Of a DNA stretch of 64,000 bases, positions 1 to 64,000 are shown piece by piece (positions within the stretch are counted from its first letter, which is position 1; each line of letters starts with the position of its first letter). Under the pieces are notes generated by a model. That model was not told where the DNA came from, did no database searches, and saw only the letters and a list, made by a program, of their open reading frames with translations. The translations under genes and the position numbers were made by a program. Source of the DNA: Pseudomonas tritici (GTDB taxonomy: Bacteria > Pseudomonadota > Gammaproteobacteria > Pseudomonadales > Pseudomonadaceae); contig NZ_CP077084.1 in assembly GCF_014268275.3 (NCBI RefSeq), positions 1,116,001 to 1,180,000 of the forward strand, in the 5' to 3' direction.

Positions 1-1
1 G

Positions 2-589
2 GCCACCAGCGATCTGCAAAGTTACATCCTGGCGTTGATTGCGCTGTTTCGTCACCTGCTGCATGCCTGCCTGGGCATGCTGCTGGTGCTGGCGCTTATC
101 GACCTGGTGATGGTCAAGCACTTCTTTGCCAAGCGCATGCGCATGACCCAAGTGGAGGTCGTCAAAGAGTACAAGGACATGGAAGGTGACCCTCACGTAA
201 AGGGGCAGCGACGGGCACTGGCGCATCAGATGGCTCAGGAAGAACCAAAGGTCAAGCTGCCCAAGCTGGAAGAGGCCGATATGCTGGTGGTCAACCCGAC
301 TCACTTTGCCGTGGCCCTTTACTACCGGCCCGGTAAAACGGCGCTGCCCCTGCTGGTCAGCAAGGGCACAGATGACGACGCGCGCAAATTGATCCGGCGC
401 GCCAAGGCGGCCGATGTGCCGGTGATCCAGTGCGTCTGGCTGGCCCGCACGCTCTACACGAAAAAACTGGGAGCCAGCATACCCCGCGAAACCTTGCAGG
501 CTGTGGCGCTGATTTACCGTACCTTGCGCGAACTCGATGATGAAGCCAAGCGCGAAACCCTGGAACTGCCGGAGCTCGAGCAGCGCTGA
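2..589 (+). CDS. hrcU: Type III secretion export apparatus switch protein HrcU (SctU family), 5' end outside window
   Basis: Inner-membrane protein of the export gate; its cytoplasmic domain switches substrate class after self-cleavage. The reading frame is open from base 2, so only the C-terminal part is in the window. A last hydrophobic segment (roughly residues 8-36 of the visible part) is followed by a charged linker (EYKDMEGDPHVKGQRR) and the autocleavage motif NPTH within MLVVNPTHFAVAL. The C-terminal domain looks complete. It ends one base before the stop codon of hrpV on the other strand, the convergent arrangement known from P. syringae hrp clusters. Orthologues in P. fluorescens are called rscU. 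The identification is secure; the N-terminal transmembrane part cannot be judged. Confidence 0.93.
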   Translation, partial: ATSDLQSYILALIALFRHLLHACLGMLLVLALIDLVMVKHFFAKRMRMTQVEVVKEYKDMEGDPHVKGQRRALAHQMAQEEPKVKLPKLEEADMLVVNPTHFAVALYYRPGKTALPLLVSKGTDDDARKLIRRAKAADVPVIQCVWLARTLYTKKLGASIPRETLQAVALIYRTLRELDDEAKRETLELPELEQR

Positions 590-943
590 TCACCTGTCCA
601 AGGCTTGCAGATTGGCCAGCGACAGCATTCGGCTGAGGATCCTGTCGAGGGTGGCGTTCGTTGCCGGCAATGCATGCCAGATCACCAAATGGCCTTTGGC
701 GTCGAGGTAGATAAAACAGCCATCGAACGCCACCGCCTGTTCAAAACGTCGCTCCAACGCTCGCTGCAATTGCCCGGCCTGCAACGCTTCGCGAGCGACT
801 TGCAGGGCCAGCCCTGGGCGATTTCCGGCGGGCAGTGTGCACACCTTGATACCGGGCGCGAGGGACAAGTGAGCGGCAGCGCCGCTCACCAGGTTTTCCA
901 GAAATACCTGGCGCTTATAGTCGGGCATTTCCTGGGACCTCAT
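590..943 (-). CDS. hrpV: HrpV-like negative regulator of the hrp system
   Basis: Last gene of the hrpF-hrpG-hrcC-hrpT-hrpV operon. The 117-residue product has the size and position of P. syringae HrpV (about 115 residues), which binds the enhancer-binding protein HrpS and lowers hrpL expression; HrpG relieves this. No catalytic motif is visible. Its start overlaps the end of hrpT by four bases (ATGA), which indicates translational coupling. Start choice is between M1 and M6; M1 lies in the overlap and is preferred. Identification rests mostly on gene order and overall resemblance. The partner HrpR/S-type activator is encoded at 6951-7889. Confidence 0.75.
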   Translation of the reverse strand: MRSQEMPDYKRQVFLENLVSGAAAHLSLAPGIKVCTLPAGNRPGLALQVAREALQAGQLQRALERRFEQAVAFDGCFIYLDAKGHLVIWHALPATNATLDRILSRMLSLANLQALDR

Positions 944-1143
944 CGTTCCAGTGACACAGTCTGGTAATCCGCCCGCTCACCGGCGGGGCCAGGTTCGACG
1001 CGCATCTGCGGCGGCCACCAGATCACCATCTTGTCCTTGGTCGATTGCGGGCGTGAGCACGAATCACCTTTGCAGGTGGGCGTACAGCCGGTGATGAGCA
1101 CCGCTGCGCCGATCAGGGTTATGCACAAAAGTCTAAGTTTCAT
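940..1143 (-). CDS. hrpT: HrpT-like small outer-membrane lipoprotein
   Basis: A 67-residue lipoprotein: a short signal peptide ends in the lipobox LITGC, giving a lipidated Cys20. HrpT is the pilotin-like lipoprotein that in P. syringae helps the HrcC secretin reach the outer membrane. The mature part contains two further cysteines (TCKGDSC), a feature of this family. It overlaps hrcC upstream by four bases and hrpV downstream by four bases, so all three are probably coupled. Size, lipobox and position make the call firm although the sequence itself is short. Confidence 0.82.
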   Translation of the reverse strand: MKLRLLCITLIGAAVLITGCTPTCKGDSCSRPQSTKDKMVIWWPPQMRVEPGPAGERADYQTVSLER

Positions 1144-3275
1144 GGCGTAGCCTTTTTATCGGAAGTGATCAAGGACGGACGGGGCACACTGATATGTTCA
1201 TCCTTCAACACGGGGCGCATGGCGATAAATACCTCGGCTTCTTCACCTGGCTTGAGCCAGGCACGTGGCCATACGGTGACCGCGAGGGTCTGCGAGTTGC
1301 TGCATTCCTTTTCATCGATACGCACATTGCGCTTGAACTGGTTGCGCAACACCACGACCGCCACGTTGTATTCCGGGCCGGCGTACCACTGGCTGCGTTC
1401 GGTATTCAATGCCAGCAAGTCTCGGGTGCTGCACAAGGTGTTCAGCCCCAGAGGCATCGGCGCGGGTTTGAACGCCTTGGGCACTTCCCCGCTGACGAGG
1501 CGTGCCAGGGTGCCGATGATGTCACTGCGCTTGATCACCGGCTCATGGGGGGAGTAGCGCCTGGCCAGTGGTGTGAGAGCGGCTTGTAGCTCGGCCTGGT
1601 CGGCTTGCGGCAAGTAGCGGGACGGGTCGTCCTGGTCGCCGATAACGCGTGGTGTGAGGATAAACAAGCGCTCACGCCGATTATTCTGGCGTTCGGTCGA
1701 TGAAAACAGCGCCTTGCCCAACAGTGGAATATCCCCCAGCAGGGGGATCTTTTTTTGCCTGTCAGAACTTTCAGTGACGTGGAAACCGCCGACCACCAGC
1801 GAGCGCTTTTCCTCCATGACGGCCTGGGTACTGACCTTGCCCCGGCGCACGTCCAAGTGATTGGGGTCGGGGTTGGTCTCGTCGAAATTGCCATCCTCAA
1901 TATCCACTGCCAAATGGATCTGGTGAACGCCGCGGCTGGTGGTGACCCTGGGTACGACTTGAAAGCTGGTGCCCACGGTGACCGGTAAGATAGTTGCGTA
2001 TTCGCTGCCGGGGGTCAGGTATTGGGTGCGGTTGAAGTCAATCACCGCGGGTTGGTTTTCCAGGGTGAGCACCGAGGGGTTTGAGACCATGGTTGCCAGC
2101 CCTTTGGCTTCCAGCGCGCGGATATCTGCGTAGAAACGATCACGGTTCTCGATCGATAACTGCGACGAGGTGCCGGGTGCCATGTTCACGCCACCCCGGA
2201 AACGACTGTTCTGGAAGCCCCAGTTCACCCCGAATTCGCGCAATTGCGTGCGCTCGATATCCAGAATGATCGCATCGATTTCGATCAGCTTGCGCGCGAC
2301 GTCAAGTTGCGTGATCAACTCACGGTACATGGCCTGGCGTTCCGGCAAGTCGTAGATCAGCACCGCGTTGTTGCGCAGATCGGCTTCGACGCGTATCCGG
2401 CTGTTGGAGACGGGCGCGCGCGGGGTCAATGCGGGGGCTGCGTCGAACTGACCGCTATTGCCATTTGCACCGAGCATTTGGCCTAGCAATGGGTTACCCA
2501 GCCGAGGGATGTTGGGGGGGAGCGGGGCAGGCTGGGACGTCGGGCGCTGGCTCAGTCCAGTGAGCGCAGGAGCAGAACGTGGTTCCAGCAGCCCCCGCAG
2601 AATAGTGGCGACGCCAGGTACGGTGAGCTTCTCTCCGCGATAATCCACATGACGGTCCGCCGCGCTGGCGAACTTCAGCGGGTAACTCAGCACGCTCTGC
2701 TTCTCATCCGGCGAGCGGCGCTGACTGCTGAACTGCTTGATCTGATCGATATAGCGCTTGGGGCCGGAGACGAGTACCACGCCGTCTTCGGGCAACTCGC
2801 CCCAACCGAAACGGCTGTCGAGCAATCCGATATCGGTCAGCGCCTGCTTGAGGTCGGCAATCGTTTCCGAGGAAACTTCCAGGCGCGCGGACTCCTGCTG
2901 GTCCAGTGTGCTGATGAAGAGGGTGTTGTTGTAGAGGTACCACTGAAAACGGTGCTCGACGCCCAGCCTGTCCAGCATGGATTGCGGGGTATTCGCGCGG
3001 ATCTTGCCGTTGACGTCGCCTTCCAGCAGGCCCTCGATTTGCAATTGCGTGCCGAAGGTCTGGGCGAAGTCTTCGAGCACTTCCCGTAGAGGTTTGTGTT
3101 CGGCCTCATAGGCGTAGGCGGTGTTTTTCCATTCGGGTGGAATGGCAGCAAGTGTGGTCTCCATTGGGCTAAGCAACCAAGGCATCACTATCAAGCAACC
3201 CCAACGGGCTCGTTTTGATGGTGCACCAGATGAGTCCGTTTGCAAGTACTCAGGCTTGAAAGGTGGTGAATACAT
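1140..3275 (-). CDS. hrcC: Type III secretion outer-membrane secretin HrcC (SctC)
   Basis: Forms the outer-membrane ring of the injectisome. With the start at 3275 (MYSPPFKPE...) the product is 711 residues, close to P. syringae HrcC. A hydrophobic signal segment lies at about 27-43. N0/N1-type ring domains follow, then the C-terminal secretin domain with the hallmark IPLLGDIPLLGKALF at about 510-525 and a tail that should bind the lipoprotein HrpT. The frame stays open upstream to 3527, but that extension lies inside hrpG and reads as unrelated residues; the start at 3275, 14 bases after the hrpG stop, fits the operon. Third gene of the hrpF operon. Confidence 0.93.
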   Translation of the reverse strand: MYSPPFKPEYLQTDSSGAPSKRARWGCLIVMPWLLSPMETTLAAIPPEWKNTAYAYEAEHKPLREVLEDFAQTFGTQLQIEGLLEGDVNGKIRANTPQSMLDRLGVEHRFQWYLYNNTLFISTLDQQESARLEVSSETIADLKQALTDIGLLDSRFGWGELPEDGVVLVSGPKRYIDQIKQFSSQRRSPDEKQSVLSYPLKFASAADRHVDYRGEKLTVPGVATILRGLLEPRSAPALTGLSQRPTSQPAPLPPNIPRLGNPLLGQMLGANGNSGQFDAAPALTPRAPVSNSRIRVEADLRNNAVLIYDLPERQAMYRELITQLDVARKLIEIDAIILDIERTQLREFGVNWGFQNSRFRGGVNMAPGTSSQLSIENRDRFYADIRALEAKGLATMVSNPSVLTLENQPAVIDFNRTQYLTPGSEYATILPVTVGTSFQVVPRVTTSRGVHQIHLAVDIEDGNFDETNPDPNHLDVRRGKVSTQAVMEEKRSLVVGGFHVTESSDRQKKIPLLGDIPLLGKALFSSTERQNNRRERLFILTPRVIGDQDDPSRYLPQADQAELQAALTPLARRYSPHEPVIKRSDIIGTLARLVSGEVPKAFKPAPMPLGLNTLCSTRDLLALNTERSQWYAGPEYNVAVVVLRNQFKRNVRIDEKECSNSQTLAVTVWPRAWLKPGEEAEVFIAMRPVLKDEHISVPRPSLITSDKKATP

Positions 3276-3289
3276 GGAGAGTTCTCTGA

Positions 3290-3700
3290 TTAGTGCGTCA
3301 TTGATCGTAGCAAGGTGGGAGTCACGCTCTTGCGGGGGCGGGAAAGGCGTGCGGCAACAGCTCGCCAGGTGTCGCGTTGGTTGAGCAGGGCTTCGAGAGA
3401 ATCGATCAGGGTTTGTTCGCCTTGATCTGCGTGCAGACACTGGATTAGCCAGAGCGCACCATTGGTGGGTGCTTGAGCGAGCGCGCCGTGGAAGCGATTC
3501 AGGCTCGCGCCTCCCAGCCGTATCCATGTTTGCAGTTGCGAGTTATCGGGTGCTTGGCGGGTCAGTTGGACACTTAAGTGCAAAGTGCAAGCATGACGTT
3601 GCAAGACTATTTCAAAATCGTCTTCGGACAAGCTAATTTGTTTTTCGCCGCTGTTAAACCATTTAATAAGTAAACTGTTCAATTTACTGAAAGCTATCAA
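3290..3700 (-). CDS. hrpG: HrpG-like regulatory/chaperone-type protein
   Basis: Second gene of the hrpF operon, 136 residues. In P. syringae HrpG is a small acidic protein, similar in fold to T3SS chaperones, that sequesters HrpV and so frees HrpS for activation of hrpL. The product here has the right length and sits between hrpF and hrcC. Its start overlaps the end of hrpF by 17 bases. No motif is diagnostic, so the name depends on synteny. The basic C-terminal end (SRPRKSVTPTLLRS) is notable. The codon use is less GC-rich than in the flanking core genome. Confidence 0.72.
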   Translation of the reverse strand: MIAFSKLNSLLIKWFNSGEKQISLSEDDFEIVLQRHACTLHLSVQLTRQAPDNSQLQTWIRLGGASLNRFHGALAQAPTNGALWLIQCLHADQGEQTLIDSLEALLNQRDTWRAVAARLSRPRKSVTPTLLRSMTH

Positions 3701-3911
3701 ATGTCGTTTTGTACATCATGTGGGTGGCACGGCCATGTTCATGCTGTGCCAACTGAGTGTAAAAAGTATCCCTCGATAATTTTCCGAATATCGCTGAGAG
3801 TTCGCTTAGGTCACCAGGATCTTGCATGGCGTCGTCCATGGCATTGTCAAACTGTTTCTTGACAGCGTTTCGACTGCTTAAAAGTTGCGGTGCTAATTTA
3901 TAGAAGTCCAT
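3684..3911 (-). CDS. hrpF: HrpF-like small T3SS protein
   Basis: First gene of the hrpF-hrpG-hrcC-hrpT-hrpV operon; the 75-residue, helical product matches the size of P. syringae HrpF, a needle-associated/co-chaperone-type protein (SctE family). Central residues 20-55 are rich in D, S and L and free of Cys. Start ATG at 3911 has a purine-rich site (AGGAAAG) seven bases upstream. An hrp box lies about 35 bases further upstream (3945-3973), so transcription by HrpL is expected. Function in this species is inferred from position. Confidence 0.72.
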   Translation of the reverse strand: MDFYKLAPQLLSSRNAVKKQFDNAMDDAMQDPGDLSELSAIFGKLSRDTFYTQLAQHEHGRATHMMYKTTFDSFQ

Positions 3912-3944
3912 ATTTTCTTTCCTGATGTGTTTGCTGATGCTGTG

Positions 3945-3973
3945 GTTGTGGCTTTCCTCCAGTGATCAGTTCC
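3945..3973 (-). promoter_or_regulatory. hrp box (HrpL ECF sigma factor promoter) before hrpF
   Basis: On the minus strand GGAACT (3973-3968) is followed after 16 bases by CCACAAC (3951-3945). The consensus is GGAACC-N15/16-CCACNNA. The last base differs, the rest of both boxes fits. It is correctly placed to drive hrpF-hrpG-hrcC-hrpT-hrpV. The hrpL gene itself must lie outside the window, beyond hrcU. Confidence 0.72.
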
Positions 3974-4030
3974 TTTTTTATACGACTTTGAAAAAAATCT
4001 TACGTGAGTTTGTTTTTTTGACTACGCGCT

Positions 4031-4600
4031 CTAATGTTGTCCAAGCGCTTCAAGCATTGAACTCCAGCTGATACGGAAGTCTCCCTCATCTGTTTTAAGC
4101 ACTAGCGTTTGAGGCTCGACAGTTTCGTCAGGTTGAAGCTTCCAGAGCGTGGACCTCTGGTGGGCGAAGCATCGTTTTACGATCTCTGTTTCAAGGGGAT
4201 GGCAGAGTAGTGTCGCGCTGACTTCTGGGAGCTGAACCGCTATAAGATGCCTGAGCAGAGCTGCCAGACGTTTCGGTTCTGCGGTATCGTCAAGCAGTCT
4301 GTTGATGGCTTGATTGACGACTGAGGTGGCGTACCTTTCCAAGTCGTCGCACATTCTCTGACGTTCACTTTCCCAGCGCTTGAACTGGGCGTCCGCGCGT
4401 TGCCATATTTCAAACGCAGCCCTCTCCAGCATTGCTTCACGTTCTTCATTAGCTTCAGTCAGCAGCTTATTGGCTTGTGCCGTGGCGTGGCTCAGTAGTT
4501 GGCTGCCCTGCGAGAAGTCAGCAAGCGTCTGGCGCGAGATGAGGGTTTGCGCCAACTCAAGGTTGTCCTTTTGAACTTCAATTGTGCGTCGGCAGAACAT
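4031..4600 (-). CDS. hrpE: HrpE / HrcL-like stator protein of the T3SS ATPase complex (SctL)
   Basis: Cytoplasmic stator that links the ATPase HrcN to the sorting platform. The 189-residue product has the FliH/SctL layout: a long charged helical, probably coiled-coil, stretch at about 35-115 (QANKLLTEANEEREAMLERAAFEIWQRADAQFKRW) followed by a globular C-terminal part. It is the last gene of the hrpA-hrpB-hrcJ-hrpD-hrpE operon, two bases after hrpD. The 120 bases downstream, before hrpF, carry the hrpF promoter. Length agrees with P. syringae HrpE. Confidence 0.85.
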   Translation of the reverse strand: MFCRRTIEVQKDNLELAQTLISRQTLADFSQGSQLLSHATAQANKLLTEANEEREAMLERAAFEIWQRADAQFKRWESERQRMCDDLERYATSVVNQAINRLLDDTAEPKRLAALLRHLIAVQLPEVSATLLCHPLETEIVKRCFAHQRSTLWKLQPDETVEPQTLVLKTDEGDFRISWSSMLEALGQH

Positions 4601-4602
4601 CG

Positions 4603-5187
4603 CTATGCTCCTTGCTCGTTCGAGTCAGAATGAGTGTTAACGCGTGCCATGGTCGTAGCACGCCAAACGAACGCTTGCCAGAGTGTGTCCAGGCGGCCGT
4701 GTCCACTTTCAAGTGGAGAATATTTTTTCTCCATCTCAAGCACGCGTTCATAGGGGAAACGCAGTCTTAGACGCTGCCAAATGGCGGGCTCAACCCAGTT
4801 ATGGAGCAGTTGCAGCGGATCATCGTTGGGTAACAGTATGTCCGGAGGAAGGGCCCTGGAAAGACGCATGCACCACAGCTGATGATCTTTGCTCAACGGG
4901 GTTACTGGCACAGGATTGAACGTACAGTGAATCAGCAAGAGTATTAAGTTGAGCTGCTCGGACGAGGCAAGAACCAGTCGAAGTAGAGTGGGAGTAGGGG
5001 GCGGGGGCAAGCAGGGAGCGATACCAACAGCGTTGAGGTTCATTGAAATGCCATTGCGATAAAGCGTTTCTATGGCCGCGTACTTATCGACAGATCTCCA
5101 GTCTTCGTGGGCGTATCGCCATGGGAGCGCCCACCACTGAGCCCACGTCAAACCCTCTTTAATCAGGTCGTCGTCACCAGGCATCAT
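4603..5187 (-). CDS. hrpD: HrpD-like T3SS protein (SctK-type)
   Basis: Lies between hrcJ and hrpE exactly as in P. syringae, where HrpD is the SctK-type sorting-platform subunit. The product is 194 residues, or 193 if the second ATG of the tandem ATGATG start is used. It is Trp-rich near the N terminus (LTWAQWWALPWRYAHEDW), as in SctK proteins. Its start overlaps the hrcJ stop by four bases. Sequence conservation in this family is weak, so the call depends mainly on gene order. Confidence 0.75.
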   Translation of the reverse strand: MMPGDDDLIKEGLTWAQWWALPWRYAHEDWRSVDKYAAIETLYRNGISMNLNAVGIAPCLPPPPTPTLLRLVLASSEQLNLILLLIHCTFNPVPVTPLSKDHQLWCMRLSRALPPDILLPNDDPLQLLHNWVEPAIWQRLRLRFPYERVLEMEKKYSPLESGHGRLDTLWQAFVWRATTMARVNTHSDSNEQGA

Positions 5188-5969
5188 GAGGCTGAATGGT
5201 CAACTGGCAGTGGCGCCAAGAATGCTTGCTGTCGCTTATGGCGTAAGAACAATAGGGTAGAAGCCGCTAGCACTAAGCCGATCAGCAAGGACGTCACGCT
5301 GACTTGCCAGAATCCGATGTCACTCTCGGGGACGAGAAACGGACCGAAGTAAGCCATATGTTGCTGTTCCTGATACGCCGTCGCTGGCACGAATATCACG
5401 GTGAGCTTTTGCGGATTGTCCACGGCTGAAGTCATACCGGGGAGGCTGCTCGCCACGAGTCTGCGAACACGTGCCCGGATGTGGTCGGGGTCGAGACGTG
5501 CGTCGTGCTTTATAAAGACTGAAGCCGAGGCGGGCTGGACCGGTTCGCCTGGGGCTATGCGTTCGGGGAGTACCACATGCACTCGAGCGACAATGACACC
5601 GTCAACGTTGGATAAGGTGGATTCAAGCTCTTGTGATAGGGCATAGATGTAGCGAGCACGCTCTTCAAGGGGCGTTGAAATAACGCCTTCCTTGCGAAAC
5701 GTATCGCCTAGCGTGGTTCGCGCCAATCTGGGTAGGCCTGCCGCTTCGAGCGTGCGTACTGCGCGCCCAATGTCTCGCGCATCGACAGCAACGACAACGC
5801 CATCTTTGGCTGCGACTTTTTGGGCGCGAATATTTTTGTCTGCAAGTTCTGCAATGACTTCATTTGCTTCTTGTTCGGTCAGTTTGCTGTGGAGTTCGAC
5901 ACGGTCGCCGCAACCGTTCAGCACAAATGTCAGGAACACGAGCAACACTACGGGCAGAAAATGATTCAT
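5184..5969 (-). CDS. hrcJ: Type III secretion inner-ring lipoprotein HrcJ (SctJ)
   Basis: Inner-membrane ring component of the injectisome basal body. The 261-residue protein has a signal peptide ending in lipobox VLNGC (Cys20), two ring-building domains typical of the YscJ/FliF family (KLTEQEANEVIAELADKNI; VVLPERIAPGE) and a C-terminal transmembrane helix at about 225-245 followed by a basic tail. Start at 5969 is six bases after the hrpB stop. Well-conserved family; identification is secure. Orthologues in P. fluorescens are named rscJ. Confidence 0.95.
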   Translation of the reverse strand: MNHFLPVVLLVFLTFVLNGCGDRVELHSKLTEQEANEVIAELADKNIRAQKVAAKDGVVVAVDARDIGRAVRTLEAAGLPRLARTTLGDTFRKEGVISTPLEERARYIYALSQELESTLSNVDGVIVARVHVVLPERIAPGEPVQPASASVFIKHDARLDPDHIRARVRRLVASSLPGMTSAVDNPQKLTVIFVPATAYQEQQHMAYFGPFLVPESDIGFWQVSVTSLLIGLVLAASTLLFLRHKRQQAFLAPLPVDHSAS

Positions 5970-5975
5970 ACCTAC

Positions 5976-6335
5976 CTACTGCAAATTACAAATCTTGTCG
6001 ATACATTGGGTTGTTTTGCCAAGGCTCTTCACCAGGATTTGCGACTGAAACAACGCATTGGACAGTTGGTTCGGGAATTTGCCGAGCAGTTCTTCATTGC
6101 CCTTCTTGCTTATACCCTTCAGGGTCTTTTTGAGTTGGTCTGTTGTACTAGAAAGCTCTGAGGACGCGACAGTTAATATATTTGAGTTTTGCAAGAGGGC
6201 AGTAATCGGCTGGCTTGAGTGTGCAAGTGCCGATTTGAAGAAGTCCACATCCGAATGGGATGCCAGAGAGGCGAGGTCTGCCTCATTAGCGGCGAAACCA
6301 CTACGCGTTGATCTTACAGCTTCTGTAGTTTTCAT
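5976..6335 (-). CDS. hrpB: HrpB-like inner rod protein (SctI)
   Basis: A 119-residue product in the position of P. syringae HrpB (about 124 residues), the inner-rod/early secreted subunit. The N-terminal third is rich in S, A and T, as expected for a secreted T3SS protein, and the C-terminal half (SSTTDQLKKTLKGISKKGNEELL) is predicted helical like SctI proteins. One Cys pair near the end (TTQCIDKICNLQ) is unusual for a rod subunit. In P. syringae hrpZ separates hrpA from hrpB; here only 118 bases do. Name by synteny and size. Confidence 0.75.
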   Translation of the reverse strand: MKTTEAVRSTRSGFAANEADLASLASHSDVDFFKSALAHSSQPITALLQNSNILTVASSELSSTTDQLKKTLKGISKKGNEELLGKFPNQLSNALFQSQILVKSLGKTTQCIDKICNLQ

Positions 6336-6417
6336 AGAGAGCCTGGCGTATGAAGAATGATGGATTGGCGCCCGTCCGGCGATCAGGAGTAAACGTTGTC
6401 TGTTTATCGTTTATTGC

Positions 6418-6446
6418 CATCTCCCCGACCATGAGTCGGGGAGATG
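6418..6446 (-). terminator. Perfect 12-bp hairpin between hrpA and hrpB (partial terminator or mRNA-stabilising element)
   Basis: Arms at 6418-6429 and 6435-6446 pair perfectly (CATCTCCCCGAC/GTCGGGGAGATG) around a 5-base loop, eight bases after the hrpA stop. No T-run follows on the minus strand, so this is probably not a strong terminator. A read-through attenuator or a 3' stabiliser that keeps pilin mRNA in excess over the rest of the operon is more likely. Confidence 0.7.
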
Positions 6447-6453
6447 AGCTTTA

Positions 6454-6630
6454 TTAGTTTCGCGCTTGAATGGTGGCTTTGTCGTATGAATCTTTTTTTG
6501 CGTCATTCATGTCTTTAGCGGCTATAAGTTGGTCCTCTTTGGCTCGCTGCTTTTCTCCTTCCATTTGAGTGTCAGCGTTTTGGTATGCGTTATATCCGCT
6601 GTACGGCGAATTGCTGGAACTTGGAATCAT
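6454..6630 (-). CDS. hrpA: Probable Hrp pilin/needle subunit (HrpA/RspA-like)
   Basis: First gene after the HrpL box, in the position of the P. syringae hrpA pilin gene. With ATG at 6630 (MIPSSSNSPYSGYNAYQ), which has a good ribosome site (TTGGAG) eight bases upstream, the product is 58 residues. An upstream ATG at 6669 would give 71 residues but lacks such a site. The protein begins with S, N, Y and Q, free of charges, like T3SS substrates, and ends in a charged helix (AAKDMNDAKKDSYDKATIQ) as pilins do. It is much shorter than the 110-residue P. syringae pilin. Call rests on position, promoter and composition. Confidence 0.68.
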   Translation of the reverse strand: MIPSSSNSPYSGYNAYQNADTQMEGEKQRAKEDQLIAAKDMNDAKKDSYDKATIQARN

Positions 6631-6724
6631 AGGTATATCTCCAATTTTCAATTTGAGTGTTCGCATCACGTGGGCCGATATTCGGATGTCAGGAGTACAT
6701 GGTCATCCGTCTAGGACCACAAAA

Positions 6725-6752
6725 TGAGTGGTGCTCGAAATTAATTAGTTCC
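6725..6752 (-). promoter_or_regulatory. hrp box (HrpL promoter) before hrpA
   Basis: On the minus strand GGAACT (6752-6747), 15 bases, then CCACTCA (6731-6725), an exact match to CCACNNA. It lies 95 bases upstream of the hrpA start and should drive the hrpA-hrpB-hrcJ-hrpD-hrpE operon. The remainder of 6631-6950, between the activator gene and hrpA, holds no convincing gene and is AT-rich by eye. Confidence 0.8.
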
Positions 6753-6950
6753 AGATATTTACACCATGGCATTTCAAAATATTGCACGGTCTTCCAGCTT
6801 TGCTCTCGATGTAATACATTGCACAATGTTGCGGCATCTTTTTGAACAATCATGGCTTTCATGTATAGTTCTTGGCGAGCGTAAACGCGCCGTTTAGAGT
6901 GTGTCATTGTTGGTGGAAAGTCATGGTTTTCAGTGGATGAGCCTGCGGCC

Positions 6951-7889
6951 TTAACTCAATAATATGTCCAGTTGTTTCATTCGGTAATATAGCGTCCGCT
7001 TGGCCACTCCCAATTCCTTCGCTGCGCCATCCACACAGTGAGCGTTGCGGTGTAGAGATTCCTCGATCAGTACTTTTTCGATTTGTTGCATTCGCTCTTT
7101 AAGACTCGACTTGATTCGCGGAATGCCCACCTCAGCCGCAGCCAGGGGCGTCAAGCCCAATACAAAGCGTTTAGCCGTAGAGCGTAGTTCGCGCACATTG
7201 CCCTGCCATGAATGGCATAGCAGTTGCTGGAGTAGTTCGCTGGAGGGGCAGGGAGTAGTGCAGTGATAGTAGGCGGCTTCCTGCCGAGTCATGTTCAGAA
7301 ATAAAGGGATGATGCGTTCGCGCCGATGACGCAGTGGGGGAAGACTAATGTTGACAACATTAAGGCGGAAATACAGGTCCCGTCTGAACCTACCTTGCTC
7401 GACCATCTCATGCAGTGATTGTTGGGCGGACGCGATGACACGCATGTCCACCGGTATGAACCGGGTTGAGCCCAAGCGTTCAACACCCCGCGACTCCAGC
7501 GCCCGTAACAGCTTGGCTTGCAATGCGAGTGGCATGCTATCGATCTCGTCCAAGTACAAGGTGCCCAGGTGTGCGGCCTCGATGACGCCTGCTCGTGACT
7601 GTACTGCACCGGTGTACGCGCCGCTATTGACGCCGAACAGTTGGCTTTCGGCCAAGCTTTCCGGGATGGCGGCACAGTTAACCGCAATGAAGTTTCCCTT
7701 GCGGTGGGAGAGGTAGTGGATGTGTTGTGCCAGTGTATCTTTACCGGTACCTGTTTCTCCCAGCAAGAGAATATCTATATCAAGAGTGGCGGTATTGTTT
7801 ATAGTTGTTTGGATGCTCGGGCAATCAGGAAAGGTTATATCTGTTATGAGCCTGTTCTGGCTAATCGTCGACATAGCAATTTGCTCCAA
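6951..7889 (-). CDS. HrpR/HrpS-type sigma-54 enhancer-binding protein
   Basis: Activator expected to turn on hrpL through sigma-54 RNA polymerase. The 312-residue protein (307 from the second Met) is only an AAA+ domain plus DNA-binding end: Walker A GETGTGKD at 44-51, the sigma-54 contact loop GAYTGA at 90-95, Walker B TLYLDEID at 110-117, and a Fis-type helix-turn-helix at about 285-308 (GAAKELGVAKRTLYYRMKQL). There is no receiver domain, as in HrpR and HrpS. P. syringae has both, acting as a heterohexamer; here a single gene occupies the locus, as for RspR of P. fluorescens or HrpS of Erwinia/Pantoea. HrpV and HrpG should modulate it. Confidence 0.9.
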   Translation of the reverse strand: MEQIAMSTISQNRLITDITFPDCPSIQTTINNTATLDIDILLLGETGTGKDTLAQHIHYLSHRKGNFIAVNCAAIPESLAESQLFGVNSGAYTGAVQSRAGVIEAAHLGTLYLDEIDSMPLALQAKLLRALESRGVERLGSTRFIPVDMRVIASAQQSLHEMVEQGRFRRDLYFRLNVVNISLPPLRHRRERIIPLFLNMTRQEAAYYHCTTPCPSSELLQQLLCHSWQGNVRELRSTAKRFVLGLTPLAAAEVGIPRIKSSLKERMQQIEKVLIEESLHRNAHCVDGAAKELGVAKRTLYYRMKQLDILLS

Positions 7890-8290
7890 TGCAGAGGCCG
7901 CTTTCAGAGGGCTATCTCCCTATGTTCTTAGTTAATCAGGATTTTTTTATGTTGTCATGATGGGGGCAAAACTTTGGAGGAGGTGAAGTGTGTAATTTGA
8001 AAAAATTAAAAAATTACAAGTGTTGATTTGTGTTTTTTTTAAAGTTTTGCGTAAGGGAAATCTTAAAATTATAGTAAGTAATTTTTAGCGGCTTGGTATT
8101 TTTCTGAGTGCCGTAATTAGTTATAAGTTTTTTGTGTTTTTAAAGTGTTAGAGCAAGTTTCACGCTCAGGAATTTTGTCATTTTATCTAGCAGTTTCAAA
8201 TTTCCCGACATTCGAGTTCGTTCAAGCGCCCACAAAAAAGCCGATGCAATGCATCGGCTTTTTTAGCTCGGTATAAACCGCAGGCAGCAC
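7890..8290. other. AT-rich intergenic stretch between T3SS cluster and core genome
   Basis: No supported gene. By eye it is strongly AT-rich (long A and T runs at 7998-8045 and 8120-8145), in contrast to ychF. It must carry the promoter of the HrpR/S-type gene (minus strand) and ends with the ychF terminator. It marks the edge of the secretion cluster. Confidence 0.7.
8234..8264 (-). terminator. Rho-independent terminator after ychF
   Basis: Stem 8239-8247/8251-8259 (AGCCGATGC/GCATCGGCT) with an A-run on one side and a T-run on the other, so it can work in both directions. It follows the ychF stop at 8291 on the minus strand. Confidence 0.85.
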
Positions 8291-9391
8291 TTACACGTTG
8301 AAGCGGAAGTGCATCACATCGCCATCTTTAACGATGTATTCCTTACCTTCCAAGCGCCACTTACCGGCTTCCTTGGTACCGGCTTCGCCCTTGTACTGGA
8401 TGAAGTCGTTGTAGGCGATCACTTCGGCGCGGATGAAGCCCTTCTCGAAGTCGGTGTGGATCACGCCGGCAGCCTGTGGCGCGGTGGCGCCGACTTTGAC
8501 GGTCCAGGCGCGGACTTCTTCGACACCGGCGGTGAAGTAAGTCTGCAGGTGCAGCATTTCGTAGCCAGCGCGGATCACACGGTTCAAGCCAGGCTCTTCC
8601 AGGCCCAGGGCCTCGAGGAACATGTCTTTTTCTTCGCCGTCATCCAGCTCGGCGATTTCTGCTTCGATCTTGTTGCACACCGGAACCACGATCGCGCCTT
8701 CTTCGTCGGCAATGGCCTTGACCACGTCCAGCAGCGGGTTGTTCTCGAAGCCGTCTTCAGCAACGTTGGCGATGTACATCACAGGCTTGGTCGTCAGCAA
8801 ATGGAAGCCCTTGATCACCGCTTTTTCGTCGGTGCTCATGTTCTTCATCAGGCTGCGCGCAGGCTTGCCTTCGGTGAAGTGAGCAATCAACTGCTCCAGC
8901 AGGCCTTTCTGGACCACTGCGTCCTTGTCGCCGCCCTTGGCGTTACGCGCGACTTTTTGCAGTTGCTTTTCGCAGCTGTCGAGGTCGGCGAAGATCAGTT
9001 CCAGGTCGATGATCTCGATGTCACGCTTCGGGTCAACGCTGTTGGAGACGTGAATCACGTTCTCGTCTTCGAAGCAGCGGACCACGTGGGCGATCGCATC
9101 GGTTTCGCGGATGTTGGCCAGGAACTTGTTACCCAGGCCTTCACCTTTCGACGCACCGGCTACCAGGCCGGCGATGTCGACGAATTCCATGGTGGTCGGC
9201 AGGATGCGCTTGGGATTGACGATGGCCGCCAATGCCGCCAGGCGCGGGTCCGGCATAGCCACGATGCCGCTGTTGGGCTCGATGGTGCAGAAGGGGAAGT
9301 TCTCCGCTGCAATACCGGACTTGGTCAGGGCGTTGAACAGGGTGGATTTGCCGACGTTGGGCAGGCCGACGATGCCGCAATTGAATCCCAT
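8291..9391 (-). CDS. ychF: Redox-regulated ATPase YchF (Obg family)
   Basis: Ribosome-binding P-loop ATPase of the Obg/HflX superfamily that prefers ATP over GTP. The 366-residue length is normal. G1 motif GLPNVGKST at 8-16 is near the N terminus, then FCTIEPN (switch region), [17 protein letters not shown] (G3), and a C-terminal TGS domain ending in [12 protein letters not shown]. It lies 21 bases downstream of pth on the same strand, the usual Pseudomonas pair. Very conserved family. Confidence 0.97.
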
Positions 9392-9412
9392 GGTGTTTCC
9401 CCTCGGTAAGAG

Positions 9413-9997
9413 TCAAGCCTTCTGGCTGTGCAGGTTTTTCATCGCGCGGTTCCATTCACCGGCGAAGATATCCGGCAGCACGCCGAGGGCAAAATCGATG
9501 CTGGCATCGAGTTTTTCCTGTTCGGCGCGTGGCGCACGACCCAGGACGAAATTTGAAACCATACTGGCAACGCCTGGGTGGCCAATGCCGAGCCGCAGAC
9601 GGTAGAAATTATTCTGATTACCCAGCTGCGCGATGATGTCGCGCAGGCCATTGTGCCCGCCATGCCCGCCGCCGAGCTTGAGCTTGGCAACGCCGGGTGG
9701 CAGGTCCAGTTCGTCATGGGCCACCAGGATTTCCTCGGGTTTGATCCGGAAGAAGCCCGCAAGCGCCGCGACAGACTGGCCGCTGCGGTTCATGTAGGTG
9801 GTGGGAATCAGCAGACGAACATCCTGACCCTGATGCGAGAAGCGCCCGGTCAGGCCAAAATATTTGCGATCGGCCGCAAGGTTTACACCTTGTGCGTGGG
9901 CGATGCGCTCAACAAAAAGGGCCCCCGCGTTATGCCGGGTCTGTTCGTATTCGGCGCCTGGATTTCCCAGGCCAACGATCAGTTTAATGGCAGTCAC
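9413..9997 (-). CDS. pth: Peptidyl-tRNA hydrolase
   Basis: Releases peptides from prematurely dissociated peptidyl-tRNA. The 194-residue product shows the family motifs [17 protein letters not shown] with the substrate-binding Asn and catalytic His22, HDELDLPPG with the catalytic Asp, and [13 protein letters not shown]. Translation most likely starts at GTG (9997). It follows rplY after about 170 bases and precedes ychF, the conserved rplY-pth-ychF order. Confidence 0.96.
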
Positions 9998-10165
9998 GAC
10001 AGGGGCCCTTCCTTTGGAGTTGTGGATAACATCGCCGCAACCTGGTTGCGGCGAAAGTGGACGACAGAAGCTAACTTATCCAGAGATAAACTTCGCGTTA
10101 TCGCCCGCTTTCTCGCTACGTTTCGGTCCGCGATGTTTCCTCAAGCTCCGACGTTACAGAGCAAA

Positions 10166-10771
10166 TTACTCTGCAGCGGTTTCGCCTTCTTCATCTTCTG
10201 CTACTACACGTGGCGCGTGGACGTTGGCAACAGCCTTGTCGTCGTCGTGAGCCAGTGCTACGAACTCAACGCCTTTAGGGGCTTTGAGGTCGGACAGGTG
10301 GATGATGGTGCCGATTTCAGCAGCCGACAGGTCGACTTCGATGAACTCAGGCAGGTCTTTCGGCAGGCAGCTTACTTCCAGCTCGGTGGCGGTGTGGGAA
10401 ACAACGCCGCCTTTCTTGACTGGAGCTTCTTCACCGATGAAGTGCACAGGCACGATAGCGGTCAGCTTTTGACCGGCTACAACGCGGATGAAGTCAGCGT
10501 GCAGCACGTGGCCTTTGGCTGGGTGGCGTTGCAGAGCCTTGATGATGACGTTCTGCTTTTTGCCACCGACGTTCAGCTCGATGATGTGGCTGTAGGCCGC
10601 ATCGTTTTCGAGCAGTTTGGCAATTTCTTTAGCCAACATGCTGATGGATTCAGGGGCTTTTTCGCCACCGTAAACTACAGCTGGAACCAGGCTTGCGAGA
10701 CGACGCAGGCGGCGGCTCGCACCTTTCCCCAGGTCGGAACGCACTTCAGCATTCAGAGTAAAATCGTTCAT
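10166..10771 (-). CDS. rplY: 50S ribosomal protein L25/general stress protein Ctc
   Basis: Binds 5S rRNA in the large subunit. From ATG at 10771 ([17 protein letters not shown]) it has 201 residues; this start has a good ribosome site (GGAG) upstream, whereas the frame continues eight codons further without one. N-terminal L25 domain ([11 protein letters not shown]...PAVVYGG) plus the longer C-terminal TL5/CTC beta domain ([21 protein letters not shown]) and an acidic tail. Between prs and pth on the same strand, as usual. Confidence 0.95.
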
Positions 10772-10835
10772 GTTGTATCTCCAAAATAACCACATTCGCC
10801 CCAGCGTTTGCGACCAGCGCTAAAGGCGATATGGG

Positions 10836-10880
10836 CAAAAAAGCCCCGCCCCAACAGTATGCTGGGGCGGGGCGCTTTTC
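10836..10880 (-). terminator. Rho-independent terminator after prs
   Basis: GC-rich stem with left arm 10843-10856 and right arm 10860-10873, followed on the minus strand by six T. It separates prs from rplY, so rplY probably has its own promoter in 10772-10835. Confidence 0.85.
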
Positions 10881-10909
10881 GTCAGTGAGGTGTACCGAAG
10901 GTTTGACCC

Positions 10910-11851
10910 TTAACGGAACATCGCGCTGATCGATTCTTCGTTGCTGATACGGCGAACCGCTTCGGCAACTACCGGTGCGATATCCAGTTGACGGATACGC
11001 GAACAGGCTTGAGCAGCAGCGGACAACGGGATGGTGTTAGTCACCACCAGTTCGTCCAGCATGGAATTCTCGATGTTCTCGATCGCTCGGCCCGACAGCA
11101 CAGGGTGTGTGCAGTAGGCGAAGACTTTAGCTGCACCGTGCTCTTTCAAGGCTTTGGCCGCGTGGCACAGGGTGCCGGCGGTGTCGACCATGTCATCAAC
11201 CAGAATACAGGTACGCCCTTCGACATCACCGATGATATGCATCACTTCAGAGTGATTGGCTTTCTCGCGGCGTTTGTCGATGATCCCGAGGTCAACGCCC
11301 AGGGATTTGGCAACAGCCCGTGCGCGCACGACGCCACCAATGTCCGGGGACACGATCATCAGGTTTTCAAAGCGCTGGTCTTCAATGTCATCCACCAATA
11401 CTGGGGAGCCGTAGATGTTATCTACCGGAATATCGAAGAACCCCTGGATTTGGTCAGCGTGCAGGTCAACCGTGAGAACACGGTCGATACCTACCACGGT
11501 CAGCATGTCAGCAACGACTTTCGCGCTGATAGCCACACGTGCGGAACGCGGACGGCGATCCTGACGGGCATAACCAAAGTAAGGGATTACAGCTGTGATT
11601 CGAGTCGCTGAGGAGCGGCGGAAGGCATCAGCCATCACGACGAGTTCCATCAGGTTATCGTTGGTCGGAGCGCAGGTCGGCTGAATAATGAAGACGTCTT
11701 TACCGCGGACATTTTCATTGATCTCGGCTGTAATTTCGCCGTCGGAGAATTTACCGACAGAGATGTCACCGAGAGGGATATGCAGCTGACGTACGACACG
11801 TCGAGCCAGATCGGGGTTGGCGTTCCCCGTAAAGACCATCATCTTGGACAC
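10910..11851 (-). CDS. prs: Ribose-phosphate pyrophosphokinase
   Basis: Makes PRPP from ribose 5-phosphate and ATP for nucleotide, His and Trp synthesis. The 313-residue product has the N-terminal [13 protein letters not shown], the flexible catalytic region with YARQDRR, the metal/ribose-phosphate site [12 protein letters not shown] at about 128-139 and the PRPP-binding loop [12 protein letters not shown] at about 216-227. It follows a tRNA-Gln gene and ispE in the same direction, the standard gammaproteobacterial block. Confidence 0.97.
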
Positions 11852-11897
11852 GCGCAGTACCTAGAGGCTGAGGGTAACCTGGATGAGTATAGGAAAA

Positions 11898-11972
11898 TGG
11901 CAGGGGCGGCTGGATTCGAACCAACGCATGGCAGGATCAAAACCTGCTGCCTTACCGCTTGGCGACGCCCCT
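11898..11972 (-). tRNA. tRNA-Gln (anticodon TTG)
   Basis: On the minus strand the 75-nt sequence folds as a cloverleaf: acceptor AGGGGCG/CGCCCCT, anticodon stem GCAGG/CCTGC with loop TTTTGAT (anticodon TTG), T-arm GTTGG-TTCGAAT-CCAGC, discriminator G and encoded CCA. It lies between ispE and prs, the usual location of this tRNA gene in Pseudomonas. Confidence 0.96.
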
Positions 11973-12009
11973 GTATCTGTTGCAACGAGTGCCTAACACT
12001 CGATTCCTT

Positions 12010-12861
12010 TTAGAGCAGACTTTGCAGCTTGCGATGCAACATCGAAACGTTGCTTCCTTTTGCTACAAACCCTGTAAGGGTCTCTGTAAGAAGGGCCGAG
12101 ACTTTATCAGCTTCAGCTTTGCTTGGGAAGCCCCCAAACACACAACTTCCAGTTCCGGTTAATTTTGCTTCGGTAAATTTACCTAACAAATTCAAAGCGT
12201 TACGTACCTCTGGATAACGCCTTGCTACAACCGGTAAGCAGTCATTTCGACTGTTTCCCTTGGGAACGGGGCGCACTTTAATGGGAGGAGAGTTACGTGT
12301 CAACAGCGGATCTGAAAAAATTTCTGCTGTACTTACAGATACTTGCGGAACAAGCACAACGTACCACGGCTCTTCGGGGTATTCCGGGCTGAGTTTCTCC
12401 CCCACACCCTCGGCGAAAGCCGCGTGCCCGCGCACGAAAACCGGGACATCAGCACCCAGCGTCAAACCCAGCGCAGCCAGGCGATCATGGTCCCAACCCA
12501 GTTGCCACAAATGATTCAGGCCCAGCAATGTGGTTGCGGCATTCGAGCTGCCGCCACCGATACCACCGCCCATGGGCAGGATTTTATCGATCCAGATATC
12601 GATGCCGAGCGGGCAGCCGGATTGTTCCTTTATTTTTTTGGCGGCCTTCACAATCAGGTTGCTGTCGTGAGGAACGCCGTCGAACTCGGTGTGCAACTGG
12701 ATCACGCCGTCGTCGCGCACGGCAAAAGTCAGCTCATCGCCGTAGTCGAGAAATTGAAACAGCGTCTGCAACTCGTGATAACCGTCTTCGCGGCGACCCA
12801 GAATATGCAGCATCAAATTGAGTTTGGCCGGGGAGGGCAAGGTCAGCGTTTGTACGGTCAC
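12010..12861 (-). CDS. ispE: 4-diphosphocytidyl-2-C-methyl-D-erythritol kinase
   Basis: GHMP kinase of the MEP isoprenoid pathway, phosphorylating CDP-ME. 283 residues, normal length. Substrate motif [19 protein letters not shown] at 10-29, the ATP-binding glycine loop [12 protein letters not shown] at 96-107, and the C-terminal TGSGSCVFG motif (here [10 protein letters not shown]). It sits one base after lolB, so lolB-ispE are translated together; this neighbourhood (lolB-ispE-tRNA-prs) is typical. Confidence 0.97.
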
Positions 12862-12862
12862 G

Positions 12863-13480
12863 TTATTGCCCCAGCTTGCGCGGTTGCCAGTCCTTGATCA
12901 CCAGCGTGACGTCAAGGTCGGTACCGTGCAGTTTGATGCGCTCGGGCAACCAGTAACCGCTTTGTTCTACGTAGCTTAGGTATTCGACTTGCCAGCCATC
13001 CTGTTCCAGGGTAGCCAGGCGGCTGTCGCCATTCAGGCTCAGACGGCTTTTGCTGTCAGGCGCTGGCAGGCCGCGTACCCACCATACCAGGTGGGAAACC
13101 GGCAGCTTCCAGCCAATCTGTTCTTCAAGCAGTACTTCCGGCGAGGTCGCCTCATAGCGCCCCTGGTTGGCCACTTCAAGGCTGACTTGCCCCGGTCTGC
13201 CGGTCAGGCGTGCGGCACCCCGGCCCAGCGGGCCGGAGAGACGAATGTCGTAGTAATCCTGGCGTTGCAGCCAGAACAACGTGCCGCTGCCGGAATCTTT
13301 GGGGGCGCGAACCCCGACTTTGCCTTCGATCTGCCAGCCATCGATGCTGCTGAGCTGGTCTTTGTGTTGTTTCCATTGCGCCGGGTTGCCCTGGCCCTCA
13401 ACGGATTCACGGGCACCGAAACCCGCGCAACCGGCGAGCAGGGCGATAAAACTGAACACTACGATGTGGCGCAAGAACAT
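12863..13480 (-). CDS. lolB: Outer-membrane lipoprotein insertion protein LolB
   Basis: Receives lipoproteins from LolA and inserts them in the outer membrane. The 205-residue product has a signal peptide with lipobox LLAGC (Cys18), and conserved [24 protein letters not shown] of the half-barrel fold. Located between a TPR lipoprotein gene and ispE on the same strand, spacing four bases and one base respectively, so likely one operon. Confidence 0.95.
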
Positions 13481-13484
13481 AAGC

Positions 13485-15209
13485 TTAAAGGGTCTCGGAA
13501 CCGGTCAGGCGCTTGATGGTGCTGCGCAGGATGGGGCTTTCGGGTTGTTCCTTGAGGAATTTTTCCCAGATTTGACGTGCTTCGCGCTGTTTGCCATTGG
13601 CCCACAGCACTTCGCCCAGGTGCGCGGCGACTTCCTGGTCGGGGAAGCGTTCCAGCGCCAGGCGCAGCAAGCGTTCGGCTTCGTCCAGGTTGCCCAGGCG
13701 GTAATTCACCCAGCCCAGGCTGTCGAGTACGGCCGGGTCTTCCGGGTTGAGCTTGTGGGCTTGTTCGATCAGTGCCTTGGCTTCGTCGTAACGCGTAGTA
13801 CGGTCGGACAAGGTGTAGCCCAAGGCATTGAGGGCCATCGCATTGTCCGGGTCGCGCTTGATGATCAGGCGCAGGTCTTTTTCCATCTGCGCCAAGTCAT
13901 TGCGTTTTTCCGCTTGCATGGCGCGGGTGTACAGCAGGTTCAAATCGTCAGGGAATTGCAGCAACGCTTGTTGCAGCAATTTCCAGGCGCGCTCACCCTG
14001 ATTGTTGGCCGACAAAGTCTCGGCCTGGATCAGGTACAGCTGGATCGCATAGTCCGGCTCGGCATCGCGGGCGGCGGTCAGGCGTTTTTCCGCCTCATCG
14101 GTGCGGCCGTTGCTCATCAGGATATCGGCCTGGCGCAATTGGGCTGGCAGGTAGTCATTGCCGGGGCCGACCTGGGCATATTCGAGCAAGGCGGCCTGTG
14201 GGTCGTTGCGTTCTTCGGCGATACGGCCGAGGTTCAGGTGCGCCGAATCCACATGGCTTTCGCGCTGGATCAGCTCTTCCAGATAACCCTTGGCCTCGTC
14301 CCACGCCTTGGCTTCCAGGCATACCAGCGCCAGGGAGTAACGCAGCTCGTCGTCGTCCGGGTATTGCTGCACCAGGTTGGCGAACTGCACCTTGGCGTCT
14401 TCCATGCGGTCCTGTTCGACCAGCATGCGTGCGTAGGTCAGGCGCAGGCGCTTGTCATCCGGATACTTCTTGATACTTTTTTCCAGCAGAGGAATGGCTT
14501 CCTTGCCGCGATTGAGGTTCTGCAGCAGGCGTGCGCGCAGCAGGATCGGGGCGATTTCGCCTTCTTCCGGCGGGTTCTGCTCCAGCAGCTTCAGCGCTGC
14601 GTCGGCTTCGTCATCCTGTTGCAGCAACAAGGCCTTGCCGAAAACCAGCTGGCTGTTCTTTGGATGTTTTTGCAGCAGGCGGTCGAAACTCTTCATCAGG
14701 CCATTGCGCGTGTCCTGGTCGGTGTCGGCAGCTGACAGCGCGAGGAAGTCGAAATGGGTGTCGCCTTTGCCCTGCAGGACTTTCTCCATGTAGACCATGG
14801 AGTCGTCATAGCGCCCGGCGCGCGCCAGTTGGATCGCCGCGGCTCGCTGTGCTTCCAGATCGTCCGGTGCGTTTTTCGCCCAGATCAGCGACGTGTCCAG
14901 CGCAGCCTGGTCGGCGCCCAGGTACTCGGCGATGCGAAACGCCCGCTCGGAAATCCCCGGATCCTGGGTGTTGATGGCCTGGGTCACGTAATTGTCCAGC
15001 GCAATATCGAAGCGATTGCGCTGGCCGGCCAGCTCCGCGCTCAGCAGGCTGAACACCGTTTCTTCACTGAACGAGGAATAAACCTTGGGCTTTTCAGGGG
15101 CGGGGGTGCTGTCTTCTACGGGCGGTGTACCGTCCGGCGACACGGGTGCCATGGCCTGGCAGCCGCTGAGGAAGACAAAAGCAAGGAGCAACGCGGAAGA
15201 TCTATTCAT
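13485..15209 (-). CDS. Tetratricopeptide-repeat lipoprotein (PA4667 type)
   Basis: A 574-residue exported protein: signal peptide with lipobox FLSGC (Cys17), a proline-rich linker ([19 protein letters not shown]) and then TPR repeats through to the C terminus (for example [36 protein letters not shown]... and [22 protein letters not shown]). It is conserved upstream of lolB in pseudomonads; its exact role is not known to me, though a cell-envelope scaffold is plausible. First gene of the lolB-ispE operon, divergent from hemA. Confidence 0.85.
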
Positions 15210-15392
15210 ATAGGAAGAGGACGACTAACCTGCGGTCGGATCATCATGACACAAGCCTTCGGCCAAACATAACCGAGACTCAGCGGACGCCTTTCATAGG
15301 CACAACATATAGGGACAATAGACGACGGTGGTTGTTCTGAATCTTTCGAAGTAGGACAATTGTCGGCTTCCCGACATCATCAGCGATCTTGA
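15210..15392. promoter_or_regulatory. Divergent promoter region between TPR-lolB operon and hemA
   Basis: 183 bases without a gene between the divergent starts. It must contain both promoters; no operator or riboswitch was recognised. Confidence 0.5.
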
Positions 15393-16682
15393 ATGGCCTT
15401 CCTCGCACTCGGTATTAACCACAAGACTGCCTCCGTAGACGTGCGCGAGCGCGTGGCGTTTACGCCAGAGCAGTTGGTTGAGGCCTTGCAGCAGCTCTGC
15501 CGGCTCACCGACAGTCGCGAAGCTGCGATCCTTTCAACCTGCAATCGCACCGAGCTTTATATAGAGCAGGAACATCTTTCAGCGGATGTAGTGCTGCGCT
15601 GGCTGGCCGATTTTCACCATTTGAGCCTCGATGACCTGCGTGCCTGCGCTTATGTGCATGAAGAGGATGCGGCAGTTCGTCACATGATGCGTGTGGCGTC
15701 CGGTCTCGATTCGCTGGTGTTGGGTGAACCGCAGATCCTCGGCCAGATGAAGTCCGCCTACGCCGTAGCGCGCGAGGCAGGAACCGTCGGCCCGCTGCTG
15801 GGGCGCTTGTTCCAGGCCACGTTCAATTCCGCCAAGCAGGTACGCACCGACACCGCCATTGGTGAAAACCCGGTGTCCGTGGCGTTTGCTGCGGTCAGCC
15901 TGGCCAAGCAGATTTTCAGTGATTTGCAACGCAGCCAGGCCTTGTTGATCGGCGCGGGGGAGACCATTACCCTGGTCGCCCGTCACCTGCATGACCTGGG
16001 GGTCAAGCGGATCGTGGTCGCCAACCGCACGCTTGAGCGCGCCAGCATCCTCGCCGAACAGTTCGGCGCGCATGCCGTGTTGCTGTCTGACATCCCGGCC
16101 GAACTGGTGCGCAGCGATATCGTCATCAGCTCTACCGCCAGCCAGTTGCCGATCCTTGGCAAGGGCGCGGTCGAAAGCGCATTGAAGCTGCGCAAGCACA
16201 AACCGATCTTTATGGTGGATATCGCCGTTCCCCGCGATATCGAACCCGAAGTCGGCGAGTTGGACGACGTTTACCTCTATAGCGTTGACGATCTGCACGA
16301 AGTGGTCGCCGAAAATCTCAAGAGCCGCCAGGGTGCAGCCCAGGCTGCTGAGGAAATGGTCAGCACCGGCGCCGAAGATTTCATGGTGCGCCTGCGTGAA
16401 TTGGCGGCGGTGGATGTGCTCAAGGCGTATCGTCAGCAAGGCGAACGCCTGCGCGACGAGGAGCTGGTCAAAGCCCAGCGCTTGCTGGCCAATGGCAGCA
16501 GCGCTGAAGAGGTGCTGATGCAACTGGCCCGGGGCCTCACCAACAAGTTGCTCCACGCCCCCAGCGTACAATTAAAAAAGCTTACTGCCGAAGGCCGCCT
16601 CGATGCGCTGGCCATGGCCCAGGAACTCTTTGCCCTCGGTGAGGGCGCGTCAGAAAGCTCTTCGGATAAAAAACCGCAATGA
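15393..16682 (+). CDS. hemA: Glutamyl-tRNA reductase
   Basis: First committed step of tetrapyrrole synthesis: reduces Glu-tRNA to glutamate-1-semialdehyde with NADPH. The 429-residue product has GINHKTA near the N terminus, the catalytic STCNRTE with Cys50, the GEPQILGQ motif, the NADPH Rossmann loop ([16 protein letters not shown]) and a C-terminal dimerisation domain. It overlaps prfA by four bases (ATGA), the classic hemA-prfA-prmC arrangement of gammaproteobacteria. Confidence 0.97.
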
Positions 16683-17761
16683 AAGCGTCACTGCTCAATA
16701 AACTGGACGTGCTCCAGGACCGTTTCGAAGAACTGACCGCCTTGCTCGGCGATGGCGAGGTCATTTCCGATCAGACCAAGTTCCGCGCCTATTCCAAGGA
16801 ATACGCCGAAGTTGAGCCGGTTGTGGCCACCTATAAAAACTTGCTGAAAGTGCAGGCCGATCTTGAAGGCGCCCAGGCGCTGCTCAAGGACAGCGACCCG
16901 GACATGCGTGAAATGGCCGTGGAGGAGGTCCGCGAGGCCAAGGAAAAGCTGGCCGAGCTGGAAGTCGACCTGCAGCGCATGTTGCTGCCCAAGGACCCGA
17001 ACGATGGGCGCAACGTGTTCCTTGAAATCCGTGCCGGCACTGGCGGTGACGAGGCGGCGATCTTTTCCGGCGACCTGTTCCGCATGTATTCGCGTTATGC
17101 CGAGCGTCGCGGCTGGCGGGTCGAAATCCTCTCCGAGAACGAAGGTGAACACGGCGGCTATAAAGAAGTCATCGCGCGGGTTGAAGGCGATAACGTCTAC
17201 GGAAAGCTCAAGTTTGAGTCCGGTGCACACCGCGTGCAGCGCGTTCCGGCGACTGAATCCCAAGGCCGCATCCACACCTCGGCGTGCACCGTCGCCGTGT
17301 TGCCTGAGCCGGACGAGCAGGAAGCCATCGAGATCAACCCGGCTGACTTGCGTGTCGATACTTACCGCTCGTCGGGCGCCGGTGGTCAGCACGTCAACAA
17401 GACTGATTCGGCGATCCGTATCACCCACTTGCCGTCGGGTATCGTGGTTGAGTGCCAGGAAGAGCGTTCCCAGCATAAAAACCGTGCGCGGGCGATGTCG
17501 TGGCTGTCGGCCAAGCTCAATGACCAGCAGACCAGCGCCGCCGCGAACGCGATTGCCAGCGAGCGCAAGTTGCTCGTGGGTTCGGGCGACCGTTCCGAGC
17601 GTATCCGTACCTACAACTTTGCCCAGGGCCGGGTCACCGACCACCGGGTTAACCTCACCCTTTATTCCCTTGACGAAATTCTCGCGGGTGGCGTCGACGC
17701 GGTGATCGAGCCGTTACTCGCCGAGTATCAGGCCGATCAATTAGCGGCGATAGGTGAATAA
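16679..17761 (+). CDS. prfA: Peptide chain release factor 1
   Basis: Recognises UAA and UAG and triggers peptidyl-tRNA hydrolysis. The 360-residue product has the codon-recognition motif PAT (in [15 protein letters not shown]) and the catalytic GGQ in [15 protein letters not shown] at about 233-236, where the Gln is methylated by PrmC encoded immediately downstream. Start overlaps hemA; stop is directly before the prmC start. Confidence 0.98.
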
Positions 17762-18592
17762 ATGACCATCATTGCCAGCCTGCTGCGCGCCGCTGATCTG
17801 CCCGACTCGCCCACCGCGCGCCTGGATGCCGAATTGCTGCTGGCGGCTGCGCTGGGCAAGTCCCGCAGCTACCTGCACACCTGGCCGGAAAAAATTGTCA
17901 GCAGTGAAGACGCGTTGACCTTTGCCGGCTACCTGCAACGCCGTCGCGGCGGTGAGCCGGTGGCGTATATCCTCGGCCAGCAAGGTTTCTGGAAGCTGGA
18001 CCTGGAGGTCGCGCCGCACACGCTGATCCCGCGTCCGGACACCGAACTGCTGGTGGAAGCCGCCCTGGAATTGTTGCCAGCCACGCCCGCCAAGGTCCTC
18101 GACCTGGGGACCGGCAGCGGGGCCATCGCGTTAGCTCTGGCCAGCGAGCGCCCAGCCTGGCAGATCACCGCTGTCGACCGTGTATTGGAAGCTGTGGCCC
18201 TGGCCGAGCGCAATCGCCAGCGCCTGCACCTCGATAACGCAGCGGTGCTGAACAGCCACTGGTTCAGCGCGTTGCAGGGTCATACCTATGACCTGATCAT
18301 CAGTAACCCGCCGTATATTGCCGACAATGATCCACACCTGGTGGCCGGTGACGTGCGCTTCGAGCCGGCCAGCGCATTGGTGGCCGGTCATGATGGCTTG
18401 GACGACCTGCGCTTGATCATCAAAGAAGCCCCCGCTCACCTGAACGTCGGTGGCCGGCTGTTGCTGGAGCACGGTTACGACCAGGCCCCGGCTGTGAGCG
18501 ATCTGCTGCTGAGTGAAGGCTTTGAAGAGGTACACAGCCGTATCGATCTCGGCGGACACGAGCGCATCACGCTGGGACGCCGGCCGTGCTGA
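17762..18592 (+). CDS. prmC: Release factor glutamine methyltransferase PrmC (HemK)
   Basis: SAM-dependent enzyme that N5-methylates the GGQ glutamine of release factors. The 276-residue product has an N-terminal helical domain, SAM motif VLDLGTGSGAIALALA at about 113-128 and the diagnostic NPPY (SNPPYIAD) at about 181-184. It begins one base after the prfA stop, reflecting its substrate, and overlaps the next gene by seven bases. Confidence 0.97.
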   Translation: MTIIASLLRAADLPDSPTARLDAELLLAAALGKSRSYLHTWPEKIVSSEDALTFAGYLQRRRGGEPVAYILGQQGFWKLDLEVAPHTLIPRPDTELLVEAALELLPATPAKVLDLGTGSGAIALALASERPAWQITAVDRVLEAVALAERNRQRLHLDNAAVLNSHWFSALQGHTYDLIISNPPYIADNDPHLVAGDVRFEPASALVAGHDGLDDLRLIIKEAPAHLNVGGRLLLEHGYDQAPAVSDLLLSEGFEEVHSRIDLGGHERITLGRRPC

Positions 18593-19341
18593 CCGATCAG
18601 GAGCTGTTGCGCTATAGCCGACAGATTCTGTTGCAACATGTCGACATCGACGGCCAGTTGCGCCTGAAAAACGGCCGTGCATTGATCGTGGGGCTTGGTG
18701 GCCTGGGCGCACCCGTTGCGCTGTACCTGGCGGCCGCGGGCGTGGGCGAGTTGCATCTGGCGGACTTCGACACGGTCGACCTGACCAACCTGCAACGCCA
18801 GATTATCCATGACACCGACAGCGTCGGGCAGACCAAGGTCGATTCAGCCCTGCGCCGCCTGAGCGCCATCAACCCCGAAATCAAGCTGATTGCCCACCGC
18901 ACGGCGCTGGATGCCGACTCCTTGGCTGCCGCGGTAGGTGCGGTCGATGTTGTGCTCGATTGCAGCGACAACTTCTCCACGCGCGAGGCGGTCAACGCTG
19001 CTTGCGTTGCCGCCGGAAAGCCATTGATCAGCGGCGCGGCGATTCGCCTTGAAGGCCAATTGTCTGTGTTCGACCCGCGTCGCGCCGAAAGCCCGTGTTA
19101 CCACTGTTTATATGGGCACGGCAGCGACACCGAACTTACCTGCAGCGAAGCCGGCGTGGCCGGCCCGCTGGTGGGGGTGGTGGGCAGCCTGCAGGCGCTG
19201 GAGGCCTTGAAGCTGCTGGCCGGTTTCGGCGAACCCTTGGTAGGCCGCCTGTTGCTTATCGATGCCTTGACCACGCGTTTTCGCGAGCTACGCGTCAAGC
19301 GTGACCCTGGCTGCAGCGTGTGCGGGACCCAACATGGTTAA
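18586..19341 (+). CDS. moeB: ThiF/MoeB/HesA family adenylyltransferase
   Basis: E1-like enzyme that adenylates the C-terminal Gly of a sulfur-carrier protein such as MoaD or ThiS. The 251-residue product has the ATP loop [19 protein letters not shown], the RQIIHD motif, the conserved CSDNFSTR and two CxxC zinc pairs (CYHC and CSVC near the C terminus). It has no rhodanese domain. Translation starts at GTG (18586), seven bases before the prmC end. MoeB is the usual annotation in this hemA-prfA-prmC-moeB-murI block; ThiF activity cannot be excluded. Confidence 0.88.
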
Positions 19342-20134
19342 GGGCGCGCCAATCGGTGTGTTCGATTCCGGTGTTGGCGGCTTGTCGGTACTGGCCGAAA
19401 TCCAGCAATTGCTGCCCCATGAGTCGCTGCTGTACGTGGCCGACTGCGGGCATATCCCCTATGGCGAGAAAACCCCGGCGTTTATTCGTGAGCGCTCGCG
19501 GCAGGTCGCGGCGTTTCTCCGCGACAAGGGCGCCAAGGCATTTGTGATTGCCTGCAACACCGCGACCGTCGCGGCCGTCGCCGACTTGCGCCAGGACTAT
19601 CCCGACTGGCCACTGGTGGGCATGGAGCCCGCTGTCAAACCTGCTGCCGCCGCCACCCGCAGCGGCGTGGTCGGTGTGCTTGCCACCACCGGCACGCTGC
19701 AAAGCGCCAAGTTCGCTGCGCTGCTGGACCGCTTCGCCACTGATGTTCGGGTCATCACCCAACCCTGCCCGGGCCTGGTGGAGCTGATTGAAACCGGCGA
19801 CCTGAACAGCCCCGCCCTGCGCCAGTTATTGCAGGGTTACATCGAACCGCTGCTCAGCGCCGGTTGCGACACCATCATCCTCGGCTGCACCCACTATCCC
19901 TTCCTCAAGCCGCTCCTGGCGCAGATGCTGCCCCCCAGCATCATCCTTATCGACACCGGTGCCGCCGTGGCCCGCCAGCTCAAGCGTTTACTGAGTGAGC
20001 GCGATCTTCTGGCCGTCGGCGACCCTGAACCTGCACCTGCACAGTTCTGGACCAGTGGCGATCTGCAACATTTCAGAAACATCCTACCTACACTATGGAA
20101 ATCTTCCGGAAATGTGAGTAATTTCAGTTTGTGA
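19334..20134 (+). CDS. murI: Glutamate racemase
   Basis: Supplies D-glutamate for peptidoglycan. From ATG 19334 ([19 protein letters not shown]) the product is 266 residues; the frame is open further upstream but inside moeB. Both catalytic cysteines are present, ACNTATV (Cys74) and GCTHYP (about 184), with DSGVGG at the substrate site. It overlaps the moeB stop by eight bases and closes the hemA operon. Confidence 0.96.
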
Positions 20135-20162
20135 AAAAGTCGTGAAAAAATCACGGTTTTTG
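20131..20162 (+). terminator. Likely terminator after murI
   Basis: CGTGA (20141-20145) and TCACG (20151-20155) form a short stem flanked by an A-run and a T-run (TTTTT at 20157-20161). The stem is short, so efficiency is uncertain. Confidence 0.5.
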
Positions 20163-20247
20163 ACTGAACTTCTGCATTAATGGCGACTTCTATAGCACGT
20201 TAGCCTGTACATAAAATCTTACAACGTCGTTTGAAGGGATGTTTCAT

Positions 20248-20766
20248 ATGAAGCGTTTTCTCTGTTTGGCTGCGCTTGCGGCCGCGGTAATGGGGCACTC
20301 TTTTTCGGCGCAAGCCGCCGGGTTGGAGTTTGGTCTGGGGGCAACCAGTGATTCAACGCTGACCTATCGGTTGGGGTTGACGTCGGATTGGGACAAGAGC
20401 TGGATGCAGAGCGATACCGGTCGCCTGACGGGCTATTGGAGCGGCGCTTACACTTACTGGGAAGGTGACGATCGCGCTGGCGCCAGTAGCCTGTCGTTCT
20501 CGCCCGTGTTTGTGTATGAGTTTGCCGGGCAGTCGGTCAAACCCTACATCGAAGCCGGGATCGGCGTAGCGGTGTTCTCCCGTACCAAGTTGGAAGACAA
20601 CAACATTGGCCAGGCCTTTCAGTTCGAAGACCGCCTGGGTTTTGGTCTGCGGTTTACCGGTGGGCATGAAGTGGGCATTCGTGCCACGCACTATTCCAAC
20701 GCCGGGATCAGCAGCAATAACGATGGGGTAGAGAGCTACTCGCTGCATTACACCATGCCGCTGTAG
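20248..20766 (+). CDS. pagL: PagL-like lipid A 3-O-deacylase (acyloxyacyl hydrolase family)
   Basis: Outer-membrane beta-barrel esterase that removes the 3-position acyl chain of lipid A. The 172-residue product starts with a signal peptide (cleavage expected after AQA, residue 23) and is made of alternating hydrophobic strands. The catalytic His-Ser pair is seen in RATHYSNAG near residues 147-150, followed by the acidic residue in NNDGVES; the C terminus ends in an aromatic-rich strand (YSLHYTMPL). ATG at 20248 is chosen because AAGGGA lies ten bases upstream; an ATG at 20239 is too close to it. Single-gene unit between murI and a REP hairpin. Confidence 0.82.
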   Translation: MKRFLCLAALAAAVMGHSFSAQAAGLEFGLGATSDSTLTYRLGLTSDWDKSWMQSDTGRLTGYWSGAYTYWEGDDRAGASSLSFSPVFVYEFAGQSVKPYIEAGIGVAVFSRTKLEDNNIGQAFQFEDRLGFGLRFTGGHEVGIRATHYSNAGISSNNDGVESYSLHYTMPL

Positions 20767-20791
20767 TCTTCAGGCCGCTGAAGATATCCCC

Positions 20792-20819
20792 TGTGGGAGC
20801 GAGCAAGCCCGCTCCCACA
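20792..20819. repeat. Single REP palindrome between pagL and a convergent gene
   Basis: TGTGGGAGC at 20792-20800 and its complement at 20811-20819 form a hairpin. The sequence AAGCCCGCTCCCACA at 20805-20819 is the same REP core that is occupied by the IS110 element at 40570. It separates two convergent genes and may act as a terminator. Confidence 0.8.
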
Positions 20820-20843
20820 TTTAGATCCCCACTCATTTCACGA

Positions 20844-21149
20844 TCAGCGATACGCCGTCGCAATCCCTTCGCGTTCGGTCAAGCACTCCGGAGCGCCCAT
20901 CTCGAACTCCCGGCAAATCAACGGCCGTCGCTCATAGATCGTGCACATCATCGTGTCCCGATCCAGCGCTGCGCACCAGCCGTCGTCCAGGCGCAGCATC
21001 ACTTCGCCGCCCCAATCGTCGGTATCGATATAGCGCTCCGGCACGCCGGTGTCGGTAATCAGCATGACTTCCAGCTGGCAGCAGCAGGCCGCGCACGTCG
21101 AGCAGGTGACGGCGGGTTCAGCGATTTGGGTGTGGGGGATGTTGGTCAT
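20844..21149 (-). CDS. YkgJ family cysteine-cluster protein
   Basis: A 101-residue cytoplasmic protein with the family's eight-cysteine pattern: CSTCAACCC near residues 16-24, then CAALDRDTMMC and CREFEMGAPEC. These residues probably bind a zinc or iron ion. The biochemical role of this family is not known to me. It is a single gene, convergent with pagL, with no operon partners. Confidence 0.83.
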   Translation of the reverse strand: MTNIPHTQIAEPAVTCSTCAACCCQLEVMLITDTGVPERYIDTDDWGGEVMLRLDDGWCAALDRDTMMCTIYERRPLICREFEMGAPECLTEREGIATAYR

Positions 21150-21203
21150 AGGTGCGCAGTGTAAGGCAAGCGGGTCACGCAGATGTGAAACGGCTGACGG
21201 ACG

Positions 21204-21683
21204 TCAACGCGCCAAACGGTGTAACCCCACGAAAACCAAGGCCCACAGCAGCGCCAACGCAATCAGGGTGGGCGCCACACTAAAACCAAACTGCACGCCC
21301 GCCAATTGGCTGCCGGCGTAATAAGAGAGCGGCCCGCCCCCTGCACCGAGCACGGCCGCCCGCCACCAGGGGCGTGCGCTCCAGGCCAGGCAGTGGCGCA
21401 ATGTGGTGGCCAGCAGGGCCCATAGCAGGATTAGCCAGAGGGGAATCAGCGGGCCAGGCTCAGTAAACTGAAATACCCCCAGCGCGCGCAACGCGGTATC
21501 CAGTAGTGTGCCCAGGATTGTAACGCTGAGGATCAGCTTGCCCTCACTGGCCCATGAACTTATCCACAGCAGATGAATGCCCAGTACAGCCAGCCCTACC
21601 AGTAACCATAAGCTGTCACCGCCGAGCACGCAGGCGAACCAGCCGCACTGAAAAAGCACGGCATTGGCCAATGTCTTAAGCAC
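21204..21683 (-). CDS. DUF2878 family membrane protein
   Basis: Last gene of the nine-gene minus-strand operon that begins at 29516. The 159-residue product is almost entirely hydrophobic, with about five membrane segments (for example FACVLGGDSLWLLVGLAVLGIHLLW and LIPLWLILLWALLATTLRHC). The start is taken as GTG at 21683, which overlaps the end of the upstream methyltransferase gene by eight bases; the frame is open further upstream but only as a shadow of that gene. Family members accompany cfa/DUF1365/FAD-oxidoreductase clusters in pseudomonads. Function unknown; a role in lipid modification is inferred from context only. Confidence 0.75.
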   Translation of the reverse strand: MLKTLANAVLFQCGWFACVLGGDSLWLLVGLAVLGIHLLWISSWASEGKLILSVTILGTLLDTALRALGVFQFTEPGPLIPLWLILLWALLATTLRHCLAWSARPWWRAAVLGAGGGPLSYYAGSQLAGVQFGFSVAPTLIALALLWALVFVGLHRLAR

Positions 21684-22947
21684 TGAAGCGTCCGAGCAGC
21701 GGCGGGTTAATCGCTGACGGTTTGGCCAGCAGCAATTGCGCCGTGCCAATGGTGCGCTCCATAAAGCCTCCTTCGCAGTAACACAGGTAAAACTCCCACA
21801 GCCGCAGGAAGTATTCGTCGTAGCCCAATTCGGCGAGGCGGCCATGGGCGCGGCGAAAATTCTCATGCCACAGGCGCAAGGTTCGCGCGTAGTGCAGGCC
21901 GAAATCCTCCATGTGCAGCAGGTTCATATCGGTGTCTCGGCTGACGATGTGCAGCATGTTTTGCACACTGGGCAAAGCGCCGCCGGGGAAGATATAGCGC
22001 TGGATGAAATCCACGCTGCGCTTGGCCTGTTCAAAGCGTTGCTCACGAATGGTGATGGCTTGCAGCAACATCAGGCCGTCACTTTTGAGCAGGTGCGCGC
22101 ACTGTTTGAAGTAGGTCGGCAGAAAACGATGGCCCACTGCTTCGATCATCTCGATGGACACCAGCTTGTCGTACTGGCCGGTCAGGTCGCGGTAGTCCTT
22201 CAGCAACAGGGTGACCTGGCTTTGCAGCCCCAGGGCCTCGATGCGTTTTTCGGTGTAGGCAAACTGTTCCTTGGACAAGGTCGTGGTGGTGACCTTGCAA
22301 CCGTAATGCTGCGCCGCATACAGCGCCATGCTGCCCCAGCCGGTGCCGATTTCCAGCAGGTGGTCGCTGGGTTTGAGCGCAAGCTTCTGGCAGATGCGCT
22401 CAAGCTTGTTCAGTTGTGCTTGCTCCAGGGTGTCGTCGGGGGTCAGGAATTGCGCCGCCGAGTACATCATGGTGGGGTCGAGGAATTCTTCGAACAGGTC
22501 GTTGCCGAGGTCGTAATGGGCGGCGATGTTTTTTTGCGAACCCTTGCGTGTGTTGCGATTGAGCCAGTGCAGGCCCTGGGTGAACGGCCGGGCCAAGCGT
22601 GCCAGGCCGCCTTCCATCGCATCCAGCACATCCAGGTTGCTGACCATCACGCGCACCACGGCGGTCAGGTCCGGGCTGCTCCAGTAACCGTGAATAAATG
22701 CCTCGCCAGCGCCAATAGAACCGTTGGCCGCCACCAGGCCCCACACGGCGGGGTCGAGGATCTGGATCTCCCCCAGCAAGTGCGCTTCGCGTGCGCCGAA
22801 TACTTGCCGTTCGCCATCCTCGATCACCACCAATTGGCCATGGCGCAATTGGCTGAGTTGGCGCAGCACGCCTTTGCGCAACAGTGCGGTGGTCATGCCG
22901 TTGACGTTCAGGCGGTTGGCCTTGACCGATACGTTAGGGGATTTCAT
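21676..22947 (-). CDS. Cyclopropane-fatty-acyl-phospholipid synthase family methyltransferase (Cfa/UfaM-like)
   Basis: SAM-dependent enzyme acting on unsaturated chains of membrane phospholipids. From ATG 22947 (MKSPNVSVKANRL) it has 423 residues. A lipid-binding N-terminal part is followed by NIAAHYDLGNDLFEEFLDPTMMYS, the SAM loop LEIGTGWGSMALYAA at about 201-215 and the family motif KLVSIEMIEAVG. Together with DUF1365, an FAD oxidoreductase and photolyase it resembles clusters linked to furan fatty acid synthesis and photo-oxidative stress (ufaM in P. putida), so a methyltransferase making a furan-lipid precursor is as likely as a cyclopropane synthase. It overlaps DUF1365 by 14 bases. Confidence 0.85.
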   Translation of the reverse strand: MKSPNVSVKANRLNVNGMTTALLRKGVLRQLSQLRHGQLVVIEDGERQVFGAREAHLLGEIQILDPAVWGLVAANGSIGAGEAFIHGYWSSPDLTAVVRVMVSNLDVLDAMEGGLARLARPFTQGLHWLNRNTRKGSQKNIAAHYDLGNDLFEEFLDPTMMYSAAQFLTPDDTLEQAQLNKLERICQKLALKPSDHLLEIGTGWGSMALYAAQHYGCKVTTTTLSKEQFAYTEKRIEALGLQSQVTLLLKDYRDLTGQYDKLVSIEMIEAVGHRFLPTYFKQCAHLLKSDGLMLLQAITIREQRFEQAKRSVDFIQRYIFPGGALPSVQNMLHIVSRDTDMNLLHMEDFGLHYARTLRLWHENFRRAHGRLAELGYDEYFLRLWEFYLCYCEGGFMERTIGTAQLLLAKPSAINPPLLGRFSA

Positions 22948-23743
22948 GGCGGCGATCCTTGGAATAACCGACTGCGGTGCGGGAGGCGCCATCGGCGGCC
23001 CGGTGGGGAAAAATCGGTGTGCGTTTGAGCAACAGGCGCATGGCTTGCCAGTAGATCGCCAAGCAAGTCTTGGCAGTCATCCAGGGGAAGCGCCATAGGT
23101 ATCGATGCAAACTGGTGCGGTTCAGCGTTTCCTTGTGCAGGCTCAAGGTGGCGTCGAACACTTTCAACTCGCCCTGCCAGTCGGCCATGTGCACGCCGAG
23201 TTTGTCGGCGGGTGGGCTGAAGCTCATGCGGTATTCCAGGTCGCGCGGCAAAAACGGCGACACATGGAAGGCCTTGGCCACGGCGAAGTGCTGGTGTTCA
23301 TCCGCGCCGAGGGCCTGGGCGGGCAGCACGTAGTGATAGCGCTCGCGCCATGGGGTGTTGGTCACTTCACACAGGATCGCGGCCAGACGTCCGTCGGCCT
23401 CGAAGCAGTAGAAGAAACTCACAGGGTTAAAAGCCAGGCCCCAACTGCGGGCCTGGGTCAGTAGGCAGATAACGCCCTGGGGCGTACGCCCCAGCGCCTT
23501 GCCGACTTCCTGGCGCACGGCATCGCTCAAGCTCATGCCGGTACGCGTCAATTCACGCAGGTAATCCTGTTGGCGAAAACCAAAGGGCGCCAGCCAGCTG
23601 CGCCCGGCCAAGGGCGACAGCCCTAGCACTTCGTGTTCTTCGCTCAGATCCAGGTACAACAGGCCGATGCGGTAGCGAAAGGCGTGGGCCTTGGGCGCAA
23701 ATCGGCGATGGGCAATCCAGCCGCTGTACAGGGCGCTGTTCAC
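22934..23743 (-). CDS. DUF1365 family protein
   Basis: A 269-residue protein of the DUF1365 family, recognised by NSALYSGWIAHRRFAPKAHAF at the N terminus and NPVSFFYCFEADGRLAAILCEVTNTPWRERYHYVL in the middle. The start is GTG at 23743, which overlaps the stop of the FAD oxidoreductase gene (GTGA). Members co-occur with a flavin oxidoreductase and a Cfa-type methyltransferase and are thought to take part in unusual fatty acid formation. No catalytic residues can be named from the sequence. Confidence 0.85.
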   Translation of the reverse strand: MNSALYSGWIAHRRFAPKAHAFRYRIGLLYLDLSEEHEVLGLSPLAGRSWLAPFGFRQQDYLRELTRTGMSLSDAVRQEVGKALGRTPQGVICLLTQARSWGLAFNPVSFFYCFEADGRLAAILCEVTNTPWRERYHYVLPAQALGADEHQHFAVAKAFHVSPFLPRDLEYRMSFSPPADKLGVHMADWQGELKVFDATLSLHKETLNRTSLHRYLWRFPWMTAKTCLAIYWQAMRLLLKRTPIFPHRAADGASRTAVGYSKDRRHEIP

Positions 23744-24987
23744 AGGGTTTCCCCAAACGCTTGGGCCACGCGCAAGGCGCTGACCACGCCGTCTTCGTGG
23801 AAACCGTTGGCCCAGTAGGCACCGCAATAGAAGGTGTTACGCACGCCAGACACTTCTTCCCAACGGCCTTGGGCCGCGACCGCTGCCAGGCTGTATTGCG
23901 GATGGGCGTAGGTGTAGCGGGCCAGCACCTTCAGCGGGTTGATCATCGACGTCTGGTTCAGGCTCACGCAAAAGGTCGTGGCGCTGTCGATGCCTTGCAG
24001 GATGTTCATGTCATAAGTCACCGCCGCCGGCGCCTGCCTATTGCCGGTCAGCCGATAATTCCAGCTGGCCCAGGCCAGTTTGCGGTCGGGCAGCAGGCGG
24101 GTGTCGGTGTGCAGCACCACTTCGTTATCGGCATAAGGCAGGGCGCCGAGGACCGCTTGTTCGGCTGGGCTTGGATCGGCCAGCAGTGCCAGGGCCTGGT
24201 CGCTGTGGCAGGCGAAGACCACCCGATCAAATGCCTCGCTGCCGGCCGGGCTGTGGATAACCACGCCGTCGTCGGTACGCTCAACGTTATGCACAGGGCA
24301 ATTGAGGCGGATCTGTTCGCGGAAGCTGCGGGTCAGCGGTTCGATATAACGGCTGGAGCCTCCCTCGATCACGCACCATTGCGGGCGGTTACTCACCGAG
24401 AGCAAGCCGTGATTCTTGAAGAAGCGCACAAAGAACTGCAACGGGAAGCCAAGCATGTCGGCCAGGGACATCGACCAGATCGCCGCGCCCATGGGCACGA
24501 TGTAGTGCCGGATAAACCGCTCGCCGTAGTGACCGGCGTTGAGATAGTCACCCAGGGTCATTTCGGCGCTGATGCGTTGGTCTTGCAGGTCCAGCGGTGC
24601 CTGGCGATTGAAGCGCAAGATGTCGCGCAACATGCCCCAGAAGCCCGGCGAAAGGATATTGCGACGCTGGGCAAACAGGCTGTTGAGGTTGTTGCCGTTG
24701 TACTCCAAACCCGTCTCCTCATCGCACACCGAAAAGCTCATCTCGGTGGGCTTGAACGTGACGCCGATCTGCCCCAGCAGGCGGATGAAGTTGGGGTAGG
24801 TCCAGTCGTTAAACACGATGAAGCCGGTGTCTACCGCGTAGCTTTTGCCCTCGACGGTCACGTTGACCGTGTGGGTATGCCCGCCAATACGGTCACCCGC
24901 TTCGAACAGCGTAATTTCATGCTGGCGGCTGAGCAGGTAAGCACTGGTCAGTCCCGCGATGCCGCTGCCAATGATGGCGATCTTCAC
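23740..24987 (-). CDS. NAD(P)/FAD-dependent oxidoreductase (amine-oxidase fold)
   Basis: Flavoprotein of 415 residues. The dinucleotide-binding motif IIGSGIAGLTSAYLL is at the very N terminus (GSGIAG at 7-12), followed by EAGDRIGGHTHTV, the flavin contact typical of amine oxidase/desaturase-like enzymes. The C terminus carries GVRNTFYCGAYWANGFHEDGVVSAL, the second FAD contact. It is the third member of the conserved FAD-DUF1365-Cfa trio and probably oxidises the modified acyl chain. It overlaps the SDR gene upstream by four bases. Confidence 0.87.
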   Translation of the reverse strand: MKIAIIGSGIAGLTSAYLLSRQHEITLFEAGDRIGGHTHTVNVTVEGKSYAVDTGFIVFNDWTYPNFIRLLGQIGVTFKPTEMSFSVCDEETGLEYNGNNLNSLFAQRRNILSPGFWGMLRDILRFNRQAPLDLQDQRISAEMTLGDYLNAGHYGERFIRHYIVPMGAAIWSMSLADMLGFPLQFFVRFFKNHGLLSVSNRPQWCVIEGGSSRYIEPLTRSFREQIRLNCPVHNVERTDDGVVIHSPAGSEAFDRVVFACHSDQALALLADPSPAEQAVLGALPYADNEVVLHTDTRLLPDRKLAWASWNYRLTGNRQAPAAVTYDMNILQGIDSATTFCVSLNQTSMINPLKVLARYTYAHPQYSLAAVAAQGRWEEVSGVRNTFYCGAYWANGFHEDGVVSALRVAQAFGETL

Positions 24988-25766
24988 AGGTCGTCCTTTT
25001 TCGGCGGTGGGCTGCGCAACATGCGTTTACCGATGATCAACTGCGCGCGATTCGGGAGTTTCGACAGTGGCCAGAGGGTGGCGATAAACAGTGCAGGAAA
25101 GGCGATTTCCAGCGGGCGTTTTTCCAGCTTGGCGAAGATGTGCCGCGCGGCTTTGTCCGCCGACCAACTGAGGGGCATGGGGAAGTCGTTGCGTTCGGTC
25201 AGCGGCGTGTCGACAAAGCCTGGGCTGATCACAGTAACGTCGATGTTTTCCGGCGAAAGGCTGATGCGCAGGGCTTCGAACAGGTAGCGCAAGCCGGCCT
25301 TGGACGCGCCATAGGCTTCGGCGCGAGGCATCGGCAGATACGTCACGGCGCTGGCGACACCCACCAAGTGGGGGCTGTGCCCGGCCCGCAAAAGCGGCAG
25401 GGCTGCTTCGATGCAATAGCTGCTCGCCAGCAGGTTGGTGCGCACCACGTGCTCGATGATCGATGAATCGAACTGCTTGGCGTCCACATATTCACAGGTG
25501 CCGGCATTGAGGATCACCGTGTCCAGGGAACCCCAGACCACGCCGATGTGTTCGCCGATCTCGCGCACGGTCTGGCTGTTGGTCAGGTCGCCGGCCACCA
25601 CCAGCACTTGGCCGGGGTAACGTTGCGCGAGCGCTTCCAAAGGCCCCTTGGTGCGGGAGCTGAGTGCGACGTGGGCGCCGCTGTTGAGCAACTCCACGGC
25701 GAGCGCGGCACCGATACCACTGCTGGCGCCGGTCAGCCAATAACGACGGGGCGGTACTGCGTTCAT
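24984..25766 (-). CDS. Short-chain dehydrogenase/reductase
   Basis: NAD(P)-dependent oxidoreductase of 260 residues, with the nucleotide loop TGASSGIGAALA at about 12-23 and the catalytic YGASK (Tyr-x-x-x-Lys) preceded by a Ser. The start at 25766 (MNAVPPRRYWLTGAS) has a strong ribosome site (GGAG). It overlaps both neighbours by four bases. The C-terminal part (MLRSPPPKKDDL) is positively charged. Substrate unknown; its place between the NTF2-like and FAD genes suggests a lipid-related role. Confidence 0.88.
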   Translation of the reverse strand: MNAVPPRRYWLTGASSGIGAALAVELLNSGAHVALSSRTKGPLEALAQRYPGQVLVVAGDLTNSQTVREIGEHIGVVWGSLDTVILNAGTCEYVDAKQFDSSIIEHVVRTNLLASSYCIEAALPLLRAGHSPHLVGVASAVTYLPMPRAEAYGASKAGLRYLFEALRISLSPENIDVTVISPGFVDTPLTERNDFPMPLSWSADKAARHIFAKLEKRPLEIAFPALFIATLWPLSKLPNRAQLIIGKRMLRSPPPKKDDL

Positions 25767-26185
25767 CCCACTCTCCTTTTCAGCCAACTCACGACGCTGC
25801 CCAGCACGGGCACGTGTTCGTACAGCATGGCGCCGGCATCGAAATAGTCACGGTGGCGGTACACCTTGTCACGCCACATCAAGTGCGAGCAGCCTTCCAC
25901 GCGAATCACCTTGCCGTTGGCCAGGCGCGGGTGGCTGAAACTCATCTTCCAGCGCAGGTAACCTTCGCCTTCGGCCACTTGGTCGAAACCGTGGAAGTCG
26001 AAGCGTAGCTGGCTGACGTTGCTGTACAACTCGCCGAAGTAGCGGTGCAGGGCGGGCAGCCCATGCACTTCATGGAGCGGGTCGGTAAAGGCGATGTCCT
26101 TGCTGTACAAGCTGTCGAGCAGGTGCAGGTTGTGCTTGTCCAGCGTGGCGAAGGCCTGGGCGAAGCGTCGCAGGAAGTCACTCAT
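25763..26185 (-). CDS. NTF2-like / SnoaL-type protein
   Basis: A 140-residue protein with the cone-shaped NTF2 fold signature (FATLDKHNLHLLDSLYSKDIAFTDPLHEVHGLPALHRYFGELY). These proteins are small enzymes or ligand-binding partners. ATG at 26185 has GGGGGTG upstream and overlaps the photolyase stop by eight bases. An in-frame GTG two codons upstream is a less likely start. Specific function unknown; conserved in the light-responsive cluster. Confidence 0.78.
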   Translation of the reverse strand: MSDFLRRFAQAFATLDKHNLHLLDSLYSKDIAFTDPLHEVHGLPALHRYFGELYSNVSQLRFDFHGFDQVAEGEGYLRWKMSFSHPRLANGKVIRVEGCSHLMWRDKVYRHRDYFDAGAMLYEHVPVLGSVVSWLKRRVG

Positions 26186-27623
26186 ATTCACCCCCTGCGG
26201 CGTGTCGCGAGGGCAGGCTGCGGAAAGCGGCCAAGGCGCGTTCGCGGGATTTCTTCAGGTCGACAATCGAGCGTGGGTAGTCGGCCACGCCGAACAAACC
26301 ACCGGCGGCTTCGGGGTTGTGCACATCCTTTTTATTCAGCGTGGCGAGTTCCGGCAGCCAGTGCTTGATAAAGACGCCTTCGCTGTCGAATTTTTCCGAC
26401 TGGCTCAGAGGGCTGAAAATCCGGAAGTACGGCGCCGAGTCGGTGCCGGTGGATGAGCTCCACTGCCAGCCGCCGTTGTTGGCGGCCAGGTCGCCATCGA
26501 TCAGGTGACGCATGAAGAAGCGCTCGCCTTCACGCCAGTCGATCAGCAGGTTCTTGGTCAGGAACATCGCCACGACCATACGCAGGCGGTTGTGCATCCA
26601 GCCGGTCTCCAGCAGTTGTCGCATGGCGGCGTCGATGATCGGCAGGCCGGTGCGCGCCTCCTGCCACGCGGCGAGATCCTTGGGCGCGTTGCGCCAGGCC
26701 ACGGCTTCGGTTTCGGGGCGGAACGCACGGTGGCGCGACACCCGTGGGTAACCCACCAGGATGTGCTTGTAGAACTCGCGCCACAGCAATTCATTGATCC
26801 AGGTGATGGCGCCCATGTCGCCACTCTCGAACTCGCCACCGTTGGTTTGTAACGCGGCGTGCAGGCATTGGCGCGGCGAAATGACCCCCGCAGCGAGGTA
26901 GGCAGAGAGCTGGCTGGTGCCGGGCTTGGCCGGGAAGTCACGCTCGTCCTTGTAGTAGCTGATCTGCTGGTCGGCGAAGGCGTCGAGGCGGCGCCGGGCC
27001 TCGTCTTCACCGGCGGGCCAGAGGGCACGCAGCGTGTCGCTGGGCGGCTCGAAACCTTCGACCGTGTTCGGGATGGGATCGCTTTTCAGCTTGAGCGCAG
27101 CCTGGGCCTTTGGCGCTGCCACCATCTGCGGTAACGCGCTGTGCAGGCGGGTGTAGCAGACCTTGCGGAACTGGCTGTAGACCTGAAAGTAAGTGCCGGT
27201 CTTGGTGAGCACACTGCCAGGCTGGAAGAACAGTTGATCCAGGTAGCTGTGGAAAGTGACGCCTGCCGCTTGCAATGCCTTGGACACTGCCGCATCGCGA
27301 CGGCTTTCATGAATGCCGTATTCCTCGTTGACGTGCACCGACTCCACCGAGAGTTCGCGGCACAGCATGCTCAGCACGCTGGGCGCCTGGTCCCAGGTGG
27401 CTGCGGTGCGAATCAGCAGGGGAATGTTCAACTCGCCCAGCGTTTTACTAAGCGCCTGCAGGTTGCGCAGCCAGAAATCCACTTTGCACGGCGCATCGTC
27501 GTGGGCCAGCCACTGCTCGGGTGTAATCAGATACACGGCCGCCATCGGACCCCGCTGGCTCGCGGCGGTCAGGGCGGTGTTGTCGTGTAGGCGCAAGTCG
27601 GTGCGCAGCCAGATCAGATGCAT
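26178..27623 (-). CDS. phrB: Deoxyribodipyrimidine photolyase
   Basis: Repairs UV-induced cyclobutane pyrimidine dimers with blue light. The 481-residue protein has the N-terminal antenna domain (MHLIWLRTDLRLHDNTAL) and the C-terminal FAD domain with GTSQLSAYLAAGVISPRQC, the WINELLWREFYKHIL motif, WMHNRLRMVVAMFLTKNLLIDWREGE and the terminal DNDVANNGGWQW-like segment (here DLAANNGGWQWSSSTGTD). It immediately follows the MerR regulator (stop and start codons abut), so its expression should follow that regulator. Confidence 0.96.
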   Translation of the reverse strand: MHLIWLRTDLRLHDNTALTAASQRGPMAAVYLITPEQWLAHDDAPCKVDFWLRNLQALSKTLGELNIPLLIRTAATWDQAPSVLSMLCRELSVESVHVNEEYGIHESRRDAAVSKALQAAGVTFHSYLDQLFFQPGSVLTKTGTYFQVYSQFRKVCYTRLHSALPQMVAAPKAQAALKLKSDPIPNTVEGFEPPSDTLRALWPAGEDEARRRLDAFADQQISYYKDERDFPAKPGTSQLSAYLAAGVISPRQCLHAALQTNGGEFESGDMGAITWINELLWREFYKHILVGYPRVSRHRAFRPETEAVAWRNAPKDLAAWQEARTGLPIIDAAMRQLLETGWMHNRLRMVVAMFLTKNLLIDWREGERFFMRHLIDGDLAANNGGWQWSSSTGTDSAPYFRIFSPLSQSEKFDSEGVFIKHWLPELATLNKKDVHNPEAAGGLFGVADYPRSIVDLKKSRERALAAFRSLPSRHAAGGEYE

Positions 27624-28553
27624 TTAAAGAAGTCCACGCTGGATCAGTAGCTGATGGGCCGACAACGGCTCTTCGGCGACGAGCAACTCAGGGATGTCAT
27701 GGGTTAATACCGCCAACTCCGCCTGGTGGATGCACACCGTTGGTCCGACGATCAACTTAGGGCAACTGATGCCGCCCAGCAGCTTCGCGAACGTCGACAA
27801 CTGCAGCGCCTTGCTCGAATACAGCAACACGGCGCGCGGTCGCAGGTGTTCCACCGCCAGGGCCAGCTCGCCGACGGGCAGTGGCCAATCGAACACTTCC
27901 ACCGGGCAGTCGGCACTGCTGGCCAGCCAGGCGCTGAGCCACAAATGCGGTTCCAGCGGCAGGGCGGACTGGTTGACCAGCAGCAATGGCGCACCCTGCA
28001 ATTGGCGATTGTTGTGGTAGATGCGCGCACCAAACTTGCTGCGCAGCCAGGACAAGAAAAATACCCGTTCCATCTGCGCGCCGAATTGACCTTGCCAACG
28101 CTGTTCCAGCTCCTGCAACAGCGGTAACAGCAGTTGCTCGCACAAGGTGCGTGGCGGGTACAGTGCCATGGCCTGGTTGAAGGCGTCGTCGACCCGGCGC
28201 TCGGTCAATTCACTGATGGCGTGCACCAGGTTCTGGCGCAGGGTTTGCCATTCATTTTCCACGGCATCGGGACTGGCCTGGGCGGAGTCGATCAGGCCTT
28301 TGACTTGGCTGACCGGCACGCCACGATTGAGCCAGGTGAGAATGGTGTGGATGCGTTGCACATGCTCGGCGCTGAACAGCCGGTGGCCCTTGGGCGTGCG
28401 CTGGGGCACGATCAGGCCGTAGCGGCGCTCCCAGGCGCGAAGGGTCACGGCATTGACGCCGGTCTGGCGCGCCACTTCGCGGATCGGCAGCCAGCCGTCC
28501 TGGAGGGCTTGGGCGATGTCTTCGCCGGGTTCGTCTAGCAGGGCAGCTCTCAT
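27624..28553 (-). CDS. MerR-family regulator with C-terminal B12-binding-like domain (LitR/PplR class II-like)
   Basis: Probable light-responsive repressor. The 309-residue protein has a MerR helix-turn-helix (LPIREVARQTGVNAVTLRAWERRYGL at 22-47, then GHRLFSAEHVQRI) followed by a four-helix and Rossmann-like module as in CarH/LitR. In CarH the helical module carries a W-x9-E-H motif; here W153 is followed by E162-R163, with Arg in place of the His. In the Rossmann part E201-P-H203 resembles ExHxxG but without the Gly. It thus looks like class II LitR (P. putida PplR), which works with LOV photoreceptors instead of B12. Second gene of the operon, adjacent to phrB, with exact PplR-type boxes at the operon promoter. 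Confidence 0.85.
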   Translation of the reverse strand: MRAALLDEPGEDIAQALQDGWLPIREVARQTGVNAVTLRAWERRYGLIVPQRTPKGHRLFSAEHVQRIHTILTWLNRGVPVSQVKGLIDSAQASPDAVENEWQTLRQNLVHAISELTERRVDDAFNQAMALYPPRTLCEQLLLPLLQELEQRWQGQFGAQMERVFFLSWLRSKFGARIYHNNRQLQGAPLLLVNQSALPLEPHLWLSAWLASSADCPVEVFDWPLPVGELALAVEHLRPRAVLLYSSKALQLSTFAKLLGGISCPKLIVGPTVCIHQAELAVLTHDIPELLVAEEPLSAHQLLIQRGLL

Positions 28554-28556
28554 GGT

Positions 28557-29516
28557 CTAGATCGCATTTCGCAGGCTGAGGTTTTCCGGGTGCGGTTGCA
28601 GGTAGGCCTGCTGAGCGATGTAGCGGTCCGGGTGTTGGCGAAAGTGGTGCTTTAGCAGGGTCAACGGCACCACCAACGGTACGATGCCGTGGCGGTATTG
28701 GCCGATGACGGTTTGCATTTCCTGTTTGTCATCGGCGCTGATGGCCTGCTTGAGGTAGCCGCTGATGTGTTGCAACACATTGGTGTGGGTGCCACGGGTC
28801 GCGCATTTGCTCAGGCCGGTCATCAGGTCGCTGAAGTAACAGCTGGCCAATTCGTCGAGGTTGGCGCCCTTGGTCATGCTGCCCAGCAGGTGCCCAAGGC
28901 TTTTGTAATGCGCCGGGCTGTGGGCCATCAACAAGTATTTATAGCGCGAATGGAAGGCCAGCAAACGGTGGCGGGTCAGACCTTCGGCCAGCAGTTGTTG
29001 CCAACTGGCGTAGACGAACACACGGGCCAGGAAATTTTCCCGCAGCACGGGATCATTCAGCCGACCGTCTTCTTCCACCGGCAGGTCGGGGTGGCGTGCA
29101 CAAAATGCCTGTGCGTAGATGCCACGCCCGCCGCCGTCCACCGGGGTGCCGTTGTCGCGGTACACCTTGACCCGCTCCAGGCCACAGGACGGCGACTTCT
29201 GCATAAAGATGTAGCCACACAGGTCGGTGTGTTCCGCGGCCATTTGCTGGCCGTAGTCGTCCAGCGGTTGGGTCACGTTCAGTGCGCGATTAACGGTGCC
29301 GACGGCTTCCGGATGGGCCGGGTCGCCCACCAGGCGGATCGGTTCGCGGGGGATACCCAGGCCGATCGCCACTTCAGGGCACAACGGCACAAAGTCGAAA
29401 TAGTCAGCGAGGGTCTGACTGCACAGCAGCGATTGTTTATGGCCGCCGTTGAAGCGCACGTTTTCGCCCAACAGGCAGGCGCTGATGGCGATCTTCGGTT
29501 TGGTGGTGCTGGACAT
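28557..29516 (-). CDS. DUF523 and DUF1722 domain protein
   Basis: First gene of the light/stress-type operon, 319 residues from ATG 29516 (MSSTTKPKIAISACLLG). The N-terminal DUF523 half shows AISACLLGENVRFNGGHKQS, the DUF1722 half LLAFHSRYKYLLMAHSPAHYKSLGHLLG. DUF523 proteins contain conserved cysteines and may bind a metal or act in RNA sulfur chemistry; the exact role is unknown. The fused form is regularly paired with photolyase and the LitR-type regulator in pseudomonads. A ribosome site (GAGGG) lies upstream; three bases separate its stop from the regulator's start. Confidence 0.85.
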   Translation of the reverse strand: MSSTTKPKIAISACLLGENVRFNGGHKQSLLCSQTLADYFDFVPLCPEVAIGLGIPREPIRLVGDPAHPEAVGTVNRALNVTQPLDDYGQQMAAEHTDLCGYIFMQKSPSCGLERVKVYRDNGTPVDGGGRGIYAQAFCARHPDLPVEEDGRLNDPVLRENFLARVFVYASWQQLLAEGLTRHRLLAFHSRYKYLLMAHSPAHYKSLGHLLGSMTKGANLDELASCYFSDLMTGLSKCATRGTHTNVLQHISGYLKQAISADDKQEMQTVIGQYRHGIVPLVVPLTLLKHHFRQHPDRYIAQQAYLQPHPENLSLRNAI

Positions 29517-29539
29517 AAACCAACCCTCTGCAAGATTCC

Positions 29540-29563
29540 TGTACAAGATCTAAATCTTGTACA
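29540..29563. promoter_or_regulatory. PplR/LitR-type operator box A
   Basis: TGTACA (29540-29545), 12 bases, TGTACA (29558-29563), followed by A. Exact fit to the reported P. putida PplR1 site T(G/A)TACA-N12-TGTA(C/A)A. It lies just downstream of the predicted transcription start of the operon, where a bound repressor would block elongation. Confidence 0.78.
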
Positions 29564-29573
29564 ACTAAATCTC

Positions 29574-29601
29574 ATCATAGGTTCGATGCTGTACAAGTCA
29601 A
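29574..29601 (-). promoter_or_regulatory. Predicted sigma-70 promoter of the light/stress operon
   Basis: Minus-strand -35 TTGACT (29601-29596), 16-base spacer, -10 TATGAT (29579-29574). The -35 hexamer lies inside box B and the start point would fall close to box A, so both operators flank the promoter. Confidence 0.6.
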
Positions 29602-29613
29602 ATTATTTGTACA
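29590..29613. promoter_or_regulatory. PplR/LitR-type operator box B
   Basis: TGTACA (29590-29595), 12 bases, TGTACA (29608-29613), followed by A; again an exact fit to the PplR1 consensus. It is offset from box A by exactly 50 bases, close to five helical turns, and overlaps the predicted -35 element. Confidence 0.78.
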
Positions 29614-29628
29614 AGTTTCGCGTGCGGT

Positions 29629-31037
<1,409 letters not shown>

Positions 31038-31937
31038 ATGCATATTTTGCTGACCGGCGGTACTGGCCTGATCGGCCGCCAACTCTGCCAACACTGGCTT
31101 GCACAGGGCCATCGCCTGACCGTGTGGAGTCGTCATCCGGACCAGGTCGCCAAGTTATGTGGCGACCAAGTGTCTGGGGTTGGTCGCCTGCAAGAGGTTA
31201 TCGGCCCGGTGGATGCGGTCATTAATCTCGCCGGCGCCGCCATCGCCGATCGCCCCTGGACCCACAAGCGCAAGGCGTTGCTGTGGAGCAGTCGTATCAG
31301 CCTCACCGAAACCTTGCTGGCGTGGCTTGAAGGCCTGGCGCAAAAACCAGCGGTGTTGATTTCCGGTTCGGCGGTGGGCTGGTATGGCGATGGCGGTGAA
31401 CGCGAATTGACCGAAGCCAGCGGCCCGGTGCAGGACGATTTCCCCAGCCAGCTGTGCATCGCCTGGGAAGAAACCGCCCAGCGCGCTGAAGCCTTGGGCA
31501 TTCGCGTAGTGCTGGTACGTACCGGGCTGGTGCTGGCGGCTGAGGGCGGCTTTTTGTCGCGGCTGTTGCTGCCGTTCAAACTGGCGCTGGGCGGGCCTAT
31601 CGGTAATGGTCGGCAGTGGATGCCGTGGGTCCATATAAAGGATCAAATCGCCCTGATTGATTTTCTTCTGCACAAGCCTGACGCGAGCGGTCCTTATAAT
31701 GCCTGCGCGCCACACCCGGTGCGCAATCGCGAATTTGCGAAAACCCTGGGCCAGGTGCTGCACCGCCCGGCGTTCATGCCGATGCCGGCCTTTGCGTTGA
31801 AGGTGGGCCTGGGCGAGTTGTCCGGCCTGTTGCTGGGTGGGCAGAAGGCGGTGCCCGAACGGTTACTGGCCGCTGGTTTCACTTTCCAGTTCACTGAGTT
31901 GCGCGCGGCTTTGGACGACTTGTCCAGCCGCCTCTAG
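31038..31937 (+). CDS. TIGR01777 family epimerase (YfcH-like)
   Basis: Atypical extended SDR protein of 299 residues. NAD(P) loop [17 protein letters not shown] at the N terminus, then [21 protein letters not shown] and [18 protein letters not shown], the family signature, and the C-terminal DUF1731 part ([28 protein letters not shown]). Substrate unknown. It lies 14 bases upstream of hemH in the same direction and is commonly found beside it in pseudomonads. Confidence 0.9.
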
Positions 31938-31951
31938 AGATAGGATGTTGC

Positions 31952-32977
31952 ATGACGGATCACGCGTTGTTACTGGTCAATCTGGGCTCGCCAAAGTCCA
32001 CTTCGGTGGCCGATGTGCGCAGCTACCTCAATCAGTTCCTGATGGACCCTTACGTGATCGACCTGCCGTGGCCGGTGCGGCGCTTGCTGGTGTCGCTGAT
32101 CCTGATCAAGCGCCCCGAGCAGTCGGCGCACGCCTACGCCTCCATCTGGTGGGACGAGGGCTCGCCGCTGGTGGTGCTCAGCCGCCGTCTGCAACAGCAG
32201 ATGACCACGCAGTGGACCCAAGGGCCGGTGGAGTTGGCGATGCGCTACGGCGAGCCGTCCATTGAAACGGTGCTGACGCGCCTCGCCGCCCAAGGCATCC
32301 GCAAAGTGACCTTGGCGCCGTTGTATCCGCAGTTTGCCGACAGCACCGTGACCACGGTGATTGAAGAGGCCAAGCGGGTTGTGCGCGATAAAAAGTTGGA
32401 CGTGCAATTCTCGATCTTGCCGCCGTTCTACGATCAGCCGGAATACCTTGATGCTCTCGCGGCGAGCGTCCGCTCCTATGTGGAGCAGGATTACGATCAC
32501 CTGCTGCTGAGTTTCCACGGCCTGCCTGAGCGCCATCTGACCAAGCTCGACCCGACGGGCCAGCATTGCTTCAAGGACGCCGATTGCTGCAAGAACGCAT
32601 CGGCTGAGGTGCTGAAGACGTGCTACCGCGCGCAATGCTTCAGCGTCGCCCGCGATTTCGCCGAACGGCTGGGCTTGCCGGAGGGCAAATGGTCGGTGGC
32701 CTTCCAATCGCGCCTGGGCCGGGCGAAGTGGATCGAACCCTACACCGAAGCGCGCCTGGAAGCCTTGGCCCAGCAAGGTGTGAAAAAGCTGCTGGTGATG
32801 TGCCCGGCGTTTGTCGCCGATTGCATCGAGACGCTGGAAGAGATCGGCGATCGCGGGCTGGAGCAGTTCCGCGAGGCCGGGGGCGAGGAGTTGGTGCTGG
32901 TACCGTGCTTGAATGATGATCCGCGGTGGGCGGCGGCGCTGAATACCTTGTGCGAACGCGCGCCGGTTGCGCTGTAA
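31952..32977 (+). CDS. hemH: Ferrochelatase
   Basis: Inserts Fe(II) into protoporphyrin IX, the last step of haem synthesis. The 341-residue product shows [10 protein letters not shown] at the N terminus, the catalytic [11 protein letters not shown] (His in SFHGLP) and the acidic [10 protein letters not shown] segment. It also has a cluster of Cys residues ([10 protein letters not shown]) in the middle. Second gene of a two-gene unit with the TIGR01777 epimerase; a REP pair follows. Confidence 0.97.
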
Positions 32978-32996
32978 CTGAGCCTTACACGCTCCA

Positions 32997-33090
32997 AATG
33001 TGGGAGCGGGCTTGCCCGCGATAACGGTGTATCTGTCAACGAATGTATTGACTGACACGCCCTCATCGCGGGCAAGCCCGCTCCCACATT
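32997..33090. repeat. REP doublet (REPIN), arms 26 bp
   Basis: Left arm 32997-33022 and right arm 33065-33090 are perfect inverted copies of the GTGGGAGCGGGCTTGCCCGCGA type, separated by 42 bases. It lies between the convergent hemH and TonB-receptor genes and may terminate both. The AAGCCCGCTCCCACA core at 33074-33088 is a free copy of the sequence targeted by the IS110 element. Confidence 0.92.
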
Positions 33091-33100
33091 TTTATCGTGT

Positions 33101-35197
33101 TTACAGGTTAAGGGTCAGGCTAACCGTGAGATTGCGCGGTTCACCGGGGTTGATCCAATAGCTGCTGTAGGACCGCTCGTAGTACTTTTCATCAAACAAG
33201 TTGTTGAGGTTCAAGCCCACGGTGACGTTCTTCGTAGCCTTGTAATGGGCCAGCAAATCGACGGTGTGGTAGGCGGGTAGCTCGAAACGCGTACCTGCCT
33301 CACCAGAGCGATCCCCTACATAAGTGAACGCCGCACCAAGGTCCGAACCCCGCAACGCGCCATCCTGAAACTCATACACCCCCAACAAACTGCCGCTGCG
33401 CTTGGCCACGCCGAGAATCCGGCTGCCGGCTGGAATGGCTTTGTCGCCCTTGGTGACTTCGGCGTCGATGTAGGCAAAGGCGCCGATCACGCGTACGGCA
33501 TCGGTCACCTGCCCGGTCAGTTGCAGGTCAAGGCCCTGGCTGCGCGCTTTGCCCATGGCGCGATTCAGGTTGGTGGCAGGGTCCAGGGCCAGCACGTTTT
33601 CCTTTTCGATATGGAACGCGGCAAGGGTGGCGCTGAGGCGGTCGTCGAACAGCTCGCTCTTGATCCCCACTTCATAACCCACGCCTTCTTCCGGCTTGAA
33701 GGTTCTGCCGTTGGCATCCAGGCCGCTGTTGGGTTTGAACGAAGTAGAGGCGTTGGCGAACACGCCGACTTCGGGCGTTAGCTGGTAGAGCAGGCCAGCG
33801 CGTTGGGTAAATGCGTCGTGGGTTTGCCGGCTCTTGGCGTGATTGCGTGTGAAGTCGTCGGTGCTTTGTTCGAAATGCTCGAAGCGCGCGCCAACCATAC
33901 CGCGCAAGCGATCGGTGAAGATGATCTGATCTTGCAGGTTCAATGCCTGGCTTTTGGTCTGTTCGAAGAAGTCGGTGCCGGAGCGCACGCCGTTGGGTTT
34001 GGTCTTGCCGTAGACCGGGTTATAGATATCGATGGCATAGTCGCTGCCGCCGATAGCCGTCACGCGCTCCTTCTTGCGGTAGTCCTCGTATTCAGTGCCG
34101 ACCAGCAGCTCATGCTGCCAGCTGCCAATGTCGAACAACCCACGCAGTTCAAGCTGGGTAATGCTGTCGTGCCAACCCATGGAGCGTTCGCGATAGCGGC
34201 GGTTGATAGTGTGGCCGTCGGGATTCAGTGTGCGGTTTTCCGAAGCGTCGCCCCACAGGCTGCCTTGTTTGTAGTGGCTGGCCAGGCGCAGTTTCCAGGC
34301 ATCGCTGAGGTGATGTTCCAGCGTGGCCTGGATGCGGTTGTTGTGGTTGTCGATGTCGCCATCGTTGGGCTCGCCGAGGAAGGTGGAGCGTGATACGCCA
34401 CTGGCGTCGACGATGCCGCGGTCGAAGGTAGAGCTGTGGCGGACGAATTCGCTTTCCACCAGCAAGCTCGTGTCCGGGTCCAGTTGCCAACTGAACGAGG
34501 GCGCGACGAATACCCGCTTGCTCTGCACGTGATCGCGGAAGCTGTGGTTGTCTTCCACGGCCAGGTTGACCCGCGATAGCACGTTGGCTTCGCTGTCCAG
34601 CGGGGTGTTCACATCCACGGCGGTGCGGTAGCGGTCCCAACTGCCGGCGCTGGTTTGCACGGTGGTGAAGGCTTCCGGTTGGGGCTTCTTGGTGACGATA
34701 TTCACTGTGCCGCCGGGGTCGCCACGCCCATACAGGCTGGCGGCGGGACCCTTGAGCACTTCAATGCGTTCGATATTGGCCGTATCCGGTGTGCTCGGGT
34801 AGCCGCGATTGGCGCTGAAGCCGTCCTGGTAGAACTCTGACGTGGTGAAGCCGCGCACGCTGTATTCGTAGAGGGTGAGGCCGCCGAAGTTGTTTTGCTT
34901 GGACACGCCGCCGGCGAATTCCAAGGCGCGTTCCACGTTGTTACTGCCCAGGTCCTTGAGCACTGTGGCGGGAATCACACTGATGGATTGTGGGATGTCA
35001 CGAATGGCAGTGTCGGTTTTTGTCGCGCTGGCGGAGCGGGTGGCGCGGTAGCCTTTGACCGGGCCGGTGGCGGATTCATAGGCGTCGGTGGTGACACTGA
35101 TGGTGTCGAGTTCCAGGGTGTTTTCTTCAGCGAAAGCGGGGTCGAGCAGCAAGCCTAAGGCCAGGCCAGCCAAGGGCACGATTTTTCGAGACGGCAT
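33101..35197 (-). CDS. TonB-dependent siderophore receptor
   Basis: Outer-membrane receptor for a ferric siderophore, 698 residues from ATG 35197 (MPSRKIVPLAGL). A signal peptide (cleavage near AFA-EEN) is followed at once by the plug domain (DIPQSISVIPATVLKDL; IEVLKGPAASLYGRGDPGGTVNIVTKKP) and a 22-strand barrel ending in the typical aromatic strand (GEPRNLTVSLTLNL). There is no N-terminal signalling (STN) domain, so it should not act through an ECF sigma/anti-sigma pair. Resembles FhuE/FoxA-type hydroxamate receptors, but the ligand cannot be told. A Fur-like site lies upstream. Confidence 0.92.
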   Translation of the reverse strand: MPSRKIVPLAGLALGLLLDPAFAEENTLELDTISVTTDAYESATGPVKGYRATRSASATKTDTAIRDIPQSISVIPATVLKDLGSNNVERALEFAGGVSKQNNFGGLTLYEYSVRGFTTSEFYQDGFSANRGYPSTPDTANIERIEVLKGPAASLYGRGDPGGTVNIVTKKPQPEAFTTVQTSAGSWDRYRTAVDVNTPLDSEANVLSRVNLAVEDNHSFRDHVQSKRVFVAPSFSWQLDPDTSLLVESEFVRHSSTFDRGIVDASGVSRSTFLGEPNDGDIDNHNNRIQATLEHHLSDAWKLRLASHYKQGSLWGDASENRTLNPDGHTINRRYRERSMGWHDSITQLELRGLFDIGSWQHELLVGTEYEDYRKKERVTAIGGSDYAIDIYNPVYGKTKPNGVRSGTDFFEQTKSQALNLQDQIIFTDRLRGMVGARFEHFEQSTDDFTRNHAKSRQTHDAFTQRAGLLYQLTPEVGVFANASTSFKPNSGLDANGRTFKPEEGVGYEVGIKSELFDDRLSATLAAFHIEKENVLALDPATNLNRAMGKARSQGLDLQLTGQVTDAVRVIGAFAYIDAEVTKGDKAIPAGSRILGVAKRSGSLLGVYEFQDGALRGSDLGAAFTYVGDRSGEAGTRFELPAYHTVDLLAHYKATKNVTVGLNLNNLFDEKYYERSYSSYWINPGEPRNLTVSLTLNL

Positions 35198-35241
35198 GAT
35201 AGAGCGTTCCAATAGCGATATTGAAACAATATAACATGACC

Positions 35242-35256
35242 AATGAGAATGGATTG
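35242..35256 (-). promoter_or_regulatory. Putative Fur box upstream of the TonB receptor
   Basis: AATGAGAATGGATTG matches the core of the Fur consensus (AATGATAATCATTAT) at 11 of 15 positions. It lies about 45 bases before the receptor start, where iron-dependent repression would be expected. Confidence 0.5.
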
Positions 35257-35309
35257 CTTTGAAACATAAGCTTACAGGTGCCCGCGAACGGACACCCGGA
35301 TGAGTCGGC

Positions 35310-36464
35310 TTATTCCTCTTCTTTAACCGGCGCGGGCGGTGGGCGCAGGCCTATTTCTGCCAGCAGCTTGATCTCTTTGCCGTTGCGCATCACCTGGATC
35401 GCCACCTTGTCGGTCGGTTTGATCCGCGCGACCTGGTTCATCGACTTGCGGCCATCGCCTGCCGGTTCGCCGTTGATGCTGAGGATCACATCGCCCAGCT
35501 GCAGGCCGGCTTTCTGCGCCGGGCCATCGCGGAAGATCCCCGCGACCACGATGCCTGGGCGCCCGGTCAAGCCAAACGACTCGGCCAGTTCCTTGGTCAA
35601 CGGCTGTACTTCAATGCCCAACCACCCGCGAATCACTTGGCCGTGTTCGATGATTGACTTCATCACTTCCATCGCCAGCTTCACCGGGATCGCAAACCCG
35701 ATGCCCTGTGAACCGCCAGACTTGGAGAAAATCGCCGTGTTGATGCCGGTCAGGTTGCCATTGGCATCCACCAGTGCACCGCCGGAGTTGCCCGGGTTGA
35801 TCGCGGCGTCGGTCTGGATGAAGTCTTCGTAGCTGTTAAGCCCCAACTGGTTTCGCCCGGTGGCGCTGATAATGCCCATGGTCACGGTCTGGCCCACCCC
35901 GAACGGGTTGCCGATGGCCAGCGCCACGTCACCTACCCGCAAGCCGTCGGAACGGCCGAGGGTGATGGAGGGCAGGCTTTTCAAATCGATCTTCAGGACC
36001 GCGAGGTCGGTTTCCGGGTCGCTGCCCACCACGCGCGCCAGGGTTTCACGGCCGTCACGCAGGGCCACGACGATCTGGTCGGCGCCGGTGGTCACGTGGT
36101 TGTTGGTGAGGATGTAGCCTTCCGGGCTCATGATCACCCCGGAACCCAGGCTGGATTCCATGCGGCGTTGCTTGGGCCCGTTGTCACCGAAATAGCGGCG
36201 GAACTGTGGGTCTTCAAACAGTGGATGCGCCGGTTTGTTGATGACCTTGGTGGTGTACAGGTTAACCACGGCAGGGGCGGCAATAACCACCGCATCGGCA
36301 TAAGTCACCGGACCTTGCACAACCGCGTTGGTTTGCGGCGCCTGTTGCAGGTTCACATCAAGGCTGGGTAGACCCACCAGCTCGGGGAAACGCTGAATAA
36401 TCAGCATCGCGATCAGCACGCCAGCCAACAATGGCCATCCAAAAAAACGCAGCGCCTTGAGCAT
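35310..36464 (-). CDS. algW: Periplasmic serine protease AlgW (DegS-type)
   Basis: Site-1 protease of the envelope stress pathway: cleaves the anti-sigma factor MucA and so activates AlgU. The 384-residue protein has one N-terminal membrane anchor (FGWPLLAGVLIAMLII), the trypsin-like domain with triad His (LTNNHVTTGAD), Asp (ETDLAVLKID) and Ser (NPGNSGGAL), and one PDZ domain (RPGIVVAGIFRDGPAQKAGLQLGDVILSINGE). The ATG at 36464 with AGGA upstream is chosen over a TTG one codon earlier. Divergent from the Nif3-like gene. Confidence 0.95.
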   Translation of the reverse strand: MLKALRFFGWPLLAGVLIAMLIIQRFPELVGLPSLDVNLQQAPQTNAVVQGPVTYADAVVIAAPAVVNLYTTKVINKPAHPLFEDPQFRRYFGDNGPKQRRMESSLGSGVIMSPEGYILTNNHVTTGADQIVVALRDGRETLARVVGSDPETDLAVLKIDLKSLPSITLGRSDGLRVGDVALAIGNPFGVGQTVTMGIISATGRNQLGLNSYEDFIQTDAAINPGNSGGALVDANGNLTGINTAIFSKSGGSQGIGFAIPVKLAMEVMKSIIEHGQVIRGWLGIEVQPLTKELAESFGLTGRPGIVVAGIFRDGPAQKAGLQLGDVILSINGEPAGDGRKSMNQVARIKPTDKVAIQVMRNGKEIKLLAEIGLRPPPAPVKEEE

Positions 36465-36566
36465 CAAGTAAGTCCTGACAGGTTGCAGGGGGCGGGAGAG
36501 CGCCCATAATGTCGCGCATTATACGAGGCTGCGAGCGCCTTCGAACGGGATATTTAGGAGTCTTTT

Positions 36567-37325
36567 ATGGCCGTCCCCCTTACCACCCTCGTCGAGGAAG
36601 CAGACCGCTACCTCGGCAGCGCAAAAATTGCCGATTATTGCCCCAATGGCCTCCAGGTCGAGGGCCGCCCGCAGGTGATGCGCATCGTCAGCGGCGTGAC
36701 CGCAAGCCAAGCCCTGCTGGACGCGGCGGTCGAAGCCCAAGCCGACCTGATCCTGGTGCATCACGGCTATTTCTGGAAAGGCGAAAACCCTTGTATCACC
36801 GGCATGAAACAGCGCCGCTTGAAGACGCTGCTCAAGCACGATATCAGCCTGTTGGCCTACCACCTGCCACTGGACCTGCACCCCGACGTCGGCAACAACG
36901 TGCAGTTGGCGCGTCAGCTCGACATCACCGTCGAAGGCCCACTGGACCCGAACAACCCCAAAGTCGTCGGCCTGGTCGGCTCCCTTGCCGAGCCCCTGTC
37001 GGCCCGCGACTTTGCCCGCCGGGTGCAAGAAGTCATGGGGCGCGAGCCGCTGTTGATCGAAGGCAGCGAAATGATCCGCCGCGTCGGCTGGTGCACCGGT
37101 GGTGGCCAGGGCTATATCGACAACGCGATTGCTGTCGGCGTCGATCTGTTCCTGAGCGGCGAGGCCTCGGAACAAACCTTCCACAGCGCCCGCGAAAACG
37201 ACATCAGCTTCATCGCCGCGGGCCACCATGCGACTGAGCGCTATGGTGTACAGGCGCTGGGCGATTACCTGGCGCGGCGCTTCGCGTTGGAACATCTCTT
37301 CATCGATTGCCCCAATCCGATCTGA
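36567..37325 (+). CDS. Nif3-like dinuclear metal centre hexameric protein (YbgI family)
   Basis: 252-residue member of the NIF3/DUF34 family, which forms hexamers with a two-metal site. Conserved metal ligands are seen in ADLILVHHGYFWKGENP and at the C-terminal FIAAGHHATERYGVQALG. Start at 36567 has AGGAG upstream. The biochemical role of the family is not settled. Monocistronic between algW and the REP doublet preceding cysD. Confidence 0.9.
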   Translation: MAVPLTTLVEEADRYLGSAKIADYCPNGLQVEGRPQVMRIVSGVTASQALLDAAVEAQADLILVHHGYFWKGENPCITGMKQRRLKTLLKHDISLLAYHLPLDLHPDVGNNVQLARQLDITVEGPLDPNNPKVVGLVGSLAEPLSARDFARRVQEVMGREPLLIEGSEMIRRVGWCTGGGQGYIDNAIAVGVDLFLSGEASEQTFHSARENDISFIAAGHHATERYGVQALGDYLARRFALEHLFIDCPNPI

Positions 37326-37341
37326 AGAATGCCGCTAAACA

Positions 37342-37432
37342 AATGTGGGAGCTGGCGGGCCTGCGATAGCATCGCTGCGGTTTACCTGACTGACCGCGGT
37401 GCCCGCATCGCAGGCAAGCCAGCTCCCACACT
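37342..37432. repeat. REP doublet (REPIN), GCTGG-type
   Basis: Left arm 37342-37367 and right arm 37407-37432 are inverted copies with two mismatches, of the GTGGGAGCTGGCTTGCCTGCGAT type. This differs from the GCGGG type at 32997. The rest of the 255-base gap up to cysD must carry the cysD promoter; no operator was recognised. Confidence 0.88.
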
Positions 37433-37580
37433 TGGCCGCATTCCAAGCCAAACTATGGGGCATATTCATATACCGTTTCGATCTAGCTGGCGCCCTGAAT
37501 AGAAGCAGGTGCTGTGCTAGCATGCCCCGCTCGAACACGGCCCGCTGGCCGTCCACAAGATCGTTTTTCCGTGAGTAACC

Positions 37581-38498
37581 ATGGTCGACAAACTGACGCA
37601 TCTGAAACAGCTGGAGGCGGAAAGCATCCACATCATCCGCGAGGTCGCCGCCGAGTTCGACAACCCGGTGATGCTCTACTCGATCGGTAAAGACTCCGCC
37701 GTGATGCTGCACCTGGCACGCAAGGCCTTCTTCCCGGGCAAACTGCCATTCCCAGTGATGCACGTCGACACCCGCTGGAAATTCCAGGAAATGTACACGT
37801 TCCGCGACAAAATGGTCGAAGAGCTTGGCCTGGACCTGATCACCCACATCAACCCGGATGGCGTGGCGCAGGGCATCAACCCGTTCACCCACGGCAGCGC
37901 CAAGCACACCGACATCATGAAGACCGAAGGCCTCAAGCAGGCCCTGGACAAGCATGGTTTCGACGCAGCGTTCGGCGGTGCCCGTCGCGATGAAGAGAAA
38001 TCCCGTGCCAAAGAGCGCGTGTACTCGTTCCGCGACAGCAAGCACCGCTGGGACCCGAAAAACCAGCGCCCGGAGCTGTGGAACGTCTACAACGGCAACG
38101 TCAACAAGGGCGAGTCCATCCGCGTGTTCCCGCTGTCCAACTGGACCGAGCTGGACATCTGGCAGTACATCTACCTGGAAGGCATCCCGATCGTACCGCT
38201 GTACTTCGCCGCCGAGCGCGACGTGATCGAGAAGAACGGCACGTTGATCATGATCGACGACGACCGCATCCTCGAGCACCTGTCCGACGAAGACAAAGCC
38301 CGAATCGTCAAAAAGAAAGTCCGTTTCCGTACCCTTGGCTGCTACCCGTTGACGGGCGCGGTGGAATCCGAAGCCGAGACGCTGACGGACATCATTCAGG
38401 AAATGCTCCTGACGCGAACTTCCGAGCGCCAGGGCCGTGTCATCGACCACGATGGCGCAGGCTCGATGGAAGATAAAAAACGTCAAGGCTATTTCTAA
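37581..38498 (+). CDS. cysD: Sulfate adenylyltransferase subunit 2
   Basis: PP-loop ATP pyrophosphatase that makes APS from sulfate and ATP together with CysN. The 305-residue protein has the PP-loop motif [20 protein letters not shown] at about 33-52, and the conserved HVDTRWKF and [16 protein letters not shown]. Its stop lies nine bases before cysNC, so the two subunits are produced together. Standard length. Confidence 0.97.
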
Positions 38499-38507
38499 GG
38501 GGCTGTC

Positions 38508-40406
38508 ATGTCGCATCAATCTGATTTGATCAGCGAGGACATCCTCGCTTACCTGGGCCAGCACGAGCGCAAGGAAATGTTGCGCTTCCTGACCTGCGGC
38601 AACGTCGACGACGGCAAGAGCACCCTGATCGGGCGCCTGCTGCACGACTCCAAGATGATCTACGAAGATCACCTGGAAGCCATCACCCGCGATTCGAAGA
38701 AGTCCGGCACCACCGGTGACGACGTCGACCTGGCGTTGCTGGTCGACGGCCTGCAGGCTGAGCGTGAGCAAGGCATCACCATTGATGTCGCCTACCGCTA
38801 CTTCTCTACCGCCAAGCGCAAATTCATCATCGCCGACACCCCCGGCCATGAGCAGTACACCCGCAACATGGCCACCGGTGCGTCCACCTGTGACTTGGCG
38901 ATCATCCTGATCGACGCCCGCTACGGCGTGCAGACCCAGACCCGTCGCCATAGCTATATCGCCTCGTTGCTGGGCATCAAGCACATCGTGATCGCCGTCA
39001 ACAAGATGGACATCAATGGCTTTGACCAAAGCGTATTCGAGTCGATCAAGGCCGATTACCTGAAGTTTGCCGATGGCATCGCCTTCAAGCCGAGCACCAT
39101 GGCCTTCGTGCCGATGTCGGCGCTCAAGGGCGATAACGTGGTCAACAAGAGCGAGCGTTCGCCCTGGTACACCGGGCAGTCGCTGATGGAGATCCTCGAA
39201 ACCGTCGAGATCGCCAACGACCGCAACTACACCGACCTGCGTTTCCCGGTGCAGTACGTCAACCGGCCGAACCTGAACTTCCGTGGTTTCGCCGGCACCC
39301 TGGCCAGCGGCATCGTGCACAAGGGCGACGAAGTCGTGGTGTTGCCGTCGGGCAAGAGCAGCCGCGTCAAATCCATCGTCACCTTTGAAGGTGAGCTGGA
39401 ACACGCCGGCCCTGGTCAAGCGGTGACGCTGACCATGGAAGACGAGATCGATATCTCCCGTGGCGACCTGCTGGTACATGCCGACAACGTGCCGCAAGTG
39501 ACCGACGCTTTCGACGCCATGCTGGTGTGGATGGCCGAAGAACCGATGCTGCCGGGCAAGAAATACGACATCAAGCGCGCCACCAGCTACGTGCCGGGTT
39601 CCATCACCAGCATCGTGCACCGTGTGGATGTGAACACCCTGGCCGAAGGCCCGGCGAGTTCGCTGCAGTTGAACGAGATTGGCCGGGTCAAGGTCAGCCT
39701 CGACGCGGCCATCGCCCTGGACGGTTACGACAGCAACCGCACGACCGGTGCGTTCATCGTCATCGACCGCTTGACCAACGGCACTGTGGCCGCGGGCATG
39801 ATCATCGCACCGCCAGTCACTCACGGCAGCGCGTCGCAGCACGGCAAGCTGGCCCACGTGGCCACCGAAGAGCGTGCCCTGCGCTTCGGCCAGCAGCCGG
39901 CCACCGTGTTGTTCAGCGGCCTGTCCGGCGCAGGCAAGAGCACCTTGGCCTACGCGGTTGAGCGCAAGCTGTTCGACATGGGCCGTGCGGTGTTTGTACT
40001 GGACGGCCAGAACCTGCGTCACGACCTGAACAAGGGCTTGCCGCAGGACCGTGCCGGGCGCACCGAGAACTGGCGTCGTGCCGCTCACGTGGCGCGTCAG
40101 TTCAACGAAGCGGGCCTGCTGACCCTGGCCGCGTTTGTGGCACCGGATGCCGAAGGCCGTGAACAGGCCAAGGCGCTGATCGGCGGCGACCGTCTGCTGA
40201 CGGTCTACGTGCAAGCGTCACCGCTGGTGTGCGCCGAGCGTGACCCGCAAGGCTTGTACGCGGCGGGCGGGGATAACATCCCTGGCGAGTCGTTCCCGTA
40301 TGACGTGCCGTTGAATGCCGATCTGGTCATCGACACCCAGGCCCTGTCGCTGGAAGACAGCGTCAAGCAAGTGCTGGAGTTGTTGCGTCAGCGCGGCGCG
40401 ATCTAA
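38508..40406 (+). CDS. cysNC: Bifunctional sulfate adenylyltransferase subunit 1 / adenylylsulfate kinase
   Basis: Fusion of the GTPase subunit of ATP sulfurylase with APS kinase, so one protein carries sulfate activation through to PAPS. In the 632-residue product the GTPase domain has [10 protein letters not shown] (about 26-35), [11 protein letters not shown] and NKMDING; the APS kinase begins near 460 with the P-loop GLSGAGKST (about 470-478) and [13 protein letters not shown]. This fusion is usual in Pseudomonas. Followed by a strong terminator. Confidence 0.97.
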
Positions 40407-40420
40407 GCCTCGCCGCCACA

Positions 40421-40458
40421 AAAAAGCCCGCCACCGAGCAATCGGTGGCGGGCTTTTT
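40421..40458 (+). terminator. Rho-independent terminator after cysNC
   Basis: A-run, 12-bp stem (40427-40438 with 40442-40453, GCCCGCCACCGA/TCGGTGGCGGGC), then a T-run. Placed 15 bases after the cysNC stop. Confidence 0.92.
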
Positions 40459-40485
40459 ACATTCTTCAGTCGGAGTGCGGTCAAA

Positions 40486-40570
40486 AATGTGGGAGCGGGC
40501 TTGCTCGCGAATGCGGAGTGTCAGCCAATACATAGGTAACTGATCCACCGCCTTCGCGAGCAAGCCCGCT
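40486..40570. repeat. REP doublet interrupted by the IS110 element
   Basis: Left arm 40486-40511; right arm 40553-40570 stops abruptly at CCCGCT and continues only after the insertion sequence, at 41819-41826 (CCCACATT). Joined across the element, the right arm is a perfect 26-base complement of the left arm. The REP type (GCGGGCTTGCTCGCGAA) resembles that at 32997. Confidence 0.92.
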
Positions 40571-40595
40571 TGTGTCTTGAACCAGGCTTAAACTG

Positions 40596-40760
40596 AAGGT
40601 GAGAGCGGTGAGTGACAAGCTGAATGCCCGAAGTGCTTAAAGCACGTGTGGGAGCCCATGCTGTCACTCACCTCTCCACTCTGGTCATTGAGCCCGAACA
40701 GTTGAACGAGCCCACCTCGAACAGTTACAAGCGTGGGCCAAGCCAGAGCGCTCTCACCTT
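40596..40760 (+). ncRNA. Predicted IS110 bridge RNA (target and donor guide RNA)
   Basis: A closing stem of 12 perfect pairs (40596-40607 with 40749-40760) encloses two stem-loops. The first (stem 40607-40617/40662-40672, apical hairpin 40633-40645) has ATGCCCG (40624-40630) on its 5' side, six of seven bases like the left target AAGCCCG, and TGTGGGAGC (40647-40655) on its 3' side, fully complementary to GCTCCCACA of the right target including the CT core. The second (stem 40679-40684/40743-40748, apical stem 40707-40710/40716-40719) has ACAGTTG (40698-40704), identical to the right end before CT, and ACAAG (40727-40731), complementary to CTTGT at the left junction. The order left target, right target, left donor, right donor is that of IS621 bridge RNA. 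Confidence 0.82.
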
Positions 40761-40780
40761 GAGTGTAAGAGGATTTGGCT

Positions 40781-41713
40781 ATGTTTTCCTATCCAGCAGG
40801 TATTGATGTCTCCAGCGGTAGCCTCGAGATTCGGGTTGATCAACTGGATGTAGCGATGAGTTGTTCCAATTCGCAGAGTGATTTTCCTGGGTTAATTGGA
40901 TGGCTAACCCTGCATCGCGTGGGTCGAGTGTTGCTGGAGGCCACTGGCGGTTACGAGCGCAAAGTCATGAAAGCGCTTCAAGCTGCGGGCTTTGAAGTCA
41001 TACGGATCAACCCTTGCCGAGCCAAAAGCTTTGCCCGGGCTATGGGGCAACAAGCCAAAACCGATCCGATAGATGCACGCCTTCTTGCGCAGTTCGCAGC
41101 GGTCATCAAATCGCCCGATAGCCGGGTTACCAGCGCCGAGCAGGATGATTTGCGCGCCCTAGTCCAACAGCGAGAGCACTTTGTTCAGCAAAGAGATGAC
41201 GACAAACGGCGGCTTAAAACGGCCTCCTCTGACGTGGTCAAGCCTGCGCTGCAGAGTCATATCGACTATTTGCAAAAAGTGCTGAAGGAGCTGGAAAGCC
41301 TGATCCGCCAAAGTACAGAACGTCTGGATCGTAAAAAAGTAGCCCTTCTGTGCTCAGTCAAAGGCATAGGACTTGTTACAGCGGCCAGCTTGATGTCCTA
41401 TCTTCCGGAGCTAGGCGAGGTGGGTAGACATCAGATTGCAGCATTGAGCGGCACTGCGCCCTACAACGACGATAGCGGCAAGCACAAAGGCAAGCGTCAT
41501 ATCAGCGGCGGCAGGTTCGCCGCGAGGCGCTCACTGTATATGGCCTGTTGGTCAGTGATCCGGTTTCAGCCTGAGTTTGCCGCGCGATATAAGGCGCTGC
41601 GCGAGAAAGGAAAATGCGCCAAAGTGGCACTCATCGCGTGTATGCGTGTTTTGCTGGTACGCCTAAACGCAATGATCCGTGATGGATCTGAATGGAAAGA
41701 GCACGCCGCCTAA
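40781..41713 (+). CDS. IS110-family transposase (DEDD recombinase)
   Basis: RNA-guided type recombinase of 310 residues. N-terminal DEDD (RuvC-like) domain with D9 (AGIDVSSG), E53 (LLEATGGYE) and D95/D98 (KTDPIDARL); a helical linker at about 120-185; and the C-terminal Tnp20 domain with SVKGIGLVTAASLMSYLPELG, GTAPYNDDSGKHKGKRHISGGRF and S242, which aligns with the nucleophilic Ser of IS110 enzymes. All key residues are there, so the element looks functional. ATG 40781 follows AAGAGGA by six bases; the predicted bridge RNA ends 20 bases upstream. Codon use is less GC-biased than the neighbours. Confidence 0.95.
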   Translation: MFSYPAGIDVSSGSLEIRVDQLDVAMSCSNSQSDFPGLIGWLTLHRVGRVLLEATGGYERKVMKALQAAGFEVIRINPCRAKSFARAMGQQAKTDPIDARLLAQFAAVIKSPDSRVTSAEQDDLRALVQQREHFVQQRDDDKRRLKTASSDVVKPALQSHIDYLQKVLKELESLIRQSTERLDRKKVALLCSVKGIGLVTAASLMSYLPELGEVGRHQIAALSGTAPYNDDSGKHKGKRHISGGRFAARRSLYMACWSVIRFQPEFAARYKALREKGKCAKVALIACMRVLLVRLNAMIRDGSEWKEHAA

Positions 41714-41830
41714 AATCCTGCGGTAGCTATTTCCTAAAGCAGTTACACGGAGTACAGCCGTGGGAGCGTTGCCGCCTCTGGAAAAAATGGCTTGATGAAA
41801 ACCATCAAGACAGTTGCTCCCACATTTTGA

Positions 41831-42730
41831 TCATCGGTTGTCTGGGAAATCTGTGTGCAATTTAGCGAGCAACTGATCCTTCTCTTCCCACAACCGATTG
41901 ATCCACCCCTGGAACGCCAACCGATACTCCCCATCCTGCTCATAATTCTTTCCAATGAACTCAGCCGGGATCTGCACCTCTTCAAACTGCACCACCACGT
42001 CCTTCACATTCCCGCACAGCAAATCCCAATACCCAGGGCGTCCGGCAGGGTAGTGAATGGTCACGTTGACCAATGACTTCAACTGCTCACCCATCGCATC
42101 CAGCACAAACGCGATACCACCGGCCTTGGGTTTGAGCAGGTAGCGAAACGGCGAGTTCTGCTGCGCATGCTTGCCGGGGGTAAACCGCGTGCCTTCGGCA
42201 AAGTTGAAAATTCCCACCGAGTTGTCGCGAAACTTCGCACAGGTCTTGCGCGTAGTTTCCAGGTCCTTGCCCTTTTTCTCCGGGTGTTTTTCCAGATAAG
42301 CCTTGGTGTAGCGCTTCATGAACGGAAAGCCCAGCGCCCACCACGCCAGGCCGATTACCGGCACCCAGATCAGCTCCTGCTTGAGGAAGAACTTCAGCGG
42401 GCGGATCCGACGGTTCAGCACATATTGCAGCACCATGATGTCGACCCAGCTCTGGTGGTTGCTGGTCACCAGGTACGAGTGCTGGTAATCCAAGCTTTCC
42501 AGGCCTTTAAGGTGCCAGCGCGTGCGCCGGACCAGGTTCATCCAGCCCTTGTTGTTGGTGACCCAGGCCTCATGCGTGTGGTTCATCAGCCATTCGCTGA
42601 AACCCTTGGCAAACGGCAGCGCCTTGAACAGCGCGACGATAAACAAGAACGAGCACAGCAGGATCGTGTTCAGCGCCAGCAACAGCGATGCGATCACCCC
42701 GCGCACGGCGGCAGGTAGAAAATCCAGCAT
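41831..42730 (-). CDS. 1-acyl-sn-glycerol-3-phosphate acyltransferase family protein (YihG-like)
   Basis: Inner-membrane acyltransferase of 299 residues, of the PlsC superfamily. An N-terminal membrane segment (SLLLALNTILLCSFLFIVALF) is followed by the catalytic HX4D motif in SNHQSWVDIMVL and by the glycerophosphate motif EGTRFT. It resembles E. coli YihG, which acylates lysophosphatidic acid with a different chain preference from PlsC. It directly follows pta on the same strand (adjacent stop and start). Substrate is inferred from family. Confidence 0.88.
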   Translation of the reverse strand: MLDFLPAAVRGVIASLLLALNTILLCSFLFIVALFKALPFAKGFSEWLMNHTHEAWVTNNKGWMNLVRRTRWHLKGLESLDYQHSYLVTSNHQSWVDIMVLQYVLNRRIRPLKFFLKQELIWVPVIGLAWWALGFPFMKRYTKAYLEKHPEKKGKDLETTRKTCAKFRDNSVGIFNFAEGTRFTPGKHAQQNSPFRYLLKPKAGGIAFVLDAMGEQLKSLVNVTIHYPAGRPGYWDLLCGNVKDVVVQFEEVQIPAEFIGKNYEQDGEYRLAFQGWINRLWEEKDQLLAKLHTDFPDNR

Positions 42731-44830
42731 TTAGATATCCATAGGTCGGTTGGCGGCTTGGATCGCGGTGAGCGCGATGGTGTACACAATGTCGTCCACC
42801 TGAGCGCCACGCGGCAGGTCGTTGACCGGTTTGCGCAGGCCTTGGAGCATCGGCCCCAGGCTCACGCAATCGGCGCTGCGTTGTACCGCTTTGTGGGTGG
42901 TGTTGCCGGTGTTCAGGTCGGGGAACACGAACACCGTGGCCTTGCCGGCAACCAGGCTGTCGGGGGCCAGTTGGCGGGCCACGGTTTCGTTAGCCGCGGC
43001 ATCGTATTGCAGTGGGCCGTCGATCAGCAGCGAGCTTTGTTGCTCATGGGCGAGCAGGGTGGCTTCACGGACTTTCTCCACTTCCTCGCCGCTGGCGGAG
43101 TCGCCGCTGGAATAGCTGATCATCGCCACGCGCGGCGTGATGCCAAAAGCAGCGGCCGAATCAGCGCTTTGCAGGGCGATCTCCGCCAGTTCGGCAGCGC
43201 TCGGGTGCGGGTTCATCACACAGTCGCCGTACACCAGCACCTGCTCAGGGAACAGCATGAAAAACACCGACGACACCAGCGTGCAACCCGGTGCGGTCTT
43301 GATCAACTGCAGGGCAGGGCGGATGGTATTGGCGGTGGAGTGGATAACGCCGGAAACCAGGCCGTCCACTTCATCCAGAGCGAGCATCATGGTAGCGATC
43401 ACCACGGTGTCTTCCAGTTGCTGCTCGGCCATCGGCGCGTTGAGGCTCTTGCTCTTGCGTAGCGCGACCATCGGTTCCACGTAGCGCTGGCGGATCAGGT
43501 CCGGGTCGAGAATCTCCAGGCCTTCGGGCAATTCGATGCCTTGGGCGCGGGCGACCGCTTCCACATCCGCCGGCTTGGCCAGCAACACGCAGCGAGCAAT
43601 GCCGCGTGCCTGGCAGATAGCGGCGGCTTGTACGGTCAGCGGTTCGCTGCCTTCCGGCAACACAATGCGTTTGTTGGCGGCCTGGGCGCGCTGGATCAAC
43701 TGGTAGCGGAACACCGCCGGCGACAGGCGCATCTCCCGCGGCGTGCCGCAACGCTGGTGCAGCCAGCGCGCATCGAGGTGACTGGCGACGAAATCGGTGA
43801 TGATTTCCGCGCGCTCGCGGTCATCGATGGGAATTTCTTTATTGAGGCTGTTGAGCTGGTTGGCAGTGTCATAGGAACCGGTGCTCACCGACAGCACCGG
43901 CAGGCCGGCCTGGAACGCACCTCGGCATAAATCCATGATGCGCGGGTCGGGCAGGGTGTCGCTGGTGAGCAACAGGCCGGCCAGCGGTACGCCGTTGATC
44001 GCGGCCAGGCTGACGGCGAGGATGATGTCGTCGCGGTCGCCGGGGGTTACCACCAGCACGCCGGGCTTGAGCAGCTCCACGGTATTTCGCATGGTGCGGG
44101 CGCAGATGATGATCTTGGTCATGCGGCGGGTTTCGTAGTCGCCGGCGTTGAGGATCTGCGCGCCCATCAGGTCGGCCACGTCGCGGGTGCGTGGGGCGTT
44201 GAGTTCCGGCTGGTAGGGGATGCAGCCGAGCAGGCGGAAATCACCGCTGCGCAGCAGGGGCGAATGTTCCTTGAGGCGCGCGGAGAAGGCTTGCATGCTT
44301 TCGTCGGTGCGCACCTTGTTAAGGATCACGCCGAGTACTTTCGGGTCTTTCGGGCCGCCGAACAGTTGGGCCTGCAATTCCACGCGGCCGGAGAGTTCGG
44401 TGAGCACTTCGTTTTCCGGGGCGGAGACCAGGATCACTTCCGCATCCAGGCTCTTGGCCAGGTGCAGGTTGACCCGCGCGGCATAGCTGGCGCTGCGGGT
44501 CGGCACCATGCCTTCGACGATCAGCACGTCCTTGCCCACTGCGGCCTGTTGGTACAGCGTGATGATTTCTTCCAGCAACTCGTCGAGCTGGCCGTCGCCG
44601 AGCATCCGCTCGACATGGGCCAGGCCCAGGGGTTGTGGTGGCTTGAGGCCGTGGGTGCGCGCTATCAGTTCGGTGGAGCGCTCAGGGCCAGTGTCGCCCG
44701 GGTGTGGTTGGGCAATCGGTTTGAAAAAGCCGACTTTCAGCCCGGCTCGCTCAAGGGTGCGCACCAGCCCAAGGCTGATGGAGGTCAGACCCACACCAAA
44801 ATCGGTGGGCGCGATAAAAAAAGTTTGCAT
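42731..44830 (-). CDS. pta: Phosphate acetyltransferase
   Basis: Interconverts acetyl-CoA and acetyl phosphate. The 699-residue long form has an N-terminal P-loop-like/DRTGG regulatory part (MQTFFIAPTDFGVGLTSISLGLVRTLE; then the DRTGG region around ARTMRNTVELLKPGVLVVTPGDRDDI) and the C-terminal PTA domain (RIVLPEGSEPLTVQAAAICQARG... and TGNTTHKAVQRSADCVSLGPMLQGL). Start at 44830 is preferred; an ATG seven codons earlier is possible. No ackA is adjacent, but the downstream acyltransferase may be co-transcribed. Confidence 0.95.
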   Translation of the reverse strand: MQTFFIAPTDFGVGLTSISLGLVRTLERAGLKVGFFKPIAQPHPGDTGPERSTELIARTHGLKPPQPLGLAHVERMLGDGQLDELLEEIITLYQQAAVGKDVLIVEGMVPTRSASYAARVNLHLAKSLDAEVILVSAPENEVLTELSGRVELQAQLFGGPKDPKVLGVILNKVRTDESMQAFSARLKEHSPLLRSGDFRLLGCIPYQPELNAPRTRDVADLMGAQILNAGDYETRRMTKIIICARTMRNTVELLKPGVLVVTPGDRDDIILAVSLAAINGVPLAGLLLTSDTLPDPRIMDLCRGAFQAGLPVLSVSTGSYDTANQLNSLNKEIPIDDRERAEIITDFVASHLDARWLHQRCGTPREMRLSPAVFRYQLIQRAQAANKRIVLPEGSEPLTVQAAAICQARGIARCVLLAKPADVEAVARAQGIELPEGLEILDPDLIRQRYVEPMVALRKSKSLNAPMAEQQLEDTVVIATMMLALDEVDGLVSGVIHSTANTIRPALQLIKTAPGCTLVSSVFFMLFPEQVLVYGDCVMNPHPSAAELAEIALQSADSAAAFGITPRVAMISYSSGDSASGEEVEKVREATLLAHEQQSSLLIDGPLQYDAAANETVARQLAPDSLVAGKATVFVFPDLNTGNTTHKAVQRSADCVSLGPMLQGLRKPVNDLPRGAQVDDIVYTIALTAIQAANRPMDI

Positions 44831-44909
44831 GCGAATTCTCTGGAGTTGCATGGCTTGGGTGGCGCTCTATGGCTGAGCGTCTACCGGGAATCAGATGCCA
44901 AGGTTATCG

Positions 44910-45200
44910 TTATTCGTGCACTTGCGCACACCAGCCGCAGGCAAAGGGCTGGCCTATTTTTTCAATACGTTGCGCGCGGTCAAGCACCCACGCGCGCGAC
45001 TGCCAGGGCGGCTGGTGGCGCAGGTGCTGGGTGTGGCCGCAGGACAGCTCGGCAACCCAGTGCCGGTCTTCATCCTGATGAAAACCGGTGATCGTCGAGT
45101 GGCTTGTCTGACCCCGTCCGTCCGGGTTCTGTTCGCTTTCGGGCAAATCCTTGTTTAGACTTGTCCGTTCTTCATTCTTATGCAAAAGGTCTCGCCCCAT
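44910..45200 (-). CDS. DUF3565 domain protein, start uncertain
   Basis: The conserved part reads STITGFHQDEDRHWVAELSCGHTQHLRH, PPWQSRAWVLD and FACGWCAQVHE, typical of DUF3565 proteins (about 60-80 residues); the two Cys/His groups may bind zinc. The nearest in-frame ATG is at 45200, which overlaps the slyD start on the other strand; a TTG at 45146 is an alternative without a good ribosome site. The gene sits between pta (same strand) and slyD (divergent). Function unknown. Confidence 0.6.
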   Translation of the reverse strand: MGRDLLHKNEERTSLNKDLPESEQNPDGRGQTSHSTITGFHQDEDRHWVAELSCGHTQHLRHQPPWQSRAWVLDRAQRIEKIGQPFACGWCAQVHE

Positions 45201-45684
45201 GACGATCGCCGCTAACAAGGCTGTCTCCATCGACTATACCCTGACCAACGACGCTGGTGAGGTCATCGACAGCTCCGCCGGCGGCGCGCCGCTGGTCTAC
45301 CTGCAAGGCGCAGGTAACATCATCCCAGGCCTGGAAAAGGCCCTGGAAGGCAAACAAGTTGGTGATGAGCTGACCGTTGCCGTAGAACCTGAAGATGCCT
45401 ACGGCGAATACTCGGCCGAGTTGGTCAGCACGCTGAGCCGCAGCATGTTCGAAGGCGTTGACGAACTGGAAGTAGGCATGCAGTTCCACGCCTCCGCTCC
45501 GGACGGCCAAATGCAGATCGTCACCATCCGTGACCTGGACGGCGACGACGTTACCGTCGACGGCAACCACCCTCTGGCTGGCCAGCGCCTGAACTTCCAA
45601 GTGAAGATCGTTGCCATCCGCGACGCTTCCCAGGAAGAAGTGGCTCACGGCCATGTCCACGGTGAAGGTGGTCATCACCACTGA
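45199..45684 (+). CDS. slyD: FKBP-type peptidyl-prolyl isomerase SlyD
   Basis: Prolyl isomerase, chaperone and nickel-binding protein. From ATG 45199 (MTIAANKAVSIDYTLTND) it has 161 residues with the FKBP domain split by the IF insert (YGEYSAELVSTLSRSMFEG) and a C-terminal His tail (GHVHGEGGHHH) that is short compared with E. coli but suited to metal binding. Monocistronic, followed by a terminator. Confidence 0.95.
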   Translation: MTIAANKAVSIDYTLTNDAGEVIDSSAGGAPLVYLQGAGNIIPGLEKALEGKQVGDELTVAVEPEDAYGEYSAELVSTLSRSMFEGVDELEVGMQFHASAPDGQMQIVTIRDLDGDDVTVDGNHPLAGQRLNFQVKIVAIRDASQEEVAHGHVHGEGGHHH

Positions 45685-45708
45685 TTGATGCATTGATCAG
45701 CTGGTAGC

Positions 45709-45742
45709 AAAAACGCCCCGACTGGTTCGGGGCGTTTTTTTT
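45709..45742 (+). terminator. Rho-independent terminator after slyD
   Basis: CGCCCCGA (45714-45721) pairs with TCGGGGCG (45727-45734), flanked by A4 and a run of eight T. Just downstream, at 45755-45774, is a lone REP-like half (TGCTCCCACATTTTGATC). Confidence 0.88.
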
Positions 45743-45803
45743 GTGCTCGAAAATACACTGCTCCCACATTTTGATCTGCGCACTCCACATATCGGGCGCA
45801 AAC

Positions 45804-45838
45804 AAAAATGCCCCGGACCTTTCGGTACGGGGCATTTC
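45804..45838 (-). terminator. Rho-independent terminator after rpsT
   Basis: Minus-strand stem AATGCCCCG.../...CGGGGCATT followed by five T; arms at 45807-45815 and 45828-45836. Closes the rpsT transcript. Confidence 0.85.
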
Positions 45839-45880
45839 TTAACTGTTTCACAACCTGGGTTGCGTTGCAGTTGTTACCAC

Positions 45881-46159
45881 TTAGGCTGCAGCAGGAACGC
45901 TCAGAGCCTTGATGTGGCCATTCAGGCGGCTCTTATGACGAGCGGCCTTGTTCTTGTGGATGATGCCTTTATCGGCCATACGGTCGATAACTGGCACAGC
46001 CAGAACGTAAGCAGCTTGGGCTTTTTCAGCGTCTTTGGTGTCGATGGCCTTAACTACATTCTTGATGTAGGTACGAACCATGGAACGCAGGCTGGCGTTG
46101 TGGCTGCGACGCTTCTCAGCCTGTTTTGCACGTTTTTTGGCGGAAGGTGTGTTGGCCAC
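45881..46159 (-). CDS. rpsT: 30S ribosomal protein S20
   Basis: Binds 16S rRNA in the small subunit. 92 residues, Lys- and Arg-rich ([25 protein letters not shown]), ending in [14 protein letters not shown]. Translation starts at GTG 46159 with GGAG upstream; a non-ATG start is also known for rpsT in E. coli (UUG), where it takes part in feedback control. Divergent from murJ, the usual order. Confidence 0.96.
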
Positions 46160-46412
46160 CGTCGAGCTCCTCGAAAGACTTTTTAGGAAATAGCAAACAA
46201 AATAGGCCGCGAATCATGCCGATGACTTGATGTGTTGTCAAGAGCGGCTGATGCGAACTGCTGAGTGGTCGATCTGAAGAGGCGGGTGATTTATTTCCGG
46301 CGCTTGACCTGTAAACTCGCGAGCTTTGGCTCTGTGCTGTTGCAGGCGCGCAGTATCGCATAAGTGGGCGCTTCTTTCGCCTGCTGTTTATCTATAGGCG
46401 CAAACTCTTTCA

Positions 46413-47951
46413 ATGAATCTGCTCAAATCGCTGGCCGCCGTCAGCTCTATCACAATGATCTCCCGGGTTTTGGGGTTTGTGCGTGACACCCTGCTGGCGC
46501 GCATTTTCGGCGCCAGCATGGCCACGGATGCCTTCTTTATTGCCTTTAAATTGCCCAACCTGCTGCGGCGAATCTTCGCCGAGGGTGCGTTTTCCCAAGC
46601 GTTCGTGCCCATCCTGGCGGAATACAAGACCCAGCAGGGTGAGGAAGCGACGCGCACTTTTATCGCCTATGTCTCGGGCCTGTTGACCCTGGTGCTGATG
46701 CTGGTGACCGTGCTCGGCATGCTTGCTGCTCCCTGGGTCATCTGGGCCACAGCCCCGGGTTTCGCCAATACACCAGAAAAATTCGCGCTGACCACTGACC
46801 TGCTGCGGGTGACCTTTCCTTATATATTGCTGATCTCCCTTTCATCGCTGGCCGGGGCGATCCTCAATACCTGGAACCGCTTCTCGGTGCCGGCCTTCGT
46901 GCCGACCCTGCTGAACGTCAGCATGATCATCTTCGCGCTGTTCCTCACGCCGTACTTCGATCCTCCGGTGATGGCGTTGGGCTGGGCAGTGCTGGCCGGC
47001 GGCCTGGCGCAATTGCTCTACCAACTGCCGCACCTGAAAAAAATCGGCATGCTCGTATTGCCGCGCCTGAACCTCAAGGACACCGGCGTCTGGCGCGTGA
47101 TGCGCAATATGCTGCCGGCGATCCTCGGCGTCTCAGTCAGCCAGATTTCCCTGATTATCAACACGGCGTTCGCTTCGCTGCTGGTGTCCGGCTCGGTGTC
47201 GTGGATGTACTACGCCGATCGTCTGATGGAATTGCCGTCCGGCGTGCTGGGCGTGGCGCTGGGCACGATTTTGCTGCCAACCCTGGCGCGCACTTACGCC
47301 AGCAAGGACCGCCAGGAATACTCGCGCATCCTCGATTGGGGCCTGCGCCTGTGTTTTGTACTAGTGCTGCCATGTGCCCTGGCCCTGGGGATTCTGGCGG
47401 AGCCGCTGACCGTGTCGCTGTTTCAATACGGCCAATTCGATGCCCATGATGCATTGATGACGCAGTACGCACTGGTCGCCTATTCCGTAGGGTTGCTCGG
47501 CATTATCGTGATCAAGGTGCTGGCACCAGGCTTCTACGCCCAGCAAAACATCCGTACACCGGTCAAAATCGCCATTTTTACCTTGGTCGTAACGCAGCTG
47601 CTCAACCTGGTGTTCATCGGTCCGTTGGCCCATGCCGGCCTGGCACTGGCTATCAGCGTCGGTGCGTGCATCAACGCCGGGCTGTTGTTTTACCAGCTGC
47701 GCAAGCAGCAAATGTTCCAGCCGCAGCCCGGTTGGGGCCTGTTTGCGCTAAAGCTGCTGGTAGCGGTGGCGGTGATGTCGGCCGTGCTGCTGGGCTTGAT
47801 GCACTATATGCCCGCCTGGGACGAGGGCCACATGCTGCAGCGCTTTATGCGCCTTGGCATGCTGGTAGTTGCCGGTGTGGTGGTGTACTTCGGGATGTTG
47901 CTGCTGCAAGGCTTCCGCCTGCGGGATTTCAATCGCAAGTCACTGAGCTAG
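46413..47951 (+). CDS. murJ: Lipid II flippase MurJ
   Basis: Moves lipid II across the inner membrane for peptidoglycan synthesis. The 512-residue polytopic protein has about 14 membrane segments with characteristic [35 protein letters not shown] and [17 protein letters not shown] at the N terminus. It is divergent from rpsT across 250 bases and is followed by ribF. In several bacteria rpsT, murJ and ribF are neighbours in this order. Confidence 0.97.
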
Positions 47952-48070
47952 AGAGTTTGCCGCGATAAAACGGTTGTTTTATCGATTCGATCCACTTGGC
48001 CTGTGCTGTTGCCTGTCGTCCGGGGCCGGGTGTGGTTATAATCGACCACTTTATGAGCAAGAAGCGCGTT

Positions 48071-49009
48071 ATGCAGCTGGTTCGAGGTCTCCACAACCTG
48101 CGCCCTGAACATCGGGGCTGCGTCGCCACTATTGGCAACTTTGACGGTGTTCACCGTGGCCACCAGGCTATCCTGGCCCGGCTGCGCGAGCGCGCAGTCG
48201 AGTTGGGCGTGCCCAGCTGCGTGGTGATTTTTGAGCCGCAGCCGCGGGAATACTTTACCCCCGGGACAGCGCCGGCGCGTCTTGCCCGCCTGCGGGACAA
48301 GCTGCAACTGCTGGCGGAAGAGGGTGTAGACCGCGTCCTCTGCCTGGCTTTCAACCAGCGCTTGCAAAGCCTGAGCGCTGCCGAGTTCGTCGACCGCATC
48401 CTCGTCGATGGCCTGGGTGTGCAGCATTTGGAGGTCGGTGACGACTTCCGCTTTGGTTGCGACCGCGTCGGGGATTTCGATTTCCTGCTACAGGCCGGTG
48501 CCAACCAGGGGTTTACCGTCGAAGCCGCGCAAACCGTCGAACTGGACGGCCTGCGCGTGAGCAGCACCCAGGTGCGTAACGCCCTGGCTGCTGCCGACTT
48601 CGCCTTGGCCGAGCGTTTGCTCGGCCGTCCGTTCCGCATTGCCGGACGGGTCCTGCACGGCCAGAAGCTGGCGCGCCAATTGGGCACGCCAACCGCCAAC
48701 GTGCAACTCAAGCGTCGTCGTGTGCCACTGACCGGGGTGTATCTGGTGAGTGTCGACATTGATGGCCAAGCGTGGCCGGGAGTCGCCAACATAGGCGTCA
48801 GGCCCACGGTTGCAGGTGATGGCAAGGCCCACCTGGAAGTACACCTGCTGGATTTTGCCGGTGATCTGTATGACCGGCGTTTGACGGTGGTTTTCCACCA
48901 GAAGCTGCGTGAAGAGCAGCGTTTCGCCTCCCTTGAGGCGTTGAAAACGGCGATCAATGCGGATGTCGCCGCCGCCCGTGCACTAGCCGCACCTAGCGCC
49001 CATCGCTAA
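48071..49009 (+). CDS. ribF: Bifunctional riboflavin kinase / FMN adenylyltransferase
   Basis: Makes FMN and FAD. From ATG 48071 (MQLVRGLHNLRPEHRG) the product is 312 residues. The N-terminal nucleotidyltransferase has VATIGNFDGVHRGH and VGDDFRFGCDRVGD; the C-terminal flavokinase has GQKLARQLGTPTANVQL and GVANIGVRPTV. The frame is open further upstream but includes no better start. It lies 14 bases before ileS, the start of the ribF-ileS-lspA-fkpB-ispH unit. Confidence 0.96.
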   Translation: MQLVRGLHNLRPEHRGCVATIGNFDGVHRGHQAILARLRERAVELGVPSCVVIFEPQPREYFTPGTAPARLARLRDKLQLLAEEGVDRVLCLAFNQRLQSLSAAEFVDRILVDGLGVQHLEVGDDFRFGCDRVGDFDFLLQAGANQGFTVEAAQTVELDGLRVSSTQVRNALAAADFALAERLLGRPFRIAGRVLHGQKLARQLGTPTANVQLKRRRVPLTGVYLVSVDIDGQAWPGVANIGVRPTVAGDGKAHLEVHLLDFAGDLYDRRLTVVFHQKLREEQRFASLEALKTAINADVAAARALAAPSAHR

Positions 49010-49023
49010 CCGAAGAGCCTTAA

Positions 49024-51855
49024 ATGACCGACTATAAAGCCACGCTAAACCTTCCGGACACCGCCTTCCCAATGAAGGCCGGCCTGCCACAGCGCGAACC
49101 GCAGATCCTGCAGCGCTGGGACAGTATTGGCCTGTACGGAAAGTTGCGCGAAATTGGCAAGGATCGTCCGAAGTTCGTCCTGCACGACGGCCCTCCTTAT
49201 GCCAACGGCACGATTCACATCGGTCATGCGCTGAACAAAATTCTCAAGGACATGATCCTGCGCTCGAAGACCCTGTCGGGCTTCGACGCGCCGTACGTCC
49301 CGGGTTGGGACTGCCACGGCCTGCCGATCGAACACAAAGTCGAAGTGACCTACGGCAAGAACCTGGGCGCGGATAAAACCCGCGAACTGTGCCGTGCCTA
49401 CGCTACCGAGCAGATCGAAGGGCAGAAGTCCGAATTCATCCGCCTGGGCGTGTTGGGCGAGTGGGACAACCCGTACAAGACCATGAACTTCAAGAACGAG
49501 GCCGGTGAAATCCGTGCCTTGGCCGAAATCGTCAAAGGCGGTTTCGTGTTCAAGGGCCTCAAGCCCGTGAACTGGTGCTTTGACTGCGGTTCGGCCCTGG
49601 CTGAGGCGGAAGTCGAGTACGAAGACAAGAAGTCCTCGACCATCGACGTGGCCTTCCCGATCGCAGACGACGCCAAGTTGGCCCAGGCTTTTGGCCTGGC
49701 AAGCCTGAGCAAACCGGCTGCCATTGTGATCTGGACCACCACCCCGTGGACCATCCCGGCCAACCAGGCGCTGAACGTGCACCCGGAATTCACCTACGCC
49801 CTGGTGGACGTCGGTGATCGCCTGCTGGTGCTGGCCGAGGAAATGGTCGAAGCCTGCCTGGCGCGTTACGAACTGCAAGGTTCGGTGATTGCCACTACCA
49901 CCGGCTCTGCGCTGGAACTGATCAACTTCCGTCACCCGTTCTATGACCGCCTGTCGCCGGTGTACCTGGCTGACTACGTCGAACTGGGTTCGGGTACTGG
50001 CATTGTTCACTGCTCGCCGGCCTATGGCGTGGACGACTTCGTGATCTGCAAGAAGTACGGCCTGGTCAACGACGACATCATCAACCCGGTGCAAAGCAAC
50101 GGCGTCTACGTGCCGTCGCTGGAGTTCTTCGGCGGCCAGTTCATCTTCAAGGCCGACCAGCCGATCATCGAAAAGCTGCGTGAAGTCGGTGCGCTGATGC
50201 AAACCGCGACCATCCAGCACAGCTACATGCATTGCTGGCGCCACAAGACTCCGCTGATCTACCGCGCCACCGCGCAGTGGTTCATCGGCATGGACAAAGA
50301 GCCGACCCGCGGCGACACCCTGCGTAATCGCGCGATCAAGGCTATCGAAGAAACCAAGTTCGTCCCGGCCTGGGGCCAGGCGCGCCTGCACTCGATGATC
50401 GCCAATCGTCCGGACTGGTGCATCTCCCGCCAGCGTAACTGGGGCGTGCCAATCCCGTTCTTCCTGAACAAGGAAAGCGGCGAGCTGCACCCACGTACCG
50501 TTGAACTGATGGAAATCGTTGCCCAGCGCGTTGAACAGGAAGGCATCGAAGCCTGGTTCAAAATGGACGCCGCCGAACTGCTGGGCGATGAAGCGCCGCA
50601 GTACGACAAGATCAGCGACACCCTCGACGTGTGGTTCGACTCCGGCACCACCCATTGGCACGTCCTGCGCGGCTCGCACCCAATGGGCCACGAGACCGGC
50701 CCGCGTGCCGACTTGTATCTGGAAGGTTCGGACCAACACCGTGGCTGGTTCCACTCGTCGCTGCTGACCGGTTGCGCCATCGACGACCACGCGCCGTACC
50801 GCGAACTGCTGACCCACGGCTTCACCGTCGACGAGACGGGCCGCAAGATGTCCAAGTCGTTGAAGAACGTGATCGAGCCGAAAAAGATCAACGACACCCT
50901 GGGCGCCGACATCATGCGTCTGTGGGTAGCGTCGACCGACTATTCGGGCGAGATCGCCGTGTCGGATCAGATCCTGGCTCGTAGCGCCGATGCCTACCGC
51001 CGTATCCGAAATACCGCACGCTTCCTGCTGTCGAACCTGACCGGTTTCAACCCGGCGACCGATATCCTGCCGGCCGAGGACATGCTCGCCCTGGACCGTT
51101 GGGCTGTGGACCGTACCCTGTTGCTGCAGCGTGAGTTGCAGGAGAGCTACGGCGAATACCGCTTCTGGAACGTCTACTCGAAGATCCACAACTTCTGCGT
51201 GCAGGAGCTGGGTGGTTTCTACCTCGACATCATCAAGGATCGCCAGTACACCACCGGCGCCAACAGCAAGGCACGCCGCTCGGCGCAGACTGCGCTGTAC
51301 CACATCAGCGAAGCGCTGGTGCGCTGGATCGCGCCGATCCTGGCGTTCACCGCCGACGAACTGTGGGAATACCTGCCGGGCGAGCGTAACGAGTCCGTGA
51401 TGCTCAACACCTGGTACGAAGGCCTGACCGAACTGCCGGCCGACTTCGAACTGGGCCGCGAATATTGGGAAGGCGTAATGGCCGTCAAGGTTGCGGTGAA
51501 CAAGGAGTTGGAAGTGCAACGTGCGGCCAAGGCCGTCGGTGGCAACCTGCAAGCCGAAGTCACCCTGTTTGCCGAGGAAGGCCTGACCGCCGACCTGGCC
51601 AAGCTGAGCAACGAACTGCGCTTCGTGCTGATCACCTCCACCGCGAGCCTGGCACCGTTTGCCCAGGCTCCGGCGGACGCGGTTGCCACCGAAGTACCGG
51701 GCCTCAAGCTCAAAGTGGTCAAGTCGGCCTTCCCTAAGTGCGCCCGTTGCTGGCACTGCCGCGAAGATGTTGGCGTGAACCCTGAGCATCCGGAAATCTG
51801 TGGTCGTTGTGTCGACAACATCTCGGGTGCTGGTGAGGTTCGCCACTATGCCTAA
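49024..51855 (+). CDS. ileS: Isoleucyl-tRNA synthetase
   Basis: Class I aminoacyl-tRNA synthetase with editing domain, 943 residues. HIGH-type motif in [16 protein letters not shown] (about 57-72), KMSKS in [10 protein letters not shown] (about 607-612), and the C-terminal zinc site [12 protein letters not shown]...CGRC. This is the bacterial, mupirocin-sensitive type by its C-terminal zinc finger. Overlaps lspA by eight bases. Confidence 0.98.
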
Positions 51856-52357
51856 TGCCGGTCGTTTCGGACGTCTGGGCTGGCTCGTACTGAGCTTGCT
51901 GGTGCTGGTCATTGACCAGGTCAGCAAGGCTCATTTCGAGGGCACTCTGGAAATGTTCCAGCAGATCGTAGTCATCCCGGATTACTTCAGCTGGACCCTG
52001 GCCTACAACACTGGCGCGGCCTTCAGCTTCCTCGCTGATGGAGGCGGCTGGCAGCGCTGGCTGTTCGCCGTGATCGCGGTGGTGGTCAGTGCGGTGCTGG
52101 TCGTGTGGCTCAAGCGTCTTGGTCGCGATGACACCTGGTTGGCGATCGCCTTGGCTCTGGTGTTGGGTGGCGCGCTGGGCAACCTGTACGATCGCATTGC
52201 CCTGGGCCATGTGATTGACTTCATCTTGGTGCATTGGCAGAACCGTTGGTACTTCCCGGCTTTCAATTTTGCCGACAGTGCCATCACCGTCGGTGCAATC
52301 ATGCTGGCGTTGGACATGTTCAAAAGTAAGAAAACCGGAGAGACCGTCAATGACTGA
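51848..52357 (+). CDS. lspA: Lipoprotein signal peptidase
   Basis: Cleaves signal peptides of prolipoproteins in the inner membrane. The 169-residue product has four membrane segments and the two catalytic aspartates in [14 protein letters not shown] and [11 protein letters not shown] 51848 ([16 protein letters not shown]) overlaps the end of ileS. Its clients in this window include HrcJ, HrpT, LolB, BamD and the TPR lipoprotein. Confidence 0.97.
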
Positions 52358-52802
52358 TCAGGTATTGGCTGAGCAACGCATCGGCCAGAACACGGAAGTC
52401 ACCTTGCATTTCGCACTGCGCCTTGAGAACGGCGACACGGTCGACAGCACGTTCGACAAAGCCCCGGCTACCTTCAAGGTGGGCGACGGCAACCTGCTGC
52501 CGGGTTTCGAAGCGGCCCTGTTCGGCTTCAAGGCGGGTGACAAGCGTACCCTGCAGATCCTGCCGGAAAACGCCTTTGGCCAGCCCAACCCGCAAAACGT
52601 GCAAATCATCCCGCGTTCGCAGTTCCAGGACATGGACCTGTCGGAAGGCCTGCTGGTGATCTTCAACGATGCGGCGAATACCGAGCTGCCCGGCGTGGTG
52701 AAAACCTTTGATGACGCGCAAGTGACCATCGACTTCAACCACCCGCTGTCCGGTAAAACCTTGACCTTTGACGTTGAAATCTTCAGCGTTAAAGCGCTTT
52801 AA
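52350..52802 (+). CDS. fkpB: FKBP-type peptidyl-prolyl isomerase FkpB (SlpA)
   Basis: Cytoplasmic prolyl isomerase/chaperone of 150 residues, SlyD-related but without the His tail. The FKBP core reads VTLHFALRLENGDTVDSTFDKAPATFKVGDGNLLPGFEAALFG. ATG 52350 overlaps the lspA stop by eight bases. Its position before ispH is conserved in gammaproteobacteria. Confidence 0.95.
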   Translation: MTDQVLAEQRIGQNTEVTLHFALRLENGDTVDSTFDKAPATFKVGDGNLLPGFEAALFGFKAGDKRTLQILPENAFGQPNPQNVQIIPRSQFQDMDLSEGLLVIFNDAANTELPGVVKTFDDAQVTIDFNHPLSGKTLTFDVEIFSVKAL

Positions 52803-52836
52803 ACTGACAGAAGCGGTTCCTGTGTGAGCTGGCTTG

Positions 52837-52923
52837 TGTGGGAGCTGGCTTGCCTGCGATGCAGACGACTCGGTGTATCGACTACACCGCGGTGATGCTA
52901 TCGCAGGCAAGCCAGCTCCCACA
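52837..52923. repeat. REP doublet (REPIN), GCTGG-type, between fkpB and ispH
   Basis: Perfect inverted arms 52837-52860 and 52900-52923 (TGTGGGAGCTGGCTTGCCTGCGAT type), the same class as at 37342. It lies inside an operon, so it would form an intercistronic hairpin in the mRNA between fkpB and ispH. Confidence 0.9.
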
Positions 52924-52987
52924 GGAGTCGGTTTCCCCAAGGGCTGTGTTGATCTAATTTCTTGCAGGGCAAGACACGAGGCACAGC

Positions 52988-53935
52988 ATGCAAATCAAAC
53001 TCGCCAACCCCCGTGGCTTCTGCGCCGGTGTGGACCGGGCGATCGAAATCGTCAATCGCGCCCTGGAAGTCTTCGGGCCGCCGATTTACGTGCGCCATGA
53101 AGTCGTCCACAACAAATTCGTGGTCGAGGACCTGCGCGCGCGCGGTGCCATCTTTGTCGAAGAGCTGGACCAGGTGCCGGACGACGTAATCGTCATCTTC
53201 AGCGCCCACGGTGTTTCCCAGGCCGTGCGTACCGAAGCGGCAGGCCGTGGCCTGAAAGTCTTCGATGCCACCTGCCCGTTGGTCACCAAGGTGCACATCG
53301 AAGTCGCGCGCTACAGCCGTGACGGTCGAGAGTGCATCCTGATCGGCCATGCCGGCCACCCGGAAGTTGAAGGCACCATGGGCCAGTACGATGCCAGCAA
53401 TGGCGGGGCTATCTACCTGGTCGAAGACGAAAAGGATGTTGCCAATCTTCAGGTGCAAAACCCTGAACGCCTGGCATTCGTGACCCAGACCACCTTGTCT
53501 ATGGACGACACCAGCCGCGTTATCGACGCGCTGCGTAGTCGCTTCCCGGCCATCGGCGGGCCGCGCAAGGACGACATCTGCTACGCCACCCAAAACCGGC
53601 AGGACGCGGTCAAGCAACTGGCCGATGAATGTGACGTGGTCCTGGTGGTCGGCAGCCCTAACAGCTCCAACTCCAACCGCCTGCGTGAGCTGGCTGAGCG
53701 CATGGCAACCCCTGCATACCTGATCGACGGCGCCGAAGACATGCAGCGCAGCTGGTTCGATGGCGTCGAGCGCATTGGTATCACGGCGGGTGCTTCGGCC
53801 CCGGAAGTGCTGGTGCGCGGCGTTATCCAGCAGTTGCATGCGTGGGGTGCCACCGGTGCGGACGAACTGGCGGGTCGCGAAGAAAACATCACGTTCTCCA
53901 TGCCCAAGGAGCTGCGGGTTCGCTCGCTGCTCTGA
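52988..53935 (+). CDS. ispH: 4-hydroxy-3-methylbut-2-enyl diphosphate reductase
   Basis: Iron-sulfur enzyme of the last MEP pathway step, giving IPP and DMAPP. The 315-residue product has the three cluster cysteines in [19 protein letters not shown] and the ICYATQNRQ region, and the substrate-binding SNSSNSNRL. Complements ispE at 12010-12861. Last gene of the ribF-ileS-lspA-fkpB-ispH unit. Confidence 0.97.
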
Positions 53936-53951
53936 TTGTCCGGGTGCCGGA

Positions 53952-54470
53952 TTAGCTCCGGCACAATGCCTGCTCGGCACGGTCGCTGCGCAGGCTGATG
54001 CGCCCGCTGGGCGCCAGTACGACCTGATACAGGCTCTGTGGCTGCTCCGAGTCGCACACATGCACAGTACCTGCACGAAACCCTCCCCCTGAAAATATCG
54101 GCTCGCCCAGCCCGCTGAAGCGCACCTGGTTCTTGAGCGGCCCATTGCCGACGATCGGGACCTTCCCGCTGTCCTGGTGCTCCAGCAATACCGGGTTTTT
54201 ATCGTCCAAGTGGCCGCGTCCGCTCTCATCCACGATCACCCGCCAACCCCGGCTCCAGTCTTCGTCCAGCGCGTGAATGACCACCGCCCGATTGCGTGCG
54301 ACGGCTTCGGTGCGTGCGTAGCGCAGTCCTCCCGCCAAGGACTGTGCCGCGCTATGTCGTTGCTGTGATTCCAGCAGGCTCTTGAAACTGGGCACTGCCA
54401 GGTTAGCCAGGACGCTGCTCACGATCAGTCCGAGTAGCAGTTCAATCAGGGTGAAACCTCGTTGTTGCAT
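53952..54470 (-). CDS. GspH/FimT family minor pseudopilin
   Basis: Minor type IV pilin-like protein of 172 residues from ATG 54470. Class III signal MQQRG-FTLIELLLGLIVSSVLANLAVPSF with cleavage before Phe6 and Glu at mature position 5. The C-terminal region matches the GspH/FimT domain (RNRAVVIHALDEDWSRGWRVIVD). In P. aeruginosa fimT/fimU and pilV-pilE lie on one strand; here the gene is on the opposite strand from pilV. Which of FimT or FimU it represents cannot be told. Confidence 0.86.
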   Translation of the reverse strand: MQQRGFTLIELLLGLIVSSVLANLAVPSFKSLLESQQRHSAAQSLAGGLRYARTEAVARNRAVVIHALDEDWSRGWRVIVDESGRGHLDDKNPVLLEHQDSGKVPIVGNGPLKNQVRFSGLGEPIFSGGGFRAGTVHVCDSEQPQSLYQVVLAPSGRISLRSDRAEQALCRS

Positions 54471-54651
54471 ATGCCATCCCTCCATGGATTTGAGTACAGC
54501 CATAGGTATAGCGCCCGTGCTGTGGCGCTGGATGGTGGCCTTTATGTCCAAAGTATTTCGCTTTGTTCCGGGAGCAGCGCGGGTGAAAAACCGACGCTAG
54601 TCTTGGGCCGTACAGCAGATTTCAGCTGCTTTTTTCTGGCCTTCGACACGG
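54471..54651. promoter_or_regulatory. Divergent region between the fimT-like gene and pilV
   Basis: 181 bases with presumably both promoters. No clear sigma-54 (GG-N10-GC) element or operator was identified by eye. Confidence 0.4.
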
Positions 54652-55149
54652 ATGACGACGGTAATGCTTGCCTGCCCAAACACCAGTTTTCCCCACGCCT
54701 TACTCCGGCACCAACGCGGCATGACGCTGATCGAGGTGTTGGTTGCGGTGCTGATTCTCACCATCGGGCTGTTGGGCGCGGCGGTGATCCAGCTCAATGC
54801 GCTGAAATACACCGACAGTGCCAGGATGACCAGCCAGGCCAGTTTCATTGCCTACGACATGCTCGACCGAATCCGCGCCAATTCCGCTGCCGACTACGCA
54901 TGGGAGCGGTCCGAGCGTGCTCCGGCGAGCAGCGCTACCGCTAGCGTGCGCGACCAGGACCTGCATGATTTCGAGGCGAATATTCTCGGCTTCGCCGGGG
55001 AGAGCGCCAAAGGCGCGGTGTCGATCAGTGCAAACGAAGCCACTGTCAGTATCAGTTGGGATGACAGTCGAGGCGCTAACAGCCCGGGTGCTCGGGAAAC
55101 ATTCATTCTGACCAGTCGCGTCAGTGATGAGCCGGGGGTGACGCAATGA
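54652..55149 (+). CDS. pilV: Minor type IV pilin PilV
   Basis: 165 residues. The prepilin cleavage site RHQRG-MTLIEVLVAVLILTIGLLGAAVIQLNAL identifies it as a PilV type (Met at +1). The leader is unusually long (23 residues from the first Met, 19 from the fifth codon), so the start could be the ATG at 54664. The protein forms part of the pilus-tip priming complex with PilW, PilX and FimT/U. Overlaps pilW by four bases. Confidence 0.88.
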   Translation: MTTVMLACPNTSFPHALLRHQRGMTLIEVLVAVLILTIGLLGAAVIQLNALKYTDSARMTSQASFIAYDMLDRIRANSAADYAWERSERAPASSATASVRDQDLHDFEANILGFAGESAKGAVSISANEATVSISWDDSRGANSPGARETFILTSRVSDEPGVTQ

Positions 55150-55853
55150 GGCGTCGCACTCGGGGTTTCAGCTTGGTGGAATTGCTGTTGGCTTTGGCGA
55201 TGGGCTTGGTGCTGGTGCTAGGGGTCAGCCAGGTGGCGGTCAATTCCAGGACCACCCACGACAGCCAGCAGGCCGCCATGATGCTGCAGGATGATGCGCG
55301 GTTCGTGCTGGGCAAGATGAGCCAGGATATCCGTCAGGCGGGCATGTTTGGCTGTTTGGCCACGGAGTTTATCGACAACGCTCCTCCGGCCTTTGATCGG
55401 CCTGTCAGTTGGAGTGCTGGGGCGGGTGCAAGGTCGCTCACGCTGGTGACCGCGGATGTCGGCAATGAGAGTGGCAAACCCGATTGGACGGTGCTGTCTG
55501 ACTGCACAGGCAGCGCCCAAGCGTATGCCGGAAATTCCCCTGTGCCTGCACCCGGACAGATCCGTTTTGCACTGCGCCAACTCACGTACATCTTCGAAGC
55601 GGGCCAATTGAAGGTCAGCACGCCTGCGGCCCCTGCCAAGGCAGTGCTGGTGGATAACGTGCAGGCATTCGATATCAGCTTTGGCGTGGCTGCCAAACCC
55701 GCATCAACGGAGGTGGTGCGCTACGACCCGAGTCCGGCCGCCGTATCCCTGATACGCAGTGTGCGCATCCTGATGACGCTGCGAGATCCGACCGACCGGG
55801 TTAAAGATCAAACCTACAGCGTCGTGGCGGCGCTGCGAAACCGTCTGGGGTAA
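55146..55853 (+). CDS. pilW: Minor type IV pilin PilW
   Basis: 235 residues, with prepilin signal MRRRTRG-FSLVELLLALAMGLVLVLGVSQVAV. The body shows the PilW-family features MLQDDARFVLGKMSQDIRQAGMFGC and FALRQLTYIFEAGQLKV. Starts within the last codon of pilV (ATGA overlap) and is followed by pilX after six bases. Confidence 0.88.
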   Translation: MRRRTRGFSLVELLLALAMGLVLVLGVSQVAVNSRTTHDSQQAAMMLQDDARFVLGKMSQDIRQAGMFGCLATEFIDNAPPAFDRPVSWSAGAGARSLTLVTADVGNESGKPDWTVLSDCTGSAQAYAGNSPVPAPGQIRFALRQLTYIFEAGQLKVSTPAAPAKAVLVDNVQAFDISFGVAAKPASTEVVRYDPSPAAVSLIRSVRILMTLRDPTDRVKDQTYSVVAALRNRLG

Positions 55854-55859
55854 GCCGCC

Positions 55860-56390
55860 ATGATGCTGACAGAGGGTATTCGTTTGCGCCAGGCGGGCAT
55901 GGTTCTGCTGATCAGTCTGGTGTTCCTGTTGCTGGTGTCGCTGATCGGTTTGTCATCGATGCAAGGCGCAGTCACCCAGCAAAAGATCGCCGGTAGTCTC
56001 TGGCAGCGCAATCAGTCGCTGCAAAGTGCCGAGAGTGGCTTGAGGCGCGGCGAGCAGGCCATACAGCGGTCATTTGCGGCGCTGCCGTTGTGTCAGTCGA
56101 TAGTTGCCTGTGCGCCGCCGCAAGCAGCATTTTCAGTGGTCGGGGCTGGAATGGACCCTGTTTCGGGCGTCACCTGGGTTGCGCTTAAGGGTGGTGTATA
56201 CGGCATTCAGTTCCTCGGCCCCGGAGTAGGGTTGGCCCGTTTACCCGCGCAAACACCCGCTGCGGTGTACCGAGTGACGGCTGTCGGGCTGAGCGGCCAA
56301 CTGCGCACGGTGCTGGAGAGCGTCTACGCGCGGGTGGAAGAAGAGGGCGGCTCACGTTTTCGGCGTGTGGCATGGCGACAACTTCAATAA
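55860..56390 (+). CDS. pilX: Minor type IV pilin PilX
   Basis: 176 residues. N-terminal hydrophobic segment AGMVLLISLVFLLLVSLIGLSSMQGAVTQQKIAG followed by NQSLQSAESGLRRGEQAI, the PilX N-terminal signature (Ala-Glu-Ser-Gly). It lacks the canonical Glu5 as in other PilX proteins. In P. aeruginosa pilX is followed by pilY1; here pilE begins 11 bases later. Confidence 0.87.
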   Translation: MMLTEGIRLRQAGMVLLISLVFLLLVSLIGLSSMQGAVTQQKIAGSLWQRNQSLQSAESGLRRGEQAIQRSFAALPLCQSIVACAPPQAAFSVVGAGMDPVSGVTWVALKGGVYGIQFLGPGVGLARLPAQTPAAVYRVTAVGLSGQLRTVLESVYARVEEEGGSRFRRVAWRQLQ

Positions 56391-56401
56391 GGAGCAATGT
56401 G

Positions 56402-56803
56402 ATGGGCATGGATAGCCAGGGTTTTACCCTGATCGAGTTACTGATCGCTGTAGCGATCATCGCGGTTCTGGCCGGGATCGCTTATCCCGGATACACCGGC
56501 CATATGAAAAAGGTGTATCGCGCTGAAATCGTCGCGTTGTTGACCGAGCAAGCTCAACAACTGGAGCGCTTTTATACGAGGAACGGTACTTTTATTGACG
56601 CAAGCGGCGTCAGTGCGGGCAATGATCGCTATAGAATCAGCGCTGCATTGAACCCTCAGGATTTCCAGCTGGTGGCCACGCCTGCCGTCGACTCGATAAT
56701 GGTCGGCGACCCTTGCGGCGACTTCAGCCTGACCAGCACCGGTGCGCGGTCCAATCCGGGCGCGGCGCCGGACATGTCGCGCAAGCTGTGCTGGGGGCAG
56801 TGA
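56402..56803 (+). CDS. pilE: Type IV pilin-like PilE minor pilin
   Basis: 133 residues from ATG 56402, chosen for GGAG at the right distance. Signal MGMDSQG-FTLIELLIAVAIIAVLAGIAYPGY, class IVa. The body (ALLTEQAQQLERFYTRNGTF; YRISAALNPQDFQLVATPA; CGDFSLTSTGARSN) is that of the PilE minor pilin with a C-terminal disulfide pair. Last pilin gene of the cluster; thiO follows after 59 bases. Confidence 0.9.
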   Translation: MGMDSQGFTLIELLIAVAIIAVLAGIAYPGYTGHMKKVYRAEIVALLTEQAQQLERFYTRNGTFIDASGVSAGNDRYRISAALNPQDFQLVATPAVDSIMVGDPCGDFSLTSTGARSNPGAAPDMSRKLCWGQ

Positions 56804-56862
56804 TGAGGGTGCTGGATGATTGGGCGCCGGGTGCGCTTGTTCCTATTTATCGGCTGGATCAA

Positions 56863-57975
56863 ATGATGGCAGAGCAACAGCAGGTAGTGATTGTCGGTGG
56901 CGGGGTCATCGGCTTGTTGACGGCGTTCAACCTGGCGACCCAAGGGCAAGCGGTGGTGCTGCTGGAGCGCGCGGGGTTGGGGCAGGAGTCTTCCTGGGCG
57001 GGTGGTGGCATTGTTTCGCCGCTGTATCCGTGGCGCTACAGCCCGGCAGTTACCGCGCTGGCGCATTGGTCCCAGGATTTTTATCCACAGCTGGCAGAAC
57101 GCTTGTTTACTGCGACGGGTGTCGACCCTGAGGTGCATACCACTGGATTGTACTGGCTGGACCTGGACGACGAAGCCGAAGCCCTGGCTTGGGCTGAACG
57201 TGAGGGCCGGCCGTTGAGCAAAGTGGACGTGTCAGCCGCCCATGATGCCGTTCCGGTGCTGGGCAGTGGGTACTCCCAGGCGATCTATATGGCCAACGTC
57301 GCCAATGTGCGCAACCCGCGCTTGGTCAAATCCCTCAAGGCTGCACTGCTGGCGCTGCCCGGTGTGACCATTCATGAACAGTGCGAAGTGACCGGGTTTG
57401 CCCTGGACGCTGGCAATGTGGTGGGCGTGAAGACGGCCGACGGCCCGATCTTCGGCGATCATGTCGTTCTTGCGGCGGGCGCCTGGAGCGGTGAGTTGCT
57501 TGGCACACTCGGCTTGGCGCTACCGGTGGAGCCGGTCAAAGGCCAGATGATCCTGTACAAATGCGCCTCTGACTTCCTGTCGAGCATGGTCCTGGCCAAG
57601 GGGCGCTATGCGATCCCTCGGCGTGACGGGCACATCCTGGTCGGCAGTACGCTGGAGCATGAAGGCTTCGACAAGACTCCCACTGAAACAGCGTTGGAAA
57701 GCCTCAAGGCGTCAGCGGTGGAGTTGATTCCTGCCTTGGCGGACGCCGAGGTTGTTGGGCACTGGGCCGGATTGCGCCCAGGTTCGCCGGAAGGTATCCC
57801 TTACATCGGCCGCGTGCCGGGCTTCAAAGGGTTGTGGCTCAATTGCGGGCATTACCGCAATGGCCTGGTGCTTGCGCCGGCGTCCTGCCAATTATTTACC
57901 GACTTGCTGCTGGCGCGTACGCCAATTATCGACCCGGCGCCTTATGCGCCCGAGGGTCGGATCAACGCTGGATAG
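56863..57975 (+). CDS. thiO: Glycine oxidase ThiO
   Basis: FAD-dependent oxidase that makes iminoglycine for the thiazole part of thiamine, or oxidises D-amino acids. 370 residues from the tandem ATGATG at 56863. VVIVGGGVIGLLTAFNLA near the N terminus, then QESSWAGGGIVSPLYPWRY and the C-terminal HWAGLRPGSPEGIPYIGRVPG...GHYRNGLVLAP, all typical. The frame is open upstream into pilE but has no supported start there. Convergent with the PP0621 gene, overlapping by 14 bases. Confidence 0.93.
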   Translation: MMAEQQQVVIVGGGVIGLLTAFNLATQGQAVVLLERAGLGQESSWAGGGIVSPLYPWRYSPAVTALAHWSQDFYPQLAERLFTATGVDPEVHTTGLYWLDLDDEAEALAWAEREGRPLSKVDVSAAHDAVPVLGSGYSQAIYMANVANVRNPRLVKSLKAALLALPGVTIHEQCEVTGFALDAGNVVGVKTADGPIFGDHVVLAAGAWSGELLGTLGLALPVEPVKGQMILYKCASDFLSSMVLAKGRYAIPRRDGHILVGSTLEHEGFDKTPTETALESLKASAVELIPALADAEVVGHWAGLRPGSPEGIPYIGRVPGFKGLWLNCGHYRNGLVLAPASCQLFTDLLLARTPIIDPAPYAPEGRINAG

Positions 57976-58195
57976 ACTTCGGCCCCTGCTCCAGATGCGC
58001 CTGGGTGCAATACCACTCCTGGCGCGAGCCCAAGGCACGATCCTGCGGCAGGTGCACGCCGCAGTGGGCGCAACGCACCATCAAGGCGGCGTCGGGCTCA
58101 CTGGCGCGTTGCTGTTTGGCGGCCGGGCTTTTGAATTTGCGCCAGAACCATACTGCAGCGGCAATGACGGCAATCCAGAACAGTAGACGAAGCAT
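57962..58195 (-). CDS. PP0621 family small protein
   Basis: 77 residues: a membrane anchor (MLRLLFWIAVIAAAVWFWRKF) followed by a small metal-binding-like motif MVRCAHCGVHLPQDRAL...WYCTQAHLEQG with CxxC and C/H. It is the TRASH/zinc-ribbon-like family known from P. putida PP_0621. Function unknown. Convergent with thiO and overlapping its end. Confidence 0.82.
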   Translation of the reverse strand: MLRLLFWIAVIAAAVWFWRKFKSPAAKQQRASEPDAALMVRCAHCGVHLPQDRALGSRQEWYCTQAHLEQGPKSIQR

Positions 58196-58273
58196 GATGG
58201 GCAGTTTCTCGACAAGGAATGCGCCAGTTTAGCCAAGGACATGCCAGGCGCACAGCGCAATAATACCGCTCAC

Positions 58274-58300
58274 AAAAAAGGAGCCTCGAAAGGCTCCTTC
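58274..58300 (-). terminator. Rho-independent terminator after bamD
   Basis: AAGGAGCCT (58278-58286) pairs with AGGCTCCTT (58291-58299) around CGAA; on the minus strand the T-run is complete. It lies 20 bases after the bamD stop. Confidence 0.85.
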
Positions 58301-58319
58301 TTGATGACGCAGGGTGCAA

Positions 58320-59345
58320 TCAGTCAAACACACCAAAGGTCATGTAGCTGAACCACGAACGGTCCTGGTTGTTGCCCAGGGCCTGTGGCTCTTCCTCTTC
58401 GATCACGTCGCCGTTCTCGTCATGCGGCTTGAGGTCCGAAGGGATAGCGTCCTTGGCGTCCTGGTACTGCTTGATCACGTCCTGGTTGGCGCGGGTTTCG
58501 CCCGGCGGCAGCGGTGGACGGGACTCGATCAGGCCCAGGGTGTACTTGCTCAGCCACGAACGGTTGTCGGCTTCGGCAACCTGAGGCACGAACTGGCCAT
58601 CTTTCAGGCTAGGGTGGTCAGGGTAGTTGAGCTTCAGGGTTTCCAGGCTGGTGCTGGCCAGGTCGTCCAGATGCAGACGCTGGTAAGCCTCGGTCATCAC
58701 CGCCAGGCCGTCACCCACGGAAGGGGTTTCCTGGAAGTTCTCGACGACATAACGGCCACGGTTGGCGGCAGCTACATAGGCCTGACGGGTCAGGTAGTAG
58801 TGAGCCACGTGGATCTCGTAGGAAGCCAGCAGGTTGCGCAGGTAGATCATGCGCTGCTTGGCGTCCGGCGCGTAGCGGCTGTTGGGATAGCGGCTGGTCA
58901 GTTGCGCGAACTCGTTGTAGGAGTCGCGGGCAGCGCCCGGGTCACGCTTGGTCATGTCCAGCGGCAGGAAGCGCGCCAACAGGCCAACGTCCTGGTCGAA
59001 CGAGGTCAGGCCCTTCATGTAGTAGGCGTAGTCGACGTTCGGGTGCTGCGGATGCAGGCGGATGAAACGCTCGGCGGCGGACTTGGCAGCTTCCGGTTCG
59101 GCGTTCTTGTAGTTGGCGTAGATCAGCTCGAGCTGGGCCTGGTCGGCGTAGCGCCCGAACGGATAACGCGACTCCAGTGCCTTCAGCTTCGCTGTGGCGC
59201 TGGTGTAGCTATTATTGTCCAAGTCTTTCTGAGCCAGTTGGTACAACTCGACTTCGCTCAGGTTTTCGTCGACGACTTCCTTTGTTGACGAGCAAGCAGC
59301 AGTCATGGCGAGGATGGCGATCAGCAGCAGGTGTTTCACTTGCAT
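58320..59345 (-). CDS. bamD: Outer-membrane assembly lipoprotein BamD (ComL)
   Basis: Essential TPR lipoprotein of the BAM complex that inserts outer-membrane proteins. From ATG 59345 ([20 protein letters not shown]) the product is 341 residues with lipobox ending at Cys18. TPR-rich body ([43 protein letters not shown]) and a C-terminal extension rich in acidic residues. Divergent from rluD, the usual neighbour in gammaproteobacteria. Confidence 0.96.
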
Positions 59346-59494
59346 GGCGGCTTGCGTCCCTATGACGGCCGCTGTCTTGGGCGGGGCCGTCCTGTTATGA
59401 TGAGCGCCCCGTTGAAAGCCTCGGGGCAAAAGACGCCGTATTTAACCACAAGCGCGCAGCCGAAACCAAAGGCTGTGCCACGCCTAGTCTGAGC

Positions 59495-60457
59495 ATGTCC
59501 GATAAAATTGAACTTCGCGCAGAGGTGCCGTCCGAATTGGGCGGCCAACGCCTCGATCAAGTCGCCGCACAATTATTCGCTGAGCACTCGCGCTCGCGCC
59601 TTTCCGCCTGGATCAAAGACGGCCGCCTGACTGTGGATGGAGCGGTTATCCGCCCGCGAGACACAGTCCATGGCGGTGCGATTCTTGAGCTGACTGCCGA
59701 GCAGGAAGCCCAGGGAGAATGGGTTGCCCAGGACATTGAGCTGGACATCGTCTATGAAGACGACGACATCCTGGTCATCAACAAACCCGCAGGCCTGGTG
59801 GTTCACCCGGCCGCCGGGCACGCTGATGGCACTTTGCTTAATGCCTTGCTGCACCACGTGCCGGACATCATCAACGTCCCGCGCTGCGGCATCGTGCACC
59901 GTCTGGACAAGGACACCACCGGCTTGATGGTGGTGGCCAAGACCATTCAGGCGCAGACGCAGTTGGTCACACAATTGCAAAGCCGCAGCGTCAGCCGGAT
60001 CTACGAATGCATCGTGATTGGCGTGGTGGTGGCAGGTGGCAAGATCAACGCCCCGATCGGTCGTCACGGCCAGCAGCGCCAGCGTATGGCGGTGATGGAG
60101 GGCGGCAAGCAAGCCGTCAGCCACTACCGTGTACTCGAGCGTTTCCGCTCCCACACGCATGTGCGGGTCAAGCTGGAAACCGGCCGTACGCACCAGATTC
60201 GCGTGCACATGGCGCACATTAACTTCCCGTTGGTCGGAGATCCGGCCTACGGCGGTCGCTTCCGTATTCCGCCAGCGGCCAGTGTGACCATGGTTGAATC
60301 GCTGAAATCCTTCCCGCGCCAGGCACTGCATGCACGCTTCCTGGAGCTGGATCATCCGACGAGCGGTAAGCGGATGAGCTGGGAATCGCCTCTTCCAGAC
60401 GATTTGGTCTGGTTGTTGTCGCTGCTCAAGCAGGATCGCGAGGCATTTATCGGATGA
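59495..60457 (+). CDS. rluD: 23S rRNA pseudouridine synthase RluD
   Basis: Modifies U1911, U1915 and U1917 in helix 69 of 23S rRNA. The 320-residue product has an N-terminal S4 domain (GGQRLDQVAAQLFAEHSRSRLSAWIKDG) and the catalytic GIVHRLDKDTTGLMVVAKT with the active Asp near residue 138. Stop overlaps pgeF by four bases. Confidence 0.97.
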   Translation: MSDKIELRAEVPSELGGQRLDQVAAQLFAEHSRSRLSAWIKDGRLTVDGAVIRPRDTVHGGAILELTAEQEAQGEWVAQDIELDIVYEDDDILVINKPAGLVVHPAAGHADGTLLNALLHHVPDIINVPRCGIVHRLDKDTTGLMVVAKTIQAQTQLVTQLQSRSVSRIYECIVIGVVVAGGKINAPIGRHGQQRQRMAVMEGGKQAVSHYRVLERFRSHTHVRVKLETGRTHQIRVHMAHINFPLVGDPAYGGRFRIPPAASVTMVESLKSFPRQALHARFLELDHPTSGKRMSWESPLPDDLVWLLSLLKQDREAFIG

Positions 60458-61179
60458 GTGACTGGCTGATTCCTGACTGGCCTGCGCCGGCTCAGGTGAA
60501 AGCCTGCGTCACCACCCGTGCGGGCGGCGTCAGTCTGGCGCCGTTCGACAGCCTCAACCTGGGCGATCATGTCGAGGACAGCCTGGACGCCGTCCTGGAA
60601 AATCGCCGTCGGCTTACCGATGCCTTCGTTATTCAGCCGGCCTGGCTGCGCCAAGTCCACGGTATCAAGGTGGTCGAGGCCGATCCTGGCCAGACTGTCG
60701 AAGCCGATGGCAGTTGGACCAGCACTCCAGGCATTGCCTGTACCTCAATGACCGCCGATTGCCTACCCGTGTTGTTCTGCAACCGCGCCGGCACCCGTGT
60801 GGCCGCCGCCCATGCCGGTTGGCGCGGGCTGGCGGCAGGTGTGTTGGAAGCCGCTTTCGAAAGCCTCAACGCTGAACCTGCCGATGTGCTGGTCTGGCTC
60901 GGCCCGGCCATTGGCCCACAGGCCTTCGAAGTCGGCCCGGAGGTGCGTGAAGCCTTCATGCAGCAACTGCCGATTACTGCCGAAGCCTTTGTGCCCAGCC
61001 GCAATCCCGGCAAGTTCATGGCCGACATCTATCAGTTGGCCCGTTTGCGCCTTGCCGCGCGGGGTGTCACGGCTGTTTATGGTGGCGGTTTCTGCACCGT
61101 GACCGATCCACGCTTCTTTTCTTACCGCCGCAGCTCTCGCACCGGTCGGTTCGCCTCCCTTATCTGGCTCGAGCGCTAG
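60454..61179 (+). CDS. pgeF: Purine nucleoside phosphorylase-like / peptidoglycan editing factor PgeF
   Basis: Multi-copper-polyphenol-oxidase-like (YfiH/DUF152) protein of 241 residues, shown in other species to edit peptidoglycan precursors and to have nucleoside phosphorylase activity. Conserved metal ligands appear in TADCLPVLFCN, AAAHAGWRGLAAGV and the C-terminal GGGFCTVTD. It overlaps rluD by four bases (ATGA), the conserved order rluD-pgeF-clpB. Confidence 0.94.
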   Translation: MSDWLIPDWPAPAQVKACVTTRAGGVSLAPFDSLNLGDHVEDSLDAVLENRRRLTDAFVIQPAWLRQVHGIKVVEADPGQTVEADGSWTSTPGIACTSMTADCLPVLFCNRAGTRVAAAHAGWRGLAAGVLEAAFESLNAEPADVLVWLGPAIGPQAFEVGPEVREAFMQQLPITAEAFVPSRNPGKFMADIYQLARLRLAARGVTAVYGGGFCTVTDPRFFSYRRSSRTGRFASLIWLER

Positions 61180-61209
61180 ACTCTTCTGATCTGCGTCAAC
61201 TATCCGTAG

Positions 61210-61237
61210 CTTGAATCTCCCAGAATTGACCACATCT
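61210..61237 (+). promoter_or_regulatory. Heat-shock (sigma-32) promoter of clpB
   Basis: CTTGAA (61210-61215), 14 bases, CCACATCT (61230-61237), close to the sigma-32 consensus CTTGAAA-N11-16-CCCCATNT. The clpB start lies about 73 bases downstream. Confidence 0.72.
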
Positions 61238-61309
61238 ATAGGGGTATCTGGCAGGTTTCTTCATTCAGGATGTTTTATAGCTCCGGCCTGCTCAAAAGGA
61301 AGGTGACTA

Positions 61310-63874
61310 ATGCGTATTGATCGTTTAACCAGCAAGTTGCAGTTGGCCTTATCGGACTCCCAATCCTTGGCGGTGGGCCTTGACCACCCGGCCATCGAGC
61401 CTGCGCACTTGATGCAGGCGCTCCTGGAACAGCAAGGTGGTTCTATCAAACCCTTGCTGATGCAGGTGGGCTTTGACGTCAACAGCCTGCGCAAGGAGTT
61501 GAGCAAAGAGCTCGACCAACTGCCGAAAATCCAAAACCCGACCGGCGACGTGAATATGTCGCAGGATTTGGCGCGCCTGCTGAATCAGGCTGACCGTCTG
61601 GCCCAGCAGAAGGGTGACCAGTTCATTTCCAGTGAACTGGTACTGCTCGCCGCGATGGACGAGAACAGTAAGCTTGGCAAATTGTTGCTGGGCCAGGGCG
61701 TGAGCAAGAAAGCCCTGGAAAACGCCATCAACAACCTGCGTGGCGGTGACGCGGTAAACGACCCCAACCATGAGGAGTCGCGTCAAGCACTGGATAAATA
61801 CACGGTCGACCTGACCAAGCGCGCCGAAGAGGGCAAGCTTGACCCGGTGATCGGCCGTGACGATGAAATTCGTCGCACGATCCAGGTGCTGCAACGTCGC
61901 ACCAAGAACAACCCGGTGCTGATCGGTGAACCTGGTGTGGGTAAAACCGCGATTGCCGAAGGCCTGGCCCAACGCATCATCAATGGTGAGGTGCCGGACG
62001 GCCTGAAGGGCAAGCGTCTGCTCTCCCTGGACATGGGCTCGTTGATTGCAGGTGCCAAGTTCCGCGGTGAGTTCGAAGAGCGTCTGAAATCCCTGCTGAA
62101 TGAGTTGTCCAAGCAGGAAGGGCAGATCATTCTGTTTATCGACGAACTGCACACCATGGTAGGCGCCGGCAAAGGCGAGGGCTCCATGGACGCCGGCAAC
62201 ATGCTCAAGCCAGCCTTGGCGCGGGGTGAGTTGCACTGCGTCGGTGCTACCACGCTCAACGAATATCGCCAGTACATCGAAAAAGACGCCGCCCTTGAGC
62301 GTCGCTTCCAGAAAGTGCTGGTGGAGGAGCCGAGCGAAGAAGACACCATCGCGATCCTGCGAGGCTTGAAAGAACGTTATGAGGTCCACCACAAGGTGGC
62401 GATCACCGACGGTGCGATCATTGCGGCGGCCAAGTTGAGCCATCGCTATATCACTGACCGTCAGTTGCCGGACAAGGCCATCGACTTGATCGACGAAGCG
62501 GCCAGCCGTATCCGCATGGAAATCGATTCCAAGCCGGAAGTACTCGACCGTCTGGATCGGCGCCTGATTCAACTGAAAGTTGAGTCCCAGGCCCTTAAGA
62601 AAGAAGAAGACGAAGCGGCGAAGAAACGTCTGGAAAAACTCCAGGAAGAAATCGTCCGTCTGGAGCGCGAGTATTCCGACCTGGAAGAAATCTGGACCTC
62701 GGAGAAAGCTGAAGTGCAGGGTTCTGCGCAGATCCAGCAAAAGATCGAGCAGTCCCGCCAGGAACTGGAAGCCGCACGCCGCAAAGGTGACCTGAACCGC
62801 ATGGCCGAGTTGCAATACGGGGTGATCCCGGACTTGGAGCGCAGCCTGCAGATGGTCGATCAGCACGGTAAAAGCGAGAACCAGTTGTTGCGCAGCAAAG
62901 TGACCGAGGAAGAAATTGCCGAAGTTGTTTCCAAGTGGACCGGCATTCCGGTGTCGAAAATGCTCGAAGGTGAGCGCGACAAGCTGCTGAAGATGGAAAG
63001 CCTGTTGCACCAGCGCGTCATTGGCCAAGAAGAGGCTGTGGTGGCGGTGTCCAACGCAGTACGGCGTTCCCGTGCCGGTTTGTCCGACCCGAATCGCCCA
63101 AGTGGTTCGTTCATGTTCCTCGGCCCGACCGGCGTGGGTAAAACCGAGCTGTGCAAAGCCTTGGCCGAGTTCCTCTTTGATACTGAAGAGGCCATGGTGC
63201 GGATCGATATGTCCGAATTCATGGAGAAACACTCGGTGGCTCGCTTGATCGGCGCGCCACCAGGCTATGTGGGCTACGAGGAGGGCGGTTACCTGACCGA
63301 AGCCGTGCGGCGTAAGCCTTACTCGGTGATCTTGCTGGATGAGGTCGAGAAGGCGCATCCGGATGTGTTCAACATCCTGTTGCAAGTGCTGGAAGATGGC
63401 CGCCTGACGGACAGTCACGGGCGCACCGTGGACTTCCGCAACACGGTGATCGTGATGACCTCCAACCTGGGCTCGGCGCAGATCCAGGAGCTGGTAGGTG
63501 ATCGTGAGGGCCAGCGTGCTGCTGTAATGGATGCGTTGACCACGCACTTCCGTCCGGAATTCATTAACCGGGTCGACGAAGTGGTGATCTTTGAGCCTCT
63601 GGCACGTGACCAGATCGCGGGTATCACCGAGATCCAGCTGGGCCGTCTGCGCAGTCGTCTGGCCGAACGCGAACTGTCGCTGGAGCTGGGCAGTGACGCG
63701 TTGGAGAAATTGATCGCGGTCGGTTATGACCCGGTGTATGGCGCACGGCCGTTGAAACGTGCGATCCAGCGCTGGATCGAAAACCCGCTGGCCCAGTTGA
63801 TTTTGTCGGGCAGTTTCATGCCGGGCACCAGCGTCACGGCGACCGTGGAAAACGACGAAATCGTCTTCCACTGA
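61310..63874 (+). CDS. clpB: ATP-dependent disaggregase ClpB
   Basis: Hsp100 chaperone that dissolves aggregates together with DnaK. The 854-residue length is normal. N-terminal domain, first AAA+ with Walker A GEPGVGKT (about 206), coiled-coil middle domain ([28 protein letters not shown]) and second AAA+ with GPTGVGKT (about 605) and the sensor-2 region [13 protein letters not shown] lies eight bases before the start. Controlled by a sigma-32-like promoter. Confidence 0.98.
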
Positions 63875-63899
63875 GCCCAGGCTGTAGGCGGATAAGACA

Positions 63900-63929
63900 A
63901 GGCCCCGCATTACGGGGCCTTTTTTTTCG
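63900..63929 (+). terminator. Rho-independent terminator after clpB
   Basis: AGGCCCCG (63900-63907) pairs with CGGGGCCT (63913-63920) followed by eight T. The remaining bases to the window end hold no recognisable gene start. Confidence 0.92.
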
Positions 63930-64000
63930 ATAGGGCGTTGAACTGTAAGGCAAAGGCTTGTAAAGTGCGCCCCGCAGCAACGTCAGCCCACGGGTTTCTT

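Follow-up and report, generated by a model that had tools for sequence, protein, structure and literature searches.

Bridge RNAs of IS110 elements, the agreement between their natural guides and targets, their reprogramming and the targeting of REP palindromes have been described in print, the latter for IS621, ISPpu9, ISPpu10 and ISPa11 (PMC11208160, PMC11187229, PMC1525189, PMC8450116). For IS621, an RNA with a target loop followed by a donor loop was shown to function as a bridge RNA, the core dinucleotide is reported to be part of all four guide pairings, and an IS621-type junction promoter was described by Durrant et al. (PMC11208160). ISPpu9 and ISPpu10 of Pseudomonas putida insert at a fixed REP position with a 2-bp repeat (PMC1525189, PMC8450116). 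The 2021 paper on ISPpu9 explained RNAs encoded beside tnp as regulators of translation and presented Ssr9, a sense RNA of approximately 180 nt. Ssr9 is encoded in a segment bounded by copies of both end boxes of ISPpu9, and its sequence is complementary to that of an antisense RNA of the tnp 5'-UTR (PMC8450116). Ssr9 would fit a mini-element consisting of a bridge RNA only. The seekRNA of ISPa11 from P. aeruginosa guides a Pseudomonas element that targets REPs and is in this respect comparable to the candidate presented here; this element belongs to the IS1111 group, in which, unlike in the present case, the non-coding region is located downstream of the transposase gene and the guide order is reversed (PMC11187229).

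The window analyzed in this study comprises 64,000 nucleotides of contig NZ_CP077084.1 from Pseudomonas tritici and harbors an IS110-family insertion sequence of 1248 bp, one copy of the CT core included (40569..41816, plus strand). Its ends were set by comparing copies located at different sites of the same genome and by means of the uninterrupted REP in relatives. The left half of the interrupted REP consists of the left target AAGCCCG and the core CT (40562..40570, plus strand), and the right half of the core CT and the right target CCCACA (41817..41824, plus strand); the CT core is present at both element ends, and the right end reads ACAGTTG (41810..41816, plus strand). Among 13 inverted repeats of at least 10 nt found in the element, none (0/13) pairs its two ends. 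The features of the IS1111 group, namely a downstream guide region and subterminal inverted repeats of 11–13 bp, are not those of the window element, the guide-bearing non-coding region of which is located upstream of tnp. The element sits between convergent genes, which we take to be sulfate-assimilation-like genes (cysD and cysNC-like) at 37581–40406 and an acyltransferase gene and a phosphate acetyltransferase-like gene at 41831–44851.

Five near-identical copies are carried by the genome, with transposase protein identities of 99.7–100% and identical DNA between left end and start codon. Position and orientation within the REP are the same for all of them (5/5); the interrupted sequence is AAGCCCG-CT-CCCACA in four cases and AGGCCCG-CT-CCCACA in the fifth, the right target CCCACA being identical across 5/5 copies. 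Such targets are abundant, since the exact 15-mer AAGCCCGCTCCCACA occurs at 295 sites in the genome and its reversed control at none. When the joined flanks were searched against 38 genomes, the own genome aligned in two pieces (1–211 and 209–334), and two relatives (G021 and G010) aligned end to end. Alignment of the orthologous locus revealed an uninterrupted REP in four relatives (G021, G010, G017 and G004).

The transposase gene (40781..41713, plus strand) encodes a protein of 310 amino acids featuring the DEDD RuvC-like and Transposase_20 domains (Pfam PF01548, 6e-22, and PF02371, 3e-15) and the motifs D9, E53, TD-ID and SG. It was assigned to the NCBIfam family NF033542 ‘IS110 family RNA-guided transposase’ with 200 bits as compared to a cut-off of 140. 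The closest solved chains are those of ISCro4 (6.6e-32), the best solved relative, for which the comparison covered the transposase, and IS621 (4.3e-30), whose protein is identical to the window transposase at 93 of 297 aligned positions (31%). Relatives of the transposase were detected in 27 of 398 genus genomes searched with E-values up to 1e-60, the own genome counted. Plasmid and E. coli DNA searches yielded four and five records, respectively, with short matches of 69–71% covering at most 15% of the query and only the transposase gene region, and a protein search against plasmids returned 1318 records, all below 60% identity, with the first 50 listed. Recoding of a stop codon, considered because of internal TGA flags in the homologue search, was rejected, as TGA does not precede the C-terminal region in any of the flagged full-length copies: it is the codon directly after the aligned part in L016–L020 and lies at positions 306–307 in L021, while L028 is a broken copy with TGA at the first aligned codon. 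One further locus (L030) showed an internal duplication in the transposase, a second model match upstream and N in its flanks.

Judged from its sequence, the window element is an ordinary, intact-looking Pseudomonas member of the RNA-guided IS110 family and, with high confidence, an insertion sequence that would move by bridge-RNA-guided recombination. The initial annotation had regarded it as an element not yet described in these terms. The mechanism and the REP targeting had already been published, and the claim of novelty is weakened by the papers on bridge RNAs, on natural guide/target agreement and on REP targeting as well as by the name that NCBIfam gives to the protein family.

A candidate bridge RNA of 165 nt (40596..40760, plus strand) had been proposed upstream of tnp, and its 12-bp stem, its two hairpins and its four guide segments were all recovered in place. 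The closing stem, formed by AAGGTGAGAGCG (40596–40607) and CGCTCTCACCTT (40749–40760) on the plus strand, is nested within 21-nt arms of 90% complementarity and surrounds two internal-loop hairpins, as supported by fold and covariance analyses. The predicted target-binding hairpin (40607..40672, plus strand) comprises a lower stem (40607–40617/40662–40672) and an upper stem GTGC/GCAC, whereas the predicted donor-binding hairpin (40679..40748, plus strand) has the stem CTCTGG (40679–40684)/CCAGAG (40743–40748). Within the first loop, the left target guide ATGCCCG (40624..40630, plus strand) is in sense and agrees with AAGCCCG at 40562–40568 in 6/7 bases, its second base mismatching the target in all five copies, and the right target guide TGTGGGAGC (40647..40655, plus strand) is antisense and the exact complement of GCTCCCACA, that is, of G-CT-CCCACA in the restored target. 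Within the second loop, the left donor guide ACAGTTG (40698..40704, plus strand, sense) equals the right end at 41810–41816 (7/7), and the right donor guide ACAAG (40727..40731, plus strand, antisense) is complementary to CTTGT at 40569–40573 (5/5). By sequence match, the first loop corresponds to both strands of the target, the left guide in sense and the right guide in antisense, and the second loop to those of the joined ends. The right guides contain AG, which is able to pair with the CT core, and the two left guides have AA directly after them.

This organization corresponds to that of IS621 regarding the upstream RNA, the order of target and donor loop, the orientation of left (sense) and right (antisense) guides, the CT core, the REP target and the related transposase. 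Furthermore, the IS621 donor ACAGTAT/CT/TGTATT is similar to ACAGTTG/CT/TGTGTC of the window element, and the IS621 right end ACAGTAT also occurs within its RNA. Target and donor sequences of the two elements differ, and their guides differ correspondingly. The left target guide of IS621 runs into the core (ATCGGGC-CT), whereas the left guides of the window element are followed by AA, and the right target guide of the latter is longer (8–9 nt). Inclusion of the core in left guides was treated here as a detail of IS621 rather than as a family criterion; among 23 guide haplotypes of relatives, CT directly follows the left target guide in two (L136 and L031). Compared by description, ISPpu9 and ISPpu10 share with the window element the IS110-family affiliation and insertion at one fixed place in REPs.

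Short guide segments may occur by chance. When a 159-nt part of the RNA was shuffled 100,000 times with its dinucleotides preserved, 31,202 shuffles contained the left target guide (at most one mismatch) and 29,856 the right donor guide, compared with 2,321 for the left donor guide and 297 for an exact match of the 8-nt right target guide. Since the left target guide and the right donor guide are individually common in shuffles, each of them represents weak evidence when taken singly; all four guides in IS621 order were obtained in 0/100,000 shuffles, so the ordered set is beyond chance. In addition, scanning 6,386 stretches of 159 nt on both strands of the window in 20-nt steps for the ordered guide set gave three passing stretches, which overlap and all represent this one site.

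The initial annotation had also suggested folding the region and looking for covarying stems in relatives, and both checks came out in favor of the proposed RNA. The fold of 40590–40780 has −81.9 kcal/mol as compared to a shuffled mean of −57.5 (z −5.5), and 0/200 shuffles were as good. Rfam 15 at gathering thresholds contains no family matching the RNA site, the sole match in the window being a tRNA elsewhere. For 25 of 26 related RNA sequences (L009 was omitted as a duplicate of L008), RNAalifold predicted 44 pairs, 13 of which show changes on both sides as compared to a shuffle mean of 4.4 (reached by 0/500 shuffles), and the number of further pair types was not above that of shuffles (362/500). 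In the 44-pair structure, 98.3% of 1097 cells are paired versus 32–48% with partners slid by 1–3 columns, a control that favors this structure, which was derived from the same 25 sequences. Both hairpins are conserved with compensatory changes: helix 2, representing the target-binding hairpin, has both-side changes in 7/13 pairs, and the donor-binding hairpin corresponds to helices 5–8. In the donor loop, ACAGTT of the left guide and ACAAG of the right guide are invariant in 25/25 aligned RNAs; the left end CTTAT of L136 is accompanied by the right donor guide ATAAG. Covariation of donor guides with ends is seen in few cases because donor guides, as well as ends, are nearly invariant.

A covariance model (R1) scored 173.2 bits at each of the five own copies, with one match each; of 398 family genomes searched, 23 including the own genome contained relatives. 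Applied to a 3.5-kb IS621 locus with filters off, R1 gave 18 matches, the best of which was the IS621 bridge RNA (16.6 bits; E 0.0024, E-values being rough). The target loops of model and RNA were aligned with each other, as were the donor loops, with CGGACAGUA on CGAACAGUU and CAAG on CAAG. The antisense strand of the region also gave weak model matches. Bridge RNAs without a donor loop, as might be deduced from one-hairpin matches of 84–87 nt, were rejected, since five of six inspected cases coincide with a contig end or N: L131, L132, L134 and L135 end at most 10 bases from a contig end and L137 meets N; in L133, other sequence follows, indicating a damaged copy. L122, L128 and L133 are likewise damaged, their RNA being cut or adjoining other sequence instead of an intact transposase gene.

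Guides and flanks of relatives were compared in a table of the best 47 of 82 model matches, from which L148 was dropped for length. It represents 23 guide haplotypes, 21 with a usable left flank and 18 with a usable right flank; the flanks of L031 were not recovered by the script. With few exceptions, rows of the model alignment have the left guide inside a 12-nt segment, and the right guide keeps a constant register. CCCG guides accompany CCCG targets and CCCC guides accompany CCCC targets (L012, L118), the right guide GTAGGAG accompanies CTCCTAC (L025, L027, L084, L124, L125, L130, L161), and further variants agree in the same manner: right guide TAGGAAG with CTTCCTA in L024, guide ATTCG with ATTCG in L026 and guide AGGTCCG with AGGTCCG in L124. 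The left own-target score, for which the better of two registers was taken, amounts to 112/147 for 21 haplotypes as compared to a permuted mean of 86.6 (sd 3.7), and the right one to 136/144 for 18 haplotypes as compared to 123.5 (sd 2.2); neither was reached in 20,000 permutations (0/20,000 each), which ignore descent. With one row per distinct guide, the result was 0/20,000 for 19 left guides and 143/20,000 for the right guides, of which there are only seven.

On the transposase tree, the right-guide base (G/A) agrees with the right-target base (C/T) in 27 of 28 rows, and guide and target bases require three changes each on the tree of 29 proteins. In the remaining row, L024, the guide is displaced by one position and was coded separately by the script; it still fits its target in 7/8 bases. 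There are three independent pairs, a number that cannot reach 0.05; on average, guide and target differed in the same direction in 2.6 of them and in opposite directions in none, and the guide did not differ in 0.4. The test suggested in the initial annotation, whether guide changes follow target changes among homologues, did not contradict its reading, guides fitting their own flanks better than those of other elements. Exceptions are poor left fits in L028/L127 (3/7), L123 (4/7) and L126 (5/7), a right-guide mismatch in L058 and L059 (TGGGGGAG vs. CTCCCACA), and the copies of G165 (L009, L032 and L034), in which a CCCG guide is combined with CCCC targets in 3/3 cases.

These comparisons bear on the explanation that the upstream region is a regulatory 5'-UTR of the transposase mRNA, that the REP preference originates from the protein or from REP structure and that the guides are REP-derived by-products. 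The 244-nt 5'-UTR of ISPpu9 is structured and affects translation, and the proposal made for that element includes an antisense RNA (PMC8450116); the RNA described here does hold REP-like words, and the weak antisense-strand matches of the model point in the same direction. However, the loop segments follow their own flanks, variants such as CTTCCTAC, CTCCTACA, GAATTCG and ACCGCCG included, the agreement of the donor guides with the ends of the element itself is unexpected for a REP-derived 5'-UTR, and the arrangement is one with shown bridge RNA function in IS621 (PMC11208160). As an alternative to a bridge RNA, the 5'-UTR explanation is considered highly improbable, and the two roles are compatible with each other. 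A bridge RNA naturally programmed for REP palindromes, as initially proposed, is supported by the fit of guides to flanks and by the conserved hairpins; that it is functional, we infer.

The left-guide mismatch present in all five copies could be taken to indicate a decayed element whose RNA is no longer functional. This is scarcely credible, as the five copies are nearly identical, occupy different REPs and share an intact frame and the same RNA, which points to recent movement.

REP types of the hosts were counted in 32 chosen element-holding genomes, leaving out G227, G1062, G095, G356 and others. The core-adjacent guide base corresponds to the commoner REP variant of the host in 10 of 11 close-relative hosts (Fisher p 0.015), the exception being G165, in which 301 of 319 counted sites are CCCC and 18 are CCCG. 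The element of G165 belongs to the same five-row clade of the transposase tree as elements with CCCC guides, the internal order of this clade being partly unresolved. With regard to A-guide hosts, CGCTCCTACA is commoner than CGCTCCCACA in 6/6, and in G-guide hosts CGCTCCCACA is commoner than CGCTCCTACA in 17/20 (p 0.0004, 6/32 hosts set aside); inclusion of five set-aside hosts (31/32) changed the latter to 19/25 (p 0.0013). G188 has 1073 exact AAGCCCCCTCCCACA sites, and in G866 the REP count of 63 is barely over the reversed-pattern control (49). G018, G156, G261, G288 and G307 are G-guide hosts close to an even split, and G309 is clearly opposite. Agreement between guides and host REPs fits targets changing first and guides then following; it is only suggestive because hosts and elements share descent, and also in view of G866, the near-even hosts and G309. 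It is tentatively proposed, at somewhat less than even confidence, that the guides of this clade track the REP ‘dialect’ of their hosts, a picture in which an element may insert with a mismatched guide when the REPs of a lineage differ by one base, as in G165 (3/3 copies), and in which close relatives in hosts with this REP type have the matching guide. In addition, left target guides of this clade would stop before the core (21/23 haplotypes), unlike that of IS621. The listed titles and abstract openings in the literature, a scope with subscription papers and preprints mostly outside it, contained no report of REP-type tracking by guides. The family is compact and its targets are abundant and species-specific, so that guide changes that arose in nature can be compared with them, and the order of target and guide changes as well as tolerated mismatches become directly testable; its naturally reprogrammed bridge RNAs can also be set beside that of IS621.

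By analogy with IS621, a mechanism can be outlined for the window element in which circularization would connect the two ends via the CT core, creating a promoter-like sequence that may drive transcription of the RNA. In the assembled ribonucleoprotein, the first hairpin would pair with both strands of the REP GCCCG-CT-CCCACA and the second with both strands of the joined ends, and the DEDD/serine recombinase would swap strands at the shared CT, so that the circle would be inserted into the REP in one orientation. Computational joining of the right end via CT to the left end yields TTGCTT-17-TAAACT, which is promoter-like. Over all 25 distinct junctions listed (25/25), the hexamers agree in 3–4 of 6 (−35) and 3–5 of 6 positions (−10), read at the single spacing of 17 and without a control set; L026 and L027, whose right end is longer, use TTGGCT. 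Once inserted, 16/25 have CCGCTT as the −35 sequence, L026 still has 3/6 and four were not read. An exact junction of right end, CT and left end, as in tandem or nested copies, was present in 1 of 398 genomes and there without an adjacent model match (L164, G284:C38:49431-49446); this match is likely due to chance, as about one is expected, by our estimate, for a 16-mer in that amount of DNA.

Downstream of tnp (window 41757–41776), the sequence GCCGTGGGAGCGTTGCCGCC resembles the right arm of the target loop. A similar copy, roughly GCTGTGGGAG-N4-GCTGTC, is also found in L006, L007, L008, L011, L012, L014, L073 and L083, is imperfect in L015 and is missing from the short 3' regions of L016–L018. 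This arm-like copy faces CTCCCACA past the right end, and the two could form a hairpin across the junction.
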